DNA from: Actinoplanes derwentensis
Lineage (GTDB): Bacteria > Actinomycetota > Actinomycetes > Mycobacteriales > Micromonosporaceae
Assembly (NCBI RefSeq): GCF_900104725.1
Contig: NZ_LT629758.1
Coordinates: forward strand, 9,962,001-10,026,000
Length of the DNA: 64,000 bases
Direction of reading: 5' to 3'
Below the pieces are notes generated by a model. It searched no databases, was not told the DNA's origin, and saw nothing but the letters and a program-made list of their open reading frames with translations. Position numbers and translations under genes: made by a program. This document shows positions 1-64,000 of this stretch, one piece after another; the first letter of the stretch is position 1; each line of letters starts with the position of its first letter.

Positions 1-1
1 C

Positions 2-1006
2 CGGCCGGTCTCCTTCTTCGGGGTGCCCCGGATCTGGGAGAAGATGGTCGCCGGAGTGCAAGGTCGGCTTGCCACTGCCGAACCGCAGGTCAAGGCCGCC
101 GTCGACATGGCCCGGGCGGTCGCTCTGCAGGTCCACGAGATTCGTCAAGCAGGCTCGGAGATCCCGGCTGAGCTGGCCGCCAAGCACGCCATCCTGGACG
201 CGCAGGTGCTCAAGCCGTTGCGCGCGGGACTGGGCCTGGACAACATGCTCTGGGCCGGTAGCGGCGCCGCGCCGATCCCGGTCGAGGTCCTGCTCTACCT
301 CGCGAGCATCGGCGTCGACGTGCTCGAGGTCTGGGGGATGACCGAGACGACCGGCACGGCAACGATCAACACCCCGGACCATTTCCGTACGGGTACGGTC
401 GGCCGCCCCAACGGCGGCATGCAGATCCGTCTCGCCGACGACGGGGAGATCCTGGTCCGCGGCCCGCTCGTCTGCGCCGGATACCTGCGAGCCGATGGTG
501 GTGTCGACCCGGTCACCGACGCCGACGGGTGGCTGGCCACCGGAGACGTCGGGGTCTTCGACAGCGACGGCTACCTCACCATCACCGACCGCAAGAAAGA
601 GCTGATCATCAACTCGAGCGGGAAGAACATCTCACCCGCCCAGATCGAGAACCTGCTGCGCGCCCACCCGCTGATCGCGCAGGCCGTGGCGATCGGGGAC
701 CGGCAGCCGTACGTCACCGCCCTGATCGTCCTGGACGAGGAGACCGCCCCGATCTGGGCCGGTGCGAAGGGCCTGTCGTTCGGCACACTCGCCGACCTGG
801 CCGACGATCCGGTGCTGCGCGCCGAGATCGACGCGGCGGTGTCCACGGCCAACAGCAGATTGTCCCGGCCCGAGCAGGTCAAGACGTACCGGATCCTGTC
901 TCGGGGGTGGACCCCGGAGACCGGCGAACTGACCCCGACGCTGAAACTGCGGCGCCGGATCATCCAGGAGCGATACGCGGGGGAGATCGGCGCCCTCTAC
1001 CGCTGA
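2..1006 (+). CDS. Long-chain acyl-CoA synthetase (AMP-forming), C-terminal part
   Basis: The 5' end lies outside the window; the reading frame is open from base 2 (R-P-V-S-F-F-G-V-P-R-I-W). This is the C-terminal half of an ANL-superfamily adenylating enzyme, which activates fatty acids to acyl-AMP and then acyl-CoA in the cytoplasm. Visible motifs are WGMTETTG (the A5 region), TGDVGVFDSDGYLTITDRKKE (TGD and hinge) and the ISPAQIENLL segment of the mobile C-terminal domain. FadD15-like long-chain synthetases share these motifs. A 16-bp inverted repeat follows the stop codon. The substrate cannot be set from this fragment. Confidence 0.9.
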   Translation, partial: RPVSFFGVPRIWEKMVAGVQGRLATAEPQVKAAVDMARAVALQVHEIRQAGSEIPAELAAKHAILDAQVLKPLRAGLGLDNMLWAGSGAAPIPVEVLLYLASIGVDVLEVWGMTETTGTATINTPDHFRTGTVGRPNGGMQIRLADDGEILVRGPLVCAGYLRADGGVDPVTDADGWLATGDVGVFDSDGYLTITDRKKELIINSSGKNISPAQIENLLRAHPLIAQAVAIGDRQPYVTALIVLDEETAPIWAGAKGLSFGTLADLADDPVLRAEIDAAVSTANSRLSRPEQVKTYRILSRGWTPETGELTPTLKLRRRIIQERYAGEIGALYR

Positions 1007-1009
1007 CGC

Positions 1010-1048
1010 CGTTGCCGGCCGGGGCGTGTTGTGCCCCGGCCGGCAACG
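1010..1048. terminator. Bidirectional hairpin between convergent genes
   Basis: A perfect 16-bp inverted repeat (arms 1010-1025 and 1033-1048, 7-nt loop) lies between the stops of the acyl-CoA synthetase (+) and the small secreted protein (-). There is no T-tract, which is common for actinobacterial terminators. The role is inferred from position. Confidence 0.75.
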
Positions 1049-1054
1049 TTGATC

Positions 1055-1378
1055 TCAGTAGTACTTGCAGAACTTCCTGATCCCTGCCGCGTGTCCCTGC
1101 CGGAAGCCTTTGTCGAACCCGCGGGCGTAATCGGAATCGCCGAGCTTGTAGAGCTCCGTTCCCAAGGGCGAACATTCCTTGCGGGCCTCACGCCAGCCCG
1201 CCAGGTATCCGTTCTCGTAACCTCGCTGGAAATCCCGGCTCGACTGCGGCGCCGAAGCGGCCGCGACGGTCGTCGCGGGTACCGGTGCGGCGACGGCCGG
1301 TGCCGACACGACGGCGAGTCCAGCGGTCGTCAGGAACAGTGCTCCGGCGGCCAGCGCACAGCTGTTGCGAAGTTTCAT
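1055..1378 (-). CDS. Small secreted protein, unknown function
   Basis: A 107-aa product with a signal peptide: MKLRNS followed by an alanine/leucine-rich stretch and a likely cleavage after AVAA near residue 30. The mature part is short and Gly/Tyr/Arg-rich with two similar blocks, DFQRGYENGYLAGWREA and DYARGFDKGFRQGHAAG, separated by a Cys (residue 69) that could pair with Cys104. The blocks look like an internal duplication. The frame stays open further upstream, but the ATG at 1378 has a purine-rich ribosome site (GGAAGG) and starts exactly at the signal peptide. I do not recognise the family. Confidence 0.8.
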   Translation of the reverse strand: MKLRNSCALAAGALFLTTAGLAVVSAPAVAAPVPATTVAAASAPQSSRDFQRGYENGYLAGWREARKECSPLGTELYKLGDSDYARGFDKGFRQGHAAGIRKFCKYY

Positions 1379-1654
1379 CTCTCTGCCTTCCCCCGTTGTC
1401 CCGGAGGCGCCGGCTTGGCGTCCCCGGCAACTCGAAAACCTACGCCGCAGGCACCGCCGGTTTGCTGAAACCGCAGGTGGATGGCCGAACGGACGAGCGC
1501 CGGGGCTGTTCGGCCGAACTTGTCGGACATGCCCTCGTATCGCTGTGGCCTGCATCATCTTCTGCACTGTCAGCCACTGACGTGGCTCCGGAACGTGGTG
1601 CATGATGGCCCGGTTCACCACCGGTGATCACCGTATGCGGAGGTGGAAGAAGAC
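1379..1654. promoter_or_regulatory. Divergent intergenic region with CGGTGATCACCG palindrome
   Basis: This region separates the small secreted protein (-) from the GH26-like gene (+). A perfect 12-bp palindrome (CGGTGATCACCG, 1622-1633) sits 22 bases before the TTG start and is a plausible operator. No gene or clear -10 was recognised. Confidence 0.35.
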
Positions 1655-2752
1655 TTGAAGCGCCGTCAGATGCTGACCCTGCTGGCCCTCACCGGGGCCG
1701 CCGGCTGCGGCACCGCCACCGCCACTTCAGCCGCCACGCAGCCGTCCACAGTGGCGGGAACGCCCACTGCGGCCCCCTCGACGGCGGCGACCGCCCGTCT
1801 CGGGTCGGCCGCGACCGCCACATCCGCCGCCACGTCCGCGTCCGCCTCGGCATCCGCGTCCGCTTCCAAGGCCGCGCCGTCCTCGGCTCCGGCCACCGCC
1901 GGCGCCGGTCCGTCCGGGCGCGGCGGCCCGGTCCAGGCCCCCACTGGCAAAGTGCTGCTCGGGTCGTACCTGGCGCTCGGCGGCAAGAACCTGAAACAGA
2001 GCCTCTCGCTGCGCCGCGGGCAACTCGACCGGGAACAGCGGATCGTCCACCGGTTCTACCCGTGGAACGGTTACGTGCCCACGTCCGAACCCGACGTGGC
2101 CAAGAGCAGCACCCTGATGGTTTCGTGGCACGGCGCGCCCTACGCCGGGATCCTCAACGGCGGTTCAAACACCAACATCCGCTCCGTCGCCCGCAAGCTG
2201 AAGAACATGAAACGCCCCATCCTGCTGCGCTGGGGCTGGGAGATGAACGGCGACTGGTTCGAATGGGGCGGCGCGCAGAACGGCCAGAGCCCGGCGAACT
2301 ACGTCAAGGCCTGGAAGCGCCTGCACCGGATCTTCGCCGAGCAGGGCGCCGACAACGTGGCCTGGGTCTGGAGCCCCAACTGGAACTCCTCACCGAACGT
2401 GTCGTGGAACAAGGTGCAGAACTACTACCCCGGTGACGAGTACGTCGACTGGGTCGGCATCTCGGGCTACAACTTCTACAACGAGACCCCGTCCACGCTG
2501 TTCAACCCGATCACTTCCCGGTACGGATCCCGCAAGCCGATCATCCTCAGCGAGACGGCCGCCGTGAAGAACAAGGCAAAGTGGATCAAGCAGCTGCACA
2601 CCTGGGTCGAGAAGACCCCAGCCGTCGGCGCGGTCGTCTGGTTCGACACCGACATCCAACAGGGCACCGACCACAACTTCCGCTTCGACACCGACACCGC
2701 GGCCCTGTCCGCCTACCGAACAATGGCCCGAAGCTCCCGCTTCACCGGCTGA
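1655..2752 (+). CDS. Secreted GH26-like glycoside hydrolase (beta-mannanase type)
   Basis: About 365 aa. The N-terminus KRRQMLTLLALTGAAGC resembles a twin-arginine or lipoprotein signal, though the lipobox is weak. A low-complexity Ala/Ser/Thr linker (residues about 25-90) leads to the catalytic domain. LLRWGWEMNGDWFEWG (about 191-205) matches the GH26 acid/base motif with Glu near 196, and PIILSETAAV supplies the second Glu near 300. GH26 enzymes cleave beta-1,4-mannan or mixed-linkage glucan. The start is uncertain: TTG 1655 follows a purine-rich stretch, and GTG 1643 is the in-frame alternative. A short GC hairpin overlaps the stop (about 2749-2767). No partner genes adjoin it. Confidence 0.8.
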   Translation: MKRRQMLTLLALTGAAGCGTATATSAATQPSTVAGTPTAAPSTAATARLGSAATATSAATSASASASASASKAAPSSAPATAGAGPSGRGGPVQAPTGKVLLGSYLALGGKNLKQSLSLRRGQLDREQRIVHRFYPWNGYVPTSEPDVAKSSTLMVSWHGAPYAGILNGGSNTNIRSVARKLKNMKRPILLRWGWEMNGDWFEWGGAQNGQSPANYVKAWKRLHRIFAEQGADNVAWVWSPNWNSSPNVSWNKVQNYYPGDEYVDWVGISGYNFYNETPSTLFNPITSRYGSRKPIILSETAAVKNKAKWIKQLHTWVEKTPAVGAVVWFDTDIQQGTDHNFRFDTDTAALSAYRTMARSSRFTG

Positions 2753-2878
2753 GGGCGTCCCTCTCAGGCGTTGCAGAGAAACAAGCCGTAGCTTCCGGGA
2801 TTGCTGTTCGTTGATCTGTTATAGCGGTGACGGGTGAGACGCGGTCGATGTCGGCGGCGAAGTTCGAGGTGATCGTCC

Positions 2879-3150
2879 GACCTGGCCGCCAACACCGGCT
2901 GGGTCGACGTCGGCACCAGCCACGACACCGCCGGGTTCGCCGTCGAATCGATCCACCGCTGGTGGACGACTACCGGCCGCAACGACTACCCCCACGCGCA
3001 CCGAAGTGGAACAAGATCGAGCACCGACTGTTCTGCCACATCACCATGAACTGGCGCGGCCGGCCGCTGACCAGCCACGAAGTCATCGTGCAGTCCATCG
3101 CCGCGACCACCACCGGCACCGGCCTGCGCGTCCATGCTCAACTCGACTCC
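2879..3150 (+). pseudogene. ISAzo13-family transposase remnant
   Basis: Two pieces of a DDE transposase are readable. Bases 2879-3000 encode DLAANTGWVDVGTSHDTAGF continuing to RNDYPHAH. After a junction at about 3000 with a frame change, 3001-3144 encodes PKWNKIEHRLFCHITMNW continuing to GLRVHAQLD. From my memory of ISAzo13-type proteins, roughly 40 residues holding a catalytic Asp are missing between them. The N-terminal half and both inverted repeats are absent. The region is dead, and it separates the GH26-like gene from the hydrolase operon. Confidence 0.75.
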
Positions 3151-3301
3151 GTGCTGTTCCACTCCTACCGCAGCACCATCCGCCGAGCCGTCACCGAGGT
3201 CCACAACTCCTCGACCGATACGGCACCGCCATCATCCCGGCAGCGCCACGTCCCCACATGTGACTCATGTATCAGCGCTATACAAGTTGTTGGCGAGCTT
3301 A

Positions 3302-3322
3302 TATCGTCGTTATATGACGTCA
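3302..3322 (+). promoter_or_regulatory. Leaderless promoter and possible TetR operator
   Basis: TATCGT (3302-3307, fits TANNNT) ends six bases before the ATG at 3314, the spacing of a leaderless actinobacterial promoter. There is no ribosome site before this ATG. The palindrome TGACGTCA (3315-3322) overlaps the first codons, and GTAT-N7-ATAC lies upstream near 3270-3284. Either could be the site of the downstream TetR protein. Confidence 0.5.
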
Positions 3323-4225
3323 ACCGATGAGATCCTGGATCAGCTGGCGGGTGTGCTGGCCCGCCCGGGCCGCGCCCCGGTGCTGCGCACGCCCGGCGAG
3401 CTGGGCCTGGAGTACGAGGACCTGACCTTCCCTGCCACCGACGGGGTCCAGCTGGAAGCCTGGTACATCCCCCGCCCGGGCTCGACCGAACTGGTCATCG
3501 TCAATCACCCGCTGCAGTTCAACCGGTACGGCTACCCCAGTCACCTGGAGCCCTGGCGAACCTTCGGGGCGGCCGGGGGCAACACCTTCGAGGTCGACTA
3601 CATGGAGGACTACCGCATCCTGCACGAGGCGGGCTATCACGTCCTCACCTACGACATGCGCAACTTCGGCCTCAGCCCGGAGGCGAACGGCGGCATCGCC
3701 GGCCGGCGGTTCGAGGCACGGGACGTGGTCGGCTCCCTACGGTTCGCCCGGACGGACGAGCGCCTGCGCGACCTGACCGTGGGTCTCTTCAGCCGGTGCA
3801 ACGGCGCCAACGCCACGTTCTGGGCGATGGAGGCGTGGCCGGAGGAGTTCGAGGACGTGCGCTGCCTGGTCGCGCCCCAGCCGCTCTCGGCGGAGGTGAC
3901 CATGCGGCGCCTGCTGGACCTCATCGGGATCCCGGATCGTCTGGGCGACCTCGAGCAGCAGGTACGGCTGAAAGGCGCACTGCCGTTCGCCCAGCTGACG
4001 CCGGTCCCCGCGGCGGCTGCCGTGACCGTCCCGACCTTTCTCTACCAGGTACGCGACGACGTGATGACCGAGCCGTCCGACGTGCAGGCGATGTACGACG
4101 CCATCCCGCAGGTGGACAAGAAGCTGATGTGGATCGAGGGAACCACCGCCCGGTGGGACGGTTACCTGGAGTTCCAGCGCCGGCCGGAGCCGATGCTGGA
4201 GTGGTTCCGCACGCACATGAAGTAG
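3314..4225 (+). CDS. Alpha/beta hydrolase family protein
   Basis: 303 aa, cytoplasmic with no signal peptide. The fold is indicated by an early beta-strand region (VIVNHPLQFNRYGYPS), a strand and turn (YHVLTYDMRNFGLS) and a strand-nucleophile region (LTVGLFSRCNGANATFW). The nucleophile elbow reads FSRCNG rather than a classic GxSxG, so the chemistry is uncertain. A possible acid loop follows near VPTFLYQVRDDVMTEPSD. The C-terminus fits the final strand and helix. The start is placed at 3314 because a TANNNT element lies six bases upstream; the frame is open further 5', into the IS remnant. It forms an operon with the TetR gene 12 bases downstream. Confidence 0.8.
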   Translation: MTSTDEILDQLAGVLARPGRAPVLRTPGELGLEYEDLTFPATDGVQLEAWYIPRPGSTELVIVNHPLQFNRYGYPSHLEPWRTFGAAGGNTFEVDYMEDYRILHEAGYHVLTYDMRNFGLSPEANGGIAGRRFEARDVVGSLRFARTDERLRDLTVGLFSRCNGANATFWAMEAWPEEFEDVRCLVAPQPLSAEVTMRRLLDLIGIPDRLGDLEQQVRLKGALPFAQLTPVPAAAAVTVPTFLYQVRDDVMTEPSDVQAMYDAIPQVDKKLMWIEGTTARWDGYLEFQRRPEPMLEWFRTHMK

Positions 4226-4237
4226 GGTCACCGTCCT

Positions 4238-4939
4238 GTGAGCCCACGAGCAGACATCCGGCCGGACCCCGAGACGCGTCGGCAGATCCTGGAAGCGGCC
4301 GGGCGCCTGCTCACCGAGTCACCCGGCGGCGACGTGTCGATCCGCGCGGTGTGCGAGATCGTCGGGGTCAAATCGCCCACGATCTACCACTACTTCGGCG
4401 ACAAGAACGGTCTGCTGGACGCGGTGGTCGAGGACGGGTTCCGCCGCTACCTGCAGGAGAAGCAGCAGCGACTGGCCACCGGCGACCTGATGACCGCTCT
4501 GCGGGACGGCTGGACGATGCACATCTCGTTCGCCGTGCAGAACCCGGCCATCTACAACCTCATGTACGACGATCCACAGGTCCGCCGGACCAGTCCGGCC
4601 GCGGGTGCGGCCCGGCAGGAACTGGAGACCGAGATGCAACGGCTGGCCGCGTCGCACCGGCTGGTCCTGCCGGTCCAGCAGGCCGCGGACGCGATGGAGG
4701 CGGCCGCGGTCGGCACCGCGCTCCATCTGATCCGCACAGGTGGCTCGGCCGACGATCCGGTCGTGACCGTGGTCCGGGACGCGATGATCGCCGCGCTGTT
4801 CGGCACCTCGGCGACTCCCGCCGACGTGCCGAGCGCGGCTACGGCCCTGCGGGCCCACCTGCCCGACGGTCCGGTCCCGCCACTCAGGGCCAGCGAGACC
4901 GGCCTGCTCCGGGACTGGCTCGACCAACTCGCCGGTTGA
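4238..4939 (+). CDS. TetR/AcrR family transcriptional regulator
   Basis: 233 aa, GTG start. The N-terminal helix-turn-helix spans about residues 10-56 (TRRQILEAAGRLL, then VSIRAVCEIVGVKSPTIYHYFGDK), the signature of TetR DNA-binding domains. The rest is an alpha-helical ligand domain with a TetR_C-like pattern. It lies 12 bases after the hydrolase gene, so it probably represses its own operon, and the hydrolase may act on the inducer or its precursor. The ligand is unknown. Confidence 0.92.
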   Translation: MSPRADIRPDPETRRQILEAAGRLLTESPGGDVSIRAVCEIVGVKSPTIYHYFGDKNGLLDAVVEDGFRRYLQEKQQRLATGDLMTALRDGWTMHISFAVQNPAIYNLMYDDPQVRRTSPAAGAARQELETEMQRLAASHRLVLPVQQAADAMEAAAVGTALHLIRTGGSADDPVVTVVRDAMIAALFGTSATPADVPSAATALRAHLPDGPVPPLRASETGLLRDWLDQLAG

Positions 4940-4962
4940 CGGGGCCGGCCCCGTCAACCGGC
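4931..4962. terminator. 32-nt perfect palindrome overlapping the tetR stop
   Basis: GCCGGTTGACGGGGCC is followed at once by its exact reverse complement. The tetR stop codon (4937-4939) lies inside the left arm. This is likely the operon terminator; no T-tract follows. Confidence 0.7.
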
Positions 4963-5291
4963 TGCTCGGAGCGGAGCGGGCGGGGGTGAGTGGTCCCGCA
5001 CCTGGCAGGGAGCGCGGCGACACGGACAGATGGCATGAACGCCCGCAACTGCCGTACGTGCCGGGCGGTCTGGTGGCAGGAGTCGTGAGCGCAAGAGGTA
5101 TCCAGGCGGATCCGGCTTGGCTAAGGCGGCGCGTCGTGGCAAGCACGAGACAGACCGGCGGTTCGCCGAGCGCGCGGTGGCGCCGGCCGGGGACCTGTTT
5201 CCGGTGCCAGACAGCAGTCCTCCGCACCGCAACCCACCGGCACTACGCCGTCATGGAGATCAAAGCCGGGAGTCCCAAAACCTGCACTGCC
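4963..5291. other. Intergenic stretch without recognised gene
   Basis: No open frame here gives a recognisable protein, and no RNA structure, operator or repeat stood out. It separates the tetR terminator from the 3' end of the toxin gene. Confidence 0.5.
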
Positions 5292-5630
5292 TCAGTGCAG
5301 CCAGGCCACCTCGTCCCGGCCCGGAGCGGGGAACTCGGCGATGGCTTTGGCGAGCCGGTGCAGACCCGATGACGTGCGCGGAAAACGGCGGCTCGACACG
5401 AAGACGATGCCGGCGTGGCTGAAGCCCTGCTGCGCCAGGCGCGCGAAGTCGCTGATGTTCTCGGTGACGATGCAGCGGTCGTTGCGGGCGGCCCAGGTGA
5501 GGACGTCCTCGTCGGTCTTGGACGCGAGCCCGACCTCGACGTCGAGCACCGCGACGGCGTCATGCCCCGCGGCCCGCAGTTGCTGCGCGAGAGAGGGCGG
5601 ATACATCTCGTCGAGGATCAGGGTCGTCAT
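5292..5630 (-). CDS. DUF5615 PIN-like toxin
   Basis: 112 aa. The N-terminus MTTLILDEMYPPSLAQQLRA supplies an early Asp after a beta-strand, typical of the PIN-like DUF5615 (Mut7-C related) fold. Further acidic positions follow in ASKTDEDVLTWAARNDRCIV and TENISDF, which would complete a metal-binding nuclease site. Family members are toxins paired with DUF433 or ribbon-helix-helix antitoxins. The start overlaps the antitoxin stop by four bases (ATGA), indicating translational coupling with the antitoxin first. Confidence 0.85.
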   Translation of the reverse strand: MTTLILDEMYPPSLAQQLRAAGHDAVAVLDVEVGLASKTDEDVLTWAARNDRCIVTENISDFARLAQQGFSHAGIVFVSSRRFPRTSSGLHRLAKAIAEFPAPGRDEVAWLH

Positions 5631-6076
5631 GAATGCGGCTTCCGGAGAATCGCCTGCTGGGCCTCCCATAGTCGCTCCTCCCGGTCCGCGGTCTCCCGGT
5701 TGAGGACGATCCGTTCGTCGATCTCGCCCGGGTAGGCCGCGTAATAGCGCACCGCGATCCCGGCGATCGTCGCCGTCAATCCGGTGACCTCGGCGAGTTC
5801 GGCGAGGAGTGATGCCGGGTCGGCCTCGGGATTTTCGTCGCGGATGTCCTTCAGCGCCCCGATCACCTCCCACACGTCGGGCCCGCCGGACAGGGCCGCC
5901 CGTCGTCCGGTGGGACCCGGCCGGAAGATGACGCCCGGGTGTTCGTGGGAGCGCAGCGCCTCGTCGATGAACATGTTGGCGACCGACGACGACGAGGACC
6001 CCGGATGCTCGCGGACGTAGCGATCGAGCCGGGAGAGCACGTCTTCGTCGAAGCGGACCGAGCGTGGAGCAGCCAT
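5627..6076 (-). CDS. Antitoxin with N-terminal ribbon-helix-helix and DUF433-like region
   Basis: 149 aa. MAAPRSVRFDEDVLSRLDRY looks like a ribbon-helix-helix strand and first helix, followed by a Ser-rich turn and a second helix (SVANMFIDEALRSHE). HPGVIFRPGPTGRRAALSGG followed by DVWEVIGAL resembles the start of DUF433 antitoxins that partner DUF5615 toxins. The C-terminal part (about 95-149) is helical and charged and likely wraps the toxin. The ATG directly abuts a palindromic operator with no room for a ribosome site, so the mRNA is probably leaderless and self-repressed. Confidence 0.82.
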   Translation of the reverse strand: MAAPRSVRFDEDVLSRLDRYVREHPGSSSSSVANMFIDEALRSHEHPGVIFRPGPTGRRAALSGGPDVWEVIGALKDIRDENPEADPASLLAELAEVTGLTATIAGIAVRYYAAYPGEIDERIVLNRETADREERLWEAQQAILRKPHS

Positions 6077-6101
6077 GACTACATAGTAGTCGGTTGTAGT
6101 C
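6077..6101 (-). promoter_or_regulatory. Autoregulatory operator overlapping a leaderless promoter
   Basis: GACTAC-ATA-GTAGTC (6077-6091) is a perfect interrupted palindrome directly before the antitoxin ATG, and a third GTAGTC half-site lies at 6096-6101. On the minus strand the palindrome contains TACTAT (TANNNT) followed by exactly six bases and the ATG. Bound antitoxin would therefore cover both the -10 and the transcription start. Confidence 0.65.
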
Positions 6102-6156
6102 GCCCGGACGGTTAAATGACGGGCGGGATCAGGTCCGGGCGGGCAGACTCGGGGCC

Positions 6157-6717
6157 ATGAGTGAGGATGTTCGGGATGTCGCCGGGTTGACGGCTGTGCT
6201 GGAGGCCGGGGAGCGGGTCAAGTACCTGTACTTCTGGGGCCACCAGGCCGGGAAGGACGGCGACCCCGGAGCCGGGTGCCTGAGTCAGTGGTTCCCGTCG
6301 GTGTTCCGGGTCGACGGGGTGGAGTTCGCGACCGCCGAGCACTACATGATGTGGCGCAAGGCGAAGCTGTTCGGCGACGAGGTGATGGCCGGGAAGATCC
6401 TGGCCGCCGGGCACCCGCACGAGGCGAAGAAGCTGGGCGGGCGGGTGGCCGGCTTCGACCAGCGGATCTGGGACGAACACCGGATGCCGATCGTGGTCGC
6501 CGGCAACCTGGCGAAGTTCAGCGCCGACCCGGCACTGCGGGACTACCTGACCGCGACCGGCGACCGGATCCTCGTCGAGGCGAGCCCGATGGACCGGATC
6601 TGGGGCATCGGCCTGACCCGCGACGACGAGCGCGCTGCCGACCCGTACCGCTGGCGGGGCCTGAATCTCCTGGGTTTCGCCTTGATGGAGGTGCGCGCCC
6701 GGCTCGTCACAGGGTGA
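6157..6717 (+). CDS. NADAR (YbiA-like) family protein
   Basis: 186 aa, matching the NADAR/DUF1768 family. E. coli YbiA is a reported N-glycosidase on riboflavin-pathway intermediates, and other NADAR proteins act on ADP-ribosylated targets. Diagnostic segments are YLYFWGH, LSQWFPSVFRVDGVEFATAE, HYMMWRKAKLF, NLAKFSADPALRDYLTATGD, SPMDRIWGIGL and the C-terminal NLLGFALMEVR. Length is normal. It is divergent from the toxin-antitoxin operon with an 80-base gap. Its stop overlaps the next, convergent gene by 11 bases. The true substrate is not visible from sequence. Confidence 0.9.
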   Translation: MSEDVRDVAGLTAVLEAGERVKYLYFWGHQAGKDGDPGAGCLSQWFPSVFRVDGVEFATAEHYMMWRKAKLFGDEVMAGKILAAGHPHEAKKLGGRVAGFDQRIWDEHRMPIVVAGNLAKFSADPALRDYLTATGDRILVEASPMDRIWGIGLTRDDERAADPYRWRGLNLLGFALMEVRARLVTG

Positions 6718-7174
6718 GAGTTCGGCGGGTCGGGTGGCCGTCGCGGCGTCGCCAGTGGTCGGTGTAGACGATGCGGGCCGGGGTGAGGACGGCCAGGACG
6801 CAGCGGGACGGGTCGGACAGGAAGCGGGTTCGTTCGGTCTCGTGGATGCTCCGGGTCACGATCTGCCAGCGGGCGTCGAAGCCGGGGTCGCCGGGGGTCA
6901 GGATCTGCGCGGTGCCGAAGAGCTGGGCGCCGCGGCTGCTCTCCGGGGTGGTCAGCGGGGCGAAGACGCCGGCTGACATGCGCGGGTCGGCGCGCAGGTT
7001 GCGGATCTTGGGGGAGTCGCCCAGGGACGTGACGATCAGGGTGAAACCGTCCGCGAAGTAGCGCACCGGAGTGGCGTGCGGGGCGCCTCCGGGGTCGGTG
7101 GTGGCCAGCACGCACATGTTGTTGGTGGCCAGCAGGTTGCGGATGTCTTCTTCCAGCGCAGCGACAGGGGACAT
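6707..7174 (-). CDS. Pyridoxamine 5'-phosphate oxidase-like flavin/F420 split-barrel protein
   Basis: 155 aa. The sequence fits the split beta-barrel: NNMCVLATTDPGGAPHATPV for the first strands, GFTLIVTSLGDSPKIRNLRA for the cofactor phosphate region, then a strand series ending in LAVLTPARIVYTDHWRR. Members bind FMN or F420 and reduce or sense small molecules; the lack of a canonical PNPOx C-terminus argues against true PdxH. The start is set at 7174 because the upstream extension crosses a long hairpin (7178-7213). It overlaps the convergent NADAR gene by 11 bases. Confidence 0.8.
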   Translation of the reverse strand: MSPVAALEEDIRNLLATNNMCVLATTDPGGAPHATPVRYFADGFTLIVTSLGDSPKIRNLRADPRMSAGVFAPLTTPESSRGAQLFGTAQILTPGDPGFDARWQIVTRSIHETERTRFLSDPSRCVLAVLTPARIVYTDHWRRRDGHPTRRTLTL

Positions 7175-7177
7175 GCA

Positions 7178-7213
7178 GAAATGATCACCCCGGATTGCCG
7201 GGGTGATCATTTC
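7178..7213. terminator. 36-nt perfect hairpin (16-bp stem, ATTG loop)
   Basis: Arms 7178-7193 and 7198-7213 are exact complements with a 4-base loop. It lies 14 bases past the protease stop and 3 bases before the PNPOx-like start, both genes on the minus strand. It likely ends protease transcription. An operator role for the downstream gene is possible because it touches that start. Confidence 0.7.
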
Positions 7214-7227
7214 AGGGGTGTGGGGGA

Positions 7228-8631
<1,404 letters not shown>

Positions 8632-8641
<10 letters not shown>

Positions 8642-9894
8642 GTGGCCTGTTTGCCGATCACCTTGTACGGGCAGTCCGCAGCCTCGGCCAGCAGCAGTGC
8701 CGCCGTCCGGTTGCGGGCCGTCTCGGCCGGGATCACGCTGGCCGGCGGGTAGAACCCGCCACCCGACGCGGTGCCCGGGTACAACTCGAAGGTGAAGGCG
8801 AAGATCTTGTGCACGCCCCACAGCCAGTCGAGCGAGTCACCGTCGGTGATGTAGAGGTCGCTGGACTGCTGGGGCGTGTACCCGTTGGTGGCCGCGAACT
8901 GCTGGCCGAGCGTGGCGAACGTGTTGTACTGGTCGGCGTTCATGCCGGTCGCGGTGTTCGCGGTGGTGTGCCCGTACGGCCACAGCACCAGCTTCGAGTA
9001 CGAGTGGAAGTCGATCGCGGCCTTGATCTGCTGCACACCACCGACCACCCGGCTGTTCACGAAGTCCCGGATCACCTTGGTCTCCGGTGACGAGAACGCC
9101 GCGGTGCCCCGGTAGGTGGCCGACGAGGTGGTGCCGGACGAGCCGCCGCAGCAGCCCCAGTTGTAGCCGTAGTTGCGGTTCAGGTCGGTGCCGACGTAGC
9201 TGGAGCCGCTGTTGGGCTGCCGGTTCTTGCGCCACGACCGGTAGCTGCCGGTGGCGATGTCGTACTCGACACCGTCCGGGTTCACCATCGGGATGATCCA
9301 GATCTCCCGGGTGTCGACGATGTTCTTGACCCGGGTGTCCGTGGCGTACGTCTTGGTGAACTGGCCGAGCAGGTAGAGCGCCTGCTCCGCGGTCAGGTGC
9401 TCACGGGCGTGGTGGTTGGCGTCGTACAGGACCTCGGGCTCGCTCTCGTCGGTGGCGACGTTGTCCGAGATCTTGACGGCCACGATGTCCCGGCCCTCGT
9501 ACGACTTGCCCAGCACCCGCTTGCTCGCGATCGCCGGGTAGGCCGCCACCACGGCGTTGATCTCGGCGATCGTCTCCGGGTAGTCGTGGTACGCGGCGTC
9601 GGCGGTCGGGAAGGCCGTCGTGGTCAGCACCGACTCCACGGTGAAGCCGAGCTGCCGCAGCTTGCTCACCTCGGCACCGGTGGCGGTGATGTGGGCGACC
9701 GAGTGCTCGATGTTGTCGATCGCCGCTCCGGCGCGCTGGATGGTGTTGCGCTGCGCGACCGTGCGGACGTCGAGGACCTCGTACTCGGCGGCCGGGTCGG
9801 GGGCGGCCCCGGCTCCGGCGGGGGAGGACGCGGACACCGCCGCGGTCGCGCAGAGCGCCACCGCGGTCAGTACCGCAAGGGAACGTCGTCTCAT
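8632..9894 (-). CDS. Secreted zinc carboxypeptidase (M14)
   Basis: 420 aa. Signal peptide ([20 protein letters not shown], Ala-rich cleavage region near 30), a propeptide-like segment (about 35-105), then the M14 domain. Zinc ligands are His162 and Glu165 in NHHAREHL and His297 in AIDFHSYS. Substrate-binding Arg/Asn lie in [11 protein letters not shown], and the catalytic Glu is 370 in [10 protein letters not shown]. This fits an extracellular enzyme removing C-terminal residues from peptides, a functional complement to the nearby trypsin-like protease. The start has a strong GGAGGT ribosome site. Confidence 0.95.
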
Positions 9895-9962
9895 GAACGA
9901 CCTCCGGCATCTGGGGAAAGGTGCTCACAGCAAACCCCCAGGCATCGACGTTCGGCAATGCA

Positions 9963-10880
9963 TCAAGGCATGTCAATATTCCCCTGACCCTGACGTGATG
10001 ACCGCAGGTGCTCGGCCGGCAGATCCGCGGGCGGCGGGGGAGCGCCCAGGTCGGAGGGCTGATAGCCAGCCGGATAGCCGGGGTAGGTGTGGTTCCGTTT
10101 CGGTCGGGCCAGGACCGATTCGCGGCGTGGTGGGAAGAATCGCAGCGCCCGGGCGCGTGCCTTGAGCCCGGCGGTGGCGAGGGTGCCGACCCAGCGTGGT
10201 GCCGGGTCGAAACCGAAAGCCGTCAACATCCGGTCGTCGAGCATGCCGCGCACACCCAGGCGCACGGCGGGCCGCAGGAAGGACGGAAACCATCCGGCGA
10301 ACAGGTCGACGGTGTAGGTCCCGACCTCACGGTTTGTCGACGAAAAAACGAAATGCCGGATCTCGTACGCGTCCTTGAAGGCGAGGAATTGATGGTACGA
10401 ATCCGGAATGTCCTTGATCCCCATCCGGTGCCCGACGGCTCGGTAGTAGTGGAATGCAGCCGTCAACTCATGGGGATGCAGTGGCCGCCATCCATATTGA
10501 CTGATCCAGTCAATGGGGTCGTAGATGAACGTGCTCAACACGTACAGCATGTCGTCATTGCTGATCGCATACCGTCCATGTGCACGGTTGACGACCTTGA
10601 GCGCCTCCCGTCCACGCCCCGAGTCGTAGCCGTGCGCCGCCATCTCCGCCATCAGCAGCGCGGTGTCGTCGTACCGCCGCTGTGGCCTCTCCCGGAATTC
10701 CCCGGTGGCCGCGAGCAGCTTCGAGATGCTCGGCACGCAGTAGGTCCGGAACAGTGCGAACTCCAGCGCCCGGGTGTAGTCCCACGGGAACTCCCGCCCC
10801 GACGACAGCTGATAGATCTCCAGGTGATCGCGTTCCGGATCGAGCGCCGCGATCCGGTCCCGCAGGTCGAAGCGGCCCAT
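9963..10880 (-). CDS. MpaB/DUF2236-family oxygenase-like protein
   Basis: 305 aa, matching the DUF2236 (ER-bound oxygenase MpaB / rubber oxygenase catalytic domain) pattern: ALEFALFRTYCVPSISKLLA, DDTALLMAEMAAHGYDSGRG, VNRAHGRYAISNDDMLYVLS, FIYDPIDWI and YHYYRAVGHRMGI. Relatives are haem-containing oxygenases that cleave terpenoid or polyisoprene chains. The C-terminal 45 residues are Pro-rich and low complexity. It starts one base after the LLM gene stops, so the two are co-transcribed. The substrate is unknown; a terpenoid or other hydrophobic chain is an inference. Confidence 0.8.
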   Translation of the reverse strand: MGRFDLRDRIAALDPERDHLEIYQLSSGREFPWDYTRALEFALFRTYCVPSISKLLAATGEFRERPQRRYDDTALLMAEMAAHGYDSGRGREALKVVNRAHGRYAISNDDMLYVLSTFIYDPIDWISQYGWRPLHPHELTAAFHYYRAVGHRMGIKDIPDSYHQFLAFKDAYEIRHFVFSSTNREVGTYTVDLFAGWFPSFLRPAVRLGVRGMLDDRMLTAFGFDPAPRWVGTLATAGLKARARALRFFPPRRESVLARPKRNHTYPGYPAGYQPSDLGAPPPPADLPAEHLRSSRQGQGNIDMP

Positions 10881-10881
10881 C

Positions 10882-11892
10882 TCAGCTGATCATCTCCTTC
10901 ACCGTCGACAGCAGGCGTTGTGGATCGGGGCCGATCGGCGTCACGTTCAGCACGGTCACCCCGGACTCCCGGAACGCCGCGATCCGGTCCCGCACGTACG
11001 ACTCCGGCCCGATCAGGCTGCCCAGTTCGAGCAGCTCGGCGGGGACCGCGGCGGCGGCCTCCTTCTTGTGCCCGGCCAGGTACAACTCCTGGATGCGGTC
11101 GGCCTCGGCTTCGAACCCGTACCGGCTGATCACGTCGTGGTAGAAGTTGCGGCCCTTGGCGCCCATCCCGCCCACGTACAGCGCGATCATCGGCCGGGCC
11201 AGGTCACGCAGGTGCGTCACGTCGTTCCCGATGGCGAGCGGCCCACCCGCGACGATCTCCAGCGGCGGGAGTGTCCGTTTCTGATAACCCTCGGCGAGCG
11301 CCTTGCCCCAGACGCCGGCGGCGCGTTCCGGCACGTAGAGGAAGGGCAGCCACCCGTCGGCGACCTCCGCGGTCATCCGCACGTTGGCGTTACCGAGGGC
11401 CGCCACGTAGACCGGGATCCGGTCCCGTACCGGATGGGTCAGGATCTTCAAGGGTTTGCCCAGGCCGTCGGGCAGCGGCAGCCGGTAGAGGCCGTCCTGC
11501 GTGATGATCTCCCGTCGCCAGATCCGGCGGCAGATGTCGATGATCTCCCGCGTCCGGGCGATCGGCTTGTCGTAGGCGACCCCGTGCCACCCCTCGATCA
11601 CCTGCGGCCCGGACGCGCCGAGCCCGAGGATCGCCCGGCCACCGGACATCGCGTCCAGCCCCGCCGCGGTCTGCGCGATCAGCGCCGGGGTGCGCGAGTA
11701 GATCGGCAGGATCGCCGATCCGATCCGCACCGTCTCGGTCTTCGCGGCCAGGTACCCCATGATCGTCGGCGCGTCGAAGCCGTAGGCCTCCGCCACCCAG
11801 AGCACGTCGAGCCCGGCCCGTTCCCAGCCGGCTACCTCGTCCGCGGTCGCCCGCGGATCACCCGAATACATCAGCGTCGTTGCCAAGAGCAT
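10882..11892 (-). CDS. LLM-class F420-dependent oxidoreductase
   Basis: 336 aa luciferase-like TIM barrel. Evidence: AGLDVLWVAEAYGFDAPTIM, the SAILPIYSRTPALIAQTAAG strand-helix pair, GRAILGLGASGPQVIEGWHG (typical F420-LLM signature) and a PVYVAALGNANVRMTAEVAD cofactor-binding segment. Such enzymes use reduced F420 for hydride transfer. The gene begins with a good ribosome site (GAGGAGG). It is divergent from the GntR gene across a 64-base region carrying TTTGATATTTGATA, so it is probably controlled by that regulator, and it is operonic with the MpaB-like gene. Confidence 0.93.
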   Translation of the reverse strand: MLLATTLMYSGDPRATADEVAGWERAGLDVLWVAEAYGFDAPTIMGYLAAKTETVRIGSAILPIYSRTPALIAQTAAGLDAMSGGRAILGLGASGPQVIEGWHGVAYDKPIARTREIIDICRRIWRREIITQDGLYRLPLPDGLGKPLKILTHPVRDRIPVYVAALGNANVRMTAEVADGWLPFLYVPERAAGVWGKALAEGYQKRTLPPLEIVAGGPLAIGNDVTHLRDLARPMIALYVGGMGAKGRNFYHDVISRYGFEAEADRIQELYLAGHKKEAAAAVPAELLELGSLIGPESYVRDRIAAFRESGVTVLNVTPIGPDPQRLLSTVKEMIS

Positions 11893-11909
11893 CGGTCACG
11901 CCTCCTCTT

Positions 11910-11923
11910 TTTGATATTTGATA
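11910..11923. promoter_or_regulatory. Tandem TTTGATA operator, copy 1
   Basis: TTTGATATTTGATA is two direct copies of TTTGATA between the LLM (-) and GntR (+) starts. The identical 14-mer occurs at 13992-14005 before the aldehyde and acyl-CoA dehydrogenases. In DNA this GC-rich, an exact AT-rich 14-mer at both divergent promoters of one locus is unlikely by chance. It is the best candidate site for the GntR protein. Confidence 0.7.
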
Positions 11924-11956
11924 CGGTGACGGCCGATAAAGCGAGAGGTGGGGGAC

Positions 11957-12589
11957 ATGCTCTCCGAGGAGGTAGCCGGCGCTCTGCGGGCCCGGATCAT
12001 GTCCGGCGAGCTGCGTCCCGGCGCCCGGATCCGCCTCGAAGAGGTCGCCGCCGGCCTCGGTGTCAGCATCACCCCGGTCCGGGAGGCGCTGCTCACCCTG
12101 CGCGGCGAGGACATGGTCGAACTCGAACCGCGCAAGGGATACGTGGTCGCGCCGCTGTCCCGGCAGGACATCCTCGACGTCTTCCAGTTGCAGGGCGACA
12201 TCGCCGGTGAGCTGGCCGCCCGGGTCGCTGCCGTGATCACCGAGGCCCAGCTCGCCGAGCTGAAGGTCGCCCACAGCAAGGTGGCGCGAGCCCGGCGGGC
12301 GGCCGATGTGGAGACGTGCGAGTACGAGTTCCACCGCGCCGTGAACCGGCTGGCCCGCTCCCGCAAGCTCAGCTGGTTCCTGCACACCGCCACCCGGTAC
12401 ACCCCGGCCCGCGTCTACTCGGCCGATCCCGGCTGGCGCGAGGGTATGCGCGCCGACCACGAGGCACTGCTCGCGGCCTTCGCGGCGGCCGACGCGGACG
12501 CGGCGAAGGCGGCGATGACCAGGCACTTCACCGACGGGGCGGAGCGCCTGGTCAAACACCTCGACGGCCTGGGCATCCGGGACTACTGA
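11957..12589 (+). CDS. GntR-family regulator (FCD/FadR subfamily)
   Basis: 210 aa. The N-terminal winged helix-turn-helix (residues about 1-70) shows ALRARIMSGELRPGARIRLE, VAAGLGVSITPVREALLTL and the wing GYVVAPLS. The C-terminal FCD domain contains FHRAVNRLARS and a DHEALLAAFAAAD metal/ligand segment ending in RHFTDGAERL. FCD regulators sense carboxylates or acyl-CoA-type intermediates. ATG 11957 is preceded by GGTGGGGG; GTG 11948 is possible. It overlaps the convergent aldehyde dehydrogenase by seven bases. It likely controls the surrounding four enzyme genes. Confidence 0.9.
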   Translation: MLSEEVAGALRARIMSGELRPGARIRLEEVAAGLGVSITPVREALLTLRGEDMVELEPRKGYVVAPLSRQDILDVFQLQGDIAGELAARVAAVITEAQLAELKVAHSKVARARRAADVETCEYEFHRAVNRLARSRKLSWFLHTATRYTPARVYSADPGWREGMRADHEALLAAFAAADADAAKAAMTRHFTDGAERLVKHLDGLGIRDY

Positions 12590-13968
12590 CGCCCGTGCCG
12601 TAACCGGAAGAGCTTCAGCGCGCGAGCCATCGTGTGCGGGTCCCGGTCCAGGCGCATCAGGTCCAACGGCGGGCTGAACCGCTGGCGGGTCACCGACTGG
12701 GCCCGGGAGAACTCCCGCAGGCCGTCGGCGCCGTGGATCCGGCCGAACCCGGAGTCGCCCACTCCGCCGAACGGCAGGGACGGGATTCCGGCGAACCCCA
12801 GTACCGCGTTGATCGACGCTGCTCCGGCTCGTATTCTGCGGGCGATGTCGAGGGCTCTCGGTGAGTCCCGGGTGAAGATCGAGGCCGCCAATCCGTACTT
12901 GGACCGGTTTGCCAGATCTATCGCCTCGTCAACACTGTCCACCGGGTTGATCACCAGCGTCGGCCCGAAGGTCTCCTCGGTGACGGCGATGCTGTCCTCC
13001 GGGACATCAGTGAGAACCACTGGGGCGACATCTCTGGATTCAACCGAACCGGGGCCGCCGACCACGGCCCGCCCGCCGCGAGCGATCGCGTCCTCCACGT
13101 GCGCCCGCACGATCGCGGGTTGCTCCGGAGTCGTCATCCGGAACTTTCCGACGGCCAGCGCACTGACCTTGCCGACGAACGCCTCGAAGACTGATCTCTC
13201 TACATATATGCGCTCGACTCCCGCACAAGTCTGACCGGCGTTCCCGAAACCGCCGAACGCCGCCGCCCGCGCCGCCGCGTCCAGATCCGCGTCGGCCGCC
13301 ACGATCATCGCGTCCTTGCCGCCACCCTCGACGACCAGTGGAGTCAGCGTCTGGGCACAGGTGGCCATCACCTTCCGGGCGGTGGCCGCCGACCCGGTGA
13401 ACGCGATCTTGTCCACTCCCGACCAGGCGAGCGCCGCCCCCACACCCCCGTCACCCGGAACCGTCTGCAGCGCCGGCACATCCGGCACCGCCTCGGCCCA
13501 GGCCGCGGCCAGCCAAGCACCCGTCGACGGGGTGTGCTCACTGGGCTTGAAGACGACCGCGTTGCCCGCGGCGAGGGCGTAGGACACCGACCCGAGCGGC
13601 GTGTAGACCGGATAGTTCCACGGCCCGATCACCCCGACCACACCGAGCGGGAGGTATTCCACGGTGGCGGCGTGGTTGGCGCCCAGGATCCCGGACGGAA
13701 CCCTGCGCCGCCCCAGCACCTTGCCGGCGTTGCGGGCCGCCCAGTCGAGGTGCTCGACGGCGAGCATCACCTCCAGGGCCGCGTCGTCGCGGGACTTGCC
13801 GGTCTCCGCGGCGATCAGCTCGGCGAGCTCATCGACGCGCTGGGCGATGTGCCGCTTCCAGGCCAGCAGATGGATCCGGCGCTCCCGGAACCCCAGCCCG
13901 CCCCACTGGACGGCGGCCGTCCGGGCTCGGTCGACGGCTGCTCCAACGACATCGGCGGCTGTGCTCAT
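12583..13968 (-). CDS. NAD(P)-dependent aldehyde dehydrogenase
   Basis: 461 aa of the ALDH superfamily. Seen: GVVGVIGPWNYPVYTPLGSV, the Rossmann loop with FTGSAATARKV, catalytic Glu in VVEGGGKDAMIV, catalytic Cys in NAGQTCAGVERIYV, and EETFGPTLVINPVDSVDEAI. The C-terminus with GGVGDSGFGRIHG resembles coniferyl/aryl-aldehyde dehydrogenases and fatty-aldehyde types. It would oxidise the aldehyde released by an upstream oxygenase to an acid for CoA activation. It is divergent from the acyl-CoA dehydrogenase across copy 2 of the TTTGATA operator. Confidence 0.95.
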   Translation of the reverse strand: MSTAADVVGAAVDRARTAAVQWGGLGFRERRIHLLAWKRHIAQRVDELAELIAAETGKSRDDAALEVMLAVEHLDWAARNAGKVLGRRRVPSGILGANHAATVEYLPLGVVGVIGPWNYPVYTPLGSVSYALAAGNAVVFKPSEHTPSTGAWLAAAWAEAVPDVPALQTVPGDGGVGAALAWSGVDKIAFTGSAATARKVMATCAQTLTPLVVEGGGKDAMIVAADADLDAAARAAAFGGFGNAGQTCAGVERIYVERSVFEAFVGKVSALAVGKFRMTTPEQPAIVRAHVEDAIARGGRAVVGGPGSVESRDVAPVVLTDVPEDSIAVTEETFGPTLVINPVDSVDEAIDLANRSKYGLAASIFTRDSPRALDIARRIRAGAASINAVLGFAGIPSLPFGGVGDSGFGRIHGADGLREFSRAQSVTRQRFSPPLDLMRLDRDPHTMARALKLFRLRHGRQ

Positions 13969-13991
13969 GAGAGCTCCAAGGTGGCTCTAGA

Positions 13992-14005
13992 TTTGATATT
14001 TGATA
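13992..14005. promoter_or_regulatory. Tandem TTTGATA operator, copy 2
   Basis: An exact repeat of the 14-mer at 11910-11923, here between the divergent aldehyde dehydrogenase and acyl-CoA dehydrogenase genes. It lies 24 bases from the first and 59 bases from the second start. Confidence 0.7.
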
Positions 14006-14063
14006 TGTTACGTTCGCTGTCAACGTAGTGCATCACCTGCGATGATTGCCGAAAGGTGACGAC

Positions 14064-15188
14064 ATGAGTATCGATCTAACTCCCGAACAGAGGGCCTTCA
14101 CCGAGGCGATCGACGACTTCTGCCGCCGCGCGGCCGGCTCCCGCGAACAGCGCGGCGACGGGCCACACCACCCCGGCCTCTACCGCAAGATGGCCGACGT
14201 CGGCTGGCTCGGCGTCACCGTCCCCGACGAATACGGCGGCGCCGGAGCCGGCATGGTCGACACCTGCCTGTTCCTGGAACACGTCGCCTACGGACAGGCC
14301 CCCGTCGGCGGCTTCACCACCAGCGCCATCGTCGCCGCCGCCGTCGAACGCTCCGGAACCGGCGACCAGAAGAAGACCGTCCTCGGCGGACTCGTCGCCG
14401 GCCGCGTCTACGCCATCGCGATGAGCGAACCCGAAGCCGGCTCCGACGTCGCCAACCTCTCCTGCCGCGCGGTTCGCACCGGCGACGGCTGGACCGTCGA
14501 CGGCCAGAAGACGTGGTGCTCCAACGCCCACATCGCCGACGCGATCCTGCTGGTCGCCCGCACTTCCGGCAGCCCTGGCGACCATCACGGCCTGACCATG
14601 CTGCTGGTCCCCACCGACACTCCCGGCCTGCGGATCAGCGGCATCGAGACGATGGGCGGCAAAGAGGTCAACGACCTCTACTTGACTGACGTGCGACTAC
14701 CCGCTGACGCCGTGGTCGGCAATGTTGACAAGGGCTGGCAACAGTTGATGGCCGGCCTCAACATTGAGCGCCTAATCCTCGCCGCACTGATGCTGGGCAC
14801 CGCCCAGCGGGCCTTCGACGACGCCCTCGACTTCATCAAGCAACGTAGACAGTTCGGCCGCCCGGTCGGCAGCTTCCAAGCACTACGCCACCGCATCGCC
14901 GACCTGGCCACCGAGATCGAATGCTGCCGCCTGCTGGTCCACCGCGTCGCCACCCTCACCGACCGCGACCCCGGCAGGGTCCTGCCCCGCGAGAGCTCCA
15001 TGGTCAAACTGAAGGTCACCGAGGTCGCCCGCCAGGTGGCCCTCGCCGGCATGCAGATGATGGGCGGCTACGGCTACGCCACCGAATACGACATGGAACG
15101 CCACGTCCGCGCCACCCTGGTCTCCACCATCTACGGCGGCACCAGCGAGATCCAACGCGACATAATCGGAAAAACCTACGGACTCTGA
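14064..15188 (+). CDS. Acyl-CoA dehydrogenase
   Basis: 374 aa, three-domain FAD enzyme. Seen: ADVGWLGVTVPDEYGGAGAG (N-domain), YAIAMSEPEAGSDVANLSCR (flavin-binding strand), DGQKTWCSNAHIADAILLVA (signature 1), RQFGRPVGSFQALRHRIADL and the C-terminal signature QMMGGYGYATEYDMERHVR, ending YGGTSEIQRDIIGK, which fits the usual C-terminus. A catalytic Glu is usual near that Gly-Gly-Thr stretch. It catalyses alpha-beta desaturation of an acyl-CoA. ATG 14064 has AAAGG upstream; a TTG 18 bases earlier is less likely. It completes an alcohol/aldehyde to acyl-CoA beta-oxidation route with the neighbours. Confidence 0.95.
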   Translation: MSIDLTPEQRAFTEAIDDFCRRAAGSREQRGDGPHHPGLYRKMADVGWLGVTVPDEYGGAGAGMVDTCLFLEHVAYGQAPVGGFTTSAIVAAAVERSGTGDQKKTVLGGLVAGRVYAIAMSEPEAGSDVANLSCRAVRTGDGWTVDGQKTWCSNAHIADAILLVARTSGSPGDHHGLTMLLVPTDTPGLRISGIETMGGKEVNDLYLTDVRLPADAVVGNVDKGWQQLMAGLNIERLILAALMLGTAQRAFDDALDFIKQRRQFGRPVGSFQALRHRIADLATEIECCRLLVHRVATLTDRDPGRVLPRESSMVKLKVTEVARQVALAGMQMMGGYGYATEYDMERHVRATLVSTIYGGTSEIQRDIIGKTYGL

Positions 15189-15470
15189 TCTTGTACGGGG
15201 TCCGGCACCCCCACAACCGCAGCGCCCCGGCCCGCTCCGACGAGGCGACGCGGTCCCGGCGCCAGGCCGAAGCGCCGGCTGCGGCCGGCGAGCGGTGGTC
15301 ACCGACGGCGGCGCCGCTTCCACAGCGCCCTCCACCCTGCTTCCACCAGCCTCAGCCTGGCCGTCCGCTCTCGCCACTGTCCCGCGGCCGTCCCGTGCGC
15401 GGTCTCGGCCTCGTTCCCCCGCCTTCGTCCGTGCACTCGCCTCCGGCGAAAGCCGTGGTCACCGGCGCTG
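15189..15470. other. Intergenic stretch without recognised gene
   Basis: Nothing recognisable is encoded between the acyl-CoA dehydrogenase stop and the DUF1304 promoter. The frames open here are high-GC shadows. Confidence 0.5.
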
Positions 15471-15483
15471 TACGCTCCCCCTC
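15471..15483 (+). promoter_or_regulatory. Leaderless promoter of the DUF1304 gene
   Basis: TACGCT (15471-15476, TANNNT) ends seven bases before the ATG at 15484. The intervening bases are all pyrimidines, so no ribosome site exists. No good -35 was seen. Confidence 0.5.
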
Positions 15484-15837
15484 ATGCTGATCATCGGGAA
15501 CGTCCTGGCTGCGGTCGTGGCGCTGATCCACGTGTACATCGCCGTGCTGGAGATGTTCCTGTGGACCAAGCCGCAGGGCCGCAAGGCGTTCAACCTGACC
15601 CCGGAGTTCGCCGAGCAGACCAAGGTGCTGGGCCTGAACCAGGGTCTGTACAACGGTTTCCTCGCCGCCGGCCTGATCTGGGGCCTGCTGGGCGGCGGCT
15701 TCGGCCCGATCGTCTTCTTCCTGATCTGCGTGGCCGTGGCCGGTGTCGTCGGAGCCCTGACCGCCAGCCGCCGCATCCTCTACGTCCAGACCGTCCCCGC
15801 GATCCTGGCCCTGATCCCGGTGCTCCTGGCCCACTGA
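15484..15837 (+). CDS. DUF1304 membrane protein
   Basis: 117 aa with four hydrophobic segments (about 1-25, 50-70, 73-92 and 98-116). The N-terminal VALIHVYIAVLEMFLWTKPQ carries the conserved His/Glu pair, and FAEQTKVLGLNQGLYNGFLAAG is the family signature. Function is unknown. The stop codon overlaps a -35-like CTGACA that serves the tRNA genes immediately downstream. Confidence 0.9.
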   Translation: MLIIGNVLAAVVALIHVYIAVLEMFLWTKPQGRKAFNLTPEFAEQTKVLGLNQGLYNGFLAAGLIWGLLGGGFGPIVFFLICVAVAGVVGALTASRRILYVQTVPAILALIPVLLAH

Positions 15838-15863
15838 CAGCCGTGACTGCTCACCCGTAGGAT
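15834..15863 (+). promoter_or_regulatory. Promoter of the tandem tRNA-like genes
   Basis: CTGACA (15834-15839), an 18-base spacer and TAGGAT (15858-15863) form a near-consensus sigma-70-type promoter. Transcription would begin near 15870-15871, at the very base of the first tRNA-like stem. CTCACCCG (15850-15857) in the spacer is complementary to 15869-15876. Confidence 0.6.
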
Positions 15864-15873
15864 CGTGGCGGGT

Positions 15874-15947
15874 GAGGGCTGTAGCGCAGAGGTCGTCGCG
15901 CCGCCCTGCGAAGGCGGAGGACGCCGGTTCGAATCCGGTCGCCCTCA
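15874..15947 (+). tRNA. Atypical tRNA-like gene, anticodon GCG (Arg)
   Basis: The anticodon stem CCGCC/GGCGG (15901-15905, 15913-15917) encloses the loop CTGCGAA with U33 and anticodon GCG. The T arm is GCCGG-TTCGAAT-CCGGT and the D arm contains GCGCAGAGGTCGTCGCG. The acceptor is irregular: GAGGGC pairs with GCCCTC for six bases, then a T-C mismatch; extending outward, GGTGAGGGC (15871-15879) pairs with GCCCTCACC (15941-15949) for nine. GCG is unusual because bacteria normally read CGC with tRNA-Arg(ACG). It may be a divergent paralogue of the next gene or a degenerate copy. Confidence 0.55.
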
Positions 15948-15956
15948 CCTCCCGGG

Positions 15957-16029
15957 TGGGCCGTAGCGCAGAGGTCGTCGCGCGACCTTGCAAGGGTCGA
16001 GGACACCGGTTCGAATCCGGTCGGCCCAC
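15957..16029 (+). tRNA. Atypical tRNA-like gene, anticodon GCA (Cys)
   Basis: A full 73-nt cloverleaf: acceptor TGGGCCG/CGGCCCA, U8-A9, D arm GCGCAGAGGTCGTCGC, anticodon stem CGACC/GGTCG with loop TTGCAAG (anticodon GCA), five-base variable loop AGGAC and T arm ACCGG-TTCGAAT-CCGGT. The discriminator is C73 and can pair with G-1 (15956), giving an eight-base acceptor as in tRNA-His; ordinary tRNA-Cys has U73. D and T arms are nearly identical to the neighbouring GCG gene. CCA is not encoded. Transcription is probably joint with the first gene. Confidence 0.6.
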
Positions 16030-16121
16030 ACCCGCGGGATATACCGGTCGGCCCGGACTTGCGGGATATGCCGGTCGCCCGCGCCAGCGGATATCCGGTC
16101 GGCCTTTACCTGCGGGGATGA
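16017..16121 (+). repeat. Four tandem 24-27-nt repeats beginning with the tRNA 3' end
   Basis: Units at 16017-16043, 16044-16070, 16071-16094 and 16095-16121 each start CCGGTCGGCC or CCGGTCGCCC and end in a GCGGGATAT-like block. The first unit is the 3' half of the T stem plus acceptor of the GCA tRNA-like gene, so the array looks like reiteration of the tRNA tail. Confidence 0.75.
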
Positions 16122-16187
16122 GCAGTTCAGTGGCGCCGCCTGAGCCGGGCGAATCGGCGGTGGTCTCGGCTCGGTAGGTTTGTGGCC

Positions 16188-16751
16188 ATGGTGGACGTGC
16201 GGCTGGAGCCGATGACCGAGGACGAGTACAAGCCGTGGCGGGAGGCGGTGGAAGTCCAGTACGCGGAGAGCATCGCCGCGTCGGGCCGCTCGGCTGAGGA
16301 CGCGGCCCGTCAGTCCGCCGAGGCCTACGCCCAACTACTTCCGGACGAGTCCGCCACCCCGGGCCACCATTTCTGGTACGCCTACGACAGTGACCGCCAA
16401 GACGGTGACCGCCAAGAGAGTGACCGCCAGGACGGAGATGGCCGGGACGGTGACGGCCAAGAGGGTGACCGTCAGGATCGAGATGACCACCGGGGCGGGG
16501 ATCGGCGGGTCGGATTTCTCTGGGTCAAGGTCACCGACAACGCCGCGTTCATCTACAACATCGCGGTCGAGCCGGACGTGCGCCGCAGCGGTTACGGCCG
16601 GGCGATCATGCTGGCCGCCGAGCGCTGGTGTCGGGACAACGCGCTGACCAGGATCGGTCTGCACGTCTTCGCGCACAACACCGGCGCTCGGGCACTCTAC
16701 GAGCAGCTCGGCTTTCTCGAGACCGGCCGCAACCTGGCCAAGAACCTGTGA
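16188..16751 (+). CDS. GNAT-family N-acetyltransferase with an Asp-rich pentapeptide insert
   Basis: 187 aa. The GNAT core is clear: VGFLWVKVTDNAAFIYNIAV (strands 3-4), the acetyl-CoA loop DVRRSGYGRAIM, AERWCRDNALTRIGLHVFAH and NTGARALYEQLGFLETGRN. N-terminal helices contain WREAVEVQYAESIAASGRS. Between strands 2 and 3 lies a repetitive hydrophilic insert (residues 69-98). TAGGTT (16175-16180) ends seven bases before the ATG, suggesting a leaderless mRNA; GTG 16182 is an alternative. The substrate is unknown. Confidence 0.9.
   Translation: MVDVRLEPMTEDEYKPWREAVEVQYAESIAASGRSAEDAARQSAEAYAQLLPDESATPGHHFWYAYDSDRQDGDRQESDRQDGDGRDGDGQEGDRQDRDDHRGGDRRVGFLWVKVTDNAAFIYNIAVEPDVRRSGYGRAIMLAAERWCRDNALTRIGLHVFAHNTGARALYEQLGFLETGRNLAKNL
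16392..16481 (+). repeat. Six in-frame 15-bp repeats inside the acetyltransferase gene
   Basis: Six 15-nt units encode DRQDG, DRQES, DRQDG, DGRDG, DGQEG and DRQDR. They expand a surface loop between core strands without breaking the frame. Confidence 0.85.
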
Positions 16752-16761
16752 TCGCGGTTCG

Positions 16762-16968
16762 TCAGAGTTTCTGAGTCGCGGTGGTGGACTCGTGCAGTTC
16801 CGAGGTGGTCTCGGTCACGAACCGGCCGGTACCGGCGCTGCGATGCACCTCGCGGTCTCCGGCGCTTCCGTCGACGTGCTCGGTGGTGGTGTGCTGGGGG
16901 TCGCGTTCGGCGGTGCTCTCCTTGACGAACTTGCCGCTGCGGGTGCTCCGGTTGACGTCGCGTTCCAT
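16762..16968 (-). CDS. Small duplicated-motif protein, unknown function
   Basis: 68 aa, hydrophilic. The sequence is two copies of one motif: DVNRSTRSGKFVKESTAERD (4-23) and EVHRSAGTGRFVTETTSELH (40-59), each followed by a Thr-rich strand (TTTEH, STTAT). The spacing of R-S-x-x-[SG]-G-[KR]-F-V-x-[ET] recurs exactly. I recall similar short proteins in actinobacteria but know no function. The start at 16968 has GGAGG five to six bases upstream; MEVL at 16980 is an alternative. Confidence 0.7.
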   Translation of the reverse strand: MERDVNRSTRSGKFVKESTAERDPQHTTTEHVDGSAGDREVHRSAGTGRFVTETTSELHESTTATQKL

Positions 16969-17016
16969 CAGGACCTCCATGTCTCGTGGTGACTTCCGCA
17001 TACCCCGGTCCCGCCC

Positions 17017-17129
17017 GGCGAATCCTGATCCGGGTGCCACACGGCGAATTCGACCCGGGTTGCCGCAGAGCGATTCCTGACCCGGATGCCGTACGGCGAA
17101 TCCTGATCCCAGCCCGGCACGGCAAATCC
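17017..17129. repeat. Tandem degenerate ~26-nt repeats
   Basis: Four units of 25-27 nt (17017-17042, 17043-17069, 17070-17094, 17095-17120) and a partial fifth (17121-17129) follow the pattern GGCGAATCCTGAyCCGGrTG then CC. They lie in the gap between two minus-strand genes and do not resemble the 16017-16121 array beyond the period. Confidence 0.7.
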
Positions 17130-17175
17130 AGCGTGCACCGGCCCCGGTTGGCGGCCGGGGCCGGTGCACGAGCGG

Positions 17176-20100
17176 TCAGCGACTGAACGGTGCGACAGTC
17201 ACCTTGTCGATCAGGGGGGCGTACTTCGAGCGGAGCAGTACGTCCGGCCAGTCGGCGGAGGCGTAGGTGGTGCCGTCGAAGTTCGGTAGTTCCTCCGAGC
17301 GGAACGTGATCGTGTTCTGGCCCCGTTTGAGGATGACCGGCACGGTCAGTTCCCAGAAGTTGTCGTCGTGGAAACTGTGCGGGAACAGCACCCGCTTGGC
17401 GGCGCCGCCGTTGACGGAGATGTCGGCGTGCCGGGCGAGCGGGTCGGGGTTGTAGTGGGTGGCGACCGCCTGTTCCGGGTTGGAGTAGCGGATCCGCAGC
17501 GCGTGAGTTCCGGCCTTCGCCGCCGGGACGTCGAAGGTCAGCGTGTTGGTGTTGCCAGGTTCGCCGCCTACACCGGTGACCGCTGATCCGCCACTGGCCA
17601 GGGGTTTCGCCGTGACCGTGGCGGTGCCGCCGCGCCGGGCGTCCTCGGCCTCGTAGGTGACCGACGGCAACGCCGCAGCGTCCTGCCGCACGGTGAGCCG
17701 ATCGATCCGGGCCCGGCCGGACATGCCGGACACGACGATCTTGTTGACGCCCCCGGACAGCGAGGCCGCCGCGGTGATGCCGCCGGACGTTGAGGTTGCC
17801 GCGGTTACGCCGCCGGGCTTGCTGTTGACGCGCCGGCCGTTCACCTTGATGCCGTTGACCGTGAGTGTCACGTCTGTGCCGATGGCCTTGATGACGGCGG
17901 CGGCGTCGGTCTTCGCGTAGACCCAGAAGGTGGCGCTGCCCTTGCGGCCCAGTTCGGCACCGCCGGGAACCGCCTTCGCCCTGGTCAACGTGGACAGTTC
18001 GGCTTCGTAGACGTCGGTGGCGGCGGCCGGGTTCGGCAGGGCCAGGGTGATCCGGTCGACGATCGCGTCGCCCTTGGTGGCCTTCGCCGGGTTCAGGCTC
18101 TTCGCGGCCAGCGAGATCGTGTGCCGGCCCGCGGTCAGCGCGACCGTGGTGTCGGTGTGATCCCAGACCGCCCATTTGTAACCGAGCGGCAGGAAGATCT
18201 CCTGTTCAGCGGCCCCGTCGACACGCAGGAACACGTTTGTCGGCCCCTGCTCGCGCACCAGGTCGAACGTGTTGAGTGAATTGGCGAAGACACTCAAGTC
18301 GTACACACCGTCCTGCGGCACGTCGACGGTGAAGTCGAGGACACCGTCGCTGCCGGTGCGCAGCCCGCCGACGTTGTAGCGGCCCGAGGTGTAGAACTTC
18401 GACACGTCCTGCGGCGAGCCCTCCGGCCCGTTCCTGCTGTAGCCGCCACCGGTATATGCGGCGTCCTCGGCCTCGAAGGAGTCCTGCCACAGTGACGGGC
18501 TCTGCCCGGCGGAGGAGGAGACCGCCGGTCCGAGCACGATTTCGTACGCCGAAGCCTCGTCCAGCTGGCCGAACTCGAACGCCACCTCGCCGTTCACGAC
18601 GCTGACGTTCTTCTCGGCGATCATCCGCGGCTGCGCCGAGTCACCGACCTGCCCGGTCCACGGGATCTCCCGGATCCACGCGTGCACCCGGCCGCCGAGG
18701 TAGCGGGGCACGTTCGCGAACCGGATGTACCCGGCACTGGCCGCACCACCGAAGATGGCCCGCGCCTGCTTCTTGTTCTTGTCCAGAGTGGCGACACCCT
18801 GCAGCGAGTAGTTCTGTCCCGGGTTCGGCGGCGAGACCCGGACGGTCTCCCCGGTCATCTGCCCGTAGGCGTTGAACAGCCACCACTGCCCGTTGCCCCG
18901 GTTGGCCTGGACCGCCGAGTCGGACAGGTTGCCGTCGATGTTCCAGTACGCGATGTCCGCGTCGACCTTGGACTCCTCGATCGCGGAGATCCACTGGATC
19001 ATCTGGCCGGGTACCGACGTGTGGTAGTTGAAGGCGTACTCATTGATGTTGATCGGTAGTTCCCGCCCGATGATCTCGGACTCCCAGGTGCGGTACTTCG
19101 CAACACTGTCGCGGACGGCCTCCGGGTGGCTCAGCTCGTGCCAGGTGATCACGTCGGGCACGGTGCCGGCCGCGACCGTGTGCTGCAGGAAGCCTTTGAC
19201 CTGCTCGTACAGGATGCTGGTGTTGGGTCCGGCGATCCGCGCCGTGGGGATCTTGCCCTTGATGATCGCGTGGACCTCGTCCCAGGCGCGGAACCAGTCA
19301 GTGGGGTCGCTGAGCCAGCTGACCTTGTTGTAACTCCACTCGCCGGTGCCGTACATGTTGCCTTCGGGTTCGTTGAACGGCACGAAGACGATGCGGTCGC
19401 GATACTTGACGTCCAGTGTCAACACTTGATCAACCTGTTTGGCGATCTTCTGCTTGAAGAGGGTGATCTTCTCCTCCGGCGTGCTGCCGGGCCACTGGTA
19501 GGGGAAACCGCGGTGGATGTCGGTCATGTAGACGTAGACGTCACCGCCGGTCGCGTCGGCCAGCGGCTTCACCACTTCGAGGGCGTCGGCGCCGGGGTGC
19601 TGCGGTCCGTCCTGCGCCTTGGTCGAGACGGTGCGCAGGTTCATGCCCTCGATCAGGTTGCTGGTGGGCAGGCCGTCGCCGTACAGGCCGTAGAGGGTTC
19701 CGGACGCGCCGCCGTGGAACGCTCCGGTGCTCGCGCCCAGGTCGACGGTGAGTTCGCCCTCACGGATCACGGTCACGGTGGCGGTCACCGGACGGCCCGC
19801 CGCGGTGCCGGTCACGGTGAACGTGCCGCGCTGTGCGTACTGCGCGGGGTCGATCGGCGCCCAGGTCACGGGCACGTCCCGGTCGTACCCATCAGTGAAT
19901 TCGCCTCTGATCGTCGGCGGCAGAGCGGGCGCGACCCCGATCGTGGTCCGCACGTCGAAGCTGGTGGAAGCCAAGCCGGTGACGGTCGGCGGGGTGACAC
20001 CGGAGTCCTCGGCGACCTGTGCGGCGGTGAGCGCGCTGCCGTAGACGCGGAAGGTGTCGATCGCGCCGTCGAAGAGCGGGTCCTGGTAGAACGAGCGGCC

Positions 20101-20724
20101 GATGAAACCCGCCGGCGCGGTCGCCGGGCCGAGGATGTCGGCGGCCGTCACGGTGGTCGTCGTCGCGGCGACCACGACCCCGTCCAGGTACGTGGTCAGC
20201 TGCCCCGCGCCGAGCGTGACGGTGATCGTCCGCCACTGATTCGCGGGCAGAGCTGTATAGCCGGTGACCTGGGATTCCGCCCCGCCGCCGCTCTTGGTGA
20301 CCGCGGTTCGCAGTCGGCCGTCGCCGTTGTAGGGGGTGCTGAACAGGTAGCGGGTGTTGTCCGTGCCCAGCGCGTAGATCCACTGCCACGGCGCGGTGGT
20401 GCCGTCCCACTTCACGCGGGTGGAGACGGTCAGTTCGGTGCGGCCTTCCAGGGCTCGCCGGGGGATGGTGACGTAGGCGCCGTCGGAGGTGGGGCCGCCG
20501 CCGGGCAATGTCAGCGCGCCGTCGGCGAGGGTGGCGGTGGCGCCGTTGACCAGGGTTCCGTTCAGGCCGTTGCCGGAGCTGTCGGTGACGACATCGCTGC
20601 TCGTGCTGTCACCGTCGAACTCGTAGGCGAGGACGGGTGTGGGCAGATCGGCCGCGAGGGCGGGAACGGCGGGTGTTCCGGCGGCCAGCACCACGGCCAC
20701 CAGGGAGATCTTCCAAGCTCTCAT
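17176..20724 (-). CDS. Large secreted multidomain glycosidase (LamG, Ig-like, GH-A TIM barrel, CBMs)
   Basis: 1182 aa. Signal peptide (MRAWKISLVAVVLAAGTPAV), then a LamG/concanavalin domain (about 35-240: VLAYEFDGDSTSSDVVTDSS and later FIGRSFYQDPLFDGAIDTFR). A bacterial Ig-like domain follows (DRDVPVTWAPIDPAQYAQRG). The clan GH-A barrel (about 335-680) has acid/base Glu in VPFNEPEGNMYG and nucleophile Glu in PININEYAF. The C-terminus holds two CBM6/35-like beta-sandwiches (FEAEDAAYTGGGYSRNGPEG and YEAEDARRGGTATVTAKP). Its barrel resembles the gene at 27124. The family is GH39-like but unassigned by me. The ATG at 20724 has GGAG upstream. Likely acts on arabinan or xylan side chains. Confidence 0.85.
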   Translation of the reverse strand: MRAWKISLVAVVLAAGTPAVPALAADLPTPVLAYEFDGDSTSSDVVTDSSGNGLNGTLVNGATATLADGALTLPGGGPTSDGAYVTIPRRALEGRTELTVSTRVKWDGTTAPWQWIYALGTDNTRYLFSTPYNGDGRLRTAVTKSGGGAESQVTGYTALPANQWRTITVTLGAGQLTTYLDGVVVAATTTTVTAADILGPATAPAGFIGRSFYQDPLFDGAIDTFRVYGSALTAAQVAEDSGVTPPTVTGLASTSFDVRTTIGVAPALPPTIRGEFTDGYDRDVPVTWAPIDPAQYAQRGTFTVTGTAAGRPVTATVTVIREGELTVDLGASTGAFHGGASGTLYGLYGDGLPTSNLIEGMNLRTVSTKAQDGPQHPGADALEVVKPLADATGGDVYVYMTDIHRGFPYQWPGSTPEEKITLFKQKIAKQVDQVLTLDVKYRDRIVFVPFNEPEGNMYGTGEWSYNKVSWLSDPTDWFRAWDEVHAIIKGKIPTARIAGPNTSILYEQVKGFLQHTVAAGTVPDVITWHELSHPEAVRDSVAKYRTWESEIIGRELPININEYAFNYHTSVPGQMIQWISAIEESKVDADIAYWNIDGNLSDSAVQANRGNGQWWLFNAYGQMTGETVRVSPPNPGQNYSLQGVATLDKNKKQARAIFGGAASAGYIRFANVPRYLGGRVHAWIREIPWTGQVGDSAQPRMIAEKNVSVVNGEVAFEFGQLDEASAYEIVLGPAVSSSAGQSPSLWQDSFEAEDAAYTGGGYSRNGPEGSPQDVSKFYTSGRYNVGGLRTGSDGVLDFTVDVPQDGVYDLSVFANSLNTFDLVREQGPTNVFLRVDGAAEQEIFLPLGYKWAVWDHTDTTVALTAGRHTISLAAKSLNPAKATKGDAIVDRITLALPNPAAATDVYEAELSTLTRAKAVPGGAELGRKGSATFWVYAKTDAAAVIKAIGTDVTLTVNGIKVNGRRVNSKPGGVTAATSTSGGITAAASLSGGVNKIVVSGMSGRARIDRLTVRQDAAALPSVTYEAEDARRGGTATVTAKPLASGGSAVTGVGGEPGNTNTLTFDVPAAKAGTHALRIRYSNPEQAVATHYNPDPLARHADISVNGGAAKRVLFPHSFHDDNFWELTVPVILKRGQNTITFRSEELPNFDGTTYASADWPDVLLRSKYAPLIDKVTVAPFSR

Positions 20725-20797
20725 GCATCGCTCCAAAGCGTGATGTGAGCGTTAACAGAAGAGCGCCCGAGCGCTCTGTCAACGAGGGATTTCCGGT

Positions 20798-20850
20798 AGG
20801 TTACGAACCCCAGCGACCCTCGTCAATGCTTGATCAGGAAATCGTTTGCC
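20798..20850 (-). promoter_or_regulatory. Glycosidase promoter with LacI-type operator
   Basis: Minus strand: TTGACG (20821-20826), 17-base spacer, TAACCT (20798-20803). GGAAATCGTTTGCC (20837-20850) lies ten bases upstream and differs by one base from the reverse complement of the operator at 22028-22041. A hairpin AGAGCGC-CCGA-GCGCTCT (20760-20777) lies in the leader. Confidence 0.7.
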
Positions 20851-20925
20851 TGGCGGGCGGTGCGGCGGTGTGCGCGGGTGGGGTGGGTGGCGGCGGGTGA
20901 ACCCTGTGTCGAGGCGGGGCGGTGA

Positions 20926-21924
20926 TCAGACCGCTGTTGATGCGCGGGGGACCAGGCGGCAGGGGCGGGCGTGCTGGCCGTGTGCCGGAGTGCCGTTGAT
21001 CGCTGCCAGCAAGCGCTCGGCGGCGGTCCGGCCGATGCCTTCCAGGTCCATGTCGATGCTGGTCAGCGGCGGCTGGCAGCCTTCGACCATGACGTCCCAG
21101 TTGTCGAAGCCGATCAGGGCCACGTCCCGCGGGATCACCCGGCCGGCCTTGGTGAGCGCCTCGGCCAGACCGCGGGCGATCTGGTCGCTGCCGCAGAACA
21201 CCGCGTCGACGTCGGCGCCGGTGGAGAGCAGGATCCCGGCGGCCTGCCGGCCCCACGCCTCGCTCCACTCCCCGTACAGGGTGGGTGCCGCTGGACTCAG
21301 GCCCTCGGTGGTCAGGGTGTCCTCGGCGGCGCGGGCCCGCACGGTCGCCGAATGGTGGTGCTCGGGGCCGGTGACCAGGGCGATCCGGTGCCGGCCGATG
21401 GCGAGCAGGTGCCGGATCGCGCGCCGGGAACCGTCGGCCTCGTCAGGCACCACCGAGCAGTCCCGCGGGTCGGCGGAACTGATGAACGCGTAGACCACCG
21501 GCACCGGCAGCCGCACCCCGATCGGCGCGCGGGCCTGGGTGCGCCGGCCGGTCACTATGATCCCGTCGACCTTGCGGCTGAGCAGGGTGCGAAGGTAGTA
21601 CTGCTCGCGGATCGGGTCGTCCCGCGCGTCACACAGGAAGATCGACATCTGCCCGGCGCCGAGCGCGTCCTCGGCCCCGATGAGCAGCGGGATGCTGAAC
21701 CGGCCGATGCTGTCGGTGGTGATCATGCCGACCGTGTAGGTGCGGCCGGTCTGCAACGACCGGGCCGCCGCGTTGGCGACGAATCCGAGCTGTTCGGCGG
21801 CCTGCTGCACCCGCAACCGGGTCTCCGGGCGTAACGCGCCGCGCCCGTTGAGCGCCTTGGACGCCGTGCCGGTGGAGACCCCCGCGAGCGCGGCCACCTG
21901 ACTGATGGTCACCGCGCGATCCAT
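20926..21924 (-). CDS. LacI-family transcriptional regulator
   Basis: 332 aa. The N-terminal LacI HTH is textbook (VTISQVAALAGVSTGTASKA, then LNGRGALRPETRLRVQQAAE with the hinge helix). The periplasmic-binding-like ligand domain contains YTVGMITTDSIGRFSIPLLI, RKVDGIIVTGRRTQ, VVYAFISSADPRDCSVVPDE, GRHRIALVTGPEHHH and DVALIGFDNWDVMVEGCQPP. It lies between the large glycosidase and the ABC operon. Near-identical operators precede both, so it probably represses both until an arabinose- or xylose-type oligosaccharide binds. The effector is inferred from the neighbours only. Confidence 0.95.
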   Translation of the reverse strand: MDRAVTISQVAALAGVSTGTASKALNGRGALRPETRLRVQQAAEQLGFVANAAARSLQTGRTYTVGMITTDSIGRFSIPLLIGAEDALGAGQMSIFLCDARDDPIREQYYLRTLLSRKVDGIIVTGRRTQARAPIGVRLPVPVVYAFISSADPRDCSVVPDEADGSRRAIRHLLAIGRHRIALVTGPEHHHSATVRARAAEDTLTTEGLSPAAPTLYGEWSEAWGRQAAGILLSTGADVDAVFCGSDQIARGLAEALTKAGRVIPRDVALIGFDNWDVMVEGCQPPLTSIDMDLEGIGRTAAERLLAAINGTPAHGQHARPCRLVPRASTAV

Positions 21925-21994
21925 GGTGCTCAGTGTTTCCTCCCCGGTTTCCCAGCGCGTCCGAGGAGGCGCTTCATGCGACCGTAACTTGCCC

Positions 21995-22041
21995 TTGACA
22001 TGTGAGCAAGGCGCTACCTAGCGTCTAGGCAATCGATTTCC
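21995..22041 (+). promoter_or_regulatory. ABC-operon promoter with LacI operator over the start site
   Basis: TTGACA (21995-22000), 18-base spacer, TAGCGT (22019-22024), then GGCAATCGATTTCC (22028-22041) within the 20-bp near-perfect palindrome CTAGGCAATCGATTTCCTAG. The expected transcription start near 22031 lies inside the operator, so a bound LacI protein would block initiation. Confidence 0.8.
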
Positions 22042-22106
22042 TAGCGATTCCTCGATGCTAGATCCCCCCTCCCGCAACCTCCTCCATGTGCAAGGGGAAA
22101 CGCGAT

Positions 22107-23342
22107 ATGTCCACTCTGCGTGCCGCCGCGGCGCTCACCCTCGCGGCCTGCCTGCTGACCGGCTGCTCGAACTCCACCGGAACTCCGACCGGCTCCACCG
22201 CCGGCACCGAATTCGCGATCTGGGACCCGTACCCGCAGTTCGACGACTCGTCGGACTGGGTGAAACTGCTGACCAAGTGCGGCACCGACGCCGGGGTGGC
22301 GGTCGAGCGGACCGGCTACGACACTACCGACCTGACGAACAAGGCACTGCTCGCCGCTCAGCAGGACAACTCGCCCGACGTGCTGATCGTCGACAACCCG
22401 GTGGTCTCCACACTGGCCGACGCGGGCGTGCTCACCACCGCCGACGAACTCAAGGTCGACACCGCAGCGGTCTCGCCGAACCTGCTCGCCGCCGGGCAGC
22501 TCGGCGGCAAGACCTACGGCATCCCGATCGGCGCCAACACCCTGGCCCTCTACTACAACAAGAAGATCCTGGACGCCGCTGAGGTCGACCCGGCGACGAT
22601 CAAGGACTGGGCGTCGCTGACCGCGGCACTGAAGAAGGTGAAGGCGGCCGGGAAGAAGGGCATCACCTTCTCGGCGATCGGGACCGAGGAGGGCTCGTTC
22701 CAGTTCCTGCCCTGGTTCTGGGGTTCCGGCGCGAACCTGACCCAGCTCGACTCGCCGCAGGGCGTGGCCGCGCTGGAGCTGTGGACCGGGTGGCTGAAGG
22801 ACGGGCTCGCCCCGAACTCGGTCCTCAACAACACCCAGACCACCAGCTGGCAGGAGTTCGCCGCCGGGGACTTCGCGTTCAGCGAGAACGGCACGTGGCA
22901 GTTGGCCAACGCCAAGAAGACCGGCTTCGAGTACGGGATCATCCCGGTCCCGTCGCAAGCCGGCGGAAACGCGCCCGCTCCGACCGGCGGCGAGTTCGTG
23001 ACCGCGCCGGTGCAGTCGGACACCGGCCGGTACGACACCACCGAGAAACTGATCGCCTGCCTGACCAGCGCGGACAACGCGTTCACCACGGACACCACTC
23101 TCTCCTACATCGCCGCCACCGACGCGGTCCAGCAGAAGCAGGTCACCGAGAACGCCGAACTCAAGGTCTGGGTCGAGGCGGTCCAGGCAGCCAAGGGCCG
23201 GACCAGTGACGACCTGGGCACCAAGTACCCGAAGATCTCCCAGCCGCTGTGGACCGCGTTCCAGGCGTCCCTCAGCGGCTCGGCCACTCCGGCGGACGCC
23301 CTGAAGGCGGCCCAGACCACAGCCGCCGCGGCGACCAGGTAG
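22107..23342 (+). CDS. Sugar ABC transporter substrate-binding lipoprotein
   Basis: 411 aa. The lipoprotein signal MSTLRAAAALTLAACLLTGC has a canonical LLTGC lipobox. The body is a cluster B (family 1) solute-binding protein: EFAIWDPYPQF, SPDVLIVDNPVVSTLADAGV, YGIPIGANTLALYYNKKIL, GSFQFLPWFWGSG and GDFAFSENGTWQLANA. ATG 22107 follows AAGGGGAA by eight bases; ATG 22086 would add seven residues. First gene of the operon, directly under the LacI operator. The ligand is probably an arabino-oligosaccharide, inferred from GH127 downstream. Confidence 0.93.
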   Translation: MSTLRAAAALTLAACLLTGCSNSTGTPTGSTAGTEFAIWDPYPQFDDSSDWVKLLTKCGTDAGVAVERTGYDTTDLTNKALLAAQQDNSPDVLIVDNPVVSTLADAGVLTTADELKVDTAAVSPNLLAAGQLGGKTYGIPIGANTLALYYNKKILDAAEVDPATIKDWASLTAALKKVKAAGKKGITFSAIGTEEGSFQFLPWFWGSGANLTQLDSPQGVAALELWTGWLKDGLAPNSVLNNTQTTSWQEFAAGDFAFSENGTWQLANAKKTGFEYGIIPVPSQAGGNAPAPTGGEFVTAPVQSDTGRYDTTEKLIACLTSADNAFTTDTTLSYIAATDAVQQKQVTENAELKVWVEAVQAAKGRTSDDLGTKYPKISQPLWTAFQASLSGSATPADALKAAQTTAAAATR

Positions 23343-23344
23343 TC

Positions 23345-24298
23345 ATGGCACCGGACGTGATGACCCGGGTTCCCGCACCCGTCGCAGTGGGTGCGGGGGC
23401 GCGGTCTCCTCGCCGCAGCGGGAGGCCCGGTGGGCACTGGACGGCCTGGGCGTTTCTGGCGCCGATCGTGATCTACCTGATCGCGTTCTACGCCTATCCG
23501 CTGTATCGGAACCTGGACCTGAGTCTGCGGCACTACACGGTCCGGTCGTTCGTCCGTGGGGACGCCCCGTTCTCCGGGCTGGACAACTACCGTGACGTGT
23601 TCGCTGATCCGGCGTTCGGGCCGGCGCTGCTGCACACGGTGGTGTTCACCGTCGTCAGCATCGTGTTCCAGTTCGCCATCGGGCTGGCGCTGGCGGTGTT
23701 CTTCGCCCAGAACTTCCGGTTGTCGGCGACATTGCGGGCGCTGTTCCTCGTACCGTGGCTGCTGCCGTTGATCGTCAGCGCGTCAACGTGGGCGTGGATG
23801 CTCAACAGTGACTCCGGGATCGTCAATACGTTCCTCGGGTTGATCAATATTGATCCCGTCAACTGGTTGACGTCACCGGACTGGGCGCTGACCAGTGTGA
23901 TCATCGCGAACATCTGGATCGGCATCCCGTTCAACCTGGTCGTGCTCTACAGCGGACTCCAGGCGATCCCCGCCGAGGTGCACGAGGCCGCCGCGATCGA
24001 CGGGGCGAACGGCTGGCAGCGGTTCTGGCGGGTCACGTTCCCGCTGCTCCGGCCGGTCTCGGCGATCACCCTGCTGCTCGGGCTGGTCTACACGCTGAAG
24101 GTCTTCGACCTGATCTGGATCATGACGAAGGGCGGCCCGGCCGACGCGTCGACCACGTTCGCGACCTGGTCCTACCGGTTCAGCTTCGGCAGCCTGCTGC
24201 CCGAGTTCGGCCCCGGCGCCGCGGTCGGCAACCTGCTGATCCTCATGGCGCTGGTCTTCGGCCTGCTCTACATCCGTTTCCAGAGGAGAACGGCATGA
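23345..24298 (+). CDS. Sugar ABC transporter permease (MalF type)
   Basis: 317 aa, six transmembrane segments after a basic, Pro/Arg-rich cytoplasmic leader. The EAA loop reads EVHEAAAIDGANGWQRFWRV, followed by TFPLLRPVSAITLLLGLVYT. It starts two bases after the binding-protein stop and overlaps the second permease by four bases (ATGA). No ATPase gene accompanies the set. Confidence 0.93.
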   Translation: MAPDVMTRVPAPVAVGAGARSPRRSGRPGGHWTAWAFLAPIVIYLIAFYAYPLYRNLDLSLRHYTVRSFVRGDAPFSGLDNYRDVFADPAFGPALLHTVVFTVVSIVFQFAIGLALAVFFAQNFRLSATLRALFLVPWLLPLIVSASTWAWMLNSDSGIVNTFLGLINIDPVNWLTSPDWALTSVIIANIWIGIPFNLVVLYSGLQAIPAEVHEAAAIDGANGWQRFWRVTFPLLRPVSAITLLLGLVYTLKVFDLIWIMTKGGPADASTTFATWSYRFSFGSLLPEFGPGAAVGNLLILMALVFGLLYIRFQRRTA

Positions 24299-25170
24299 CC
24301 GCCCGCACCGAGCCGCGCCCGCCGGGACTCGCACACTACGGCCGGAAGCCCGGCACGTCGGCCCGGCAGTACACGAAGACCGGCCTGGGGCTGATCTTCA
24401 CGGCGATCATGTTGTTCCCGGTCTACTGGATGATCAACGTGTCGTTCACCAAGGACACCGACCTCAGGGCCGACCCACCCCACTTCTTCCCGTACGACGG
24501 GACCCTCGAGGGTTACCGCGCGGTCATCGAGCAGCAAATGCCGTACCTGGGAACGAGTTTGATCGTGGGTCTCGGCACCGTGGCCCTGACCCTGCTGCTC
24601 TCCGCGCCCGCCGGATTCGCCCTGGCCAAGCTGCGGCCGAAAGGCGGCGGCGCGCTCAGTTTCGTCCTGCTGATCGCCCAGATGATCCCCGGAATCATCA
24701 TGGCGATGGGGTTCTACGCCATCTACCTGCGCCTCGGTGTCCTCAACACGATCCCCGGCCTGATCCTCGCCGACTCGACCATCGCGGTGCCGTTCGGTGT
24801 GCTGATCTTCACCGCGTTCATGTCCGGCATCCCGGACGAGCTGATCAACGCCGCGATGATCGACGGCGCGTCGACCTGGCGCACCTTCGTCTCGGTGATC
24901 CTGCCGGTGTCCCGCAACGCGATCGTCACGGTCAGCCTGTTCGCCTTCCTGTGGGCGTGGTCCGACTTCGTCTTCGCCACCACCCTCGACGGCGGCGGTG
25001 ACGCCCAGCCGATCACCCTCGGCATCTACCACTACATCGGCAACAACAACCAGCAGTGGAACGCGATCATGGCCACCGCCGTGGTCGCCTCCATCCCCGC
25101 GACGCTGCTGCTCATCCTGGCCCAGCGTTACGTCGCCGCCGGTGTGACCGCCGGCGCCGTCAAGGACTGA
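24295..25170 (+). CDS. Sugar ABC transporter permease (MalG type)
   Basis: 291 aa, six transmembrane segments. The EAA motif lies in ELINAAMIDGASTWRTFVSV, followed by ILPVSRNAIVTVSLFAFLWAWSDF, a MalG hallmark. Ends in a short cytoplasmic VTAGAVKD tail. Coupled to the first permease by ATGA overlap. An unlinked MsiK-like ATPase, usual in actinobacteria, probably energises the pair. Confidence 0.93.
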   Translation: MTARTEPRPPGLAHYGRKPGTSARQYTKTGLGLIFTAIMLFPVYWMINVSFTKDTDLRADPPHFFPYDGTLEGYRAVIEQQMPYLGTSLIVGLGTVALTLLLSAPAGFALAKLRPKGGGALSFVLLIAQMIPGIIMAMGFYAIYLRLGVLNTIPGLILADSTIAVPFGVLIFTAFMSGIPDELINAAMIDGASTWRTFVSVILPVSRNAIVTVSLFAFLWAWSDFVFATTLDGGGDAQPITLGIYHYIGNNNQQWNAIMATAVVASIPATLLLILAQRYVAAGVTAGAVKD

Positions 25171-25180
25171 AGGAACCACC

Positions 25181-27094
25181 ATGAGTCTCGCCCCGTACGG
25201 TCCCGTAGTCCCCACGCCCGGCGCGCTCGGCGTGTTCCGGCCGCTGCCCGCCGACGCGGTCCGGTTCGCCCCGGACGGGCTGCTCGGCGGCTGGCAGGCC
25301 CGCAACATCGCCGCCACCCTGCCACACTGCGTCGACCGGCTCGGCACCTACGGCAACCTGGACAACCTGCGGCGCGTCACCGGTGACAGCGACGCCGGGT
25401 TCCGGGGCTTCTGGTTCGCCGACACCGACGTGCACAAGACCCTGGAAGCGGCGTTCTGGTCCGGCAGCGCCCCGGCCTTCATCGAGACGGCCGCCGCGCT
25501 GCTGGAGAAGGCCCAGGACCCCGACGGCTACCTGAACTCCTACTACCAGGACGCCGCGAACCGCCCGAAACAGTGGGGTGAGCTGCACTTCAGCCACGAG
25601 ATGTACACCGCCGGGCACCTGATCCAGGCGGCTGTGGCGGCAGCGCGTTCCGCGCCCGGCGATGCGGTGGCCCAGCAGGTCGTGTCGGTCGCGCGCCGAT
25701 TCGCCGACCTTCTGGTGCAGCGGTACGAACAGTCGAACGAGGTCGACGGCCACCCGGAGATCGAGACGGCACTGGCCGAGTTGTACCGGGTCACCGGCCA
25801 CCGCCCGTACCTGGACCTGGCCGCCCGTTTCCTCGGCAACCGTGGCCACGGCGTACTCGGGGAGGGGCGTTTCGGGTCCGCGTACTACCAGGACCATGAA
25901 CCGTTGCGTGCGGTCAGCGAGGTGACCGGGCACGTGGTCCGGCAGCTCTACCTGCTGGCGGGAGCGGTCGACGTGGCCGTGGAGACCGGTGACACCGCGT
26001 TGCTGGCCGTGGCCGAACGGCTGTGGGACTCGGCGATCGACAGCCGCACCTACCTGACCGGTGGCCAGGGATCCCGGCACCGGGACGAGGCCTACGGCGA
26101 CGCCTACGAGCTGCCGCCGGACCGCGCCTACGCCGAGACGTGCGCCGCCATCGCCAGTTTCCAACTCGGCTGGCGCCTGCTGCTGGCCACCGGGAACGTC
26201 GCGTACGCCGACGAGATGGAACGCGTACTGCACAACGCGATCGCCGCCAGCACCGCCGTCGACGGCACCGCCTTCTTCTACTCCACCCCACTGCAGCGGC
26301 GTACCGGGCACGACGGTGGCGGGGAGAACGCCCCCGGGCACCGGCTCGACTGGTACGACTGCGCGTGCTGCCCGCCGAACCTGGCCCGGCTGATGGCGTC
26401 GCTGCACACCTACGCGGCGACCGGTGACGACGACGGCCTGCAACTGCACCTGTACGGGACCGGTACGTTCACCACCGGCGTACACACGGTCGAAGTGCGG
26501 ACCACGTATCCATGGGACGAGCAGATCAACGTCACCGTCACGTCGGACTCGGCGAACCCGTGGGCGCTGTCACTGCGGGTTCCGGCCTGGTGCGCCGACG
26601 TCCGCCTCACGATCAACGGGACTCCGGCCCCGGGCCGCTCCCAGGTCCACGACGGCTACCTGCGCCTGCACCGGATCTGGCATGCCGGTGACCAGGTCGT
26701 CCTCACGCTGGCCATGCCGGCTCGGCTGGTCGCCGCCCATCCGCGGGTCGACGCGGTCCGGGGCGCCGCCGCCCTGGTCCGGGGGCCGCTGGTCTACTGC
26801 CTCGAACACGCCGACACGACCGGCTCGCTCTTCGAGGACCTCGAACTCGACCCGGCGGCCCCGATCTCCGTCGCGTACCACAGCAGTGGACTGTCGCCGG
26901 TCACGCTGCGGGTTCGGGTACGCGTACGGCCGCTGGGGAATGTCGCTCTTTATCGCGATCTCGGCAGCACCGCGGCGGGGGCGGCGACCGCGACCGTCAC
27001 CGCCATCCCCTACTTCCTGTGGGCCAACCGAGAGCCGGGCCCGATGCGGGTCTGGATCCCCCTCGTACCGCATTTCGTGCCGCAGGAGGACTAA
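25181..27094 (+). CDS. GH127 beta-L-arabinofuranosidase-like enzyme
   Basis: 637 aa, no signal peptide, so intracellular. It matches GH127 (formerly DUF1680): GLLGGWQARNIAATLPHCVD, GTYGNLDNLRRV, VHKTLEAAFW, YLTGGQGSRHRDEAYGDAYELP and the metal/nucleophile cluster DWYDCACCPPNLARLMASL with Cys394, Cys396 and Cys397. In characterised GH127 a zinc-bound Cys is the nucleophile and a nearby Glu is a ligand. Family members release L-arabinofuranose from hydroxyproline-linked or oligomeric arabinosides. Eleven bases after the permease, with AAGGA upstream: imported oligosaccharides are its likely substrate. Confidence 0.92.
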   Translation: MSLAPYGPVVPTPGALGVFRPLPADAVRFAPDGLLGGWQARNIAATLPHCVDRLGTYGNLDNLRRVTGDSDAGFRGFWFADTDVHKTLEAAFWSGSAPAFIETAAALLEKAQDPDGYLNSYYQDAANRPKQWGELHFSHEMYTAGHLIQAAVAAARSAPGDAVAQQVVSVARRFADLLVQRYEQSNEVDGHPEIETALAELYRVTGHRPYLDLAARFLGNRGHGVLGEGRFGSAYYQDHEPLRAVSEVTGHVVRQLYLLAGAVDVAVETGDTALLAVAERLWDSAIDSRTYLTGGQGSRHRDEAYGDAYELPPDRAYAETCAAIASFQLGWRLLLATGNVAYADEMERVLHNAIAASTAVDGTAFFYSTPLQRRTGHDGGGENAPGHRLDWYDCACCPPNLARLMASLHTYAATGDDDGLQLHLYGTGTFTTGVHTVEVRTTYPWDEQINVTVTSDSANPWALSLRVPAWCADVRLTINGTPAPGRSQVHDGYLRLHRIWHAGDQVVLTLAMPARLVAAHPRVDAVRGAAALVRGPLVYCLEHADTTGSLFEDLELDPAAPISVAYHSSGLSPVTLRVRVRVRPLGNVALYRDLGSTAAGAATATVTAIPYFLWANREPGPMRVWIPLVPHFVPQED

Positions 27095-27123
27095 CCGTCC
27101 ATCATCCCCACCGAGGTGAAACC

Positions 27124-28806
27124 GTGCGCAGACTCACCGCTCTGTTACTGGTCGTCGCCGGGCTGGCCGTCCCCAGCCCGGCGCAGGCCGCCGGAAACAC
27201 CCTCACCGTCGACGTCGGCACCGTCGTCCGGCCGGTCACGCACGTCGCGTCCGGCGGCCTCTACGCCACCGACATCGGCACCAAACCGCCGCTGGAGCAG
27301 ATGTACCCGCTCCGGCTCAACCACCTGACCCAACCGCCGCCCGGCGTGCAACAGCTCGGCAACGGCGCGACCACCCCCTGCTGCGACGGCCTGCTCGCCG
27401 CCGGCAAGGTCACCAGCGCGGGTGCCCAGCAGTTCTGGCGGCTGCCCGACATCTACAAGGACTTCCCCTACCGGTGGGTGAGCTGGGCCGACTGGGAGTC
27501 GAAGGTCCGCACCATGGTCAACGCCCGGCTGGCCGCCGGGACCACCACCAACGTCGACGGCTACGAGCTGTGGAACGAACCCGACTGGACCTGGAACACC
27601 AGTGCCGCCGGTACGTTCGACGCCGGGTGGACCCGCACCCACCGCCTGATCCGCACGCTCGACACGGTCACCCCGATCGTCGGGCCCAGTCACGCCGTCT
27701 ACAACCACGACTGGATGGTCGGTTTCCTCACCAACGCCCGGGACACCGCCACCCTCCCGGACGTGATCGTCTGGCATGAACTGGACAACGACTCGTACCT
27801 GAACGTGCAGGCGCACGTCGCCGACTACCGGGCCGTCGAGTCGTCGCTCGGCATCTCGCCGCGTCCCATCTCGATCAACGAGTACGCGTCGCCGTCCCAG
27901 GTCGACATCCCCAGCGTCTCGGTGCACTACATGGCGGTCTTCGAACGGCACGGGATCCGGTCGGCGGAGCGCGCCTACTGGTACGAGGCGGGCACCCTCA
28001 ACGGGCTGCTCCACAACAACCTGCCGACGTCGTCGTACTGGACCTACAAGTGGTACGGCGACCAGTCCGGCAACGTCGTTCGTACCACGCCCGGATCCTG
28101 GTTGGAGGGTGTCGCCGCGTACGACAGCACCCGCAAGATCGTGAACGTGGTGTTCGGCGGGGACAGCGGCGACAACACCGTCCGGGTCACCGGGCTCGGG
28201 GCACTCGGTACGCAGGTGCGCGCCACGGTGGTACGCAGCGGCATCACCGGCCGTACCACGAATCAGAGCGCGCCGATCGCGGTGTCGTCGGGCACCTACC
28301 CGGTGTCCGGTGGCGCGATCAGTGTGCCGGTGACCGGGATGCACGCGTGGGACTCCTACCAGCTGCTGGTCACCCCGACCTCGGGCGTGCCGGCCTGGCA
28401 GCAGCGGTACGAGGCGGAGAACGCCACCGTCGTCAACGCCGGCCGGTTCTCGTCCGGGTCGGCGTCCAACGGCGGCTACGTCGGGCAGATCGACGGCTCG
28501 GCGAACCCGCGCAACCAGTCGTTCGTCGACTTCCTGGTCAACGTGCCCGCCGCCCGTGGTTACGCGCTGACCATCGGGTACGCGAACGGCACCGGCGCCA
28601 CCGCCACGCAGGGCCTCGCCTACAACGGCAGCGCCTGGCAGACCGTCAGCTATCCGGCGACCGCGGCATGGGGTGTCTTCGGCTCCACGATCAGCACATC
28701 GGTGACGTTACGGGCCGGCTGGAACATGATCCGCCTGGCCAAGGGCTCCCCGGGCCTGACCGCCGCCACCGGTTACGCCGAACTGGACTACATCAACTTG
28801 ACGTAG
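27124..28806 (+). CDS. Secreted GH-A glycosidase with C-terminal CBM35-like domain
   Basis: 560 aa, GTG start with GAGGTGA upstream. Signal VRRLTALLLVVAGLAVPSPAQA. The TIM-barrel region (about 30-340) has acid/base Glu in YELWNEPDWTWNTS and nucleophile Glu in PISINEYASPSQ. PDVIVWHELDND and YWYEAGTLNGLLHNN mirror the barrel of the 1182-aa protein, so the two are paralogues. A beta-sandwich follows, then a CBM35-like domain from QRYEAENATVVNAGRFSSGS to the end. Last gene of the LacI-controlled operon. The barrel is GH39-like; the specificity is inferred as arabinoside or xyloside. Confidence 0.85.
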   Translation: MRRLTALLLVVAGLAVPSPAQAAGNTLTVDVGTVVRPVTHVASGGLYATDIGTKPPLEQMYPLRLNHLTQPPPGVQQLGNGATTPCCDGLLAAGKVTSAGAQQFWRLPDIYKDFPYRWVSWADWESKVRTMVNARLAAGTTTNVDGYELWNEPDWTWNTSAAGTFDAGWTRTHRLIRTLDTVTPIVGPSHAVYNHDWMVGFLTNARDTATLPDVIVWHELDNDSYLNVQAHVADYRAVESSLGISPRPISINEYASPSQVDIPSVSVHYMAVFERHGIRSAERAYWYEAGTLNGLLHNNLPTSSYWTYKWYGDQSGNVVRTTPGSWLEGVAAYDSTRKIVNVVFGGDSGDNTVRVTGLGALGTQVRATVVRSGITGRTTNQSAPIAVSSGTYPVSGGAISVPVTGMHAWDSYQLLVTPTSGVPAWQQRYEAENATVVNAGRFSSGSASNGGYVGQIDGSANPRNQSFVDFLVNVPAARGYALTIGYANGTGATATQGLAYNGSAWQTVSYPATAAWGVFGSTISTSVTLRAGWNMIRLAKGSPGLTAATGYAELDYINLT

Positions 28807-28835
28807 CCCGCCACGGCTCGCTGGTGTCCCGGGCA

Positions 28836-28878
28836 GTGTGGTGAGCCGGGGTTCGAATCGAACCGCGACTCACCACAC
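28836..28878. terminator. Bidirectional hairpin between convergent operons
   Basis: GTGTGGTGAG (28836-28845) pairs with CTCACCACAC (28869-28878), and inside it GGTTCGA-A-TCGAACC (28850-28864) forms a second perfect stem. It separates the + strand glycosidase operon from the - strand pectate lyase. Confidence 0.8.
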
Positions 28879-28896
28879 AGCGGGGACGTCGGCCGC

Positions 28897-30351
28897 CTAG
28901 GTGCCGATGTTGGCCTGAGGGCCGGCGTAGGTGCGCAGCAGCGCGGGGACGTCGGCTGCGGCATCCAGGGTGTACGAGTAGAAGCTGCCCGGTGTGAACG
29001 CCGAGCCACTCGTCACCTGGTTGCCGGTGCAGCTGACCAGGATGCTGCCGCTCTGCCGGAGCTGGGCGGTCGCGTCGGGGTAGAACGGGTCCTTGACGCT
29101 CTGGAAGTAGCTGTTCTCCAGGACCATCTTCGTACTGCCACGGGAGTAGTTGCCGTACCCGGTGATGTTCTGCAGGTAGTTGTTGTAGAGGTGCGCGTAG
29201 GCGACGTTGTCGGTGCTCGGGTTGCGCTGGCCGGTGTCGTGGATCCAGTTGTGGTGGATCGTCATGCGGGCGGTGACGTTGTCGGTCCAGCCGATGCCGA
29301 ACGCCTTGTTGCCCTGGGCCAGAACGTTCCACGACACCGTCAGGTACGTGGTGTCCTTGCGCGAGTCGATCAGCCCGTCGTTCATCCGGGTGATCAGGTT
29401 GTGGTCGATCCAGATGTGATCAGCGGTGTCCATCTGGATGCCGTCGTAGTCGTACACGTCGTCACCCGGGTCGTCGTCGGCCATCCTGGTGTCCCGGATG
29501 GTCAGGTTCCGGATGATCACGTTGCGGGTGCCGGCGCCCAGGAAGAAGCCGCCGCCGACGATCTGGCCGCTCGTGCCGACGCCGACGATCGTCTTGTTCG
29601 AGGTCACCGGGATCTCGGTGCCGAGCGGGCTGATGGTGATCGCCGCACCCACCCGGATCACGTACGAGCCGGACATCGCGGCGTAGCGGGCCAGGTCGGC
29701 CTGGGTGGTGACGGTGACCGTGGTACCGCCCGCACCGCCGGTGGTGCCGCCGCCGGTCGACGCGAAACCGTCCGGGGCCGTCGGCCAGGTGCGTCCGGCC
29801 GTCGACACGAACGCCCACTGCTTGTTGGTGTTGGCGGTGCAGGTCTCCTGGATGATCGCGCCGCCTGAGGTGGTGGAGGCGTCTTTGTCGGAGATGCAGA
29901 GGCCGCTGTTCACGTTGACGAGTTGGTAGGTGTTGGTGCCGCTGGCGGTGAGTGTCCATTGTTGGTTGGCTTGACTGGATACACATGTGTATTGCTGGAG
30001 TTGAGTGCCGGAGGTGGTGGACCAGTCGGGGACGTCGACGCACTTGCCGCTGTTGACGTTCTTGATCAGGTAGGCCGAGCCGGAGGCGACCAGGGTGAAC
30101 TGTTGCCAGTTCGCGTTGTCGGTGCAGCCCCACTGCTGGAGCAGGGCGCCGTTCGCGGTGGACGCGGCGGGCACGTCCAGGCACATGCCGCTCTTGGTGA
30201 CTTTCAGCTGGTAGGTGACTCCGGTGGACGGCGCGGCAGCGGCCGGCGACGGGGTGGACCCGACCAGGACGGCCGCGCCCAGCAGCAGGGCCGCGAACAA
30301 TCCGCGGGCCGGCGTGCGAGAGGCGCTTCGCGGTTCGGTTCGTCTGCGCAT
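28897..30351 (-). CDS. Secreted pectate lyase (PL1) with N-terminal CBM13
   Basis: 484 aa. Signal peptide (about 1-40) and a ricin B-type beta-trefoil CBM13 (about 45-185) with three repeats, each with a QQW or KQW motif. The PL1 parallel beta-helix spans about 215-484. Lyase evidence: NKTIVGVGTSGQIVGGG, NVIIRNLTIRDT, DYDGIQMDTADHIWIDHNLI (calcium Asp), DGLIDSRKDTTYLTVSWNVL and the ASN-ladder segment MTIHHNWIHDTGQRNPSTDN. PL1 cleaves polygalacturonate by calcium-dependent beta-elimination. It begins three bases after the pectinesterase stop; the two trefoil regions are nearly identical in DNA. Confidence 0.95.
   Translation of the reverse strand: MRRRTEPRSASRTPARGLFAALLLGAAVLVGSTPSPAAAAPSTGVTYQLKVTKSGMCLDVPAASTANGALLQQWGCTDNANWQQFTLVASGSAYLIKNVNSGKCVDVPDWSTTSGTQLQQYTCVSSQANQQWTLTASGTNTYQLVNVNSGLCISDKDASTTSGGAIIQETCTANTNKQWAFVSTAGRTWPTAPDGFASTGGGTTGGAGGTTVTVTTQADLARYAAMSGSYVIRVGAAITISPLGTEIPVTSNKTIVGVGTSGQIVGGGFFLGAGTRNVIIRNLTIRDTRMADDDPGDDVYDYDGIQMDTADHIWIDHNLITRMNDGLIDSRKDTTYLTVSWNVLAQGNKAFGIGWTDNVTARMTIHHNWIHDTGQRNPSTDNVAYAHLYNNYLQNITGYGNYSRGSTKMVLENSYFQSVKDPFYPDATAQLRQSGSILVSCTGNQVTSGSAFTPGSFYSYTLDAAADVPALLRTYAGPQANIGT
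29807..30262 (-). repeat. CBM13-coding repeat, copy A
   Basis: This 456-bp stretch and 31241-31696 are nearly identical and collinear without indels by eye. They encode the signal-proximal trefoil of the pectate lyase and the pectinesterase. Silent sites match almost everywhere, pointing to recent duplication or gene conversion. Confidence 0.85.
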
Positions 30352-30354
30352 CGG

Positions 30355-31743
30355 TCAGCCCACCGGATTCCAGCCGTCGGAGCCCGCGAGATATCTCTGC
30401 GGGGTGTGACTGGCGGCCGTCGCATCGCTCATCTGCGGCCGGTTGCTGTTCTGGGTGGCGCCGGAGCCGGTGTTCTTGTATTCGAAGAAGCGGGCGTTCT
30501 TCCACGAGTTGGACGACATGTCGGTCCACGGCTGCGCGGTCGCGATCGTGGCGCTCAGACTGGTCTCCCGATAGAGCACCTGCGCGTCGGCGCCCCACGG
30601 GCGGCCCAGCTGGGTGGTGTTGCTGGTCGCGCCGGTCACCGCGCACTTGTAGAAGAGGAAGCCGTATGCGGTGGCGGCATCGGTCTTGGCCGCCGTGATC
30701 GGGCCGCCGGTACTGCGTTTCTGGTAGATCGCCGTGTTGTTGAAGACCGCGGTGCCGCTGCCGAAGATGAAGTCGACGGTGCCTTCGACGTAGCTGTTCC
30801 TGACGTAGTGCCGGTAGTTGTTGACCAGCAGGGTGTCCTGGGCACCGAGGAACCGCACGTTGTCGAAGACCGACCGGTCGCCGTTGAGGTTCGCGGCCAC
30901 CGCCTGACTGCCTTCGCCGTAGTCGTTGGACAGGGTCAGGTTGGTGGCGGCGAAGTTCGCGCCGTTCACGAAGACGGTGGCACTGCCCGACGTGCCGTAA
31001 CCACCGGCTGAACTGTGGTTGTTGACGATCACCGTCTGGCTCGCCGACGAGCCGAGACCCTGCAGCGTGACGTACGGCTTGTTCGACGGGATCGTGACGA
31101 TCTCCCGGTAGGTGCCCGCCTTGATGGTGATGGTGCGCCGGGTGGTGTTGTTCGCCGGGACGGCGTCGATCGCGGCCTGCACGGTGGTGTACTGGCCGGT
31201 GCCGTCGGAGGCGACGGTCGCCGCGGCAGTGCTGCCGGTGACGAACGCCCACTGCTTGTTGGTGTTGGCGGTGCAGGTCTCCTGGATGATCGCGCCGCCT
31301 GAGGTGGTGGAGGCGTCTTTGTCGGAGATGCAGAGGCCGCTGTTGTTGTTGACGAGTTGGTAGGTGTTGGTGCCACTCGCTACGAGTGTCCATTGTTGGT
31401 TGGCTTGACTGGATACGCATGTGTATTGCTGGAGTTGAGTGCCGGAGGTGGTGGACCAGTCGGGGACGTCGACGCATTTGCCGCTGTTGACGTTTTTGAT
31501 CAGGTAGGCCGAGCCGGAGGCGACGAGGGTGAACTGTTGCCAGGTGGAGCCGGTGGTGCATCCCCACTGCTGGAGCAGGGCGCCGTTCGCGGTGGACGCG
31601 GCGGGGACGTCCAGGCACATGCCGCTCTTGGTGACTTTCAGCTGGTAGGTGACTCCGGCCGAGGGTGCGGCGGCGGCCGGCGACGGGGTGGACCCGGCTA
31701 TCACCGCCGAGGTCAGGAGCAGGACTGCGAAGAGCCTTCGCAT
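30355..31743 (-). CDS. Secreted pectin methylesterase (CE8) with N-terminal CBM13
   Basis: 462 aa. Signal peptide (about 1-26), CBM13 beta-trefoil (about 30-165), then a CE8 right-handed beta-helix. Landmarks: GQYTTVQAAIDAVP, TIKAGTYREIVTIP, the oxyanion and catalytic region DNVRFLGAQDTLLV (first Asp), RNSYVEGTVDFIFGSGTAVF (nucleophile Asp) and TQLGRPWGADAQVLY (Arg). It removes methyl esters so that the downstream pectate lyase can act. Part of a minus-strand series after the second ABC transporter, from which it is separated by 169 bases with hairpin repeats. Confidence 0.95.
   Translation of the reverse strand: MRRLFAVLLLTSAVIAGSTPSPAAAAPSAGVTYQLKVTKSGMCLDVPAASTANGALLQQWGCTTGSTWQQFTLVASGSAYLIKNVNSGKCVDVPDWSTTSGTQLQQYTCVSSQANQQWTLVASGTNTYQLVNNNSGLCISDKDASTTSGGAIIQETCTANTNKQWAFVTGSTAAATVASDGTGQYTTVQAAIDAVPANNTTRRTITIKAGTYREIVTIPSNKPYVTLQGLGSSASQTVIVNNHSSAGGYGTSGSATVFVNGANFAATNLTLSNDYGEGSQAVAANLNGDRSVFDNVRFLGAQDTLLVNNYRHYVRNSYVEGTVDFIFGSGTAVFNNTAIYQKRSTGGPITAAKTDAATAYGFLFYKCAVTGATSNTTQLGRPWGADAQVLYRETSLSATIATAQPWTDMSSNSWKNARFFEYKNTGSGATQNSNRPQMSDATAASHTPQRYLAGSDGWNPVG
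31241..31696 (-). repeat. CBM13-coding repeat, copy B
   Basis: Partner of 29807-30262. The core 418 bp (31241-31658 against 29807-30224) aligns without gaps. Confidence 0.85.
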
Positions 31744-31768
31744 GATGGGGATCCTTCCGTGGGGGACA

Positions 31769-31850
31769 CCGCCGGGGGATCGGCGGCGGTGGTGCCGGCC
31801 GCCGGGATCGGCGGTCGTGGCGACCGCCGGGGGATCGGCGGTCGTGGCAG
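31769..31850. repeat. Three tandem hairpin-forming repeats before the pectinesterase
   Basis: Units 31769-31798, 31799-31823 and 31824-31850 share CCGCCGGG, GATCGGCGG and a GGT(C)GTGG tail; each can fold on CCGCC/GGCGG. They lie in the leader of the pectinesterase gene, after the upstream permease. Possible roles are processing or attenuation. Confidence 0.7.
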
Positions 31851-31912
31851 CCGTCCGGGGAAGGGCGGCGCCGGCTGAGAATGCGGTTCTCGGTGTTCCC
31901 GTTGGCCCGGGT

Positions 31913-32803
31913 CTATCGCAATCCGGTGGTGGCGATGCCTTTCACGAGGTGTTTCTGTCCGGCGATGAAGAAGCCGATGACCGGGGCCAGCGACACGAAC
32001 GACATGGCGAACATCTCGCCCCACATGCTCTGGCCCTCGGAGTCCATGAACTGCCGGAGTGCCAGCGGCACCGTGTAGAGCTCCGGGTCGGTGAGGTAGA
32101 GCAGCGGGCCGAAGAACTCGTTCCACACCGAGATGAAGGTGAAGATCGCGGTGGTGGCGAACGCCGGCCGGCACAGCGGCAGGACGATCCGCCAGAAGAT
32201 GCCGAACGGGCCACAGCCGTCGATGCGGGCCGCGTCGTCGAGTTCGGTCGGCAGCGACCGCATGAACTGGACCATCAGGAAGATGTAGAACCCGTTGGTC
32301 GCGAGGAAATGCGGAACCAGCAGCGGATAGTACGTGTTGAGCCAGCCCAGTTTGTCGAAGAGCACGTACTGCGGCACGACCAGGACGTGACCGGGCAGCA
32401 TCATCGTGCCGAGCATCATGGCGAAGAACAGCTTGCGGCCGTGGAAACGCAGGCGGGCGAACGCGAACGCGGCCAGCGAGCAGGACAGCAGATTGCCGAT
32501 GATGCTGAGGACCACGATCACCAGGGAGTTGACCAGGTAGATCTCGAACGACTCCCGTAGGGACGTCCAGCCGCGCGCGTAGTTGCCGAACTCCCACACC
32601 GACGGCCACAGCGACTCGTCGGTGAAGACGCTGTTGCTGGGCTTGAAGGAGCTGGAGATCAGCCACAGCAGCGGGTACATCATGATCAGCCCCACCAGGC
32701 ACAGTGCCAGGTGTCTGCCGAACCGTGGGCGGCGCGGCCCCGCATTAGACACCTGAGCTACGGCTGGCCGTGACTCAGCGGTTTTATCGAGCATCAGCGA
32801 CAT
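31913..32803 (-). CDS. Sugar ABC transporter permease (MalG type), second transporter
   Basis: 296 aa, six transmembrane segments, cytoplasmic N-terminus of about 28 residues. The EAA loop is PTELDDAARIDGCGPFGIFW followed by RIVLPLCRPAFATTAIFTFI. GGxPxx-type C-terminus (FIAGQKHLVKGIATTGLR). Third gene of the binding protein-permease-permease operon. No ATPase is encoded. Confidence 0.93.
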   Translation of the reverse strand: MSLMLDKTAESRPAVAQVSNAGPRRPRFGRHLALCLVGLIMMYPLLWLISSSFKPSNSVFTDESLWPSVWEFGNYARGWTSLRESFEIYLVNSLVIVVLSIIGNLLSCSLAAFAFARLRFHGRKLFFAMMLGTMMLPGHVLVVPQYVLFDKLGWLNTYYPLLVPHFLATNGFYIFLMVQFMRSLPTELDDAARIDGCGPFGIFWRIVLPLCRPAFATTAIFTFISVWNEFFGPLLYLTDPELYTVPLALRQFMDSEGQSMWGEMFAMSFVSLAPVIGFFIAGQKHLVKGIATTGLR

Positions 32804-32813
32804 CGAAGCCCCG

Positions 32814-33692
32814 TCAGTTGTCGTAGAAGACCCAGTAACGGGCGGCGAGGAAGTTGATCGCGGTGAATCCAGCGATGATCATCAGGAGCAGCCACGCCAT
32901 CGACGACGCATAACCCATGTCGAACTCGGCGAACCCCTTCTGATACAGGTAGAGGTTGTAGAACAGCGTCGCCTGACCGGGACCGCCGGTGCCGTTGCTG
33001 ATCACGTACCCCTGGGTGAAGGTCTGAAAGGACGCGATCAGCGACTGCACCAGGTTGAAGAAGATGATCGGGCTGAGCAGCGGCACCGTGATCGCCCGGA
33101 ACTGCCGCCACGGCGAGGCGCCGTCCATCGAGGCGGCCTCGTAATACATCGCCGGGATCTGCCGCAGCCCGGCCAGGAAGATCACCATCGGCGAGCCGAA
33201 CGTCCACACGTGCAGCAGGATCAGCGTGCTCAGTGCGTACCGCGGATCGCTCGCCCATCCCGGCCCCTGAATCCCGAACCAGGCCAGGAAATCGTTGACG
33301 ATGCCGTCGTAGGCGAAGATGTACCGCCAGAGCATGACGATCGCGACGCTGCCGCCCAGCAACGACGGCAGGTAGTAGACACTCCGGTAGATCGCCAGGC
33401 CGCGCACCCCACGGTCGAGCACCATCGCGACGGCCAGGGCCACGATCAGGGACATCGGCACCGACACCACCGTGTAGACGACCGTGACCTTCAGCGACTG
33501 GTGCAGGGTCGTATCGCCGAGCATCTCCCGGAAGTTCGCCAGCCCGGCCCAGCGCGGCGGGGTGAGCAGGTCGTAGTCGGTGAACGCCAGATAGAGCGAC
33601 GCGAAGAACGGGGCGATCATGAAAAGCGTCCCGGCGAACCAGGGCAGCAGGAACAGGTAACCGGCCCGGTCCTGGCGCACCGCAGCGGTCAT
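32814..33692 (-). CDS. Sugar ABC transporter permease (MalF type), second transporter
   Basis: 292 aa with six transmembrane segments. YLFLLPWFAGTLFMIAPFFA opens the first. The EAA motif MYYEAASMDGASPWRQFRAI is followed by TVPLLSPIIFFNLVQSLIAS. Its start overlaps the binding-protein stop by one base, so translation is coupled. Confidence 0.93.
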   Translation of the reverse strand: MTAAVRQDRAGYLFLLPWFAGTLFMIAPFFASLYLAFTDYDLLTPPRWAGLANFREMLGDTTLHQSLKVTVVYTVVSVPMSLIVALAVAMVLDRGVRGLAIYRSVYYLPSLLGGSVAIVMLWRYIFAYDGIVNDFLAWFGIQGPGWASDPRYALSTLILLHVWTFGSPMVIFLAGLRQIPAMYYEAASMDGASPWRQFRAITVPLLSPIIFFNLVQSLIASFQTFTQGYVISNGTGGPGQATLFYNLYLYQKGFAEFDMGYASSMAWLLLMIIAGFTAINFLAARYWVFYDN

Positions 33693-34996
33693 CAGGTGAT
33701 CGCTTTGCGGGCCTCGGTGACGAACTGGTCGCCGGCTTGTTTGGCGGTGGTGCGCCCGAACTCGACCTCGGTGCTGAGCGTCTTGAGGATGTTGGTGAGC
33801 TTGCTGGCGCCCAGCGGGTACGGGTACGACGGCGGCAGCTTCTCGTTCTGGAGTCTGGCCAGGAAGTCGGCGGACCGCTTGTTGTCGGCCTCCAGCGCCG
33901 GCGCGATCTGCTCGGCGATGGCCCGGTTCGGCGGCACTCCACGGGTGGTGCCGGCCACCTTCGCCGCCTCCGCGTCGTTGATCAGGAAGTTCAGGAGAGC
34001 GAGAGTCTCCTTCGGGTGCTTCGAGACGGCCGCGATCGACCAGAGCGCCGGAGTGTCGATGGACTGCCCGCGCCGCGGTGCCCCGGATTCGCCGGGGATG
34101 CGCAGCAGTTCCAGGGTGCCGCCGCAGGTCTGGTTGTAGCCGAGCAGGTTGTTGGTCGGGATGATCTGCGAGGCGATCGACTTCTTCGCCAGGTAGGACT
34201 GGGCCGGGGAGGCGCCGTTGTTCTGGTCGATGAACCCGGCCGGCGGGAAGGCACCCCGGGCGCGCAGGTCGAGGGTGAGCTGGAACCAGGCGGTGACGGT
34301 GGCCGCGGTGGCGCCCAGCTTTCCGTCGGCGGTGAAGAAGTCCTCACCGCGCTGACGGGCGAAGACCAGCAGGTTGGCGACCGTCCACGGTTCGAAGTTG
34401 GATCCGTACACCTTGTTGTCGCTCGCCTTGGAGATCTGGGCGGCGAAATCACCGAACTGTTCCCAGCTCCAGGTGTCGCCGTCCGGGATGGCCACGCCGT
34501 ACTTGTCGGTGAGCGCCTTGTCGACGACGAAACCGATGGTGTTGAGCCCCGACGGCACGCCGAATGACTGCGGCCCGACCTGGCCGAGCGCGGCGGCCTG
34601 CGGGGTGAGCCCGGTCAGGTCCAGGGCGCCGGACTGGGCGGTGAGGTCGAGCAGGCTGCCGCGGTCGGCGTACTCGCGGAGGCTGTCGAAGCGCATGGCG
34701 AGGAGGTCCGGCGGGTCACCGGCGGCGAACCGGGCGGCGAGTTTGTCCTTGTACGGGCTGCTGTCCTGATATTCGGTGCGGACCCGGACACCCGGGTTGG
34801 CGCTCTGGAACAGGTCGAGTGACTTCTGGGTGAGTTCGGCGCGCTGGGCGTCACCCCACCACACCATGTTGATCTCGGTCTTCCCGTCGTCGCCGCCTTT
34901 GCCGCCGAAGCCGCGCCCACAGGCGGGCAGGGTGGCGGCGAGCCCCGCGAGACCGGCCAGCTTGAGTGCCTGGCGTCTAGGGACATGGTTGACCAT
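33692..34996 (-). CDS. Sugar ABC transporter substrate-binding lipoprotein, second transporter
   Basis: 434 aa. The N-terminus VPRRQALKLAGLAGLAATLP followed by AC combines a twin-arginine motif and a lipobox, so the protein may be Tat-exported and lipidated. Body of a cluster B binding protein: EINMVWWGDAQRAELTQKSL, ARFAAGDPPDLLAMRFDSLR, PSGLNTIGFVVDKALTDKYG and DGDTWSWEQFGDFAAQISKA. Preceded by GGAGG. First gene of an operon divergent from the DUF6807-GH43 operon; both promoters lie in the 152-base gap. Confidence 0.93.
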   Translation of the reverse strand: MVNHVPRRQALKLAGLAGLAATLPACGRGFGGKGGDDGKTEINMVWWGDAQRAELTQKSLDLFQSANPGVRVRTEYQDSSPYKDKLAARFAAGDPPDLLAMRFDSLREYADRGSLLDLTAQSGALDLTGLTPQAAALGQVGPQSFGVPSGLNTIGFVVDKALTDKYGVAIPDGDTWSWEQFGDFAAQISKASDNKVYGSNFEPWTVANLLVFARQRGEDFFTADGKLGATAATVTAWFQLTLDLRARGAFPPAGFIDQNNGASPAQSYLAKKSIASQIIPTNNLLGYNQTCGGTLELLRIPGESGAPRRGQSIDTPALWSIAAVSKHPKETLALLNFLINDAEAAKVAGTTRGVPPNRAIAEQIAPALEADNKRSADFLARLQNEKLPPSYPYPLGASKLTNILKTLSTEVEFGRTTAKQAGDQFVTEARKAIT

Positions 34997-35030
34997 CTGG
35001 TCCTCCCGATCCGTCCATCGATTTGTTTCA

Positions 35031-35062
35031 GTGTTTTATCTATCGAGTGGAGTCCATGTCAA
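35031..35062 (-). promoter_or_regulatory. Promoter of the second transporter operon
   Basis: On the minus strand TTGACA (35057-35062) is followed, after 16-18 bases, by an AT-rich GATAAAAC block (35033-35040) that can serve as -10. No operator match to the LacI sites was seen. Confidence 0.5.
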
Positions 35063-35092
35063 CAGCTCACCCAGCTGGACATTCGCAGGAAA

Positions 35093-35141
35093 TGTAAGTT
35101 TGTTACAGAGGTTGACGTAAATGCCTTGGCGTCGGTAGCTT
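35093..35141 (+). promoter_or_regulatory. Promoter and TGTAA-N5-TTACA operator of the DUF6807 operon
   Basis: TTGACG (35112-35117), 18-base spacer, TAGCTT (35136-35141), then seven bases to the ATG, so the mRNA is likely leaderless. TGTAAGTTTGTTACA (35093-35107) is a perfect 5-5-5 inverted repeat ending four bases before the -35. The ROK regulator encoded in this operon is the first candidate to bind it. Confidence 0.7.
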
Positions 35142-35148
35142 GCCGCAC

Positions 35149-35985
35149 ATGCCGACCGTTCAGGCGCACGACCTGCGCTGTGCGGGCCGTGTCGTGGCCC
35201 GCTACGTCTGGGACCCGCAGCTACCCGCCACCGTCTCGCCCCGGCCCTACCTGCACCCGGTGACCACCCTGGCCGGCACCACCGTCACCGGCTTCATGCC
35301 CGACGACCACCGGCACCACCTCGGCGCCAGCATCGCCGTCCCCACCCTGAACACGGCCAACTTCTGGGGCGGCCGCACCTGGATCCCCGGCCGCGGCTCG
35401 ACCCACCTGGACAACCACGGCCGGCAGGGTCACCAGCGCTGGCTGCACCGCGCCGACGACCGGGTCGAGCAGGAGCTGCTGTGGACCGCCCGGGACGGCC
35501 GGGCCCTGGCCCACGAACACCGGGTGCTGGCCGTCGAACAGCTCTCCCTGGACGCCTGGGTGCTGCACGTCGCGTTCGCGCTGACCAGCGCCACCGGCGA
35601 TGCCCTGACCATCGCCAGCCCCGGAGCGAACGGCCGGGCCGGAGCCGGTTACGGCGGCTTCTTCTGGCGGGCGCCCGCCGGGCCGGCCGGGGTGCGGGCC
35701 TTCGGCGGAGACTCCGACCACGACGTGCACGGCAGCCGGGACCCCTGGATCGTCCTCAGCGGCGGTCATCCACCCTGGACGCTGATCTTCCTGGCCGGCC
35801 CGGCCACCGACCCCTGGTTCGTCCGTTCCGACGACTACGCCGGGGTCTGCGCAGCCATCGCCTGGGACAGCCCGCTGACGATCGCGGCCGGTGAGGTCTT
35901 CGCCCGGGAACTGCGGATCATCATCGCCGACGGCCCGGCTACCCCCGAGACGATCGCCGCCGCGACCGCAAGGACGTCCGGATGA
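35149..35985 (+). CDS. DUF6807 (PmoA-like) family protein
   Basis: 278 aa, no signal. It matches the family often labelled PmoA, now DUF6807: RPYLHPVTTLAGTTVTGFMP, DDHRHHLGASIAVPTLNTAN, FWGGRTWIPGRGSTHLDNHG, GRAGAGYGGFFWRAP and ATDPWFVRSDDYAGVCAAIA. The HRHH cluster suggests a metal or sugar site. Despite the label it has no relation to the membrane methane monooxygenase subunit. It is a paralogue of the gene at 37574 and is coupled by ATGA overlap to GH43, which links the family to sugar catabolism. Its biochemical role is unknown. Confidence 0.85.
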   Translation: MPTVQAHDLRCAGRVVARYVWDPQLPATVSPRPYLHPVTTLAGTTVTGFMPDDHRHHLGASIAVPTLNTANFWGGRTWIPGRGSTHLDNHGRQGHQRWLHRADDRVEQELLWTARDGRALAHEHRVLAVEQLSLDAWVLHVAFALTSATGDALTIASPGANGRAGAGYGGFFWRAPAGPAGVRAFGGDSDHDVHGSRDPWIVLSGGHPPWTLIFLAGPATDPWFVRSDDYAGVCAAIAWDSPLTIAAGEVFARELRIIIADGPATPETIAAATARTSG

Positions 35986-37427
35986 CCTATCGCAACCCGG
36001 TTCTCTTCGCGGACTTCTCCGACCCCGATGTCGTACGGGTGGGCAGGGACTACTGGATGACCGCTTCCAGCTTCAACCGGGTGCCGGGACTGCCGCTGCT
36101 GCACTCCACCGATCTGGTCGACTGGCGGCTCACCGGGTACGCGCTGGCCCGGCTACCGGACCGGTACGACATGCCCCGGCCCGGCTGCGGCGTGTGGGCC
36201 CCGGCTCTGCGGCACCACGACGGGCGGTTCTGGATCTGCTACCCCGACCCGGACCTCGGCATCTTCGTGACCACCGCGGACGATCCGGCCGGGCCGTGGA
36301 GCGAACCGCGGCTCATCCTGCCCGGCCGCGGGCTCATCGACCCGTGCCCGCTGTGGGACGACGACGGTGACACCTATCTGGTGCACGCCTGGGCCCGCAG
36401 CCGGTGCGGCTTCAACAACCGGCTGACCGCTCACCGGATGACGGCCGATCTCACCCGCCCCCTGGACGCGGGCACGGTCGTCGTCGACGGTGACACCATC
36501 GACGGTTGCCGGACCCTCGAAGGGCCCAAGTGGTACCGCCGCGACGGCTGGTACTGGATCTTCGCCCCCGGCGGAGGAGTGACGAACGGCTGGCAGTACG
36601 CGATGCGGTCCCGGCACGTGTTCGGCCCGTACGAGCCCCGGATCGTCCTCGCCCAGGGCGACACCGAGGTCAACGGCCCGCATCAGGGCGCCTGGGTGGA
36701 GACCGAAGCGGGCGAGAGCTGGTTCCTGCACTTCCAGGACCGGGGCGCCTTCGGCCGGATCGTCCACCTGCAACCGATGCGCTGGGGCGCTGACGGCTGG
36801 CCGGTGCTCGGCGCCGACGGCTCACCAGTGCCGTCCCACCGCGACCCGCTTCCCGCCCCCGCAGTTTCCGGGGCACGCCGCGCAGCCGGATCGCCGTGGA
36901 GTTGGCCGGCCAATCCGGAACCCGGGTGGCTGCTCGACCGTCCCGGTGCCGGGTTGCGGCTCGCCTGTCTGGCGAAGGACGGCACCGACCTGCGGGCCGT
37001 CCGCAACGTGCTCGGGCAGCGGCTGAGCGGACCCCGGACGCGGGCCGAGGTCGAGCTGACGTTGCGCGCCGGAGTGGGCGCGCGGGCCGGGCTGGTGCTG
37101 CTCGGCCGTACCTACGCCTGGATCGGTCTGGAGAACCGGCCCGACGGCACCCATCTGATCTGCCGCGCCGCCGACGGCGACGCGGAACAGGACGTGGCGG
37201 ACCCGGTCACGGTCCCCGCCGATACGCCGGTGCGGCTCAGCGTGGCCGTGACCGGTTCGGCGGTGGTCCGGTTCGCCGCGGAGATCGGCGGTGAACGGCG
37301 GTTGTGCGGCCCGCCGTTCACCGCCACCTCCGGCCTCTGGGTCGGCGCGACCCTCGGTCTGTTCGCCGTCGGCCCGGACGGTTTCGCGGACTTCGGTCCC
37401 CTCGACATCACGCCGGAGGAGCCATGA
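35982..37427 (+). CDS. GH43 beta-xylosidase/alpha-L-arabinofuranosidase, intracellular
   Basis: 481 aa, no signal peptide. The five-bladed propeller carries the catalytic triad: Asp in FADFSDPDVVRVG (about 14), Asp in GLIDPCPLWDDDG (about 116) and Glu in TLEGPKWYRRDG (about 183). The C-terminal beta-sandwich (about 325-481, LDRPGAGLRLACLAKDGTDL onward) is the GH43_C2/DUF1349-like domain found in xylosidases of this type. It would trim imported xylo- or arabino-oligosaccharides. Overlaps the DUF6807 gene by four bases. Confidence 0.93.
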   Translation: MTYRNPVLFADFSDPDVVRVGRDYWMTASSFNRVPGLPLLHSTDLVDWRLTGYALARLPDRYDMPRPGCGVWAPALRHHDGRFWICYPDPDLGIFVTTADDPAGPWSEPRLILPGRGLIDPCPLWDDDGDTYLVHAWARSRCGFNNRLTAHRMTADLTRPLDAGTVVVDGDTIDGCRTLEGPKWYRRDGWYWIFAPGGGVTNGWQYAMRSRHVFGPYEPRIVLAQGDTEVNGPHQGAWVETEAGESWFLHFQDRGAFGRIVHLQPMRWGADGWPVLGADGSPVPSHRDPLPAPAVSGARRAAGSPWSWPANPEPGWLLDRPGAGLRLACLAKDGTDLRAVRNVLGQRLSGPRTRAEVELTLRAGVGARAGLVLLGRTYAWIGLENRPDGTHLICRAADGDAEQDVADPVTVPADTPVRLSVAVTGSAVVRFAAEIGGERRLCGPPFTATSGLWVGATLGLFAVGPDGFADFGPLDITPEEP

Positions 37428-37519
37428 CCCCCGGGTCCGGCCGTCCCGAACTCGACCCGGCACGGGCCCGGCGGTGCACGATCGCAAGCCATCGGGGCGG
37501 CTGGCGGCCCCGCGTCTGA
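37424..37519 (+). other. Possible 31-codon ORF overlapping the GH43 stop
   Basis: An ATG at 37424 overlaps the GH43 stop (ATGA), with GGAGG a few bases upstream, and runs to a TGA at 37519. The arginine-rich product resembles nothing I know. It could couple translation to the following gene, be a truncated remnant, or be chance. Confidence 0.3.
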
Positions 37520-37573
37520 CCGTAGTCGATGACTATCCTGCTCAGATGTCGCCCGACCAGCCCGGAGGCCGCC

Positions 37574-38413
37574 GTGACCGGTGACGCCCCAGCAGTCCTG
37601 CGTCTCGGCGGCCACCCGGTCGCGGAGTACGTGTGGCGCCCGGAACTGCCCGTCGCACTGTCGCCCCGCCCGTACCTGCATCCGGTCCGCACCCTCGGCG
37701 GCCTCACCGTCACCGACCTGATGCCGCTGTCCCACCGCCACCACCTGGGCGTCAGTGTCGCCGTCGCCGAGGTGGACGGGGCCAACTTCTGGGGCGGCCG
37801 CACGTTCATCCCCGGTCACGGCCCGGCCTGGCTCGACAATCAGGGCTCGCAGGAGCATGTGCGCTGGCTGCGCCGCACCGACACGCACCTCAGTCACACG
37901 TTGCGCTGGGTGACCATCGACGGACGGCCGCTGCTCGCTGAACGCCGTGACCTGTCCTGCCGTCCGGCCGGTCCCGGCGCATGGGCCCTGGACTTCGGCT
38001 TCGCCCTCACCAACACCACGGGGGAGACGCTGCCGGTGCGCAGTCCGGCCGCGCACGGCCGGACCGGTGCCGGTTACGGTGGGTTCTTCTGGCGGGCACC
38101 TTCCGGTCACTGCCAGATCAAGACCCGGTGGGGTACGGGTCCCGAAACGGTCCACGGGCGGCGCGCCGGCTGGCTGACGGTCCTCGGGGACGGCTGGTCG
38201 CTGGTGTTCATCCCGGTCGGTGCCGAGACCCGGGCCGACCCGTGGTTCGCGCGCACCCGTGACTACCTGGGGTTCGGTTCCGCGCTGGCCTGGGACGAGC
38301 CGCTGCTGCTGGCACCCGGTGCCACGGTGGCCCGGCGGATCGTCACCGTGGTCGCCGACGGTCCGGTGGGCACCGAGCGGGCCGACGCGTACGCCGCCGA
38401 AACGGCCTCATGA
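37574..38413 (+). CDS. DUF6807 (PmoA-like) family protein, second copy
   Basis: 279 aa. Collinear with the protein at 35149: RPYLHPVRTLGGLTVTDLMP, SHRHHLGVSVAVAEVDGANF, WGGRTFIPGHGPAWLDNQG, GRTGAGYGGFFWRAPSG and ADPWFARTRDYLGFGSALAW. The GTG at 37574 has GGAGG six bases upstream and gives the same length as the paralogue; ATG 37529 would add 15 residues. It overlaps the ROK gene by four bases. Two divergent copies in one operon suggest separate substrates or a heteromer. Confidence 0.85.
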   Translation: MTGDAPAVLRLGGHPVAEYVWRPELPVALSPRPYLHPVRTLGGLTVTDLMPLSHRHHLGVSVAVAEVDGANFWGGRTFIPGHGPAWLDNQGSQEHVRWLRRTDTHLSHTLRWVTIDGRPLLAERRDLSCRPAGPGAWALDFGFALTNTTGETLPVRSPAAHGRTGAGYGGFFWRAPSGHCQIKTRWGTGPETVHGRRAGWLTVLGDGWSLVFIPVGAETRADPWFARTRDYLGFGSALAWDEPLLLAPGATVARRIVTVVADGPVGTERADAYAAETAS

Positions 38414-39756
38414 CCCGCCCGGTGCACCGGGTCGCGCCCGCGACGGACAGCCCGATCCGTCAGGACGGTCTGCGCGCCCACAATCTGATCCTGACGTTCC
38501 GGCAGATCGCCGGTTCCCGTCGTGCCCCGATCTCCCGCAGCGAGTTGTCCACGGCCACCGGCCTGACCCGCCCGACCATCTCCCGCATCGTCGACGAGTT
38601 GCTGGCCGCGGGCCTGATCGTGGAGGCCGCACCGGCTCGTTCCGGGAACAGCGGCCGTCCCCGGGTGGGCCTCAGCCTGGCCCGCACCGGCCCGGCCGGC
38701 CTGGGCCTGGACATCCGGGCCGGTGCCCTCTCCGCGTGCGTGGTCGACCTGTCCGGAACCGTCCGCCACCTGGACTTCCTGCCACATCCCACGGTCCCGC
38801 CGCCTGTCCCGCCGGCCTCTGTCCCGCGGGCCTCTGTCGCGCGGGCCTCTGTCTCACCGCCTTCCGGTCCGTCGCCTTCCGGGTTGTCGGTCTCCGGCTC
38901 GCCGCTGGGGAGTTCGCTGGGGAGTCCGGTGGGGAGTCCGGTGGGGACGTTGCGGGCTCTGGCCGGGATGGCGGAGCGGGCGATCGCGGCGGCCGCCGCC
39001 GAGGACCTGACCGTCGTGGGGGCGACCCTCGCGGTGCCCGGTCCGGTGGAGCGGGAGACGCTCGTCCGGTTCGCGCCCGCTCTGGGCTGGCGTGACGTCG
39101 ACGCCGGAGCGGTTCTCGGGGAGCTGATCGCCGCGCCGGTGTCGGTCGGTAACGACGCCGCGCTGGCGACTCTCGGCGAGTTGTACGCGGGCCCGCCCGA
39201 ACTGCGGGACTTCGTCTGTGTGAGCGGCGAGTTCGACATCGGCGCCGGGATCGTGCTCGACGGTGCGCCGCAGCGCGGGTCCCGTGGTTATCTGGGGCAT
39301 GTGACGGTCGCCGCCGGTGGACGGTCCTGCGCGTGCGGGGCGACCGGCTGTCTGCAGGGTTACGCCGGACTGCGGGAGATCCTGATCGCGGCCGGTGGCG
39401 ACGACACCGGTGCGGCCCCGGCCGTGGCGATCGACGAACTGGTGACCGCCGGGGCGCCACGGGTGATCCAAGCGCTTGACCGGGCCGGTACCGCGCTCGG
39501 GGTGGCGCTGTCCGCGCTGCTCAACCTGGCCGAGGTCGACACCGTGCTGCTCGGCGGCGGGTACTCGCTGCTGGCGTCCTGGCTGACCGAGGGCATCGAG
39601 CGGGAGATCCGGTCCCGGGTGCTGACCGCCCGCTGGTCCCCGGTGCAGGTGCGTCCGGCACCGCTGGGCCCGGACGCGGCGGCGATCGGCGCGGCCCTGC
39701 ACGCCGTCGACCGGGTCCGCCGCGACCCGAACCGCTGGCTGGCCCGCACCCGGTAG
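38410..39756 (+). CDS. ROK-family repressor with a low-complexity insert
   Basis: 448 aa. N-terminal winged helix (about 20-85: HNLILTFRQIAGSRRAPISR, ELSTATGLTRPTISRIVDEL, then a SGRPRVGLSL wing), then the ROK domain with VVGATLAVPGPVERET, the zinc motif GHVTVAAGGRSCACGATGCL and VDTVLLGGGYSLLASWL. Between the first ROK strands (about 130-180) lies a Pro/Ser/Val/Gly-rich insert built on short DNA repeats. ROK repressors sense sugars. As last gene of the DUF6807-GH43 operon it probably controls this operon and perhaps the divergent transporter. Confidence 0.93.
   Translation: MTRPVHRVAPATDSPIRQDGLRAHNLILTFRQIAGSRRAPISRSELSTATGLTRPTISRIVDELLAAGLIVEAAPARSGNSGRPRVGLSLARTGPAGLGLDIRAGALSACVVDLSGTVRHLDFLPHPTVPPPVPPASVPRASVARASVSPPSGPSPSGLSVSGSPLGSSLGSPVGSPVGTLRALAGMAERAIAAAAAEDLTVVGATLAVPGPVERETLVRFAPALGWRDVDAGAVLGELIAAPVSVGNDAALATLGELYAGPPELRDFVCVSGEFDIGAGIVLDGAPQRGSRGYLGHVTVAAGGRSCACGATGCLQGYAGLREILIAAGGDDTGAAPAVAIDELVTAGAPRVIQALDRAGTALGVALSALLNLAEVDTVLLGGGYSLLASWLTEGIEREIRSRVLTARWSPVQVRPAPLGPDAAAIGAALHAVDRVRRDPNRWLARTR
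38815..38940 (+). repeat. Short in-frame repeats inside the ROK gene
   Basis: Three 15-nt units beginning GCCTCTGTC (38815-38859) and three 12-nt units (C/G)TGGGGAGT(T/C)CG (38905-38940) encode ASVPR-type and LGSS/VGSP-type repeats, lengthening a surface loop without frameshift. Confidence 0.8.
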
Positions 39757-39797
39757 AGCGCCGGCGCGACAGGGCCCGGAGCGGCAGGGCCCGCCGG

Positions 39798-39821
39798 GGC
39801 AGGGCGCCGGAGCGCCCTGCC
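39798..39821. terminator. Hairpin between convergent ROK and arabinanase genes
   Basis: GGCAGGGCGC-CGGA-GCGCCCTGCC, a perfect 10-bp stem with 4-base loop between the two stops. Confidence 0.75.
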
Positions 39822-39828
39822 GGGGCCG

Positions 39829-40794
39829 TCAGTAGACGTACGGCCAGGCTGAGGAATCCCAGCCCAGCAGGTTGATGCCGAGTTTCGCGGTGCCGGATGC
39901 GTTGTAGTAGTGGTAGACCAGCACGTCGGCGTCGGTGTCGGTGAAGACCGCCGGGTGGCCGGGGCCGTAGATCGCGTCGTGCGTGGCGAGGATCTCGGTG
40001 CCGCCGCCGGCGGTGGTGTAGGTGCCGGCCCGGTCCCGGTACGGTCCGGTGATGCTCGTCGACCGGGCCACCATCGTGCGGTACGTGCTGGACGCGCCCT
40101 GACAGCAGAAGTCGAACGACATGAACAGGTAGTAGTAGCCGTTGCGGTAGTGGATGACCGGCGCCTCCACCGACTTGCTGTTCACGAACCGCTCGGCGAT
40201 GTTGTAGAGCGTGGAGTCGGCGCGCAGCCCGGTGCTCGCGTTCAGTTTGACCATCTTGATGCCGGACCAGAACGAGCCGAACGTCAGCCACCACTCGCCG
40301 GACGAGGTGACCGTGAGGTTCGGGTCGATGGCGTTCCAGTTGCTCGACGTGGTCGACTCGATCACCTTGCCGATGTGGGTCCAGCTGCCGGACGTGCCGG
40401 TGGTGCTGGTGGCCAGGAAGATCGCCGACTTGCTGGAGCCGAACGTGGAGGCCGAGTAGTACAGCCAGTACTTGCCGTTGCGGTACGAGACGTCGGGCGC
40501 CCACAGGTTGGCGCCGTTGTTGGTGTAGGCATTGGCCCACGAGGTGCCGTTCGGGAACGCCTTCCCGGCGTCGGCGAAGGCGGTCCGGTCGGCGGACGTC
40601 TTCAGGGTGATGCCGTCACCGGTGTGGGCGAGCAGGTAGCCACCGGCCGGGCGCTTGACCACGGACGGGTCGTGCACGTTCGTCGAGCCGGTCACGGCAC
40701 CCGGGCCGGGGTAGGCGGCGGCGTGCGCGACGCCGGGGGCGGTGAGGGCGAGGATGCCGGCCAAGCCGGCGAGCAGCAGCTTACGAACTCTCAT
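39829..40794 (-). CDS. Secreted GH43 arabinan-degrading enzyme (endo-arabinanase type)
   Basis: 321 aa. Signal peptide MRVRKLLLAGLAGILALTAP cleaved near AHA-AAY. GH43 propeller with catalytic Asp in STNVHDPSVVKRPAGG, Asp in NWNAIDPNLTVTSSGEWWLT and Glu in NSKSVEAPVIHYRNGYYYLF. ANLWAPDVSYRNGKYWLYYS and AIYGPGHPAVFTDTDADVLV match GH43_5-type alpha-1,5-arabinanases. It would release arabino-oligosaccharides for the ABC transporters. A cre-like LacI operator overlaps its promoter. Confidence 0.92.
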   Translation of the reverse strand: MRVRKLLLAGLAGILALTAPGVAHAAAYPGPGAVTGSTNVHDPSVVKRPAGGYLLAHTGDGITLKTSADRTAFADAGKAFPNGTSWANAYTNNGANLWAPDVSYRNGKYWLYYSASTFGSSKSAIFLATSTTGTSGSWTHIGKVIESTTSSNWNAIDPNLTVTSSGEWWLTFGSFWSGIKMVKLNASTGLRADSTLYNIAERFVNSKSVEAPVIHYRNGYYYLFMSFDFCCQGASSTYRTMVARSTSITGPYRDRAGTYTTAGGGTEILATHDAIYGPGHPAVFTDTDADVLVYHYYNASGTAKLGINLLGWDSSAWPYVY

Positions 40795-40893
40795 GAGGTG
40801 TCGCCTCCGCTGGGGATGCGCGTTCTCCGCTCGGGGAAGCGGTGCGCGGCGGGACCGCCTCGACGGGGAAATCGAGACAGCTCTATTTCCTGT

Positions 40894-40921
40894 ATGTTAA
40901 CGATAACAATCGATTCGTCAA
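40894..40921 (-). promoter_or_regulatory. Arabinanase promoter with cre-like operator
   Basis: Minus strand TTGACG (40916-40921), 16-base spacer, TAACAT (40894-40899). TGTTAACGATAACA (40895-40908) fits the LacI/CcpA-type consensus TGWNANCGNTNWCA at every position and covers the -10. CAATCGATT next to it (40907-40915) is the core of the 22028 operator. Confidence 0.65.
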
Positions 40922-41103
40922 GCGTCTTGGGCCGCATTCGGCCCGGCGGACGCTCGTCGGCCCGGTGTCCCGCCCACCTCGCGTGACCGCCACGGGACTG
41001 TCGACGTCCGTACCAGAGGCAATTGATCTAAGAATTCGATCTGGACCGCCGATCATCTGGTCCGGACGGCGCGTGCAGGCGTGCCGACGGCGAAGGAGTG
41101 GAC
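40922..41103. other. Upstream region of the FIST gene
   Basis: No gene. AAGGAG stands five bases before the FIST ATG. An AT-richer patch near 41020-41040 may hold its promoter, but no clear -35/-10 pair was seen. Confidence 0.4.
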
Positions 41104-42276
41104 ATGGGCGCGCCCGCAGAACGATGGTTCGGAGTCGGGCGCAGCCTGGCCGAGGACCCGGCCGAAGCCGGCGCGAAAGCCTGCCGGGAAGCCGTCGGCG
41201 GTCGCCGGGCCGGACTGCTGATCGTCTTCGCGTCGCTGTCGCACGCCACCCTGGCGATGGCCGAGGCGGTGCACGCCGAAGCCGGTGGTGACGTGCTGAT
41301 GATCGGCTGCTCGACGTCGGGGGAGTTCACCGCGGACGGGCGTGGCGCCGGAGTGGTCGTCCAGGCGCTCGGCGGGTTCTCGGCGGCGGTGCGAGCGGTC
41401 CCGCACACCGTCACCGACCTGTACGAAGCAGGTGTCACGGCGGCCTCCTGCCTCGACGACATCGACGGTGACCACCAGGTCGTGCTGCTGCTCGGTGACG
41501 GGCGCAGCAGTGACCAGCAGGAGATGGTGCGCGGCGCCTACACGGTCGCCGGCGCCGCGGTGCCGCTGGTCGGCGGCTGCGCGGGCGACAACGTCACCCA
41601 GACCGGGACCTACGCGTTCTTCAGCGACGGCACCGGTGTTCAGGTGATGCCGAACGCGGTCCTGGGCGCCGCGCTCGGCGGGCCGAATCCGTTCGGTGTC
41701 GGCATCGAACACGGCTGGCACAAGACCGGCGACCCGATGGTCGTCACCCGCAGTGAGTCCGGCACCATCCTCGAACTCGACGGCGAACCGGCCCTCGACG
41801 TCTACCTGCGCCGCACCGGCGGGTCCGCGGACCTGGCCGGCGACCCCGGCGCGTTCCTGAACTTCGCGACCGTGCGTCCCCTCGGCCTGGCCCGCCGCAG
41901 CGGCGAGGACATCCGCATCATCTTCGCCGCCGACCCCGCCGCCCGGTCCATCTCCGGCCTGGCCGACACCCCGGAAGGCGCGATGGTCTGGTTCATGGAA
42001 GCCGACCGCGACGCGGTCGTCGACGCCACCGCCACCGCGGCGTCCGCGGCCATCACGTCCCTGGACGGCGCGGCGCCGCTGGGGGTCCTGGTCTTCGATT
42101 GCTGCGTACGGCCGCTCGCGCTCGGTGACGACGGCATCGACCTGGCCGTGTCCCGTCTGCGCGAACAGCTCGGTTCGCTGCCCTACGGCGGCTTCTACAC
42201 CAACGGGGAGATCGTCCGCCGGCCGCAGGCCAAGGGCATGCATCACCTGACCGTCGTCGCCCTAGCCGTCAGCTGA
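41104..42276 (+). CDS. FIST-domain sensory protein
   Basis: 390 aa. The N-terminal FIST domain (about 1-210) shows RAGLLIVFASLSHATLAMAE, GDVLMIGCSTSGEFTADGRG and a VPLVGGCAGDNVTQTGTYAF strand. The C-terminal FIST_C part (about 215-390) ends LPYGGFYTNGEIVRRPQAKG followed by MHHLTVVALAVS. FIST domains are proposed ligand sensors (amino acids) coupled to signalling outputs. Three bases separate it from the GGDEF gene, which is probably its output partner. No signal peptide, so cytoplasmic. Confidence 0.92.
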   Translation: MGAPAERWFGVGRSLAEDPAEAGAKACREAVGGRRAGLLIVFASLSHATLAMAEAVHAEAGGDVLMIGCSTSGEFTADGRGAGVVVQALGGFSAAVRAVPHTVTDLYEAGVTAASCLDDIDGDHQVVLLLGDGRSSDQQEMVRGAYTVAGAAVPLVGGCAGDNVTQTGTYAFFSDGTGVQVMPNAVLGAALGGPNPFGVGIEHGWHKTGDPMVVTRSESGTILELDGEPALDVYLRRTGGSADLAGDPGAFLNFATVRPLGLARRSGEDIRIIFAADPAARSISGLADTPEGAMVWFMEADRDAVVDATATAASAAITSLDGAAPLGVLVFDCCVRPLALGDDGIDLAVSRLREQLGSLPYGGFYTNGEIVRRPQAKGMHHLTVVALAVS

Positions 42277-42279
42277 CCC

Positions 42280-43590
42280 ATGTCCGGCTGGTCCACGCTG
42301 CAACTCACCGAGTTCTTCAGCGCCATCACCCGCTCCGGGTCGATCGGCAGCGCCGCCCGGCTCGCCGTCCAGCGCGCCGCCGAAGCCACCGACGCCGAAG
42401 TGGCGGCCGTGGTGTGCGACGACACGGTGCCCGCCGCCATCGGCCTCGGCCGCAACGCCGACCCGGCGGTCTTCACCGGCCTGCACCCCGGTACCGCCCA
42501 CCTCGGTTCCCGGCATCTGACCGTGCAACTCCTGGACCGGGACTCGGCGGAACGGCTGATCGTCGCCCGGGACGACGAGCCGTTCACGGCCGAGGAACGG
42601 CAGATGCTCCAGGGCATGGCCCGGGTCCTGGGACTGGCGTTCCGGGGACTGCGCACCCTGGAGGCCGAACGCGGTCTGCGACAGGCCCTGGAACGCCGCG
42701 AACGCCTGCTGGAGACGCTGCTGCGGGTGCAACGGCACGCCAACCAGCGGACCCCGCTCGACGAGGTGCTGCAGATGATCACGTCCGGTGCGGCGTCGCT
42801 GCTGGAGGACGTCACCGTCGCCCTGGTGCTGCGGGGCACGGTGGCCTCGATGAGCGGCCGCCCGTGCGACGCCGAGCTGCTGACCGGCCCGTTGAGCGGC
42901 TTTTCGACCGGCGCCGCCTGCTCAGCGCCGGTTCACGTCGACGGTACGGTGGCCGGTTCCCTCGTCATCGTCGGCGGCATGGCCGACTCCGAACGCCAGG
43001 ACGTCCTCGACGCCTTCGCCGAACAGGCCAGCTTGGCCCTGACCGGCGCACACACCCTCGCCGCCGTACACGAGGCCCACCACGACCCGCTGACCCGCCT
43101 GCCCACCCGGGGCCTGTTCCTGCAACAGGTCGAGGACACCCTGGCCGCCGACCCGTCCCCGGCCGCGGCGGCCCTGCTCTACCTGGACCTGGACCTGTTC
43201 AAGCAGGTCAACGACACCCTCGGCCACGCCGCCGGCGACGACCTGCTGCGCGCGGTGGCCGGCCGCCTCCGCGCCGCCGTCCGCGACACCGACATGGCGG
43301 CCCGCCTCGGCGGCGACGAGTTCGCCGTTCTCCTGGACCCGCTGACCCACCCCGGCCAGGCCCGCGAGATAGCCCAGCGGATGATCGACTCGATAGCCCA
43401 CCCGTACGACATAGCCGGCCGCACCGTGACCACCCGCGCCAGCGTCGGCATCGCCTACAGCGGCGGCCGCACCGCCGAACGCCTGCTGGAGGAAGCCGAC
43501 GTGGCGATGTACCGCGCGAAGAAGACCGACAAGGGAACCTTCCAGGAGTTCGAACCCCAGATGCGACTCGAACTCCCGAAAGCCTGCTGA
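42280..43590 (+). CDS. GAF-GGDEF diguanylate cyclase
   Basis: 436 aa, cytoplasmic. A GAF-like region (about 20-130), a coiled coil (RTLEAERGLRQALERRERLL, about 125-150), a second GAF-like region (about 150-260), then GGDEF (about 265-436). The active site is RLGGDEFAVLL, with the substrate Asp in YLDLDLFKQVNDTLGH. An inhibitory I-site RxxD (RDTD) sits exactly five residues before GGDEF, so product inhibition is expected. No EAL follows. Expected to make c-di-GMP in response to the FIST partner. Confidence 0.95.
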   Translation: MSGWSTLQLTEFFSAITRSGSIGSAARLAVQRAAEATDAEVAAVVCDDTVPAAIGLGRNADPAVFTGLHPGTAHLGSRHLTVQLLDRDSAERLIVARDDEPFTAEERQMLQGMARVLGLAFRGLRTLEAERGLRQALERRERLLETLLRVQRHANQRTPLDEVLQMITSGAASLLEDVTVALVLRGTVASMSGRPCDAELLTGPLSGFSTGAACSAPVHVDGTVAGSLVIVGGMADSERQDVLDAFAEQASLALTGAHTLAAVHEAHHDPLTRLPTRGLFLQQVEDTLAADPSPAAAALLYLDLDLFKQVNDTLGHAAGDDLLRAVAGRLRAAVRDTDMAARLGGDEFAVLLDPLTHPGQAREIAQRMIDSIAHPYDIAGRTVTTRASVGIAYSGGRTAERLLEEADVAMYRAKKTDKGTFQEFEPQMRLELPKAC

Positions 43591-43665
43591 CGGTAGTCGA
43601 TCGAACACCCTCTGCCTGCCGCAGAATTGCTGGGTTCCGGGCCGGGCCGATGACACGCTCGTCAG

Positions 43666-44601
43666 GTGACCACGTTCGCGCTTCAGGCGCAGCCCACCGA
43701 CGCCGCGTCCTGGCTGGAACTGGCCCGCAGGGCCGAGACCGCCGGATTCGGCACGCTGCAGGCCGCCGACCATCCCGGCTCCTGCGCCGCCCCGTACGTG
43801 GCCCTCGCCGCCGCGGCCGCCGTGACCAGCCAGATCCGGCTCGGGGCGTACGTCGCCAACGCCGGAGTCCGCGAGCCGCTGCTGCTCGCCGCCGACGTGG
43901 CCACCCTCGACGTGGTGTCCGGCGGGCGCGCCCACCTCGGCCTCGGCGCCGGCCACACCCCGGCCGAGTGGCGGGCCGTCGGCCTGGACCGCCCGGACGT
44001 CGCCGGCCGGGTCGGCCGCTGCCTGGCCGTGGCGGAAGCGGTCCGGGGCCTGCTCGACGGGCAGACCGTCACCGCCGACACCCCGCACCTGCGCCTGTTC
44101 GACGCCAGCCTCGACAAACCCCGGCCGGTCCAGGAGCACGTCCCCCTACTGCTGGGCACCGCCAACACCCGGATGCTGCGCTGGGCGGGCGCACACGCCG
44201 ACATCGTCGGCCTGACCGGTTTCGGCCGCACCCTGCCGGACGGCCACCGGCATGACGCCCGCTGGCGCCTCGACCAGATCGACGCTCAGGTTGAGGCGGT
44301 GCGGTCCGGCGCGACCGGCCGTGACACCGGGCCGGAACTGGAGGCGCTGGTTCAGGTGGTGGAGGTCACCGACGACGCCGAAGCGGTCGCCGCCGCGCAC
44401 GCCGAGGAACTGGGCATGTCCGTAAATGATCTCCTGGAGGTGCCGTTCGTCCTGGTCGGCACGATCGCCGAGATCCAGTCCGCGATCGAGCGCCACGAGA
44501 AGCGCTGGGGCATCACCCGTTACGCGGTCCGGGCACCCGCCTTCGACGCCGTCGAGTCCCTCGGACTGCTGCAGCCGGGCGCGAGGTCCGATTCCCGCTA
44601 G
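43666..44601 (+). CDS. LLM-class F420-dependent oxidoreductase
   Basis: 311 aa, GTG start. TIM-barrel LLM features: QPTDAASWLELARRAETAGF, TLQAADHPGSCAAPYVALAA, IRLGAYVANAGVREPLLLAA, LDVVSGGRAHLGLGAGHTPA and HVPLLLGTANTRMLRWAGAH. The pattern fits the F420 subgroup related to mycobacterial MSMEG_2516 proteins. CACGCT six bases before the GTG resembles a leaderless -10 with a C first base. No pathway partner adjoins. Confidence 0.88.
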   Translation: MTTFALQAQPTDAASWLELARRAETAGFGTLQAADHPGSCAAPYVALAAAAAVTSQIRLGAYVANAGVREPLLLAADVATLDVVSGGRAHLGLGAGHTPAEWRAVGLDRPDVAGRVGRCLAVAEAVRGLLDGQTVTADTPHLRLFDASLDKPRPVQEHVPLLLGTANTRMLRWAGAHADIVGLTGFGRTLPDGHRHDARWRLDQIDAQVEAVRSGATGRDTGPELEALVQVVEVTDDAEAVAAAHAEELGMSVNDLLEVPFVLVGTIAEIQSAIERHEKRWGITRYAVRAPAFDAVESLGLLQPGARSDSR

Positions 44602-44635
44602 CGCTCACCCCGCGCGGCACGGTTGGATCATTGAA

Positions 44636-45532
44636 ATGACCGACGATCTGGTACGTCCATCGCGTACCGCCCTGGCCGCGGCTGCCGTGACGGTGATCCT
44701 GTGGGCGTCCGCGTTCGTCGGCATCCGTGCCGCCGCACCGTACTTCTCCCCCGGCTCACTGGCCCTCGGCCGCCTTCTCGCCGGCGCCGCCACGCTGCTG
44801 ATCTTCCTGGCCGTGCGCCGTCAGGGCCTGCCACCACGAGCCGCCTGGCGCGGCATCGTGATCTCCGGCGTGATCTGGTTCGGCCTCTACATGGTGGCGC
44901 TGAACTGGGGCGAGCAGCTCGTCGACGCCGGTACCGCGGCGATGCTCGTCAACATCGGTCCCGCCGTGATGGCCCTGCTCGCCGGCTGGCTGCTGGGCGA
45001 GGGCTTCCCGCCCCGGCTGATGGCCGGGATCGCCGTCTCGTTCGCCGGGACGGTGATCGTCGGCTTCTCGATGTCCGGCGGCGGCGGTACCTCGGTGCTG
45101 GGAGTGGTGTTGTGCCTGGTCGCGGCGGTGACGTACGCCGCCGGGGTGGTCGCTCAGAAGCCGGCGCTGCGGTACGCGACCGCACTGCAGGCCACCACGT
45201 TCGGCTGCCTGATCGGGGCGGTCGCGTGCCTGCCGTTCGCCGGGCAGCTCGTCGCCGACGTGGCCGCGGCGCCGTGGACGATCACCCTCAGCGTCGTCTA
45301 CCTGGGCGTCTTCCCGACCGCGATCGCATTCACGACCTGGGCCTACGCACTGGCGCGGACGACCGCGGGGAAAATGGGCTCGACTACGTACGCCGTACCG
45401 GCAATCGTGGTCCTGATGTCCTGGCTCGTCCTGGGTGAGGTCCCGGGCTGGCTGACTTTGATCGGTGGTGTCCTGTGCCTGGCGGGCGTCGCGGTGTCCC
45501 GTAGCCGCCCGGCGCCCGGCAGCGCGTCTTGA
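44636..45532 (+). CDS. EamA-family (DMT) transporter
   Basis: 298 aa with ten hydrophobic segments in two EamA repeats (about 12-145 and 155-290). Repeat starts show VTVILWASAFVGIRAAAPYF and VLCLVAAVTYAAGVVAQKPA; the second repeat ends VVLMSWLVLGEVPGWLTLIG. Likely an inner-membrane exporter of metabolites; substrate unknown. It stands alone between the LLM gene and cmk. Confidence 0.9.
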   Translation: MTDDLVRPSRTALAAAAVTVILWASAFVGIRAAAPYFSPGSLALGRLLAGAATLLIFLAVRRQGLPPRAAWRGIVISGVIWFGLYMVALNWGEQLVDAGTAAMLVNIGPAVMALLAGWLLGEGFPPRLMAGIAVSFAGTVIVGFSMSGGGGTSVLGVVLCLVAAVTYAAGVVAQKPALRYATALQATTFGCLIGAVACLPFAGQLVADVAAAPWTITLSVVYLGVFPTAIAFTTWAYALARTTAGKMGSTTYAVPAIVVLMSWLVLGEVPGWLTLIGGVLCLAGVAVSRSRPAPGSAS

Positions 45533-45628
45533 TCGTTTCCGGTGCCGGACCGGCCCGGGTTCGTCGATGACTGCGCGCACGGGCACAATGGGAGGGTTGG
45601 TTTGGCGGCGAGCCCCTCAGGAGGAACG

Positions 45629-46309
45629 GTGGCCTTTCAAGAACGGCCGGAGAAGTGTGTGGTGGCCGTCGACGGCCCGTCCGGGTCGGGCAAATCCACC
45701 GTCTCCCGGCGACTGGCCACCGCGGTCGACGGCGTCTACCTCGACACTGGGGCGATGTACCGGGCGATCACCTGGTCCGTGCTCAACGCCGGTGTCGATC
45801 TGACCGACCAGGACGCGATCGCCAAGATCGCGCTGGAGACCGAACTGTCGATCGGCACCGATCCCACCGCCCCGCACTTCGCGGCGAACGGCACCAACGT
45901 CGACGCCGCGATCCGCGGCCCCGAGGTCACCGGCGCCGTCTCCGCGGTCGCCGCCGTCCCGGTTGTCCGGAAACGCCTGGTGGCGCTCCAGAAGGCCATC
46001 ATCGCCGGCCACCCGCGCATCATCGTCGAAGGCCGCGACATCGCGTCGGTCGTAGCCCCCGACGCCGACCTGAAGGTCTACCTGACCGCGTCCGCCGCCG
46101 CTCGCGCCGCCCGCCGCAGCGCCGAGGACGCCACCGATGTCGCCGCAACCGAGGCCGATCTGGCCCGCCGCGACGAGCTCGACTCCAGCCGGGCCGTCGA
46201 TCCCCTCAAGCAGGCGTCCGACGCCCTCGAGGTCGACACCACCGGCATGGGCATCGACGAAGTCGTCGCCCACCTCCTGCATCTGCTGAACAGCAAGGTA
46301 AGTAAGTGA
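45629..46309 (+). CDS. cmk: Cytidylate kinase
   Basis: 226 aa, GTG start with CAGGAGG upstream. P-loop [23 protein letters not shown]-binding [53 protein letters not shown] and the lid segment [14 protein letters not shown]. It phosphorylates CMP/dCMP. It overlaps der by four bases, the conserved cmk-der pair of actinobacteria and firmicutes. Confidence 0.97.
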
Positions 46310-47745
46310 CTGAGCTTCCCGCCGGCCTCGACCTCAACGACTTCGAGGGCGGGTTCGACTACGGTTCCTCCGGCCCCGACTCGGCGTCGTCCGAGGAGTT
46401 CACCGGCCCCGTCCCTGTCGTCGCCGTCGTCGGCCGCCCCAACGTGGGCAAGTCGACGCTGGTCAACCGCATCATCGGCCGTCGTCAGGCGGTCGTCGAA
46501 GACAAGCCCGGGGTGACCCGGGACCGAGTCCCGTACGACGCCCAGTGGACCGGCCGGCGCTTCACCGTCGTCGACACCGGCGGCTGGGAACCGGACGCAC
46601 GTGACCGGGCCGCCGCCATCGCGGCCCAGGCCGAGATCGCCGTCCAGACCGCCGACGTGGTCGTCTTCGTCGTCGACGTCTCCGTCGGCGCCACCGACGT
46701 CGACGAGGCAGCCGTCAAGATGCTGCGCCGCAGTCACAAACCGGTCATCCTGGTCGCCAACAAGGCCGACAACCAGAACCTGGAACTGGAAGCGGTCTCC
46801 CTCTGGTCCCTGGGCCTCGGCGAGCCGTTCCCGATCTCGGCCCTGCACGGCCGTGGCTCCGGTGACCTGCTGGACAGCATCCTCAACGCGCTCCCGCCCA
46901 CCCCGCCGGCGACCGAGGGTGGCCCGCGCGGCCCCCGCCGGGTGGCCCTGGTCGGCCGGCCCAACGTCGGCAAGTCGAGCCTGCTCAACCGGGTCGCGAA
47001 AGAGGAACGGGCAGTAGTCGACTCGGTGGCCGGTACCACCGTCGACCCGGTCGACAGCCTGGTCGAGATGGACGGCGAGATCTGGCAGTTCGTCGACACC
47101 GCCGGCCTGCGCAAACGAGTCCAGCAGGCCTCCGGTACGGAGTACTACGCCTCACTGCGCACCGCGGGCGCCGTCGAAGCGGCCGAGGTCGCGGTGGTCC
47201 TGCTGGACTCCGGCGACGTCATCAGCGAACAGGACCAGCGCGTCATCACCCAGGTCATCGAAGCCGGCCGGGCCCTGGTGATCGCCTTCAACAAGTGGGA
47301 CCTGGTCGACCCCGACCGCCGGTTCTACCTGGACAAGGAAATCGACCGCGACCTCAAACGGGTGACGTGGGCGGTCCGGGTCAACATCTCCGCCAAAACC
47401 GGCCGAGCCGTCGACAAACTTGCCCCCGCCATCCGCCGCGCCCTGGCCTCGTGGGAGACCCGAGTCCCGACCGGCGCCCTGAACCAGTGGCTGACCGCCC
47501 TGACCCAGGGCACCCCTCACCCCGTCCGAGGCGGCCGGGCCCCCCGCGTCCTGTTCGCCACACAGGCAGGCGTGGCCCCGCCCCGCTTCGTCCTGTTCAC
47601 GACGGCCCCGTTCGACGCGGGTTACATCCGCTTCATCGAACGCAAGCTGCGCGAAGAGTACGGCTTCGAAGGAAGCCCGGTCGAGGTCACCGTGAAGCCC
47701 CGGAAGAAGCTGGGGCCGGGGGGTCGCGGAAAGGCCCACGGGTGA
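46306..47745 (+). CDS. der: Ribosome biogenesis GTPase Der
   Basis: 479 aa with two tandem GTPase domains (G1 motifs [10 protein letters not shown] and [11 protein letters not shown]4 motifs NKAD and NKWD) and a C-terminal KH-like domain (about 375-479, ending [14 protein letters not shown]). It assists 50S subunit assembly. GTG start overlapping the cmk stop. The N-terminal acidic extension (about 1-35) is common in actinobacterial Der. Confidence 0.97.
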
Positions 47746-47798
47746 GGTTGGTAGTCTTTAGGAGATGTCGCGCGGGGCTTTAGGGCACCGGGCGGGAT

Positions 47799-47872
<74 letters not shown>

Positions 47873-47878
47873 CGGAAC

Positions 47879-47903
47879 AAAAGGCCAGCGTAGCTGGCCT
47901 TTT
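47879..47903 (+). terminator. Rho-independent terminator after tRNA-Pro
   Basis: AAAAGGCCAGC-GTA-GCTGGCCTTTT, an 11-bp perfect stem ending in a T run. Confidence 0.9.
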
Positions 47904-48581
47904 GCATGTCCGGACATCGATGCGCCAGCGACGGCGTGACACGCATTTTTGCACGTACGCGCGTACGGTTTACCCCGGGATTCCGGCCGATCTTCGTTCC
48001 CTGCTCGTACTCAGCGGCCCGTGAGCCTTCCGTCTGCGGTGGCCTCGTCTTCGGGGGTGCTGGTTGAGCAGGGCGTTCCTGGCTGGATTGATCGGATCTC
48101 GGCGCGACGGAGCTCCTTGTCGGCGATGACGAACGTCGATGCATGTCTCCGTCCTATGTGTATGATCACGACACTTCGATGACACGTACGCCCGTACGGT
48201 GATCTTCATCTGGTTCGCCGGGCCCGTTCCTGGGCCGGTGATTCCATGATCGTGGTTGGCGACGTGGTGCGGAAGTTGGCTGCGGTTGTCCCGGGTTGTC
48301 CGCGGTAGTCCCGGGGACCGACTGAGGCCCCTGCAGCGGGCGGCGGCGGGCAGGTGATCGGCACGAGGAGCCCGCGGCCTTTGGTGGTCGATGTCAGGCG
48401 GCACTGCCGGTCGAATCCTGTCTGCTCCTGCGCCGAGTGCGGCGGCTGATCAGGCAACCGTCGCACTGATGGCGGGAAGGCCTTGTCCTGCTGTCCCGCT
48501 CGCCCCGGGCTGGTGCAGCACCCGAAGCGCCGCTTCTTGCAGGAGTCGCTGAAGCCGCCCCTGTCTCCTACCCGCTGGTAG
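47904..48581. other. Gene-poor region with two CGTACG double palindromes
   Basis: No protein is recognisable on either strand in this 680-base stretch. ACGTACGCGCGTACGGT (47953-47969) and ACGTACGCCCGTACGGT (48184-48200) are 17-bp direct repeats with one mismatch, each built of two CGTACG palindromes two bases apart. A 71-codon minus-strand frame begins beside the second repeat but is unlike any family I know. The stretch between tRNA-Pro and a decayed gene may be residual accessory DNA. Confidence 0.5.
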
Positions 48582-48849
48582 CTCGCCGACCAGTACGACC
48601 TGGGCATGGAGTGTGCTGGCTGGGTACTGCCCGACGCCGACGCCGAGGTGGTGATCCGAGACGATCTCGGCGGCCGCGAATTCATCGCGTTCTGGACGAT
48701 CGACGGGCGGGTCGCCGCCGATATGAACGTCAATGTCTGGGACGTCACCGATACGGTGCAGGATCTGATCCGCGGCGGGCTGGCCGGGTACGCGGGTCGA
48801 CCCGGCCCGGCTGGCCGACCCGGACGTCCCGCTCGAGGACCTGAAGTGA
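48582..48849 (+). pseudogene. C-terminal remnant of a ferredoxin-reductase-type FAD oxidoreductase
   Basis: Bases 48585 onward read ADQYDLGMECAGWVLPDADA, then VVIRDDLGGREFIAFWTIDG and MNVNVWDVTDTVQDLIR: the reductase C-terminal domain of NAD(P)H/FAD-dependent ferredoxin-reductase-like proteins (usual pattern SDQYDLGMEY and MNVNVWDV). A TAG at 48579-48581 precedes it and no FAD-binding part is found. Between 48780 and 48796 the frame shifts by one; the tail VDPARLADPDVPLEDLK then ends at the TGA 48847-48849. Both defects mark a dead fragment. Confidence 0.8.
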
Positions 48850-49024
48850 CCGGCGACGAACTCGCCCGGTTGCGCCGCTGTGAGGACTCCGGCGCCACCT
48901 GGCGAGTGATCGTCCGTACGCCCGAGGGCGTCGAGATCGCGCTGCTCACCTGTGATGCGGGCGAGGAGATGGACCGGTTGCGCTCCGCCGACCCGACCTG
49001 CTCGACTACCGGGACACGCCTTAG
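48846..49024 (+). pseudogene. Small conserved-type gene with a 3' frameshift
   Basis: GTG 48846 overlaps the preceding stop (GTGA). The frame gives VTGDELARLRRCEDSGATWR, VIVRTPEGVEIALLTCDAGE and EMDRLRSADP, a small Cys-containing protein of a kind I recall beside such reductases. After ADP the frame runs into unrelated sequence, while the neighbouring frame reads LLDYRDTP and a stop at 49022-49024. One missing base near 48990-48996 explains this. It could also be a sequencing error, or a live protein with an altered tail. Confidence 0.55.
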
Positions 49025-49356
49025 CGGTCCGACTGCCAGTTCTGCCGGGTGCGGTGCCAGCAGCCCGGCTCGGCCAGGTATTGCGGCCAAGACACGGGCT
49101 GGGCGCTCGTCTCCAATTGTGCCTCACGAACTGGGCCCGAGCTCGAACGCGCCGCCACCACCGTGAGGTAACGACAGCGCATTGGGTGCATCTGCACCAA
49201 ATAGCTGCGCAAGCGGGAATCGCACCTAGGCTGAACGTGATCGGCTGCCCGGGCGGGTACTGGGTCTCCCACGAGACCCGATGCGGGGTGTTCCGGGCCG
49301 CAGGGCTGCGAGTCGTCGTGTCGCGCCCGCGTGATGACATCACAGGGAGCCATATC
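49025..49356. promoter_or_regulatory. Upstream region of the flavohemoglobin gene with inverted repeats
   Basis: No convincing gene. TTGGGTGCA-TC-TGCACCAA (49182-49200) is an almost perfect inverted repeat, and GGGTCTC-CCAC-GAGACCC (49262-49279) is a perfect one. Either could bind an NO- or redox-responsive regulator such as NsrR, though the sequence itself does not identify the protein. Confidence 0.45.
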
Positions 49357-50565
49357 GTGTTATCAGATCGAGCCCGGCCCGTGATCCAGGCCACGTTGCC
49401 CGTCGTCGGCGAGCACATCGAGGAAATCGCCCAACGCTTCTACGCGCACATGTTCGCCGCGCACCCTGAGTTCAAGGACGGCATGTTCAACCGCGGCAAC
49501 CAGGCCGAGGGCTCCCAGCCGAAAGCCCTGGCCGGCTCGGTCGCGGTCTTCGCCGGCACGCTGCTGGCCGTTCCCGAGCAGTTCCCCGACCGGCTGCTGA
49601 CCAGGATCGCGCACAAACACGCCTCCCTCGGCATCCGCCCCGACCAGTACCCGGTGGTTCATGACCATCTGATGTGGGCCGTCGGCGACGTGCTCGGCGA
49701 TGCGGTCACTCCCGAAGTCGCTGCGGCTTGGGACGAGGTCTACTGGCTGATGGCGTACGCGCTGATCAACCAGGAACGCGGTCTGTACAGCGCGCGAGGG
49801 GTCACCGCCGAACGGGTGTGGCGCCAGTGGCGGGTCGCCGAGAAGATCCAGGAGACCGGCGATGTCGTCACGTTCGTCATGCGCCGCATCGACGACCGGC
49901 TGGTCAAGACGTCACTGCCCGGCCAGTACGTCAGCGTGCTGGCCGAGATGGCGGATGGGGTACGCCAGCCGCGGCAGTTCAGCCTGACCCGCGCCGACGA
50001 CGGCGAACACCGCTACTTCGCCGTCAAGCGGGTACACGGCGGCGGCAAACCCGACGGCGAGGTGTCGAATCTGCTGCACGACCGGATCCAGCCCGGTGAC
50101 GAGCTGACCATGAGTGTCCCCTACGGTGACGTGGTCCTGGACGACTCCGGCCGCCCGGTAGTCTTCGCCAGCGCCGGCATCGGCGTCGCCCCGATGGCCG
50201 GAATGCTGTCGCACATGGTCGCGGCCAGCTCGCACCTCACCGTGACCATGTTGCACGCCGACACCAACGAAAGCTCGTTCCCGCTGCGCCGGCAGATCGC
50301 CGACGATCTCGCCCATCTGCCCAAGTCGCGCATCTACACCTGGTACGAGAACGGCGCCCACAGCGACCTGCCGGTCACGGGCGTGTTCGCCGGCACGATG
50401 AACCTCGCTCAGGTCGAACTCCCCGACAGTGCCGTCTACTACCTGTGCGGGCCGCTGCCCTTCCTGCAGGCGGTCCGCGGTGCGTTGATCGACCACGGGA
50501 TCCCTGCCCGGGACATCCAATACGAGATGTTCGGCCCCGACCTGTGGCACGCCGACACCGAATAG
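49357..50565 (+). CDS. hmp: Flavohemoglobin (NO dioxygenase)
   Basis: 402 aa, the normal Hmp length. The N-terminal globin (about 1-140) has VLSDRARPVIQATLPVVGEH, Tyr B10 in AQRFYAHMF, Gln E7 in MFNRGNQ and proximal His in RIAHKHASLG. The FAD domain (about 150-260) shows GQYVSVLAEM and RQFSLTR. The NAD domain (about 265-402) shows FASAGIGVAPMAGMLSHM and YYLCGPLPFLQAVRGALIDH. It oxidises NO to nitrate with O2 and NAD(P)H. GTG 49357 has AGGGAG eight bases upstream; the frame is open further 5' but unlike globin. It fits the nar genes downstream as NO protection. Confidence 0.95.
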   Translation: MLSDRARPVIQATLPVVGEHIEEIAQRFYAHMFAAHPEFKDGMFNRGNQAEGSQPKALAGSVAVFAGTLLAVPEQFPDRLLTRIAHKHASLGIRPDQYPVVHDHLMWAVGDVLGDAVTPEVAAAWDEVYWLMAYALINQERGLYSARGVTAERVWRQWRVAEKIQETGDVVTFVMRRIDDRLVKTSLPGQYVSVLAEMADGVRQPRQFSLTRADDGEHRYFAVKRVHGGGKPDGEVSNLLHDRIQPGDELTMSVPYGDVVLDDSGRPVVFASAGIGVAPMAGMLSHMVAASSHLTVTMLHADTNESSFPLRRQIADDLAHLPKSRIYTWYENGAHSDLPVTGVFAGTMNLAQVELPDSAVYYLCGPLPFLQAVRGALIDHGIPARDIQYEMFGPDLWHADTE

Positions 50566-50930
50566 CCCACACAGCCCCGGGCTACTGCGCCATTGCCGAC
50601 GACATCCCGAAACTGCATGCGTCCCACCTACGACGTTGCAAGGTCGCCGGTTTCATCGCGGGGCGAGGCCGGAGGGCAGGCGACCTCCGGGCCCGGCACG
50701 ACAGATGGGGCGATCATGAGTCAGCAACCGACATCGACCCGTATCGTCCCGGTCCGCCGGGACGGGCTTCGGTCCACGTCATCGGCGGATCTCATCCGGG
50801 ACACCTCGGTGCCGCCGCAACAGCCGACGCCCTCGCCGTCATCTAACCCGGATGGCAACCCGGCAACCTCGTCGATCTCCCCGCTCCTACCAACCTGACC
50901 CAGCCTGTCCACCGAAGAACAGGAAGCGAC
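50566..50930. other. Intergenic stretch, one doubtful small ORF
   Basis: An ATG at 50716 opens a 60-codon frame to 50898 (MSQQPTSTRIVPVRRDGLRS and a Pro/Ser-rich tail) that I cannot assign. Another frame carries HVIGGSHPGHLGAAATADAL before a stop at about 50846, also unassigned. Either may be a fragment. No operator or RNA was recognised. Confidence 0.35.
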
Positions 50931-51259
50931 ATGAATCCCACCTCATTGATCACCCTGGTGGACGAACATCTCGCGCTGGCCCGCCAGGCATCCAGCGGTC
51001 GCAGCGCCTACACCGTGTACGGGGCCATGCCCGCACCCTGCGCCAGACGCTCATAGCTCTCGTCGCGGGCCAGCGCCTCGACGAGCACGAAAATCCCGGC
51101 GAGGCGACGCTGCAGGTCCTCCACGGGCGTATCCGTCTCACGGCCGACACCGCGTCGTCCGACAGCGCCGCCGGCGACCTGCTCACGATCCCGGACGCCC
51201 GGCACGCGCTCGAAGCTCTCGAGGACGCCGCCGTGCTCCTGACGGTGGCCAAAATATGA
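50931..51259 (+). pseudogene. Cupin-domain protein gene with a single frameshift
   Basis: The first frame reads MNPTSLITLVDEHLALARQA, then SSGRSAYTVYG. From base 51025 the next frame continues GHARTLRQTLIALVAGQRLD, EHENPGEATLQVLHGRIRLT, then SAAGDLLTIPDARHALEALE and DAAVLLTVAKI, stop at 51257-51259. Together they form a normal small cupin of about 109 residues. The break is in the G-run 51021-51024: one extra G restores VYGGHARTLRQ. Either the gene is freshly inactivated or the base is missing from the read. Such cupins often accompany redox and nitrogen-metabolism genes. Confidence 0.8.
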
Positions 51260-51403
51260 CCAGTCAGGCTCGCGAGGAACGTTGGAACGGAAACAGGCAT
51301 TACCGGCGAATGCGGTCGGCCTCTGCTCGAGTCGGGTCACCAGTGTGCCGATCAGGCCGTACTCGACGCTCAACTAGGTCAGGCTTAGAAATGTGATCGA
51401 ACA

Positions 51404-53011
51404 TTGCGGCGCTGGCGGATCGCCACCCGGGTCGTCATGCTCGCCGGCTTGGGTGTCGTCGTGTCCGCCATCTTGGTGGCGGCCGCGGTCTCGGGTTTTC
51501 AGACCCAGCGCACGGCAAGCGAGCAGGCTCGCCAGGCGATGCAGCTCACCGGGCAGGTGATGGAGGCCAAGTTCCGCACTGCGGACGTCGCCGGCTGGCA
51601 GACCGGGTATGCCTTCGACTTCAACCGGGGGGTCGCTGGCGCCCTGTCCGACACCGAAGGGCAGCGCAAGCAGTTCCTCGACTCGGCCGCCGCTCTGCGC
51701 GCCGGGTACGCCGCCATCGGCACCAGCGACCTGACCGCTGACGAGCGTGCGCTGCTGCAGCAGGCGACCCAGCCCTTCGAAGTCTTTTTGCAGATCGATA
51801 CGCGCATCGTGGGGGCTTACCGCTCCGGCACCCCCGCGTCGATCAAGGCCGGCAACGACCTGGCATCGGGCGAGTCGCTCGACGCGTTCGGCAAGACCGC
51901 GACGGCGACCAGCGAACTCGCCGCCAAGGTCACCGCCCGGGCCATGCAAGCCGCCGCGTCGGCCGCCGCATCGGCACAGACCGGCAAACAGACGACGATC
52001 CTTGCTGGCGTCGTGGGCCTGCTGCTTTCGATCTTCGTTGCCGGGATCGTGATCCGCAGCATCTCCCGCCCGCTGGGCGCCCTGCAAACCCGGCTGTCCG
52101 ACATCGCCGAAGGCGACGGTGACCTGCGGGCCCGCCTCGGCGAGTCCGGTCATGACGAACTCACCGTCGTTGCCCGCTCGTTCAACCAGTTCGTGTCGAA
52201 CATCGCCGAGGCCATGAAATTGGTCGATGAACGCTCACGCCAGCTCGCCGGCAAATCCCGGCAGTTGACTACGGTGTCCGGCGACCTGGCCACGTCGGCC
52301 GACGAGACCAGCCGACGTGCGGCCGCCGCCAGCAATGCGGCCGAGCAGATTTCCGACAGCGTGCACACCGTCGCCGCCGGCGCCGAAGAGATGGGTGCCT
52401 CGATCACCGAGATCGCCCGCAGTGCCGGCGAAGCCGCCCGAGTCGCCGCGGACGCCGCCGGCATCTCCGCCGCCGTCACCGGCACCGTCGGCAAACTCGG
52501 TGACTCCAGCCGCCAGATCGGCGAGATCGCCAAAGTCATCAGCGCTATCGCCGAACAGACCAACCTGCTCGCCCTCAACGCCACCATCGAGGCCGCCCGC
52601 GCCGGCGAACAGGGCAAAGGCTTTGCCGTCGTCGCCGGCGAGGTCAAGGAACTGGCGTCCGAGACGGCCCGTGCCACCGCCGACATCGACACCCGCATTG
52701 CCGCCATCCAAACCGACACGGCCGATGCCGTTCAGGCCATCACCCAGATCAGCGAGGTGATCGACCGCATCAACGCCCTGCAGACCACCATCGCCTCGGC
52801 CATCGAGGAACAGACCGCCACCACCAGCGAGATGAGCCGCAACATCGGCGACGTCGCCACCGGCTCCACCGGCATCAGCGCCGACGTCACCGCGGTCGCC
52901 ACCACCGCCGCGACCACCACCACCGGCGTGATCGCCATCCGCGACGCCGCCGACGACCTCGCCCAGGTCTCCCAAGATCTGCAAACACTTGTCGGCCGTT
53001 TCCGGTTCTGA
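51404..53011 (+). CDS. Methyl-accepting chemotaxis protein
   Basis: 535 aa, TTG start. TM1 ([20 protein letters not shown]), a periplasmic helical sensor of about 165 residues, TM2 ([20 protein letters not shown]), HAMP ([20 protein letters not shown] and [14 protein letters not shown]), then the cytoplasmic coiled coil with the tip [40 protein letters not shown]. It would signal to CheA/CheW; no che genes lie here, so it is an orphan receptor. Its place between the Hmp and nar regions suggests sensing of nitrate, oxygen or NO-related conditions, but that is only an inference. Confidence 0.93.
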
Positions 53012-53151
53012 TTTACGGCGCGGCTACCAGCGTCTTTCGCCTCGGCGATCGAGTCGTTAGTGGCGTTGCGGGCGTCGACACATCTCCAGAACTGGCCGCA
53101 CGTCATTGAGCGTGTTCGGCCGTCCGCGTTTGGACCTGGTCCGGTACGGGT
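53012..53151. other. Gap between convergent chemoreceptor and nar operon
   Basis: No gene, hairpin or repeat stood out in these 140 bases. Confidence 0.4.
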
Positions 53152-53616
53152 CTATGGAAGGTCTCGTGAGCGGGCTGCGACGTCGGCGTCGGAGCAGAAT
53201 CCTGTTCTTCGTTGTTTGAGGCACATCAGGCCGAGCAGCGATCCGTCTGCGGTGACCACGGCCACGCGCCGGATTCCCAAGGTGATCAGCAGGCCGTGCA
53301 CCACAGCCGTCGGAGTGTCCGGTGACACCGTACGGTCGACGAGCGTCGACCAGCCCAGTGCAGGGCCGAGGGTTCCCGGTGGCGGGAGGTCGGTCCGCGT
53401 CACGGTCCCGGTAAGCCTCCTGCCGTCAGTCAACAGCACCAGGTGCACATGGTCGTTATCCAGGGCTGCCCGCGCTTGCATGATCGACGCATCGGCAGGA
53501 AGTGTCTTCGGATGCCGAAGCATGACCTCACGGACCGTCGTCTCGGTCTCGGTGCTGCTCTGGTGAAGGTCGACGCCGTGTTCGCCGGCATCAGGCAGGC
53601 GCGTCTGGGGATTCAT
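53152..53616 (-). CDS. CBS-domain protein of the nar operon
   Basis: 154 aa, two CBS motifs: TVREVMLRHPKTLPADASIM to RRLTGTVTRTDLPPPG, and VDRTVSPDTPTAVVHGLLIT to RRVAVVTADGSLLGLMCLKQ. CBS pairs bind adenine nucleotides and regulate partners. The start overlaps the narI stop (ATGA), so it is translated with the nitrate reductase and may tune it by energy charge. The C-terminus (TGFCSDADVAARSRDLP) is unstructured. Confidence 0.88.
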   Translation of the reverse strand: MNPQTRLPDAGEHGVDLHQSSTETETTVREVMLRHPKTLPADASIMQARAALDNDHVHLVLLTDGRRLTGTVTRTDLPPPGTLGPALGWSTLVDRTVSPDTPTAVVHGLLITLGIRRVAVVTADGSLLGLMCLKQRRTGFCSDADVAARSRDLP

Positions 53617-54341
53617 TGGGAGATGCGGTCCCAGCCGCGCCGCGGCCGGTGGCTGCCCAGCTGTTCGTCACGGCTGCGGTAGACGATGTAGGGGCGTGTC
53701 AGGTAGCCGATGGGTGCGCTGAACACGTGGACGAGCCGGGTGAACGGCCACAGTGCGAAGAGGCCGAAGGCGAACAGTGCGTGCAGTTGGAAGCCCAGTG
53801 GCGCCCGGGCCATCAGGCTGGCGTCCGGTTGGAAGGCCAGGAACGAGCGGTACCAGACCGAGACGCCCTCGCGGTAGTTGTACTCGCCCCCGATGGTCAT
53901 GATCGAGCCGGCGATGGTGTTCCACATACCGAGCACGATCACGACCGCGAGGAACGCGTACATGACCTTGTCCATGACGGTGGTCACGGAGAAGACCGGG
54001 CCGACCGTACGCCGGCGGTAGATCAGGATCATCATCCCGGCCAGCGCGGCGACACCCGCGATCAGACCGCCCGTGACGGCCACCACGTGATAGCCGCGGT
54101 CGCTGATCCCGACCGCCTCCGTCCACGACTGCGGCACGAGCAGACCGATGACGTGGCCACCGACGACGCCGAGCATCCCGAAGTGGAACAGCGGGCTCCC
54201 GATGCGCAACAGCCGGTTCTCGTAGAGCTGGCTCGACCGGGTGGTCCATCCGAACTTGTCGTAGCGGTAGCGCCACACGTGCCCGACGACGAAGATCGTC
54301 AGGCAGACGTAGGGGACCACGATGAAGAGGAACTCGTTCAT
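53613..54341 (-). CDS. narI: Respiratory nitrate reductase gamma subunit
   Basis: 242 aa, five transmembrane segments. It carries dihaem cytochrome b and passes quinol electrons to NarGH. Haem-ligand histidines lie in SPLFHFGMLGVVGGHVIGLL (two) and in APLGFQLHALFAFGLFALWP and PFTRLVHVFSAP (two). WRYRYDKFGWTTRSSQLYEN is typical of the first loop. It overlaps narJ and the CBS gene. Confidence 0.96.
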   Translation of the reverse strand: MNEFLFIVVPYVCLTIFVVGHVWRYRYDKFGWTTRSSQLYENRLLRIGSPLFHFGMLGVVGGHVIGLLVPQSWTEAVGISDRGYHVVAVTGGLIAGVAALAGMMILIYRRRTVGPVFSVTTVMDKVMYAFLAVVIVLGMWNTIAGSIMTIGGEYNYREGVSVWYRSFLAFQPDASLMARAPLGFQLHALFAFGLFALWPFTRLVHVFSAPIGYLTRPYIVYRSRDEQLGSHRPRRGWDRISQ

Positions 54342-55033
54342 CGGCGTGCTCCTGGGAATGAGGGCATGGACAGGAAGGTCGGTTTCGATGCGGCGCCGGC
54401 GCTGAACTGTGGCGCGGCGAAAGGCGCCAGCCCCACCTCCTCTTCCGGGGGGCCTTCGGCGGCGAGGCGGCGTACGGCGTCGCGCTCTTCGCCTCGCAGC
54501 GGCGGCAGGGTCGCGGTGACCGCGTCGATCAGGGCCGCCCAGGGGGAGGCCATGTCGGTGAGCGAGGCGCGCAGCAGTTCGAGTCCCGCCCGGTGATCGA
54601 GCATCAGGGCCCGGCCGCGCTCCTGATCCACCGTTGCCGCGAACTCGAGTACCACGCAGAGGTGATCGGGCAGTTCCGCGTCGTCGAGCTCGTAGCCGGC
54701 GCTGAGGTAGGTCTGCTTGAACCGCAGCAGGGCCAGCCCTCGTTTACGGGTGTCCCCGTGGGCGAAGTAGGTCAGGAACAGGTTGCACCGGCGACGGTTG
54801 TCGAACGTTTCGACGTACTCGGCCTGCAGTTGCGCCAGGGGTGTGTGTTTCAGGTGGTCCGCGAACCCGCGGATCGAGTCTCCGATGGCCACCGGCAACC
54901 GCTGCGTGGCGCCCCGGATCAGGTCAAGGCGCGCCAGCAACTCGGCGTCGGGATAGTCGAGCAGTAGCGACACCGACTGCCAGACGATCGTCAGCTCCTG
55001 CAGTGACAGGGCGCCTTTCGGCCGGCGGTTCAC
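54338..55033 (-). CDS. narJ: Nitrate reductase assembly chaperone
   Basis: 231 aa, GTG start overlapping the narH stop (GTGA). All-helical NarJ/TorD fold: LTIVWQSVSLLLDYPDAELL, LQAEYVETFDNRRRCNLFLT, YFAHGDTRKRGLALLRFKQT and ELPDHLCVVLEFAATVDQER match the family. It inserts the Mo cofactor into NarG before membrane docking. The longer upstream frame into narH is not used, since homology begins here. Confidence 0.95.
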   Translation of the reverse strand: MNRRPKGALSLQELTIVWQSVSLLLDYPDAELLARLDLIRGATQRLPVAIGDSIRGFADHLKHTPLAQLQAEYVETFDNRRRCNLFLTYFAHGDTRKRGLALLRFKQTYLSAGYELDDAELPDHLCVVLEFAATVDQERGRALMLDHRAGLELLRASLTDMASPWAALIDAVTATLPPLRGEERDAVRRLAAEGPPEEEVGLAPFAAPQFSAGAASKPTFLSMPSFPGARR

Positions 55034-56679
55034 GAGTCTGTCTTTCTCGGCGGGAAGAGTCCCGGGGGTGAACCCTTGCCGTCCCAGTTCAGGAGATTGA
55101 CGCGCTTGTCCTTGTCGTCGGGCGACGCGAGTGTGTCGGCTGTCTGGCGGTCCTGGAGCATCTGGAAGTTCTCGACGGCGATCGGCGTCGGTGCCCCGGA
55201 GCCTTCTCCGAAGAGGTCGTGCTGCCCGCCGCCGTACGCGGAGACCGAACACTCGGTGGCCAGTTCCTCCAGGGAGTGCGCCTGCTCGGCGTGCGCCGGC
55301 GGGATGACGTAGCGCTCGTCGTACTTGGCGATGGCGAGGAGCCGGTACATGTCGTACATTTCCTCTTCGCTCATCCCGACGGCGGCCGGGATGGCACCGT
55401 TCGGGTCGCGGCCCATGTTGATGTCGCGCATGTAGCAGCGCATGGCGGCCAGCTTCTTGAGTACGGCGTCGACCGGTCTGACATCGCCTGCGGTGAAGAG
55501 TTCCGCGAGATATTCGATGGGGATGCGCAGGGCGTCGATCGCTGCGAACAGGTTGCCCTTGTCCTCGGCGTCCTCGCCGGTCTCCTGGACGACGTCCACG
55601 ACGGGTGACAGCGGTGGGATGTACCAGACCATCGGCATGGTGCGGTACTCCGGGTGCAGCGGCAGTGCGACCCGGTAGGTGTTGATCAGGGCGTAGATCG
55701 GGGAGCGCTGTGCGGCGTCGATCCAGTCGCGGGCGATCCCTGCCTTCTCCGCCTCCCGCATGACGTCGGGGTCGAACGGGTCCAGGAAGACCTCACGTTG
55801 CGCCTCGTAGAGACCGTGGTCGTCCTCGGTCGACGCCGCCGCCAGCACCTTGTCGGCGTCGTAGAGCATCAGGCCGATGTAGCGCAGCCGGCCGACGCAC
55901 GTCTCGGAGCAGACGGTCGGCAGGCCGACCTCGATCCGCGGGAAGCAGAACGTGCACTTCTCCGCCTTGCCGGTCTTGTGGTTGAAGTAGATCTTCTTGT
56001 ACGGGCAGCCTGACACGCACATCCGCCAGCCCCGGCACTTGTCCTGGTCGACCAGGACGATGCCGTCCTCCGCACGTTTGTAGATCGCACCGCTGGGGCA
56101 CGACGCCGCACACGACGGGTTCAGGCAGTGCTCGCAGATCCGCGGCAGATAGAACATGAAGGTCTGTTCGAACTCGAACTTCACCTTGTCGCTGATCTTC
56201 TTCAGCATCGGGTCGCGGTGCGCGGTAGCGGTGGACCCGCCGAGGTCGTCGTCCCAGTTGGCCGACCATTCGATCTTCATGTCCCGGCCCGAGATCAGTG
56301 ACTTCGGACGAGCGACCGGCGTGTGCTCCTGAGCAGGAGCATCGGTGAGCGTGGAGTAGTCATAGGTCCATGGCTCGTAGTACTCCCCGATCGAGGGGAG
56401 CTTGGGGTTGGAGAAGATCGTGAAGAGCTTCTTGAACCGCCCGCCGCCCTTGAGCACCAGTCGGCCGCGTTTGTTGAGCTCCCAGCCGCCCTTCCACTTC
56501 TCCTGGTCCTCATAGGTTCGGGGGTAGCCGAGACCGGGGCGGGTCTCCACGTTGTTGAACCAGATGTACTCGGTGCCGGTGCGGTTGGTCCACGCCTGTT
56601 TGCAGGTCACCGAGCAGGTGTGGCACCCGATGCATTTGTCGAGGTTCATCACCATCGCCATCTGGGCCATGACGCGCAT
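55030..56679 (-). CDS. narH: Respiratory nitrate reductase beta subunit (Fe-S)
   Basis: 549 aa. Four Cys clusters for three [4Fe-4S] and one [3Fe-4S] centre: CIGCHTCSVTCKQAW, CEHCLNPSCAASCPSGAI, CRGWRMCVSGCPYKKIYF (the Trp marks the 3Fe site) and CTFCFPRIEVGLPTVCSETC. RPLRYIG-type and MPMVWYIPPLSPVVD segments complete it. It carries electrons from NarI to NarG at the inner membrane face. GGAG lies seven bases before the ATG, one base after the narG stop. Confidence 0.97.
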   Translation of the reverse strand: MRVMAQMAMVMNLDKCIGCHTCSVTCKQAWTNRTGTEYIWFNNVETRPGLGYPRTYEDQEKWKGGWELNKRGRLVLKGGGRFKKLFTIFSNPKLPSIGEYYEPWTYDYSTLTDAPAQEHTPVARPKSLISGRDMKIEWSANWDDDLGGSTATAHRDPMLKKISDKVKFEFEQTFMFYLPRICEHCLNPSCAASCPSGAIYKRAEDGIVLVDQDKCRGWRMCVSGCPYKKIYFNHKTGKAEKCTFCFPRIEVGLPTVCSETCVGRLRYIGLMLYDADKVLAAASTEDDHGLYEAQREVFLDPFDPDVMREAEKAGIARDWIDAAQRSPIYALINTYRVALPLHPEYRTMPMVWYIPPLSPVVDVVQETGEDAEDKGNLFAAIDALRIPIEYLAELFTAGDVRPVDAVLKKLAAMRCYMRDINMGRDPNGAIPAAVGMSEEEMYDMYRLLAIAKYDERYVIPPAHAEQAHSLEELATECSVSAYGGGQHDLFGEGSGAPTPIAVENFQMLQDRQTADTLASPDDKDKRVNLLNWDGKGSPPGLFPPRKTDS

Positions 56680-56680
56680 G

Positions 56681-59600
56681 TCAGTACTCCACGTTCTGTG
56701 AGCGCTTGCGGATGACCGTGACCTCGTCGCGCTGGTTGCCGGTCGGGCCCAGGTAGTTGAACGCGAACGTGAGCTGGGCGTAGCCGCCGATGATGTGGGA
56801 CGGCTTCACCAGGATCCGGGTCAGGGAGTTGTGGATGCCGCCCCGTTTGCCGGAGGTCTCGGCGATCGGTACGTCGATCAGCCGGTCCTGTGCGTGGTAC
56901 ATGTACACCGTGCCCTCGGGCATCCGGTGCGACACGATGGCTCGGGCGACCACGACCCCGTTGCGGTTGACGGCTTCGATCCAGTCGTTGTCGCGGATGC
57001 CGACCTTGGCCGCGTCCCGGTCGCTCATCCAGATGTTCTGGCCCCCGCGCGAGAGCGACAGCATGAACAGGTTGTCCTGGTATTCCGAGTGGATGGACCA
57101 CTTGTTGTGCGGGGTCAGGTACCGCACCGTGAGCCCTTCGACCTCGGCGGCTCCTGTCCCGTCGGAGACGTTGCCGAGTGCCGGTTCCGAGAACAATGCC
57201 GCCATGTTGAGCGGTGGCCGGTAGACGGGCAGGCCCTCGCCGAGCTCGGTCATCCAGTCGTGGTCGAGGTAGAAGTGCATCCGGCCGGTCAGGGTGTGCC
57301 AGGGTTTCTTGCGCTCCACGTTGATGGTGAACGGCGAGTACCGTCGCCCGCCGGTCTCGGAGCCCGACCACTCCGGTGAGGTGATCACCGGCACCGGGGG
57401 GCCCTGGGTGTCGGCGAAGGTGATCTGCTTGCCTTCGTGCTCCTCGGCGAGGTCGGCCAGCCGGACACCGGTGCGTTTCTCGAGCGTTTTGAACCCCTGG
57501 GTGGCCAGATGCCCGTTGGTGGTCCCGGACATGGCCAGGATCGCCTCGCAGACGTTGACGTCCTTCTTCAGCGACGGACGGCCGTCGGCCACGCCCCCGC
57601 GAACGGCGCCGTTCTTGCGTCGCAGGTAGTCGACCTGCTCGCCCAGTTCGAAGGTGACGCCCTTGGTGGTGGCGCCGAGGGTGTCGACCAGGGGGCCGAG
57701 CGCGTTCATCTTCTCGGCGATCGCGCCGTAGTCACGTTCGACCTCGACGAGTTTGGGCATGGTGACGCCGGGGATCGGCTCGCACTCGCCTTTCTTCCAG
57801 TCCCGTACGACACCGTGCGGGTTGGCCATCGCGTCCGCGGTGTCGTGGGTGAGGGGGACGGCGACGACGTCTTTGCGTACGCCGAGGTGGGTGGCGGCGA
57901 GGTCGCTGAACTTCGCTGCGATGCTCTGCCAGGCGTCCCAGTCGGTCCGGGTCTGCCACGGGGGTGCGATCGCCGGGTTGAAGGAGTGCACGAAGGGGTG
58001 CATGTCGGTGGTGTTGAGGTCGTGTTTCTCGTACCAGGTCGCGGCCGGGAGAACGACGTCGGAGAAGATCGTGGTGCTGGTCTGCCGGAAGTCGATCGTC
58101 ATGAGCAGGTCGAGCTTGCCCTCGGGTGCCTTGTCCCGCCAGGTCACGTCGACGGGGCGCTGGTGCTCGGGTGTCTCGGTCGCCCGGACCGAGGAGTCGG
58201 TGCCAAGCAGGTGCTTGAGGAAGTACTCGTTGCCTTTTCCGGACGAGCCGAGCAGGTTGGCCCGCCAGATCGAGAGGATGCGCGGGTAGTTGTGGGGGGC
58301 GTCGGGGTCCTCGCCGGCGAAGTCGAGCTCGCCGGATTTGAGCTGCTCCACGACGTACGTGCCCACCGGTTTGCTGGCGGCGGCCGCATCGTCGGCGAGG
58401 TCGAGGGGGTTGCGGTCGAACGTGGGGTAGGACGGCATCCAGCCCATCCGCGCGCTTTGGGCGATGACATCGGCTGTGGACTTGCCCGCCAGCTGGCCCT
58501 TGCCGGTGGTGGCGGAGAGGGTGTCGGCGCCGAACTGGTCGTACCGGAACTGGTTGGTGTGCAGGTACCAGAAAGCCGTCTGGATCATGTTGCGCGGCGG
58601 GCGGCTCCAGTCGAGGGCGTTGGCGATCTGCGTATAGCCGGTGATCGGGCGGACCTTCTCCTGCCCGACGTAGTGCGCCCAGCCGCCGCCGTTGACGCCC
58701 TGGCATCCGGTGAGGTTGGTCAGGGTCAGGAACGCGCGATAGATCGTGTCGGAGTGGAACCAGTGGTTCGTGCCGGCCCCCATGACGATCATCGATCGGC
58801 CGCGTGACTCCTCGGCGTTCGCGGCGAACTCCCGCCCGATCCGGGCAGCGGTGGCGGCCGGGACACCGGTGATCGCCTCCTGCCATGCGGGGGTGTACGG
58901 CGCGTCCGCGTCGTCGTAGCCGCGGGCCCATTGCCCCGGCAGGCCGTCACGGCCGACGCCGTACTGGGCGAGCAGCAGGTCGAAGACCGTGGTGACGAGG
59001 TGCCCGTCGACACGGCGGACCGGGACGCCGCGGGGTAGGTCGGCGGCCGCTCCGTCCGCGGTGTCGAAGCGTGGCATCCGCACCAGGACGGTCTCCTCGG
59101 CGCCGTCGAGCAGCGAGAGCAGCGGATCGACATCACCGAGTTCGAGGTTCCACCGGCCGATACCGGCGTCGCCGAACCGGTGACCGAGCGAACCGTTCGG
59201 GACGACCGGCTCCCCCGTGCGCGCGTCGATGAGAACGGTCTTGAAATCGGCGTTCTCCTGCGCCGCGCCGGTCGGGGCCAGGTCGGCGGCCGTCAGGAAC
59301 TTGCCCGCGGTGAACGCGCCGTCACCGGCGTCGTCGAGCTTCACCAGGTGAGGCAGGTCGGTGTAGGCCTTCACGTACTCGGTGAAGTACGGCGTCTGCC
59401 GGTCGACGAAGAACTCCTTGAGTACGACATGGCCCATCGCCATGGCCAATGCGCCGTCGGTGCCCGGTCGGGCGGGCAGCCACTCGTCGGCGAACTTCAC
59501 GTTGTCGGCGTAGTCGGGAGCCACCGCGATCACCTTCTGGCCGCGATAGCGGGCCTCGGTCATCCAGTGCGCGTCGGGGGTCCGGGTGACCGGCAGGTTG

Positions 59601-60442
59601 GAGCCCCACATGATCAGGTAGCCGGCGTTCCACCAGTCACCCGACTCGGGAACGTCGGTCTGGTCGCCGAAGACCTGCGGGGAGGCGACCGGGAGATCGG
59701 CGTACCAGTCGTAGAAGCTCAGCATCGAGCCACCGACCAAGTTGATGAAGCGTGCACCCGACGCGTGCGAGACCATCGACATCGCCGGAATGGGCGAGAA
59801 GCCGGCCACCCGGTCGGGGCCGTACTTCTTGATCGTGTGGACATGCGCGGCGGCGACGATCTCGCACGCCTCCTCCCAGGTGGCGCGCACGAGGCCACCC
59901 TTGCCGCGGGCGGACTTGTAGGCCTTCGCCCGCCGCGGATTCTCCACGATGTGCTCCCACGCGCGCACCGGATCACCGTCGTGCTGGCTCTTGGCCTCGC
60001 GGAACATCTGCAGAAGTACGCCACGGACATAGGGATAGCGGACCCGGGTCGGCGAGTAGGTGTACCAGGAGAACGCCGCACCGCGGGGGCAGCCGCGGGG
60101 CTCGTACTCCGGGGAGTCCGGACCGACCGACGGGTAGTCGGTCTGCTGGGTCTCCCACGTGATGATGCCGTCCTTGACGTAGACCTTCCACGAGCACGAA
60201 CCGGTGCAGTTCACCCCATGAGTCGAGCGGACCACCTTGTCGTGGCTCCACCGGTCCCGGTAGAAGTCGTCAGCCTGCCGGCCACCCCGCTTCGTGAGGG
60301 TCCGCAGGTCATCCGACACCGTGCCCTTGGTGAAGTAGCGACGGGTGCGTACCAGGGCATCGCTCAGCGGGCCGTCCAAACCTGGCTGATCGGGGTGTCC
60401 CGAACTGCCGGTGTTGTCACGGGGGTTCTGGCCGGGCGTCAT
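56681..60442 (-). CDS. narG: Respiratory nitrate reductase alpha subunit (Mo-bisMGD)
   Basis: 1253 aa. The N-terminal [4Fe-4S] motif HGVNCTGSCSWKVYVKDGII ends with CPRGAAFSWYTYSPTRVRYP. The Mo-ligand Asp lies in SFYDWYADLPVASPQVFGDQ. Further signature: YLIMWGSNLPVTRTPDAHWM, MGAGTNHWFHSDTIYRAFLT and the C-terminal YLTPHNKWSIHSEYQDNLFM. It reduces nitrate to nitrite with quinol electrons, facing the cytoplasm. No Tat motif, as expected. ATG 60442 is chosen because the upstream frame (to 60637) is remnant sequence. First gene of narGHJI-CBS. Confidence 0.97.
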   Translation of the reverse strand: MTPGQNPRDNTGSSGHPDQPGLDGPLSDALVRTRRYFTKGTVSDDLRTLTKRGGRQADDFYRDRWSHDKVVRSTHGVNCTGSCSWKVYVKDGIITWETQQTDYPSVGPDSPEYEPRGCPRGAAFSWYTYSPTRVRYPYVRGVLLQMFREAKSQHDGDPVRAWEHIVENPRRAKAYKSARGKGGLVRATWEEACEIVAAAHVHTIKKYGPDRVAGFSPIPAMSMVSHASGARFINLVGGSMLSFYDWYADLPVASPQVFGDQTDVPESGDWWNAGYLIMWGSNLPVTRTPDAHWMTEARYRGQKVIAVAPDYADNVKFADEWLPARPGTDGALAMAMGHVVLKEFFVDRQTPYFTEYVKAYTDLPHLVKLDDAGDGAFTAGKFLTAADLAPTGAAQENADFKTVLIDARTGEPVVPNGSLGHRFGDAGIGRWNLELGDVDPLLSLLDGAEETVLVRMPRFDTADGAAADLPRGVPVRRVDGHLVTTVFDLLLAQYGVGRDGLPGQWARGYDDADAPYTPAWQEAITGVPAATAARIGREFAANAEESRGRSMIVMGAGTNHWFHSDTIYRAFLTLTNLTGCQGVNGGGWAHYVGQEKVRPITGYTQIANALDWSRPPRNMIQTAFWYLHTNQFRYDQFGADTLSATTGKGQLAGKSTADVIAQSARMGWMPSYPTFDRNPLDLADDAAAASKPVGTYVVEQLKSGELDFAGEDPDAPHNYPRILSIWRANLLGSSGKGNEYFLKHLLGTDSSVRATETPEHQRPVDVTWRDKAPEGKLDLLMTIDFRQTSTTIFSDVVLPAATWYEKHDLNTTDMHPFVHSFNPAIAPPWQTRTDWDAWQSIAAKFSDLAATHLGVRKDVVAVPLTHDTADAMANPHGVVRDWKKGECEPIPGVTMPKLVEVERDYGAIAEKMNALGPLVDTLGATTKGVTFELGEQVDYLRRKNGAVRGGVADGRPSLKKDVNVCEAILAMSGTTNGHLATQGFKTLEKRTGVRLADLAEEHEGKQITFADTQGPPVPVITSPEWSGSETGGRRYSPFTINVERKKPWHTLTGRMHFYLDHDWMTELGEGLPVYRPPLNMAALFSEPALGNVSDGTGAAEVEGLTVRYLTPHNKWSIHSEYQDNLFMLSLSRGGQNIWMSDRDAAKVGIRDNDWIEAVNRNGVVVARAIVSHRMPEGTVYMYHAQDRLIDVPIAETSGKRGGIHNSLTRILVKPSHIIGGYAQLTFAFNYLGPTGNQRDEVTVIRKRSQNVEY

Positions 60443-60556
60443 GATAGGGACATCTCCTCGTCGTGCCGATGCGCGGTTCGGCGTACGGCGGTCAGGGTCA
60501 GTAGCAGGGTTGAGGCTGCGTTCGCCGGCGGCAACCGCAGCCCGACGACATACGGG

Positions 60557-60827
60557 GTCGCGCGAACCAGGCCGCCCTTGCCGAGCTCCGATTTGTGCCG
60601 GTGGGACTTGACGGGGTCGCAGACAACGTCGGCCCACGCGGCGACCGGGCCATCGCTGCAGGCGGCCTTGGGCTCGCGGTACATCTTGAGCAGCACCCCG
60701 CGGATGTACGGGTAGTGCACCCGGGTCGGCGAGTAGGTGTACCAGGAGAGCGCGGCGACGCGCGGTGATCGACCGAGACGTCGACCCGGGCGGAGAATCT
60801 GCGGGTGCCGACCAGCGTTTCGGTCAC
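60557..60827 (-). pseudogene. Remnant of a second narG
   Basis: GTG 60827 opens TETLVGTRRFSARVDVSVDH, matching DALVRTRRYFTKGTVSDDLR of the intact NarG. After a junction near 60763 another frame reads LSWYTYSPTRVHYPYIRGVL, LKMYREPKAACSDGPVAAWA and SELGKGGLVRAT, matching NarG residues just after the Fe-S motif. The Fe-S cysteines in between are deleted and nothing matches beyond GGLVRAT. It lies 114 bases upstream of narG in the same orientation, consistent with a duplication that decayed. Confidence 0.85.
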
Positions 60828-61061
60828 CGAGTCGTCCCGGCCTGCTGGTTGTCGCGGGGTCTGTTGCGGGTCGGGTCGGCTGCCCGCGATCGGGTCTCCC
60901 CTCGAGGACCGTCGAGACGTTCGTAGTCCGCTTCCGCGTGATGAATTTCATCTTAGACCCCAGACATGCAGGAACATTGTCATTTTCTTCCGGCTTCCGG
61001 CTTCCGGGCATGGCGGCCTGGACCGAACCTGAGGGCGCCCATGGAAGCATGGGCCGGTTGG
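60828..61061. other. Gap between the narG remnant and the hemerythrin gene
   Basis: No gene recognised. The promoter of the present narG may lie here or inside the remnant; AT-richer DNA occurs around 60930-60995. Confidence 0.35.
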
Positions 61062-61535
61062 TCAGCGGCCGAAAGCTGGCAGCACAGTGCCGACCTTGGC
61101 GCGGATGGTGTCGACAGCGTCCCAGTCGTCAGGATTCAGGTTGGCGAGCGCGGCCGGGAAGACGCCGTCCTGCTCTTTGAGGATGTGCTCGCGGAGCAGT
61201 TCGAGGGTGGCGATGAGCAGGCCGGGCCAGGTCGGGTCGGTGGGCGTTCCGTGCGCGGCTTCACCGAGGACCGCTTCGATGTGCCGGTGGTCGGCCAGCA
61301 AGGCCGTGACGTGGTCAGGGAAATCGGCGGCCAGCGCTGGGAACAGGCCGTGCTCTTCGACCTGCGTGTGCGGCTCGAGGACAGCCGTGATCCGGCAGGC
61401 CAGTTCTGCCATGCGCGCATTATCGGTCGCCGCATGGGCGCCGCGGACTTCGCCGATGAGGTTGACGACCAGGTCATGTTCGCGGGTCAGATCGTCGATA
61501 GCGGTTATGGCCTGGCAGCCGCAGTACTCACACAT
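61062..61535 (-). CDS. Hemerythrin-domain protein
   Basis: 157 aa. The MCEYCGCQA start followed by an HHE domain is a recurring actinobacterial type. Di-iron ligands: His in LTREHDLVVNLI, His and Glu in EPHTQVEEHGLFPAL, His in LADHRHIEAVL, and His and Glu in LREHILKEQDGVFPAAL. Likely binds O2 or NO. It overlaps the narK-like stop by eight bases, so the transporter and this protein are co-translated, consistent with a nitrate/NO function. Confidence 0.92.
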   Translation of the reverse strand: MCEYCGCQAITAIDDLTREHDLVVNLIGEVRGAHAATDNARMAELACRITAVLEPHTQVEEHGLFPALAADFPDHVTALLADHRHIEAVLGEAAHGTPTDPTWPGLLIATLELLREHILKEQDGVFPAALANLNPDDWDAVDTIRAKVGTVLPAFGR

Positions 61536-62835
61536 GGGCGGCGCTCCCGTTGACCGTGGTGCCCCGGTCGGCCGGTCGGCCGACGCTTTTGGCGACAGCG
61601 GTCACCGTCAATGCCAGCGCGGCGAGGGCGACGAATGCGAGGGCGGCCAAGCCGAAGGCGTACGAGTCGTACTGCTCGTACAGGGCACCCATGATCAGCG
61701 GTGGGACGAACCCGCCGAGGCCGCCTGCGGCGCCCACGATGCCTGTGACCGAGCCGACCTTGTTCTGTGGTGCGAGCAGGGCGACCAACGCGAAGGTCGC
61801 GCCGCTACCGGTGCCGAGCGCCGCCGCCATGGCCAGGAACGCGATCGTACCCAGCGGCGCGAGGTTCGGGGTGAACGCCGCGGTGGCCGCCCCGACGACC
61901 ACGACGGCGAGCGCCGAGGCAAGGACACGGGTGGGGCCGAGCCGGTCGGACAACCAGCCGCCGATCGGGCGCATCACCACGGCGAGCAGCACGAACCCGG
62001 CCATTCGGTTGGCCGCGTCGGCCGGGGCCAGCCCGTAGGCGGCCTTCAGGTAGGCCGGAAGGTAAACCGAGAACGCGACGTAGCCGCCGAACAGGACGGC
62101 ATACAGAGCTGCCGCCTGCCAGGTGATCCTTAGCCGTGCGGTGGCTGCCAGCCGTTGCGCCAGCGGCTCGGTCGGCAGGATCCGGCCGGGTGCGTCACGT
62201 AACAGCAGCGCCGTCAGCGCGGCGTAGGCGGCCAGGACGATCGCGGTGACGATGAACGGGGTGGCGATGCCGTGGGCGGTGACGAGTTTGACAGTGGTCA
62301 GTGCACTGATCGCGGTGCCGCCCATGCCGACGCCGAACAGCCCGATCGCCAGACCCCTGCGCTGGGGCGGGAACCAGGCGTTGACGACCGGTACGCCGAT
62401 GGCGAAGGCGGTACCACCGATCCCGAGGAAGAATCCGCCGACCAGCAGCCCGGCGAACGAGGAGTGCCCGGACAGGCCCAGATAGAGCACCGGGACGATG
62501 GTGGTCAAGGAGACGAGCGGGAACATGACCCGTCCGCCGAACCGGTCGGTCAGCGCGCCGACCGGGATCCGGCCCACGGAGCCGACGACGACCGGTACCG
62601 CGACCAGCAGAGCCTGTTGGAACGCACCTAGGTGGAGAACATCCTTGAACCTGGGTGCCAGCGGGCTGAGTAGCGCCCAGGCCCAGAAATTGACCGCGAA
62701 CCCGACGGCGGCCAGGACGAGCGTCACCACCCGCTGCCGTCCCGTCCCGGTCGCTTGTCCGGCGCCGGGCGTACCGGCGCTGGGCTGCCCTGTGCTCATC
62801 GTTGTCTCCACGTGTCGTTTCGCGTCGGTGGTCAT
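61528..62835 (-). CDS. narK: NarK-type nitrate/nitrite transporter (MFS)
   Basis: 435 aa, twelve transmembrane segments after a hydrophilic 30-residue leader. NNP-family hallmarks: AVGFAVNFWAWALLSPLAPR, GRIPVGALTDRFGGRVMFPL, the Gly-rich GVGMGGTAISALTTVKLVTA and the second motif GTGSGATFALVALLAPQNKV. Imports nitrate and/or exports nitrite for the NarGHI enzyme. In-frame ATGs further in (MSTGQPS) could be the true start. Upstream lies the DUF2249 gene on the same strand. Confidence 0.93.
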   Translation of the reverse strand: MTTDAKRHVETTMSTGQPSAGTPGAGQATGTGRQRVVTLVLAAVGFAVNFWAWALLSPLAPRFKDVLHLGAFQQALLVAVPVVVGSVGRIPVGALTDRFGGRVMFPLVSLTTIVPVLYLGLSGHSSFAGLLVGGFFLGIGGTAFAIGVPVVNAWFPPQRRGLAIGLFGVGMGGTAISALTTVKLVTAHGIATPFIVTAIVLAAYAALTALLLRDAPGRILPTEPLAQRLAATARLRITWQAAALYAVLFGGYVAFSVYLPAYLKAAYGLAPADAANRMAGFVLLAVVMRPIGGWLSDRLGPTRVLASALAVVVVGAATAAFTPNLAPLGTIAFLAMAAALGTGSGATFALVALLAPQNKVGSVTGIVGAAGGLGGFVPPLIMGALYEQYDSYAFGLAALAFVALAALALTVTAVAKSVGRPADRGTTVNGSAAHV

Positions 62836-62968
62836 CGATCCAGGCCGTCGGATGCGGCGCCCTCGGCCAGCGTGCGGACTCCGGCCCCGGAAGCAGGGCC
62901 ACGGGTTCCATTAACGTGGGCCGGACATCCCGGTGGCATCATGTGAGATTCGATCCGTCGAACGATCT
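62836..62968. other. Gap upstream of narK
   Basis: Short region with no gene; it should hold the narK promoter, but no convincing -35/-10 pair was seen. Confidence 0.35.
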
Positions 62969-63823
62969 TCACGCTGGCTCCGCAACCCGTTCCAGGCGGA
63001 TCTGCCACACCGCGGGCCCGGACTGCAGCCACTGGGCGTCGATCTGCGCGCCGAAGCGGTCACCGATCTCGGCGAGGACCGGGCGGGGCGCGTGCGAGGC
63101 GACCAGGACGACCGCATCGCCGGGCAACAGGGCAGCTACCGTGGACAGTACCAATTCGTGCCGCTGTTCGTGCTCGACTTCGCGCACGTCAAGGCGGCGG
63201 TCGACACCCAGCGGCAGCGCAGTCGTGGCCGTCTGGTCGACGCCGCAACCGCAGCTCTCACCGCCGCATCCGCCGGCCGGTCGCTCAGCAGCGGAGCTAC
63301 CGGCTGCGATTTCATCGTCGGCGCCGAGCAGCTCATGCATGCCGGCCAGGATCTCAGCCAGGGAAACCTCCGGCGCCGCGGTCAGCAGCGGCAGCACCAG
63401 ATCGTTCTCCTTAGCCAGGTGGGTCACGAACATCGCATCCAGCGCCCTGGCAGCCGCGGCTGCCCGCACCAGGGAACTGGTGCCCGACACCTCAGCGACC
63501 AGCGCGGTCAACACAACGTGCTCGGCGGTCATGCCTTGGACGAGCAGGTTCCCGGCGGGCACGGCCGCAGCCGACGGGTAGAGGGCCACCTCTTCAGCCG
63601 CGGCGTGCGGAAGCACCTCCCCGTGCAAGTACGCCAGCAGGTCCCGGCGGGCGTCTTCCGCCTTGAGCAGGTATCCGCCGTCGACGAGGTGAAGGAGTGC
63701 CTCGACACGCCGACGCACACCCGCGGCGAGTTGAGCGTGATGCCGCACGACGGCTCGGGCGGCGGTCTGATCCGCAGCGCTGCCGGCGTGGTTGATGGCT
63801 CGGACCGGTCCGGGTTGTGACAT
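62969..63823 (-). CDS. Hemerythrin-DUF2249 fusion protein
   Basis: 284 aa. The N-terminal HHE domain (about 20-170) has HHAQLAAGVRRRVEALLHLV, HGEVLPHAAAEEVALYPSAA, QGMTAEHVVLTALVAEVS and FVTHLAKENDLVLPLL, giving the His/Glu set of a di-iron site. A Gly/Cys-rich linker (GGCGGESCGCG, about 184-194) precedes DUF2249 (about 205-284: DRRLDVREVEHEQRHELVLS, ending QSGPAVWQIRLERV). DUF2249-hemerythrin proteins accompany denitrification and NO genes. Start preceded by GGAGGGG. Divergent from an HTH regulator over 50 bases. Confidence 0.92.
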   Translation of the reverse strand: MSQPGPVRAINHAGSAADQTAARAVVRHHAQLAAGVRRRVEALLHLVDGGYLLKAEDARRDLLAYLHGEVLPHAAAEEVALYPSAAAVPAGNLLVQGMTAEHVVLTALVAEVSGTSSLVRAAAAARALDAMFVTHLAKENDLVLPLLTAAPEVSLAEILAGMHELLGADDEIAAGSSAAERPAGGCGGESCGCGVDQTATTALPLGVDRRLDVREVEHEQRHELVLSTVAALLPGDAVVLVASHAPRPVLAEIGDRFGAQIDAQWLQSGPAVWQIRLERVAEPA

Positions 63824-63856
63824 GACGCCCCTCCACTAGTTTTGCTGGCCTTTACC

Positions 63857-63866
63857 GTTATAACCT
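63857..63866. promoter_or_regulatory. Divergent promoter with GTTATAAC palindrome
   Basis: GTTATAAC (63857-63864) is a perfect palindrome in the 50-base gap. TAACCT (63861-63866, TANNNT) ends seven bases before the ATG at 63874, so the HTH gene may be leaderless. The palindrome would let one protein control both directions. Confidence 0.5.
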
Positions 63867-63873
63867 TGTTTCC

Positions 63874-64000
63874 ATGACCGCGATAGGGCCCGGACCATCC
63901 AGTGAGGTACCAGACACCGCCCGGCATCGAGCACTGGCAGCAGCGAGCCGGGTCCGGATGCTGGACCTGGTGCGCCGCACCGAGGGCGGGGTGACCGCGG
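63874..64000 (+). CDS. HTH transcriptional regulator, N-terminal part
   Basis: Only 42 codons lie inside the window. After a short leader (MTAIGPGPSSEVPDTARHRA) the sequence LAAASRVRMLDLVRRTEGGV TA fits the first helix of an ArsR-like winged helix-turn-helix. Divergent position next to the hemerythrin-DUF2249 gene suggests it regulates the NO/nitrate genes. The family is tentative because the recognition helix lies beyond the window edge. Confidence 0.6.
   Translation, partial: MTAIGPGPSSEVPDTARHRALAAASRVRMLDLVRRTEGGVTA

Follow-up and report, generated by a model that had tools for sequence, protein, structure and literature searches.

We describe a diversified family of tRNA-like genes that heads a conserved block of protein-coding genes. 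Both tRNA mimics and tRNAs with long acceptor stems were known already; the new element is the family and its place before the block. Our analysis concerned a tandem pair of tRNA-like genes in the window, the whole 64,000-nucleotide stretch of Actinoplanes derwentensis DNA analysed here. Judged by sequence and predicted fold, the pair belongs to this family, which is spread through many actinomycete genera. Hence, while the original prediction of two odd genes was right in that both are real, they are not isolated but part of a many-genus family linked to a protein block. The reading that we favour, although we place it slightly below an even chance, takes most members to be non-translational tRNA mimics linked to the block, some possibly also decoding, with the window pair as orphans. 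In a literature search of partial coverage, the family itself had no published description beyond tRNA-Asp-AUC (Chen et al. 2022) and two papers mentioning that tRNA.

A tandem pair of tRNA-like genes with atypical acceptor stems

The features of the pair are listed in Table 1. In both genes the cloverleaf core, consisting of D, anticodon, and T arms, is recognised by ARAGORN and Rfam. ARAGORN calls tRNA-Arg(gcg) at 15874-15949 and tRNA-Cys(gca) at 15956-16032, which agrees with the GCG and GCA anticodons first proposed. Matches to Rfam RF00005 score 48.4 bits (gene 1) and 54.3 bits (gene 2), against a cut-off of 29, and tRNA is the sole Rfam family listed for window positions 15000-17000. The genes are an 82-bp tandem duplication with 85% matches, including an identical 20-base stretch (TAGCGCAGAGGTCGTCGCGC), and both have extra acceptor pairs. 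The description of the pair as paralogues with atypical acceptors therefore stands.

The 9-bp acceptor suggested for gene 1 was recovered, and a bulge and one more pair extend it to 10 pairs around one bulge. Gene 2 has seven normal pairs, then G-1:C73, as was predicted, a bulged A, and two further pairs. Note that neither gene has a 7-bp acceptor followed by an unpaired discriminator of the right identity, which for Cys is U73; gene 2 has G-1:C73 instead. The T stem is 5 bp in both window genes and in the 21 aligned members considered below. Fold energies give modest support (z = -1.53 for gene 1 and -1.91 for gene 2). The minimum-energy structure differs from the full cloverleaf for either gene; the extended acceptor of gene 1 does form. 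Stronger evidence is provided by compensatory changes across relatives and, by this comparison of sequences, the tandem pair is confirmed as real rather than a chance resemblance.

A CTGACA-N18-TAGGAT promoter, starting transcription at the first stem, was also part of the original prediction. It is the only sigma-70-like site in 15700-16250, where the mean over 50 shuffles is 0.0. The TAGGAT hexamer begins 24 nt before T8 of gene 1, within the cluster of -10 elements seen across the family at -26 to -21, and we infer a transcript start for the pair at about 15870. Gene 2 starts a few bases after gene 1 and lacks a TANNNT box of its own. Separately, the forward strand at 16015..16104 holds about 3.5 degenerate tandem copies, with a period of about 27, of the gene 2 3' end (CCGGTCGGCCC plus about 16 nt).

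Table 1. Positions of the gene pair, its parts, and its neighbours in the window
Feature	Position	Strand	Details or evidence
tRNA-like gene 1, extended acceptor	15870..15950	+	ARAGORN, Rfam, family model, fold
Gene 1 acceptor	15871-15879 with 15941-15949		U15880 bulged; G15881:C15940
Gene 1 D arm	from 15882
Gene 1 anticodon arm	15901-15917		loop 15906-15912; GCG 15908-15910
Gene 1 T arm	15923-15939
tRNA-like gene 2	15954..16032	+	ARAGORN, Rfam, family model
Gene 2 acceptor	15957-15963 with 16022-16028		G-1(15956):C73(16029); bulged A16030; G15955:C16031; G15954:C16032
Gene 2 anticodon arm	15983-15999		GCA 15990-15992
Promoter	15834..15863	+	CTGACA (15834-15839), 18-nt spacer, TAGGAT (15858-15863)
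DUF1304 membrane protein, upstream neighbour	15484..15837	+	PF06993, E 9.6e-42
GNAT acetyltransferase, downstream neighbour	16182..16751	+	PF00583, E 5.6e-17; outside usual protein block

Relatives occur in many actinomycete genera

A blastn search with the pair identified relatives in genomes of the same genus, having the same body and other anticodons. A covariance model, R1, was built from 21 aligned relatives, window genes included. The score of about 92 bits for each window gene is thus a product of construction, because both are training sequences. Within the genus, 28 of 67 genomes have members at 71 bits or more; the next matches reach at most 65 bits, and matches below this gap were judged by R1 score alone. 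Within the taxonomic family, 87 of 350 sampled genomes have an R1 match at E 3e-14 or better, by E-value alone. Across the class, 25 of 394 genomes match R1 and 21 of 394 are confirmed by the motif. Four class matches of 64-65 bits (G452, G564, G598, and G742) were dropped, since the motif is absent. The sample of 246 genomes from the phylum gave five matching genomes: the own genome, another of the same class (G471), and three (G788, G853, and G883; 68-71 bits) rejected as members outside the class, their matches being ordinary tRNA-Pro. Hence, weak R1 matches need a motif check.

A pattern scan of named genomes gave at least 119 stretches at 80 or more loci. Genera among the matches listed were Streptomyces, Micromonospora, Actinoplanes, Dactylosporangium, Nocardiopsis, Herbidospora, Actinomadura, Rhodococcus, and others. 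Members resemble one another in the D and T arms and vary greatly in the anticodon arm, and their acceptor runs on beyond pair 1:72. Note that constancy of the D and T arms partly reflects selection of the sample, because members were found partly by those arms; the acceptor flanks lie outside the pattern.

Mobile DNA was also searched. Eighteen plasmid records match the DNA of the pair and, in the three inspected, no annotated block gene adjoins the match. Some Streptomyces plasmids carry orphan members. Phage matches to the pair are tRNA-Asp genes. In a Streptomyces longwoodensis plasmid (L365), pair-like DNA is found about 0.2 kb downstream of a polymorphic-toxin gene and of a small possible immunity gene; compare members at other loci, which come after SUKH-like/ankyrin genes.

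The extended stem and promoter position point to selection on the RNA

Both partners vary in 10 of the 12 acceptor pairs of the 21 aligned members, and the observed score was not reached in any of 500 shuffles. The 12-pair structure was chosen from those same 21 sequences; hence, the count was repeated on 200 distinct members, in a fixed register from T8 and position 66. Bases -1 and 73 are paired in 175 of the 200 (C-G 103, G-C 58, U-A 8, A-U 3, and G-U 3). Further pairs occur at -2:74 in 174 members, -3:75 in 161, -4:76 in 111, and -5:77 in 130. The original prediction had named loss of compensatory changes across relatives as the sign of a pseudogene; on both counts, these changes are kept. 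An unbroken extension of at least three pairs past 1:72 is present in 139 of 200 members, compared to 26% for mixed pairings, with the 5' side taken from one member and the 3' side from another. For the 73 ordinary tRNAs of the own genome, the extension is 0 pairs in 55, one in 17, two in a single case, and three or more in none. Both window genes have the extended acceptor, each with one bulge, and the total acceptor in the family is 9-13 bp.

Promoter position is similarly constrained. In 174 of 200 members, a TANNNT box begins 27-21 nt ahead of T8, with just 7 other occurrences within the 60 upstream nt. The ordinary tRNAs of the own genome have a much weaker cluster (16 TANNNT in the same span among 73 genes) and further occurrences scattered elsewhere. 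The usual distance between a -10 box and the transcript start is 6-8 nt. Hence, transcription probably starts at the foot of the long stem. At one locus (L241), up to six tandem copies precede one gene, each with its own TANNNT. We conclude, from the compensatory changes and fixed -10 box together, that selection acts on the RNA.

Many members precede a conserved block of protein-coding genes

Searches of 146 loci with six protein families, using tblastn, showed a recurrent same-strand order: RNA(s) - SDR - LRR - ankyrin - MoxR - vWA. The complete block is found, for example, at L211, L235, L248, and L329. Actinoplanes genomes have variants with the order RNA - LRR - ANK - RNA - ANK - MoxR - vWA, including the own genome at 1.44 Mb (L040), where the block lacks SDR. 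Members lie on the same strand, and no more than 600 nt upstream of SDR, LRR, or ANK, in 76 of 102 cases from the RNA search and 58 of 102 from the pattern; the two sets overlap. The median gap between a member and the first matched residue of SDR, LRR, or ANK is 89 nt. Within 1.5 kb of members, no SDR, LRR, or ANK gene was flagged on the opposite strand. Just downstream of SmiAnk (the SUKH-like/ankyrin gene), ANK, or LRR genes we found 12 of 205 members. Orphans without a block number 15 of 102 (RNA search) and 28 of 102 (pattern, 9 of the 102 being at a locus edge), giving 43 of 204 for the two overlapping sets; a separate count gave 42 of 205. Many of the latter are solitary CCA members of Streptomyces (25 of 42).

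The linkage can also be approached from the protein side. The LRR protein occurs in 14 of 296 class genomes, and all 14 carry members (13 by R1, and G629, with two motif-positive copies, by pattern), compared to 21 of 394 class genomes overall. In 13 of the 14, a copy lies no more than 400 nt upstream of the SDR/LRR block; in the exception, G620, the nearest copies are 9.4 kb upstream and 3.6 kb downstream. Note that the LRR query was taken from an RNA-fetched locus; the other genomes are independent. No plasmid or phage match to the LRR protein was obtained at E 1e-20. SDR was rejected as a marker of the system: although 120 of 200 family genomes encode it, what the examined loci mostly contain is a paralogue that stands alone, without the RNA. 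This SDR-like paralogue (at G000:C1:528612-529979 and like loci) is found in many Micromonosporaceae, with no tRNA-like genes nearby and the same Tyr-to-Thr change as described next.

The SDR-like protein of the block is helical at its N-terminus and also contains a four-Cys ribbon and an SDR fold (model pLDDT 88.4, with Foldseek matches to SDRs). In all 45 aligned sequences, four of which are stand-alone paralogues, the position of the catalytic Tyr is Thr (T367), Lys is kept (K371), and the four Cys are invariant. Classical dehydrogenase chemistry is therefore doubtful. The ankyrin protein has its repeats at the C-terminus, after an N-terminal part of roughly 400 residues (model pLDDT 93.7). 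Among the 50 structural matches listed of 999, none is to the N-terminal part; those listed are of ankyrin/DARPin type or carry such a part. The last block gene encodes a DUF2201_N metallopeptidase with a vWA domain and HEVAH motif, and adjoins the gene for a MoxR-type AAA ATPase. The latter weakly matches PF20030 (bpMoxR), at 21.7 bits against a cut-off of 27. PADLOC returned no known defence family beyond generic repeat or AAA similarity, and the Pfam matches of the block proteins scanned include no VMAP/iSTAND component.

Decoding as an alternative to mimicry

The most serious rival explanation, which we nevertheless consider unlikely, is that members are functional accessory tRNAs. Leader and trailer would pair in the precursor only, and the mature RNAs would be charged and decode, as reported for tRNA-Asp-AUC of Streptomyces SPC6. 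According to that report, this RNA was seen in small-RNA reads at levels like those of tRNA-Asp-GUC, with A34 unmodified in 97%, and it rescued GAU-rich eGFP and helps to decode GAU (Chen et al. 2022; PMC9262613). Its anticodon stem has three G:C pairs and two unpaired positions, with a purine at 32 and C33, and the genes after it encode LRR, PE-PGRS-like, MoxR, and hypothetical proteins (PMC9262613). The same report gives its occurrence as 32 of 4649 streptomycete genomes, with no homologues outside Streptomyces, and suggests that the gene cluster is an integrative element at the tRNA 3' end (PMC9262613).

Going by this description, our Streptomyces members L152, L219, and L335 have the same gene cluster and anticodon-arm signature; the arm CCCAC-GCATCGA-GCTGG of L152, and its like in L219, fits the peculiarities given. 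Matched by description rather than sequence, tRNA-Asp-AUC is thus very probably a family member, and the fact that it is expressed gives the family its best experimental support. There are also differences. In the available text it is described as one tRNA, with the extended acceptor, sister anticodons, and SDR gene unmentioned, and it is said to be confined to Streptomyces, whereas our scans place the family in many genera.

Some decoding signals agree with a role as accessory tRNAs. The discriminator is G73 in 15 of 19 AUC and 27 of 37 CCA members. This is the base that AspRS and TrpRS would want. However, base 73 follows its partner at -1, not the anticodon. Thus, U73, which both ordinary Cys genes have, is absent from all 17 GCA members, and base 73 of GUC members is C in 5, G in 5, and A in 1. 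Moreover, the compensated pairs from -1:73 to -3:75 leave no free discriminator. U33 occurs in 118 of 173 seven-base anticodon loops, and is absent from 55, compared to 68 of 73 ordinary tRNAs. Also hard to reconcile with decoding are the up to six tandem copies before one gene at L241, and the fact that several anticodons duplicate those of ordinary tRNAs in the own genome. CCA at 74-76 is present in 18 of 200 members; note that it is encoded in just 18 of 73 ordinary genes of that genome. Ordinary tRNA genes, as a full account, were rejected on the strength of the paired position 73 and compensated extension.

Other explanations fare less well. The fold might be a cis-acting 5' leader element, forming the first structure of the operon mRNA and, by recruiting tRNA enzymes, controlling the stability, processing, or translation of that mRNA. 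While the same-strand position just upstream of SDR, LRR, or ANK, and the -10 box directly before the fold, suit such a role, it is made improbable by the many orphans, window pair included, by tandem copies that each have their own TANNNT, and by those members placed just downstream of SmiAnk, ANK, or LRR genes. Alternatively, members such as gene 2 could be mischarging adaptors, taking histidine and misreading other codons; G-1:C73 is the main HisRS identity element. We think this very improbable: the G-C pair seen at -1:73 in 58 of 200 members, gene 2 among them, is outnumbered by C-G, and pairing runs beyond -1:73, unlike in tRNA-His. Least credible are integrase attachment-site remnants or tRNA pseudogenes, which would explain the patchy distribution within the genus, the orphans on some Streptomyces plasmids, and the degenerate repeats after gene 2, but are already contradicted by covariation and the fixed -10 box, on which grounds attachment-site debris was rejected, and by tRNA-like genes lying both at the 5' end of the block and inside it (L040 and L114).

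A possible role for the RNAs

We return to the reading that most members are non-translational tRNA mimics. The suggestion, made for the window pair at the outset, of an unusual or non-translational role is plausible in this light. If transcription starts at the foot of the long stem, RNase P would find hardly any free leader, or none, and the discriminator end would not be free either. The RNA could then persist, with its 9-13 bp acceptor, as a mimic of tRNA. More weakly, the elbow formed by the constant D and T arms, with the long stem, may be a handle bound by at least one block protein, and the MoxR ATPase and vWA-metallopeptidase may be switch and effector. By way of speculation, the variable anticodon arm might serve as a bait or sensor for something acting on tRNAs, such as an anticodon nuclease or tRNA starvation. 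This weakest step takes its cue from the diversity of the anticodon arms, from the repeat proteins, and from a MoxR/vWA pair of the kind found in conflict systems, as far as the available parts of those papers go (PMC8195603, PMC7159879). Combined, these steps describe an actinomycete ribonucleoprotein system, comprising SDR-like pseudo-dehydrogenase, LRR, ankyrin, MoxR, and vWA-metallopeptidase proteins, of which the mimics would be the RNA part and their anticodon arms baits sensing attack on, or the state of, cellular tRNAs. We regard this fuller scheme as possible, though on balance not likely.

Were it true, many minor or odd tRNAs called in actinomycetes would do something other than, or besides, decoding, and a multi-gene system that includes an RNA would have been largely overlooked. 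The published member raised antibiotic yields in Streptomyces, an effect read as decoding alone; if members are mimics, that effect deserves a second look.

Comparison with known systems

Allo-tRNAs have 8/4 or 9/3 stems, with a total of 12 bp in acceptor and T stems, the T stem being shortened; selC-like tRNAs are considered with them here. The family shares with both an acceptor of more than seven pairs and odd anticodons. It differs in keeping a 5-pair T stem, in lacking a long variable arm, and in reaching 9-13 pairs by pairing of leader and trailer. The likeness to allo-tRNAs drawn in the original prediction, which itself noted the five pairs kept in the T stems, leaves out the systematic extension (-1, -2, -3, and further with 73, 74, and 75) and the longer acceptor that this gives.

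The bacterial Y RNA YrlA is a tRNA-mimicking RNA encoded beside the vWA-domain protein that binds it, Ro60/Rsr (a TROVE protein). The arrangement of a tRNA mimic encoded beside a vWA-domain protein is common to both. The family described here, in contrast, has a complete tRNA body, and its vWA partner is a DUF2201 metallopeptidase accompanied by MoxR.

MoxR-vWA pairs have been placed in ternary conflict systems (Kaur et al. 2020, PMC7159879; Kaur et al. 2021, PMC8195603). To the extent that these papers were available, the resemblance is the MoxR and vWA pair, present in the block of relatives and the own genome; the differences are the LRR, ankyrin, and SDR-like partners, and the RNA. DUF2201 and ankyrin are absent from the main text of the former paper (PMC7159879), and tRNA and SDR from that of the latter (PMC8195603).

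The window pair in its own genome

The window pair is an orphan, without an adjoining protein block. A tblastn search of window positions 5001-28000 found no SDR, LRR, ANK, MoxR, or vWA genes. The surroundings, consisting of an acyl-CoA dehydrogenase, DUF1304, and later a large secreted protein and LacI-type regulator, are common to four other loci (L078, L115, L116, and L117), where SmiAnk is directly upstream of the tRNA-like genes. This same pair is also seen at L189 and at L182, the latter being very probably the L116 record again. The site is thus conserved, and SmiAnk was either lost from the window or never present there. As a detached copy, the window pair could provide such RNAs in trans for the 1.44-Mb block. 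Within the downstream GNAT gene is an in-frame 15-nt tandem repeat of 5.7 copies (window 16386-16471).

The own genome, a single 10.65-Mb contig, has 75 RF00005 matches. The tRNA-Arg and tRNA-Cys genes, which it had been proposed to list, include ordinary Arg genes (acg, tct, cct, and ccg) and two ordinary Cys(gca) genes besides the pair. The pair is therefore dispensable for decoding. Beside the scattered ordinary set, there are clustered arrays of 13 and 7 extra tRNA genes, at G000:C1:4661709-4662770 and 1912650-1913280 respectively. A Gly-Cys-Val tRNA trio is present in two copies, separated by about 21 kb, at G000:C1:9184666 and 9205581.
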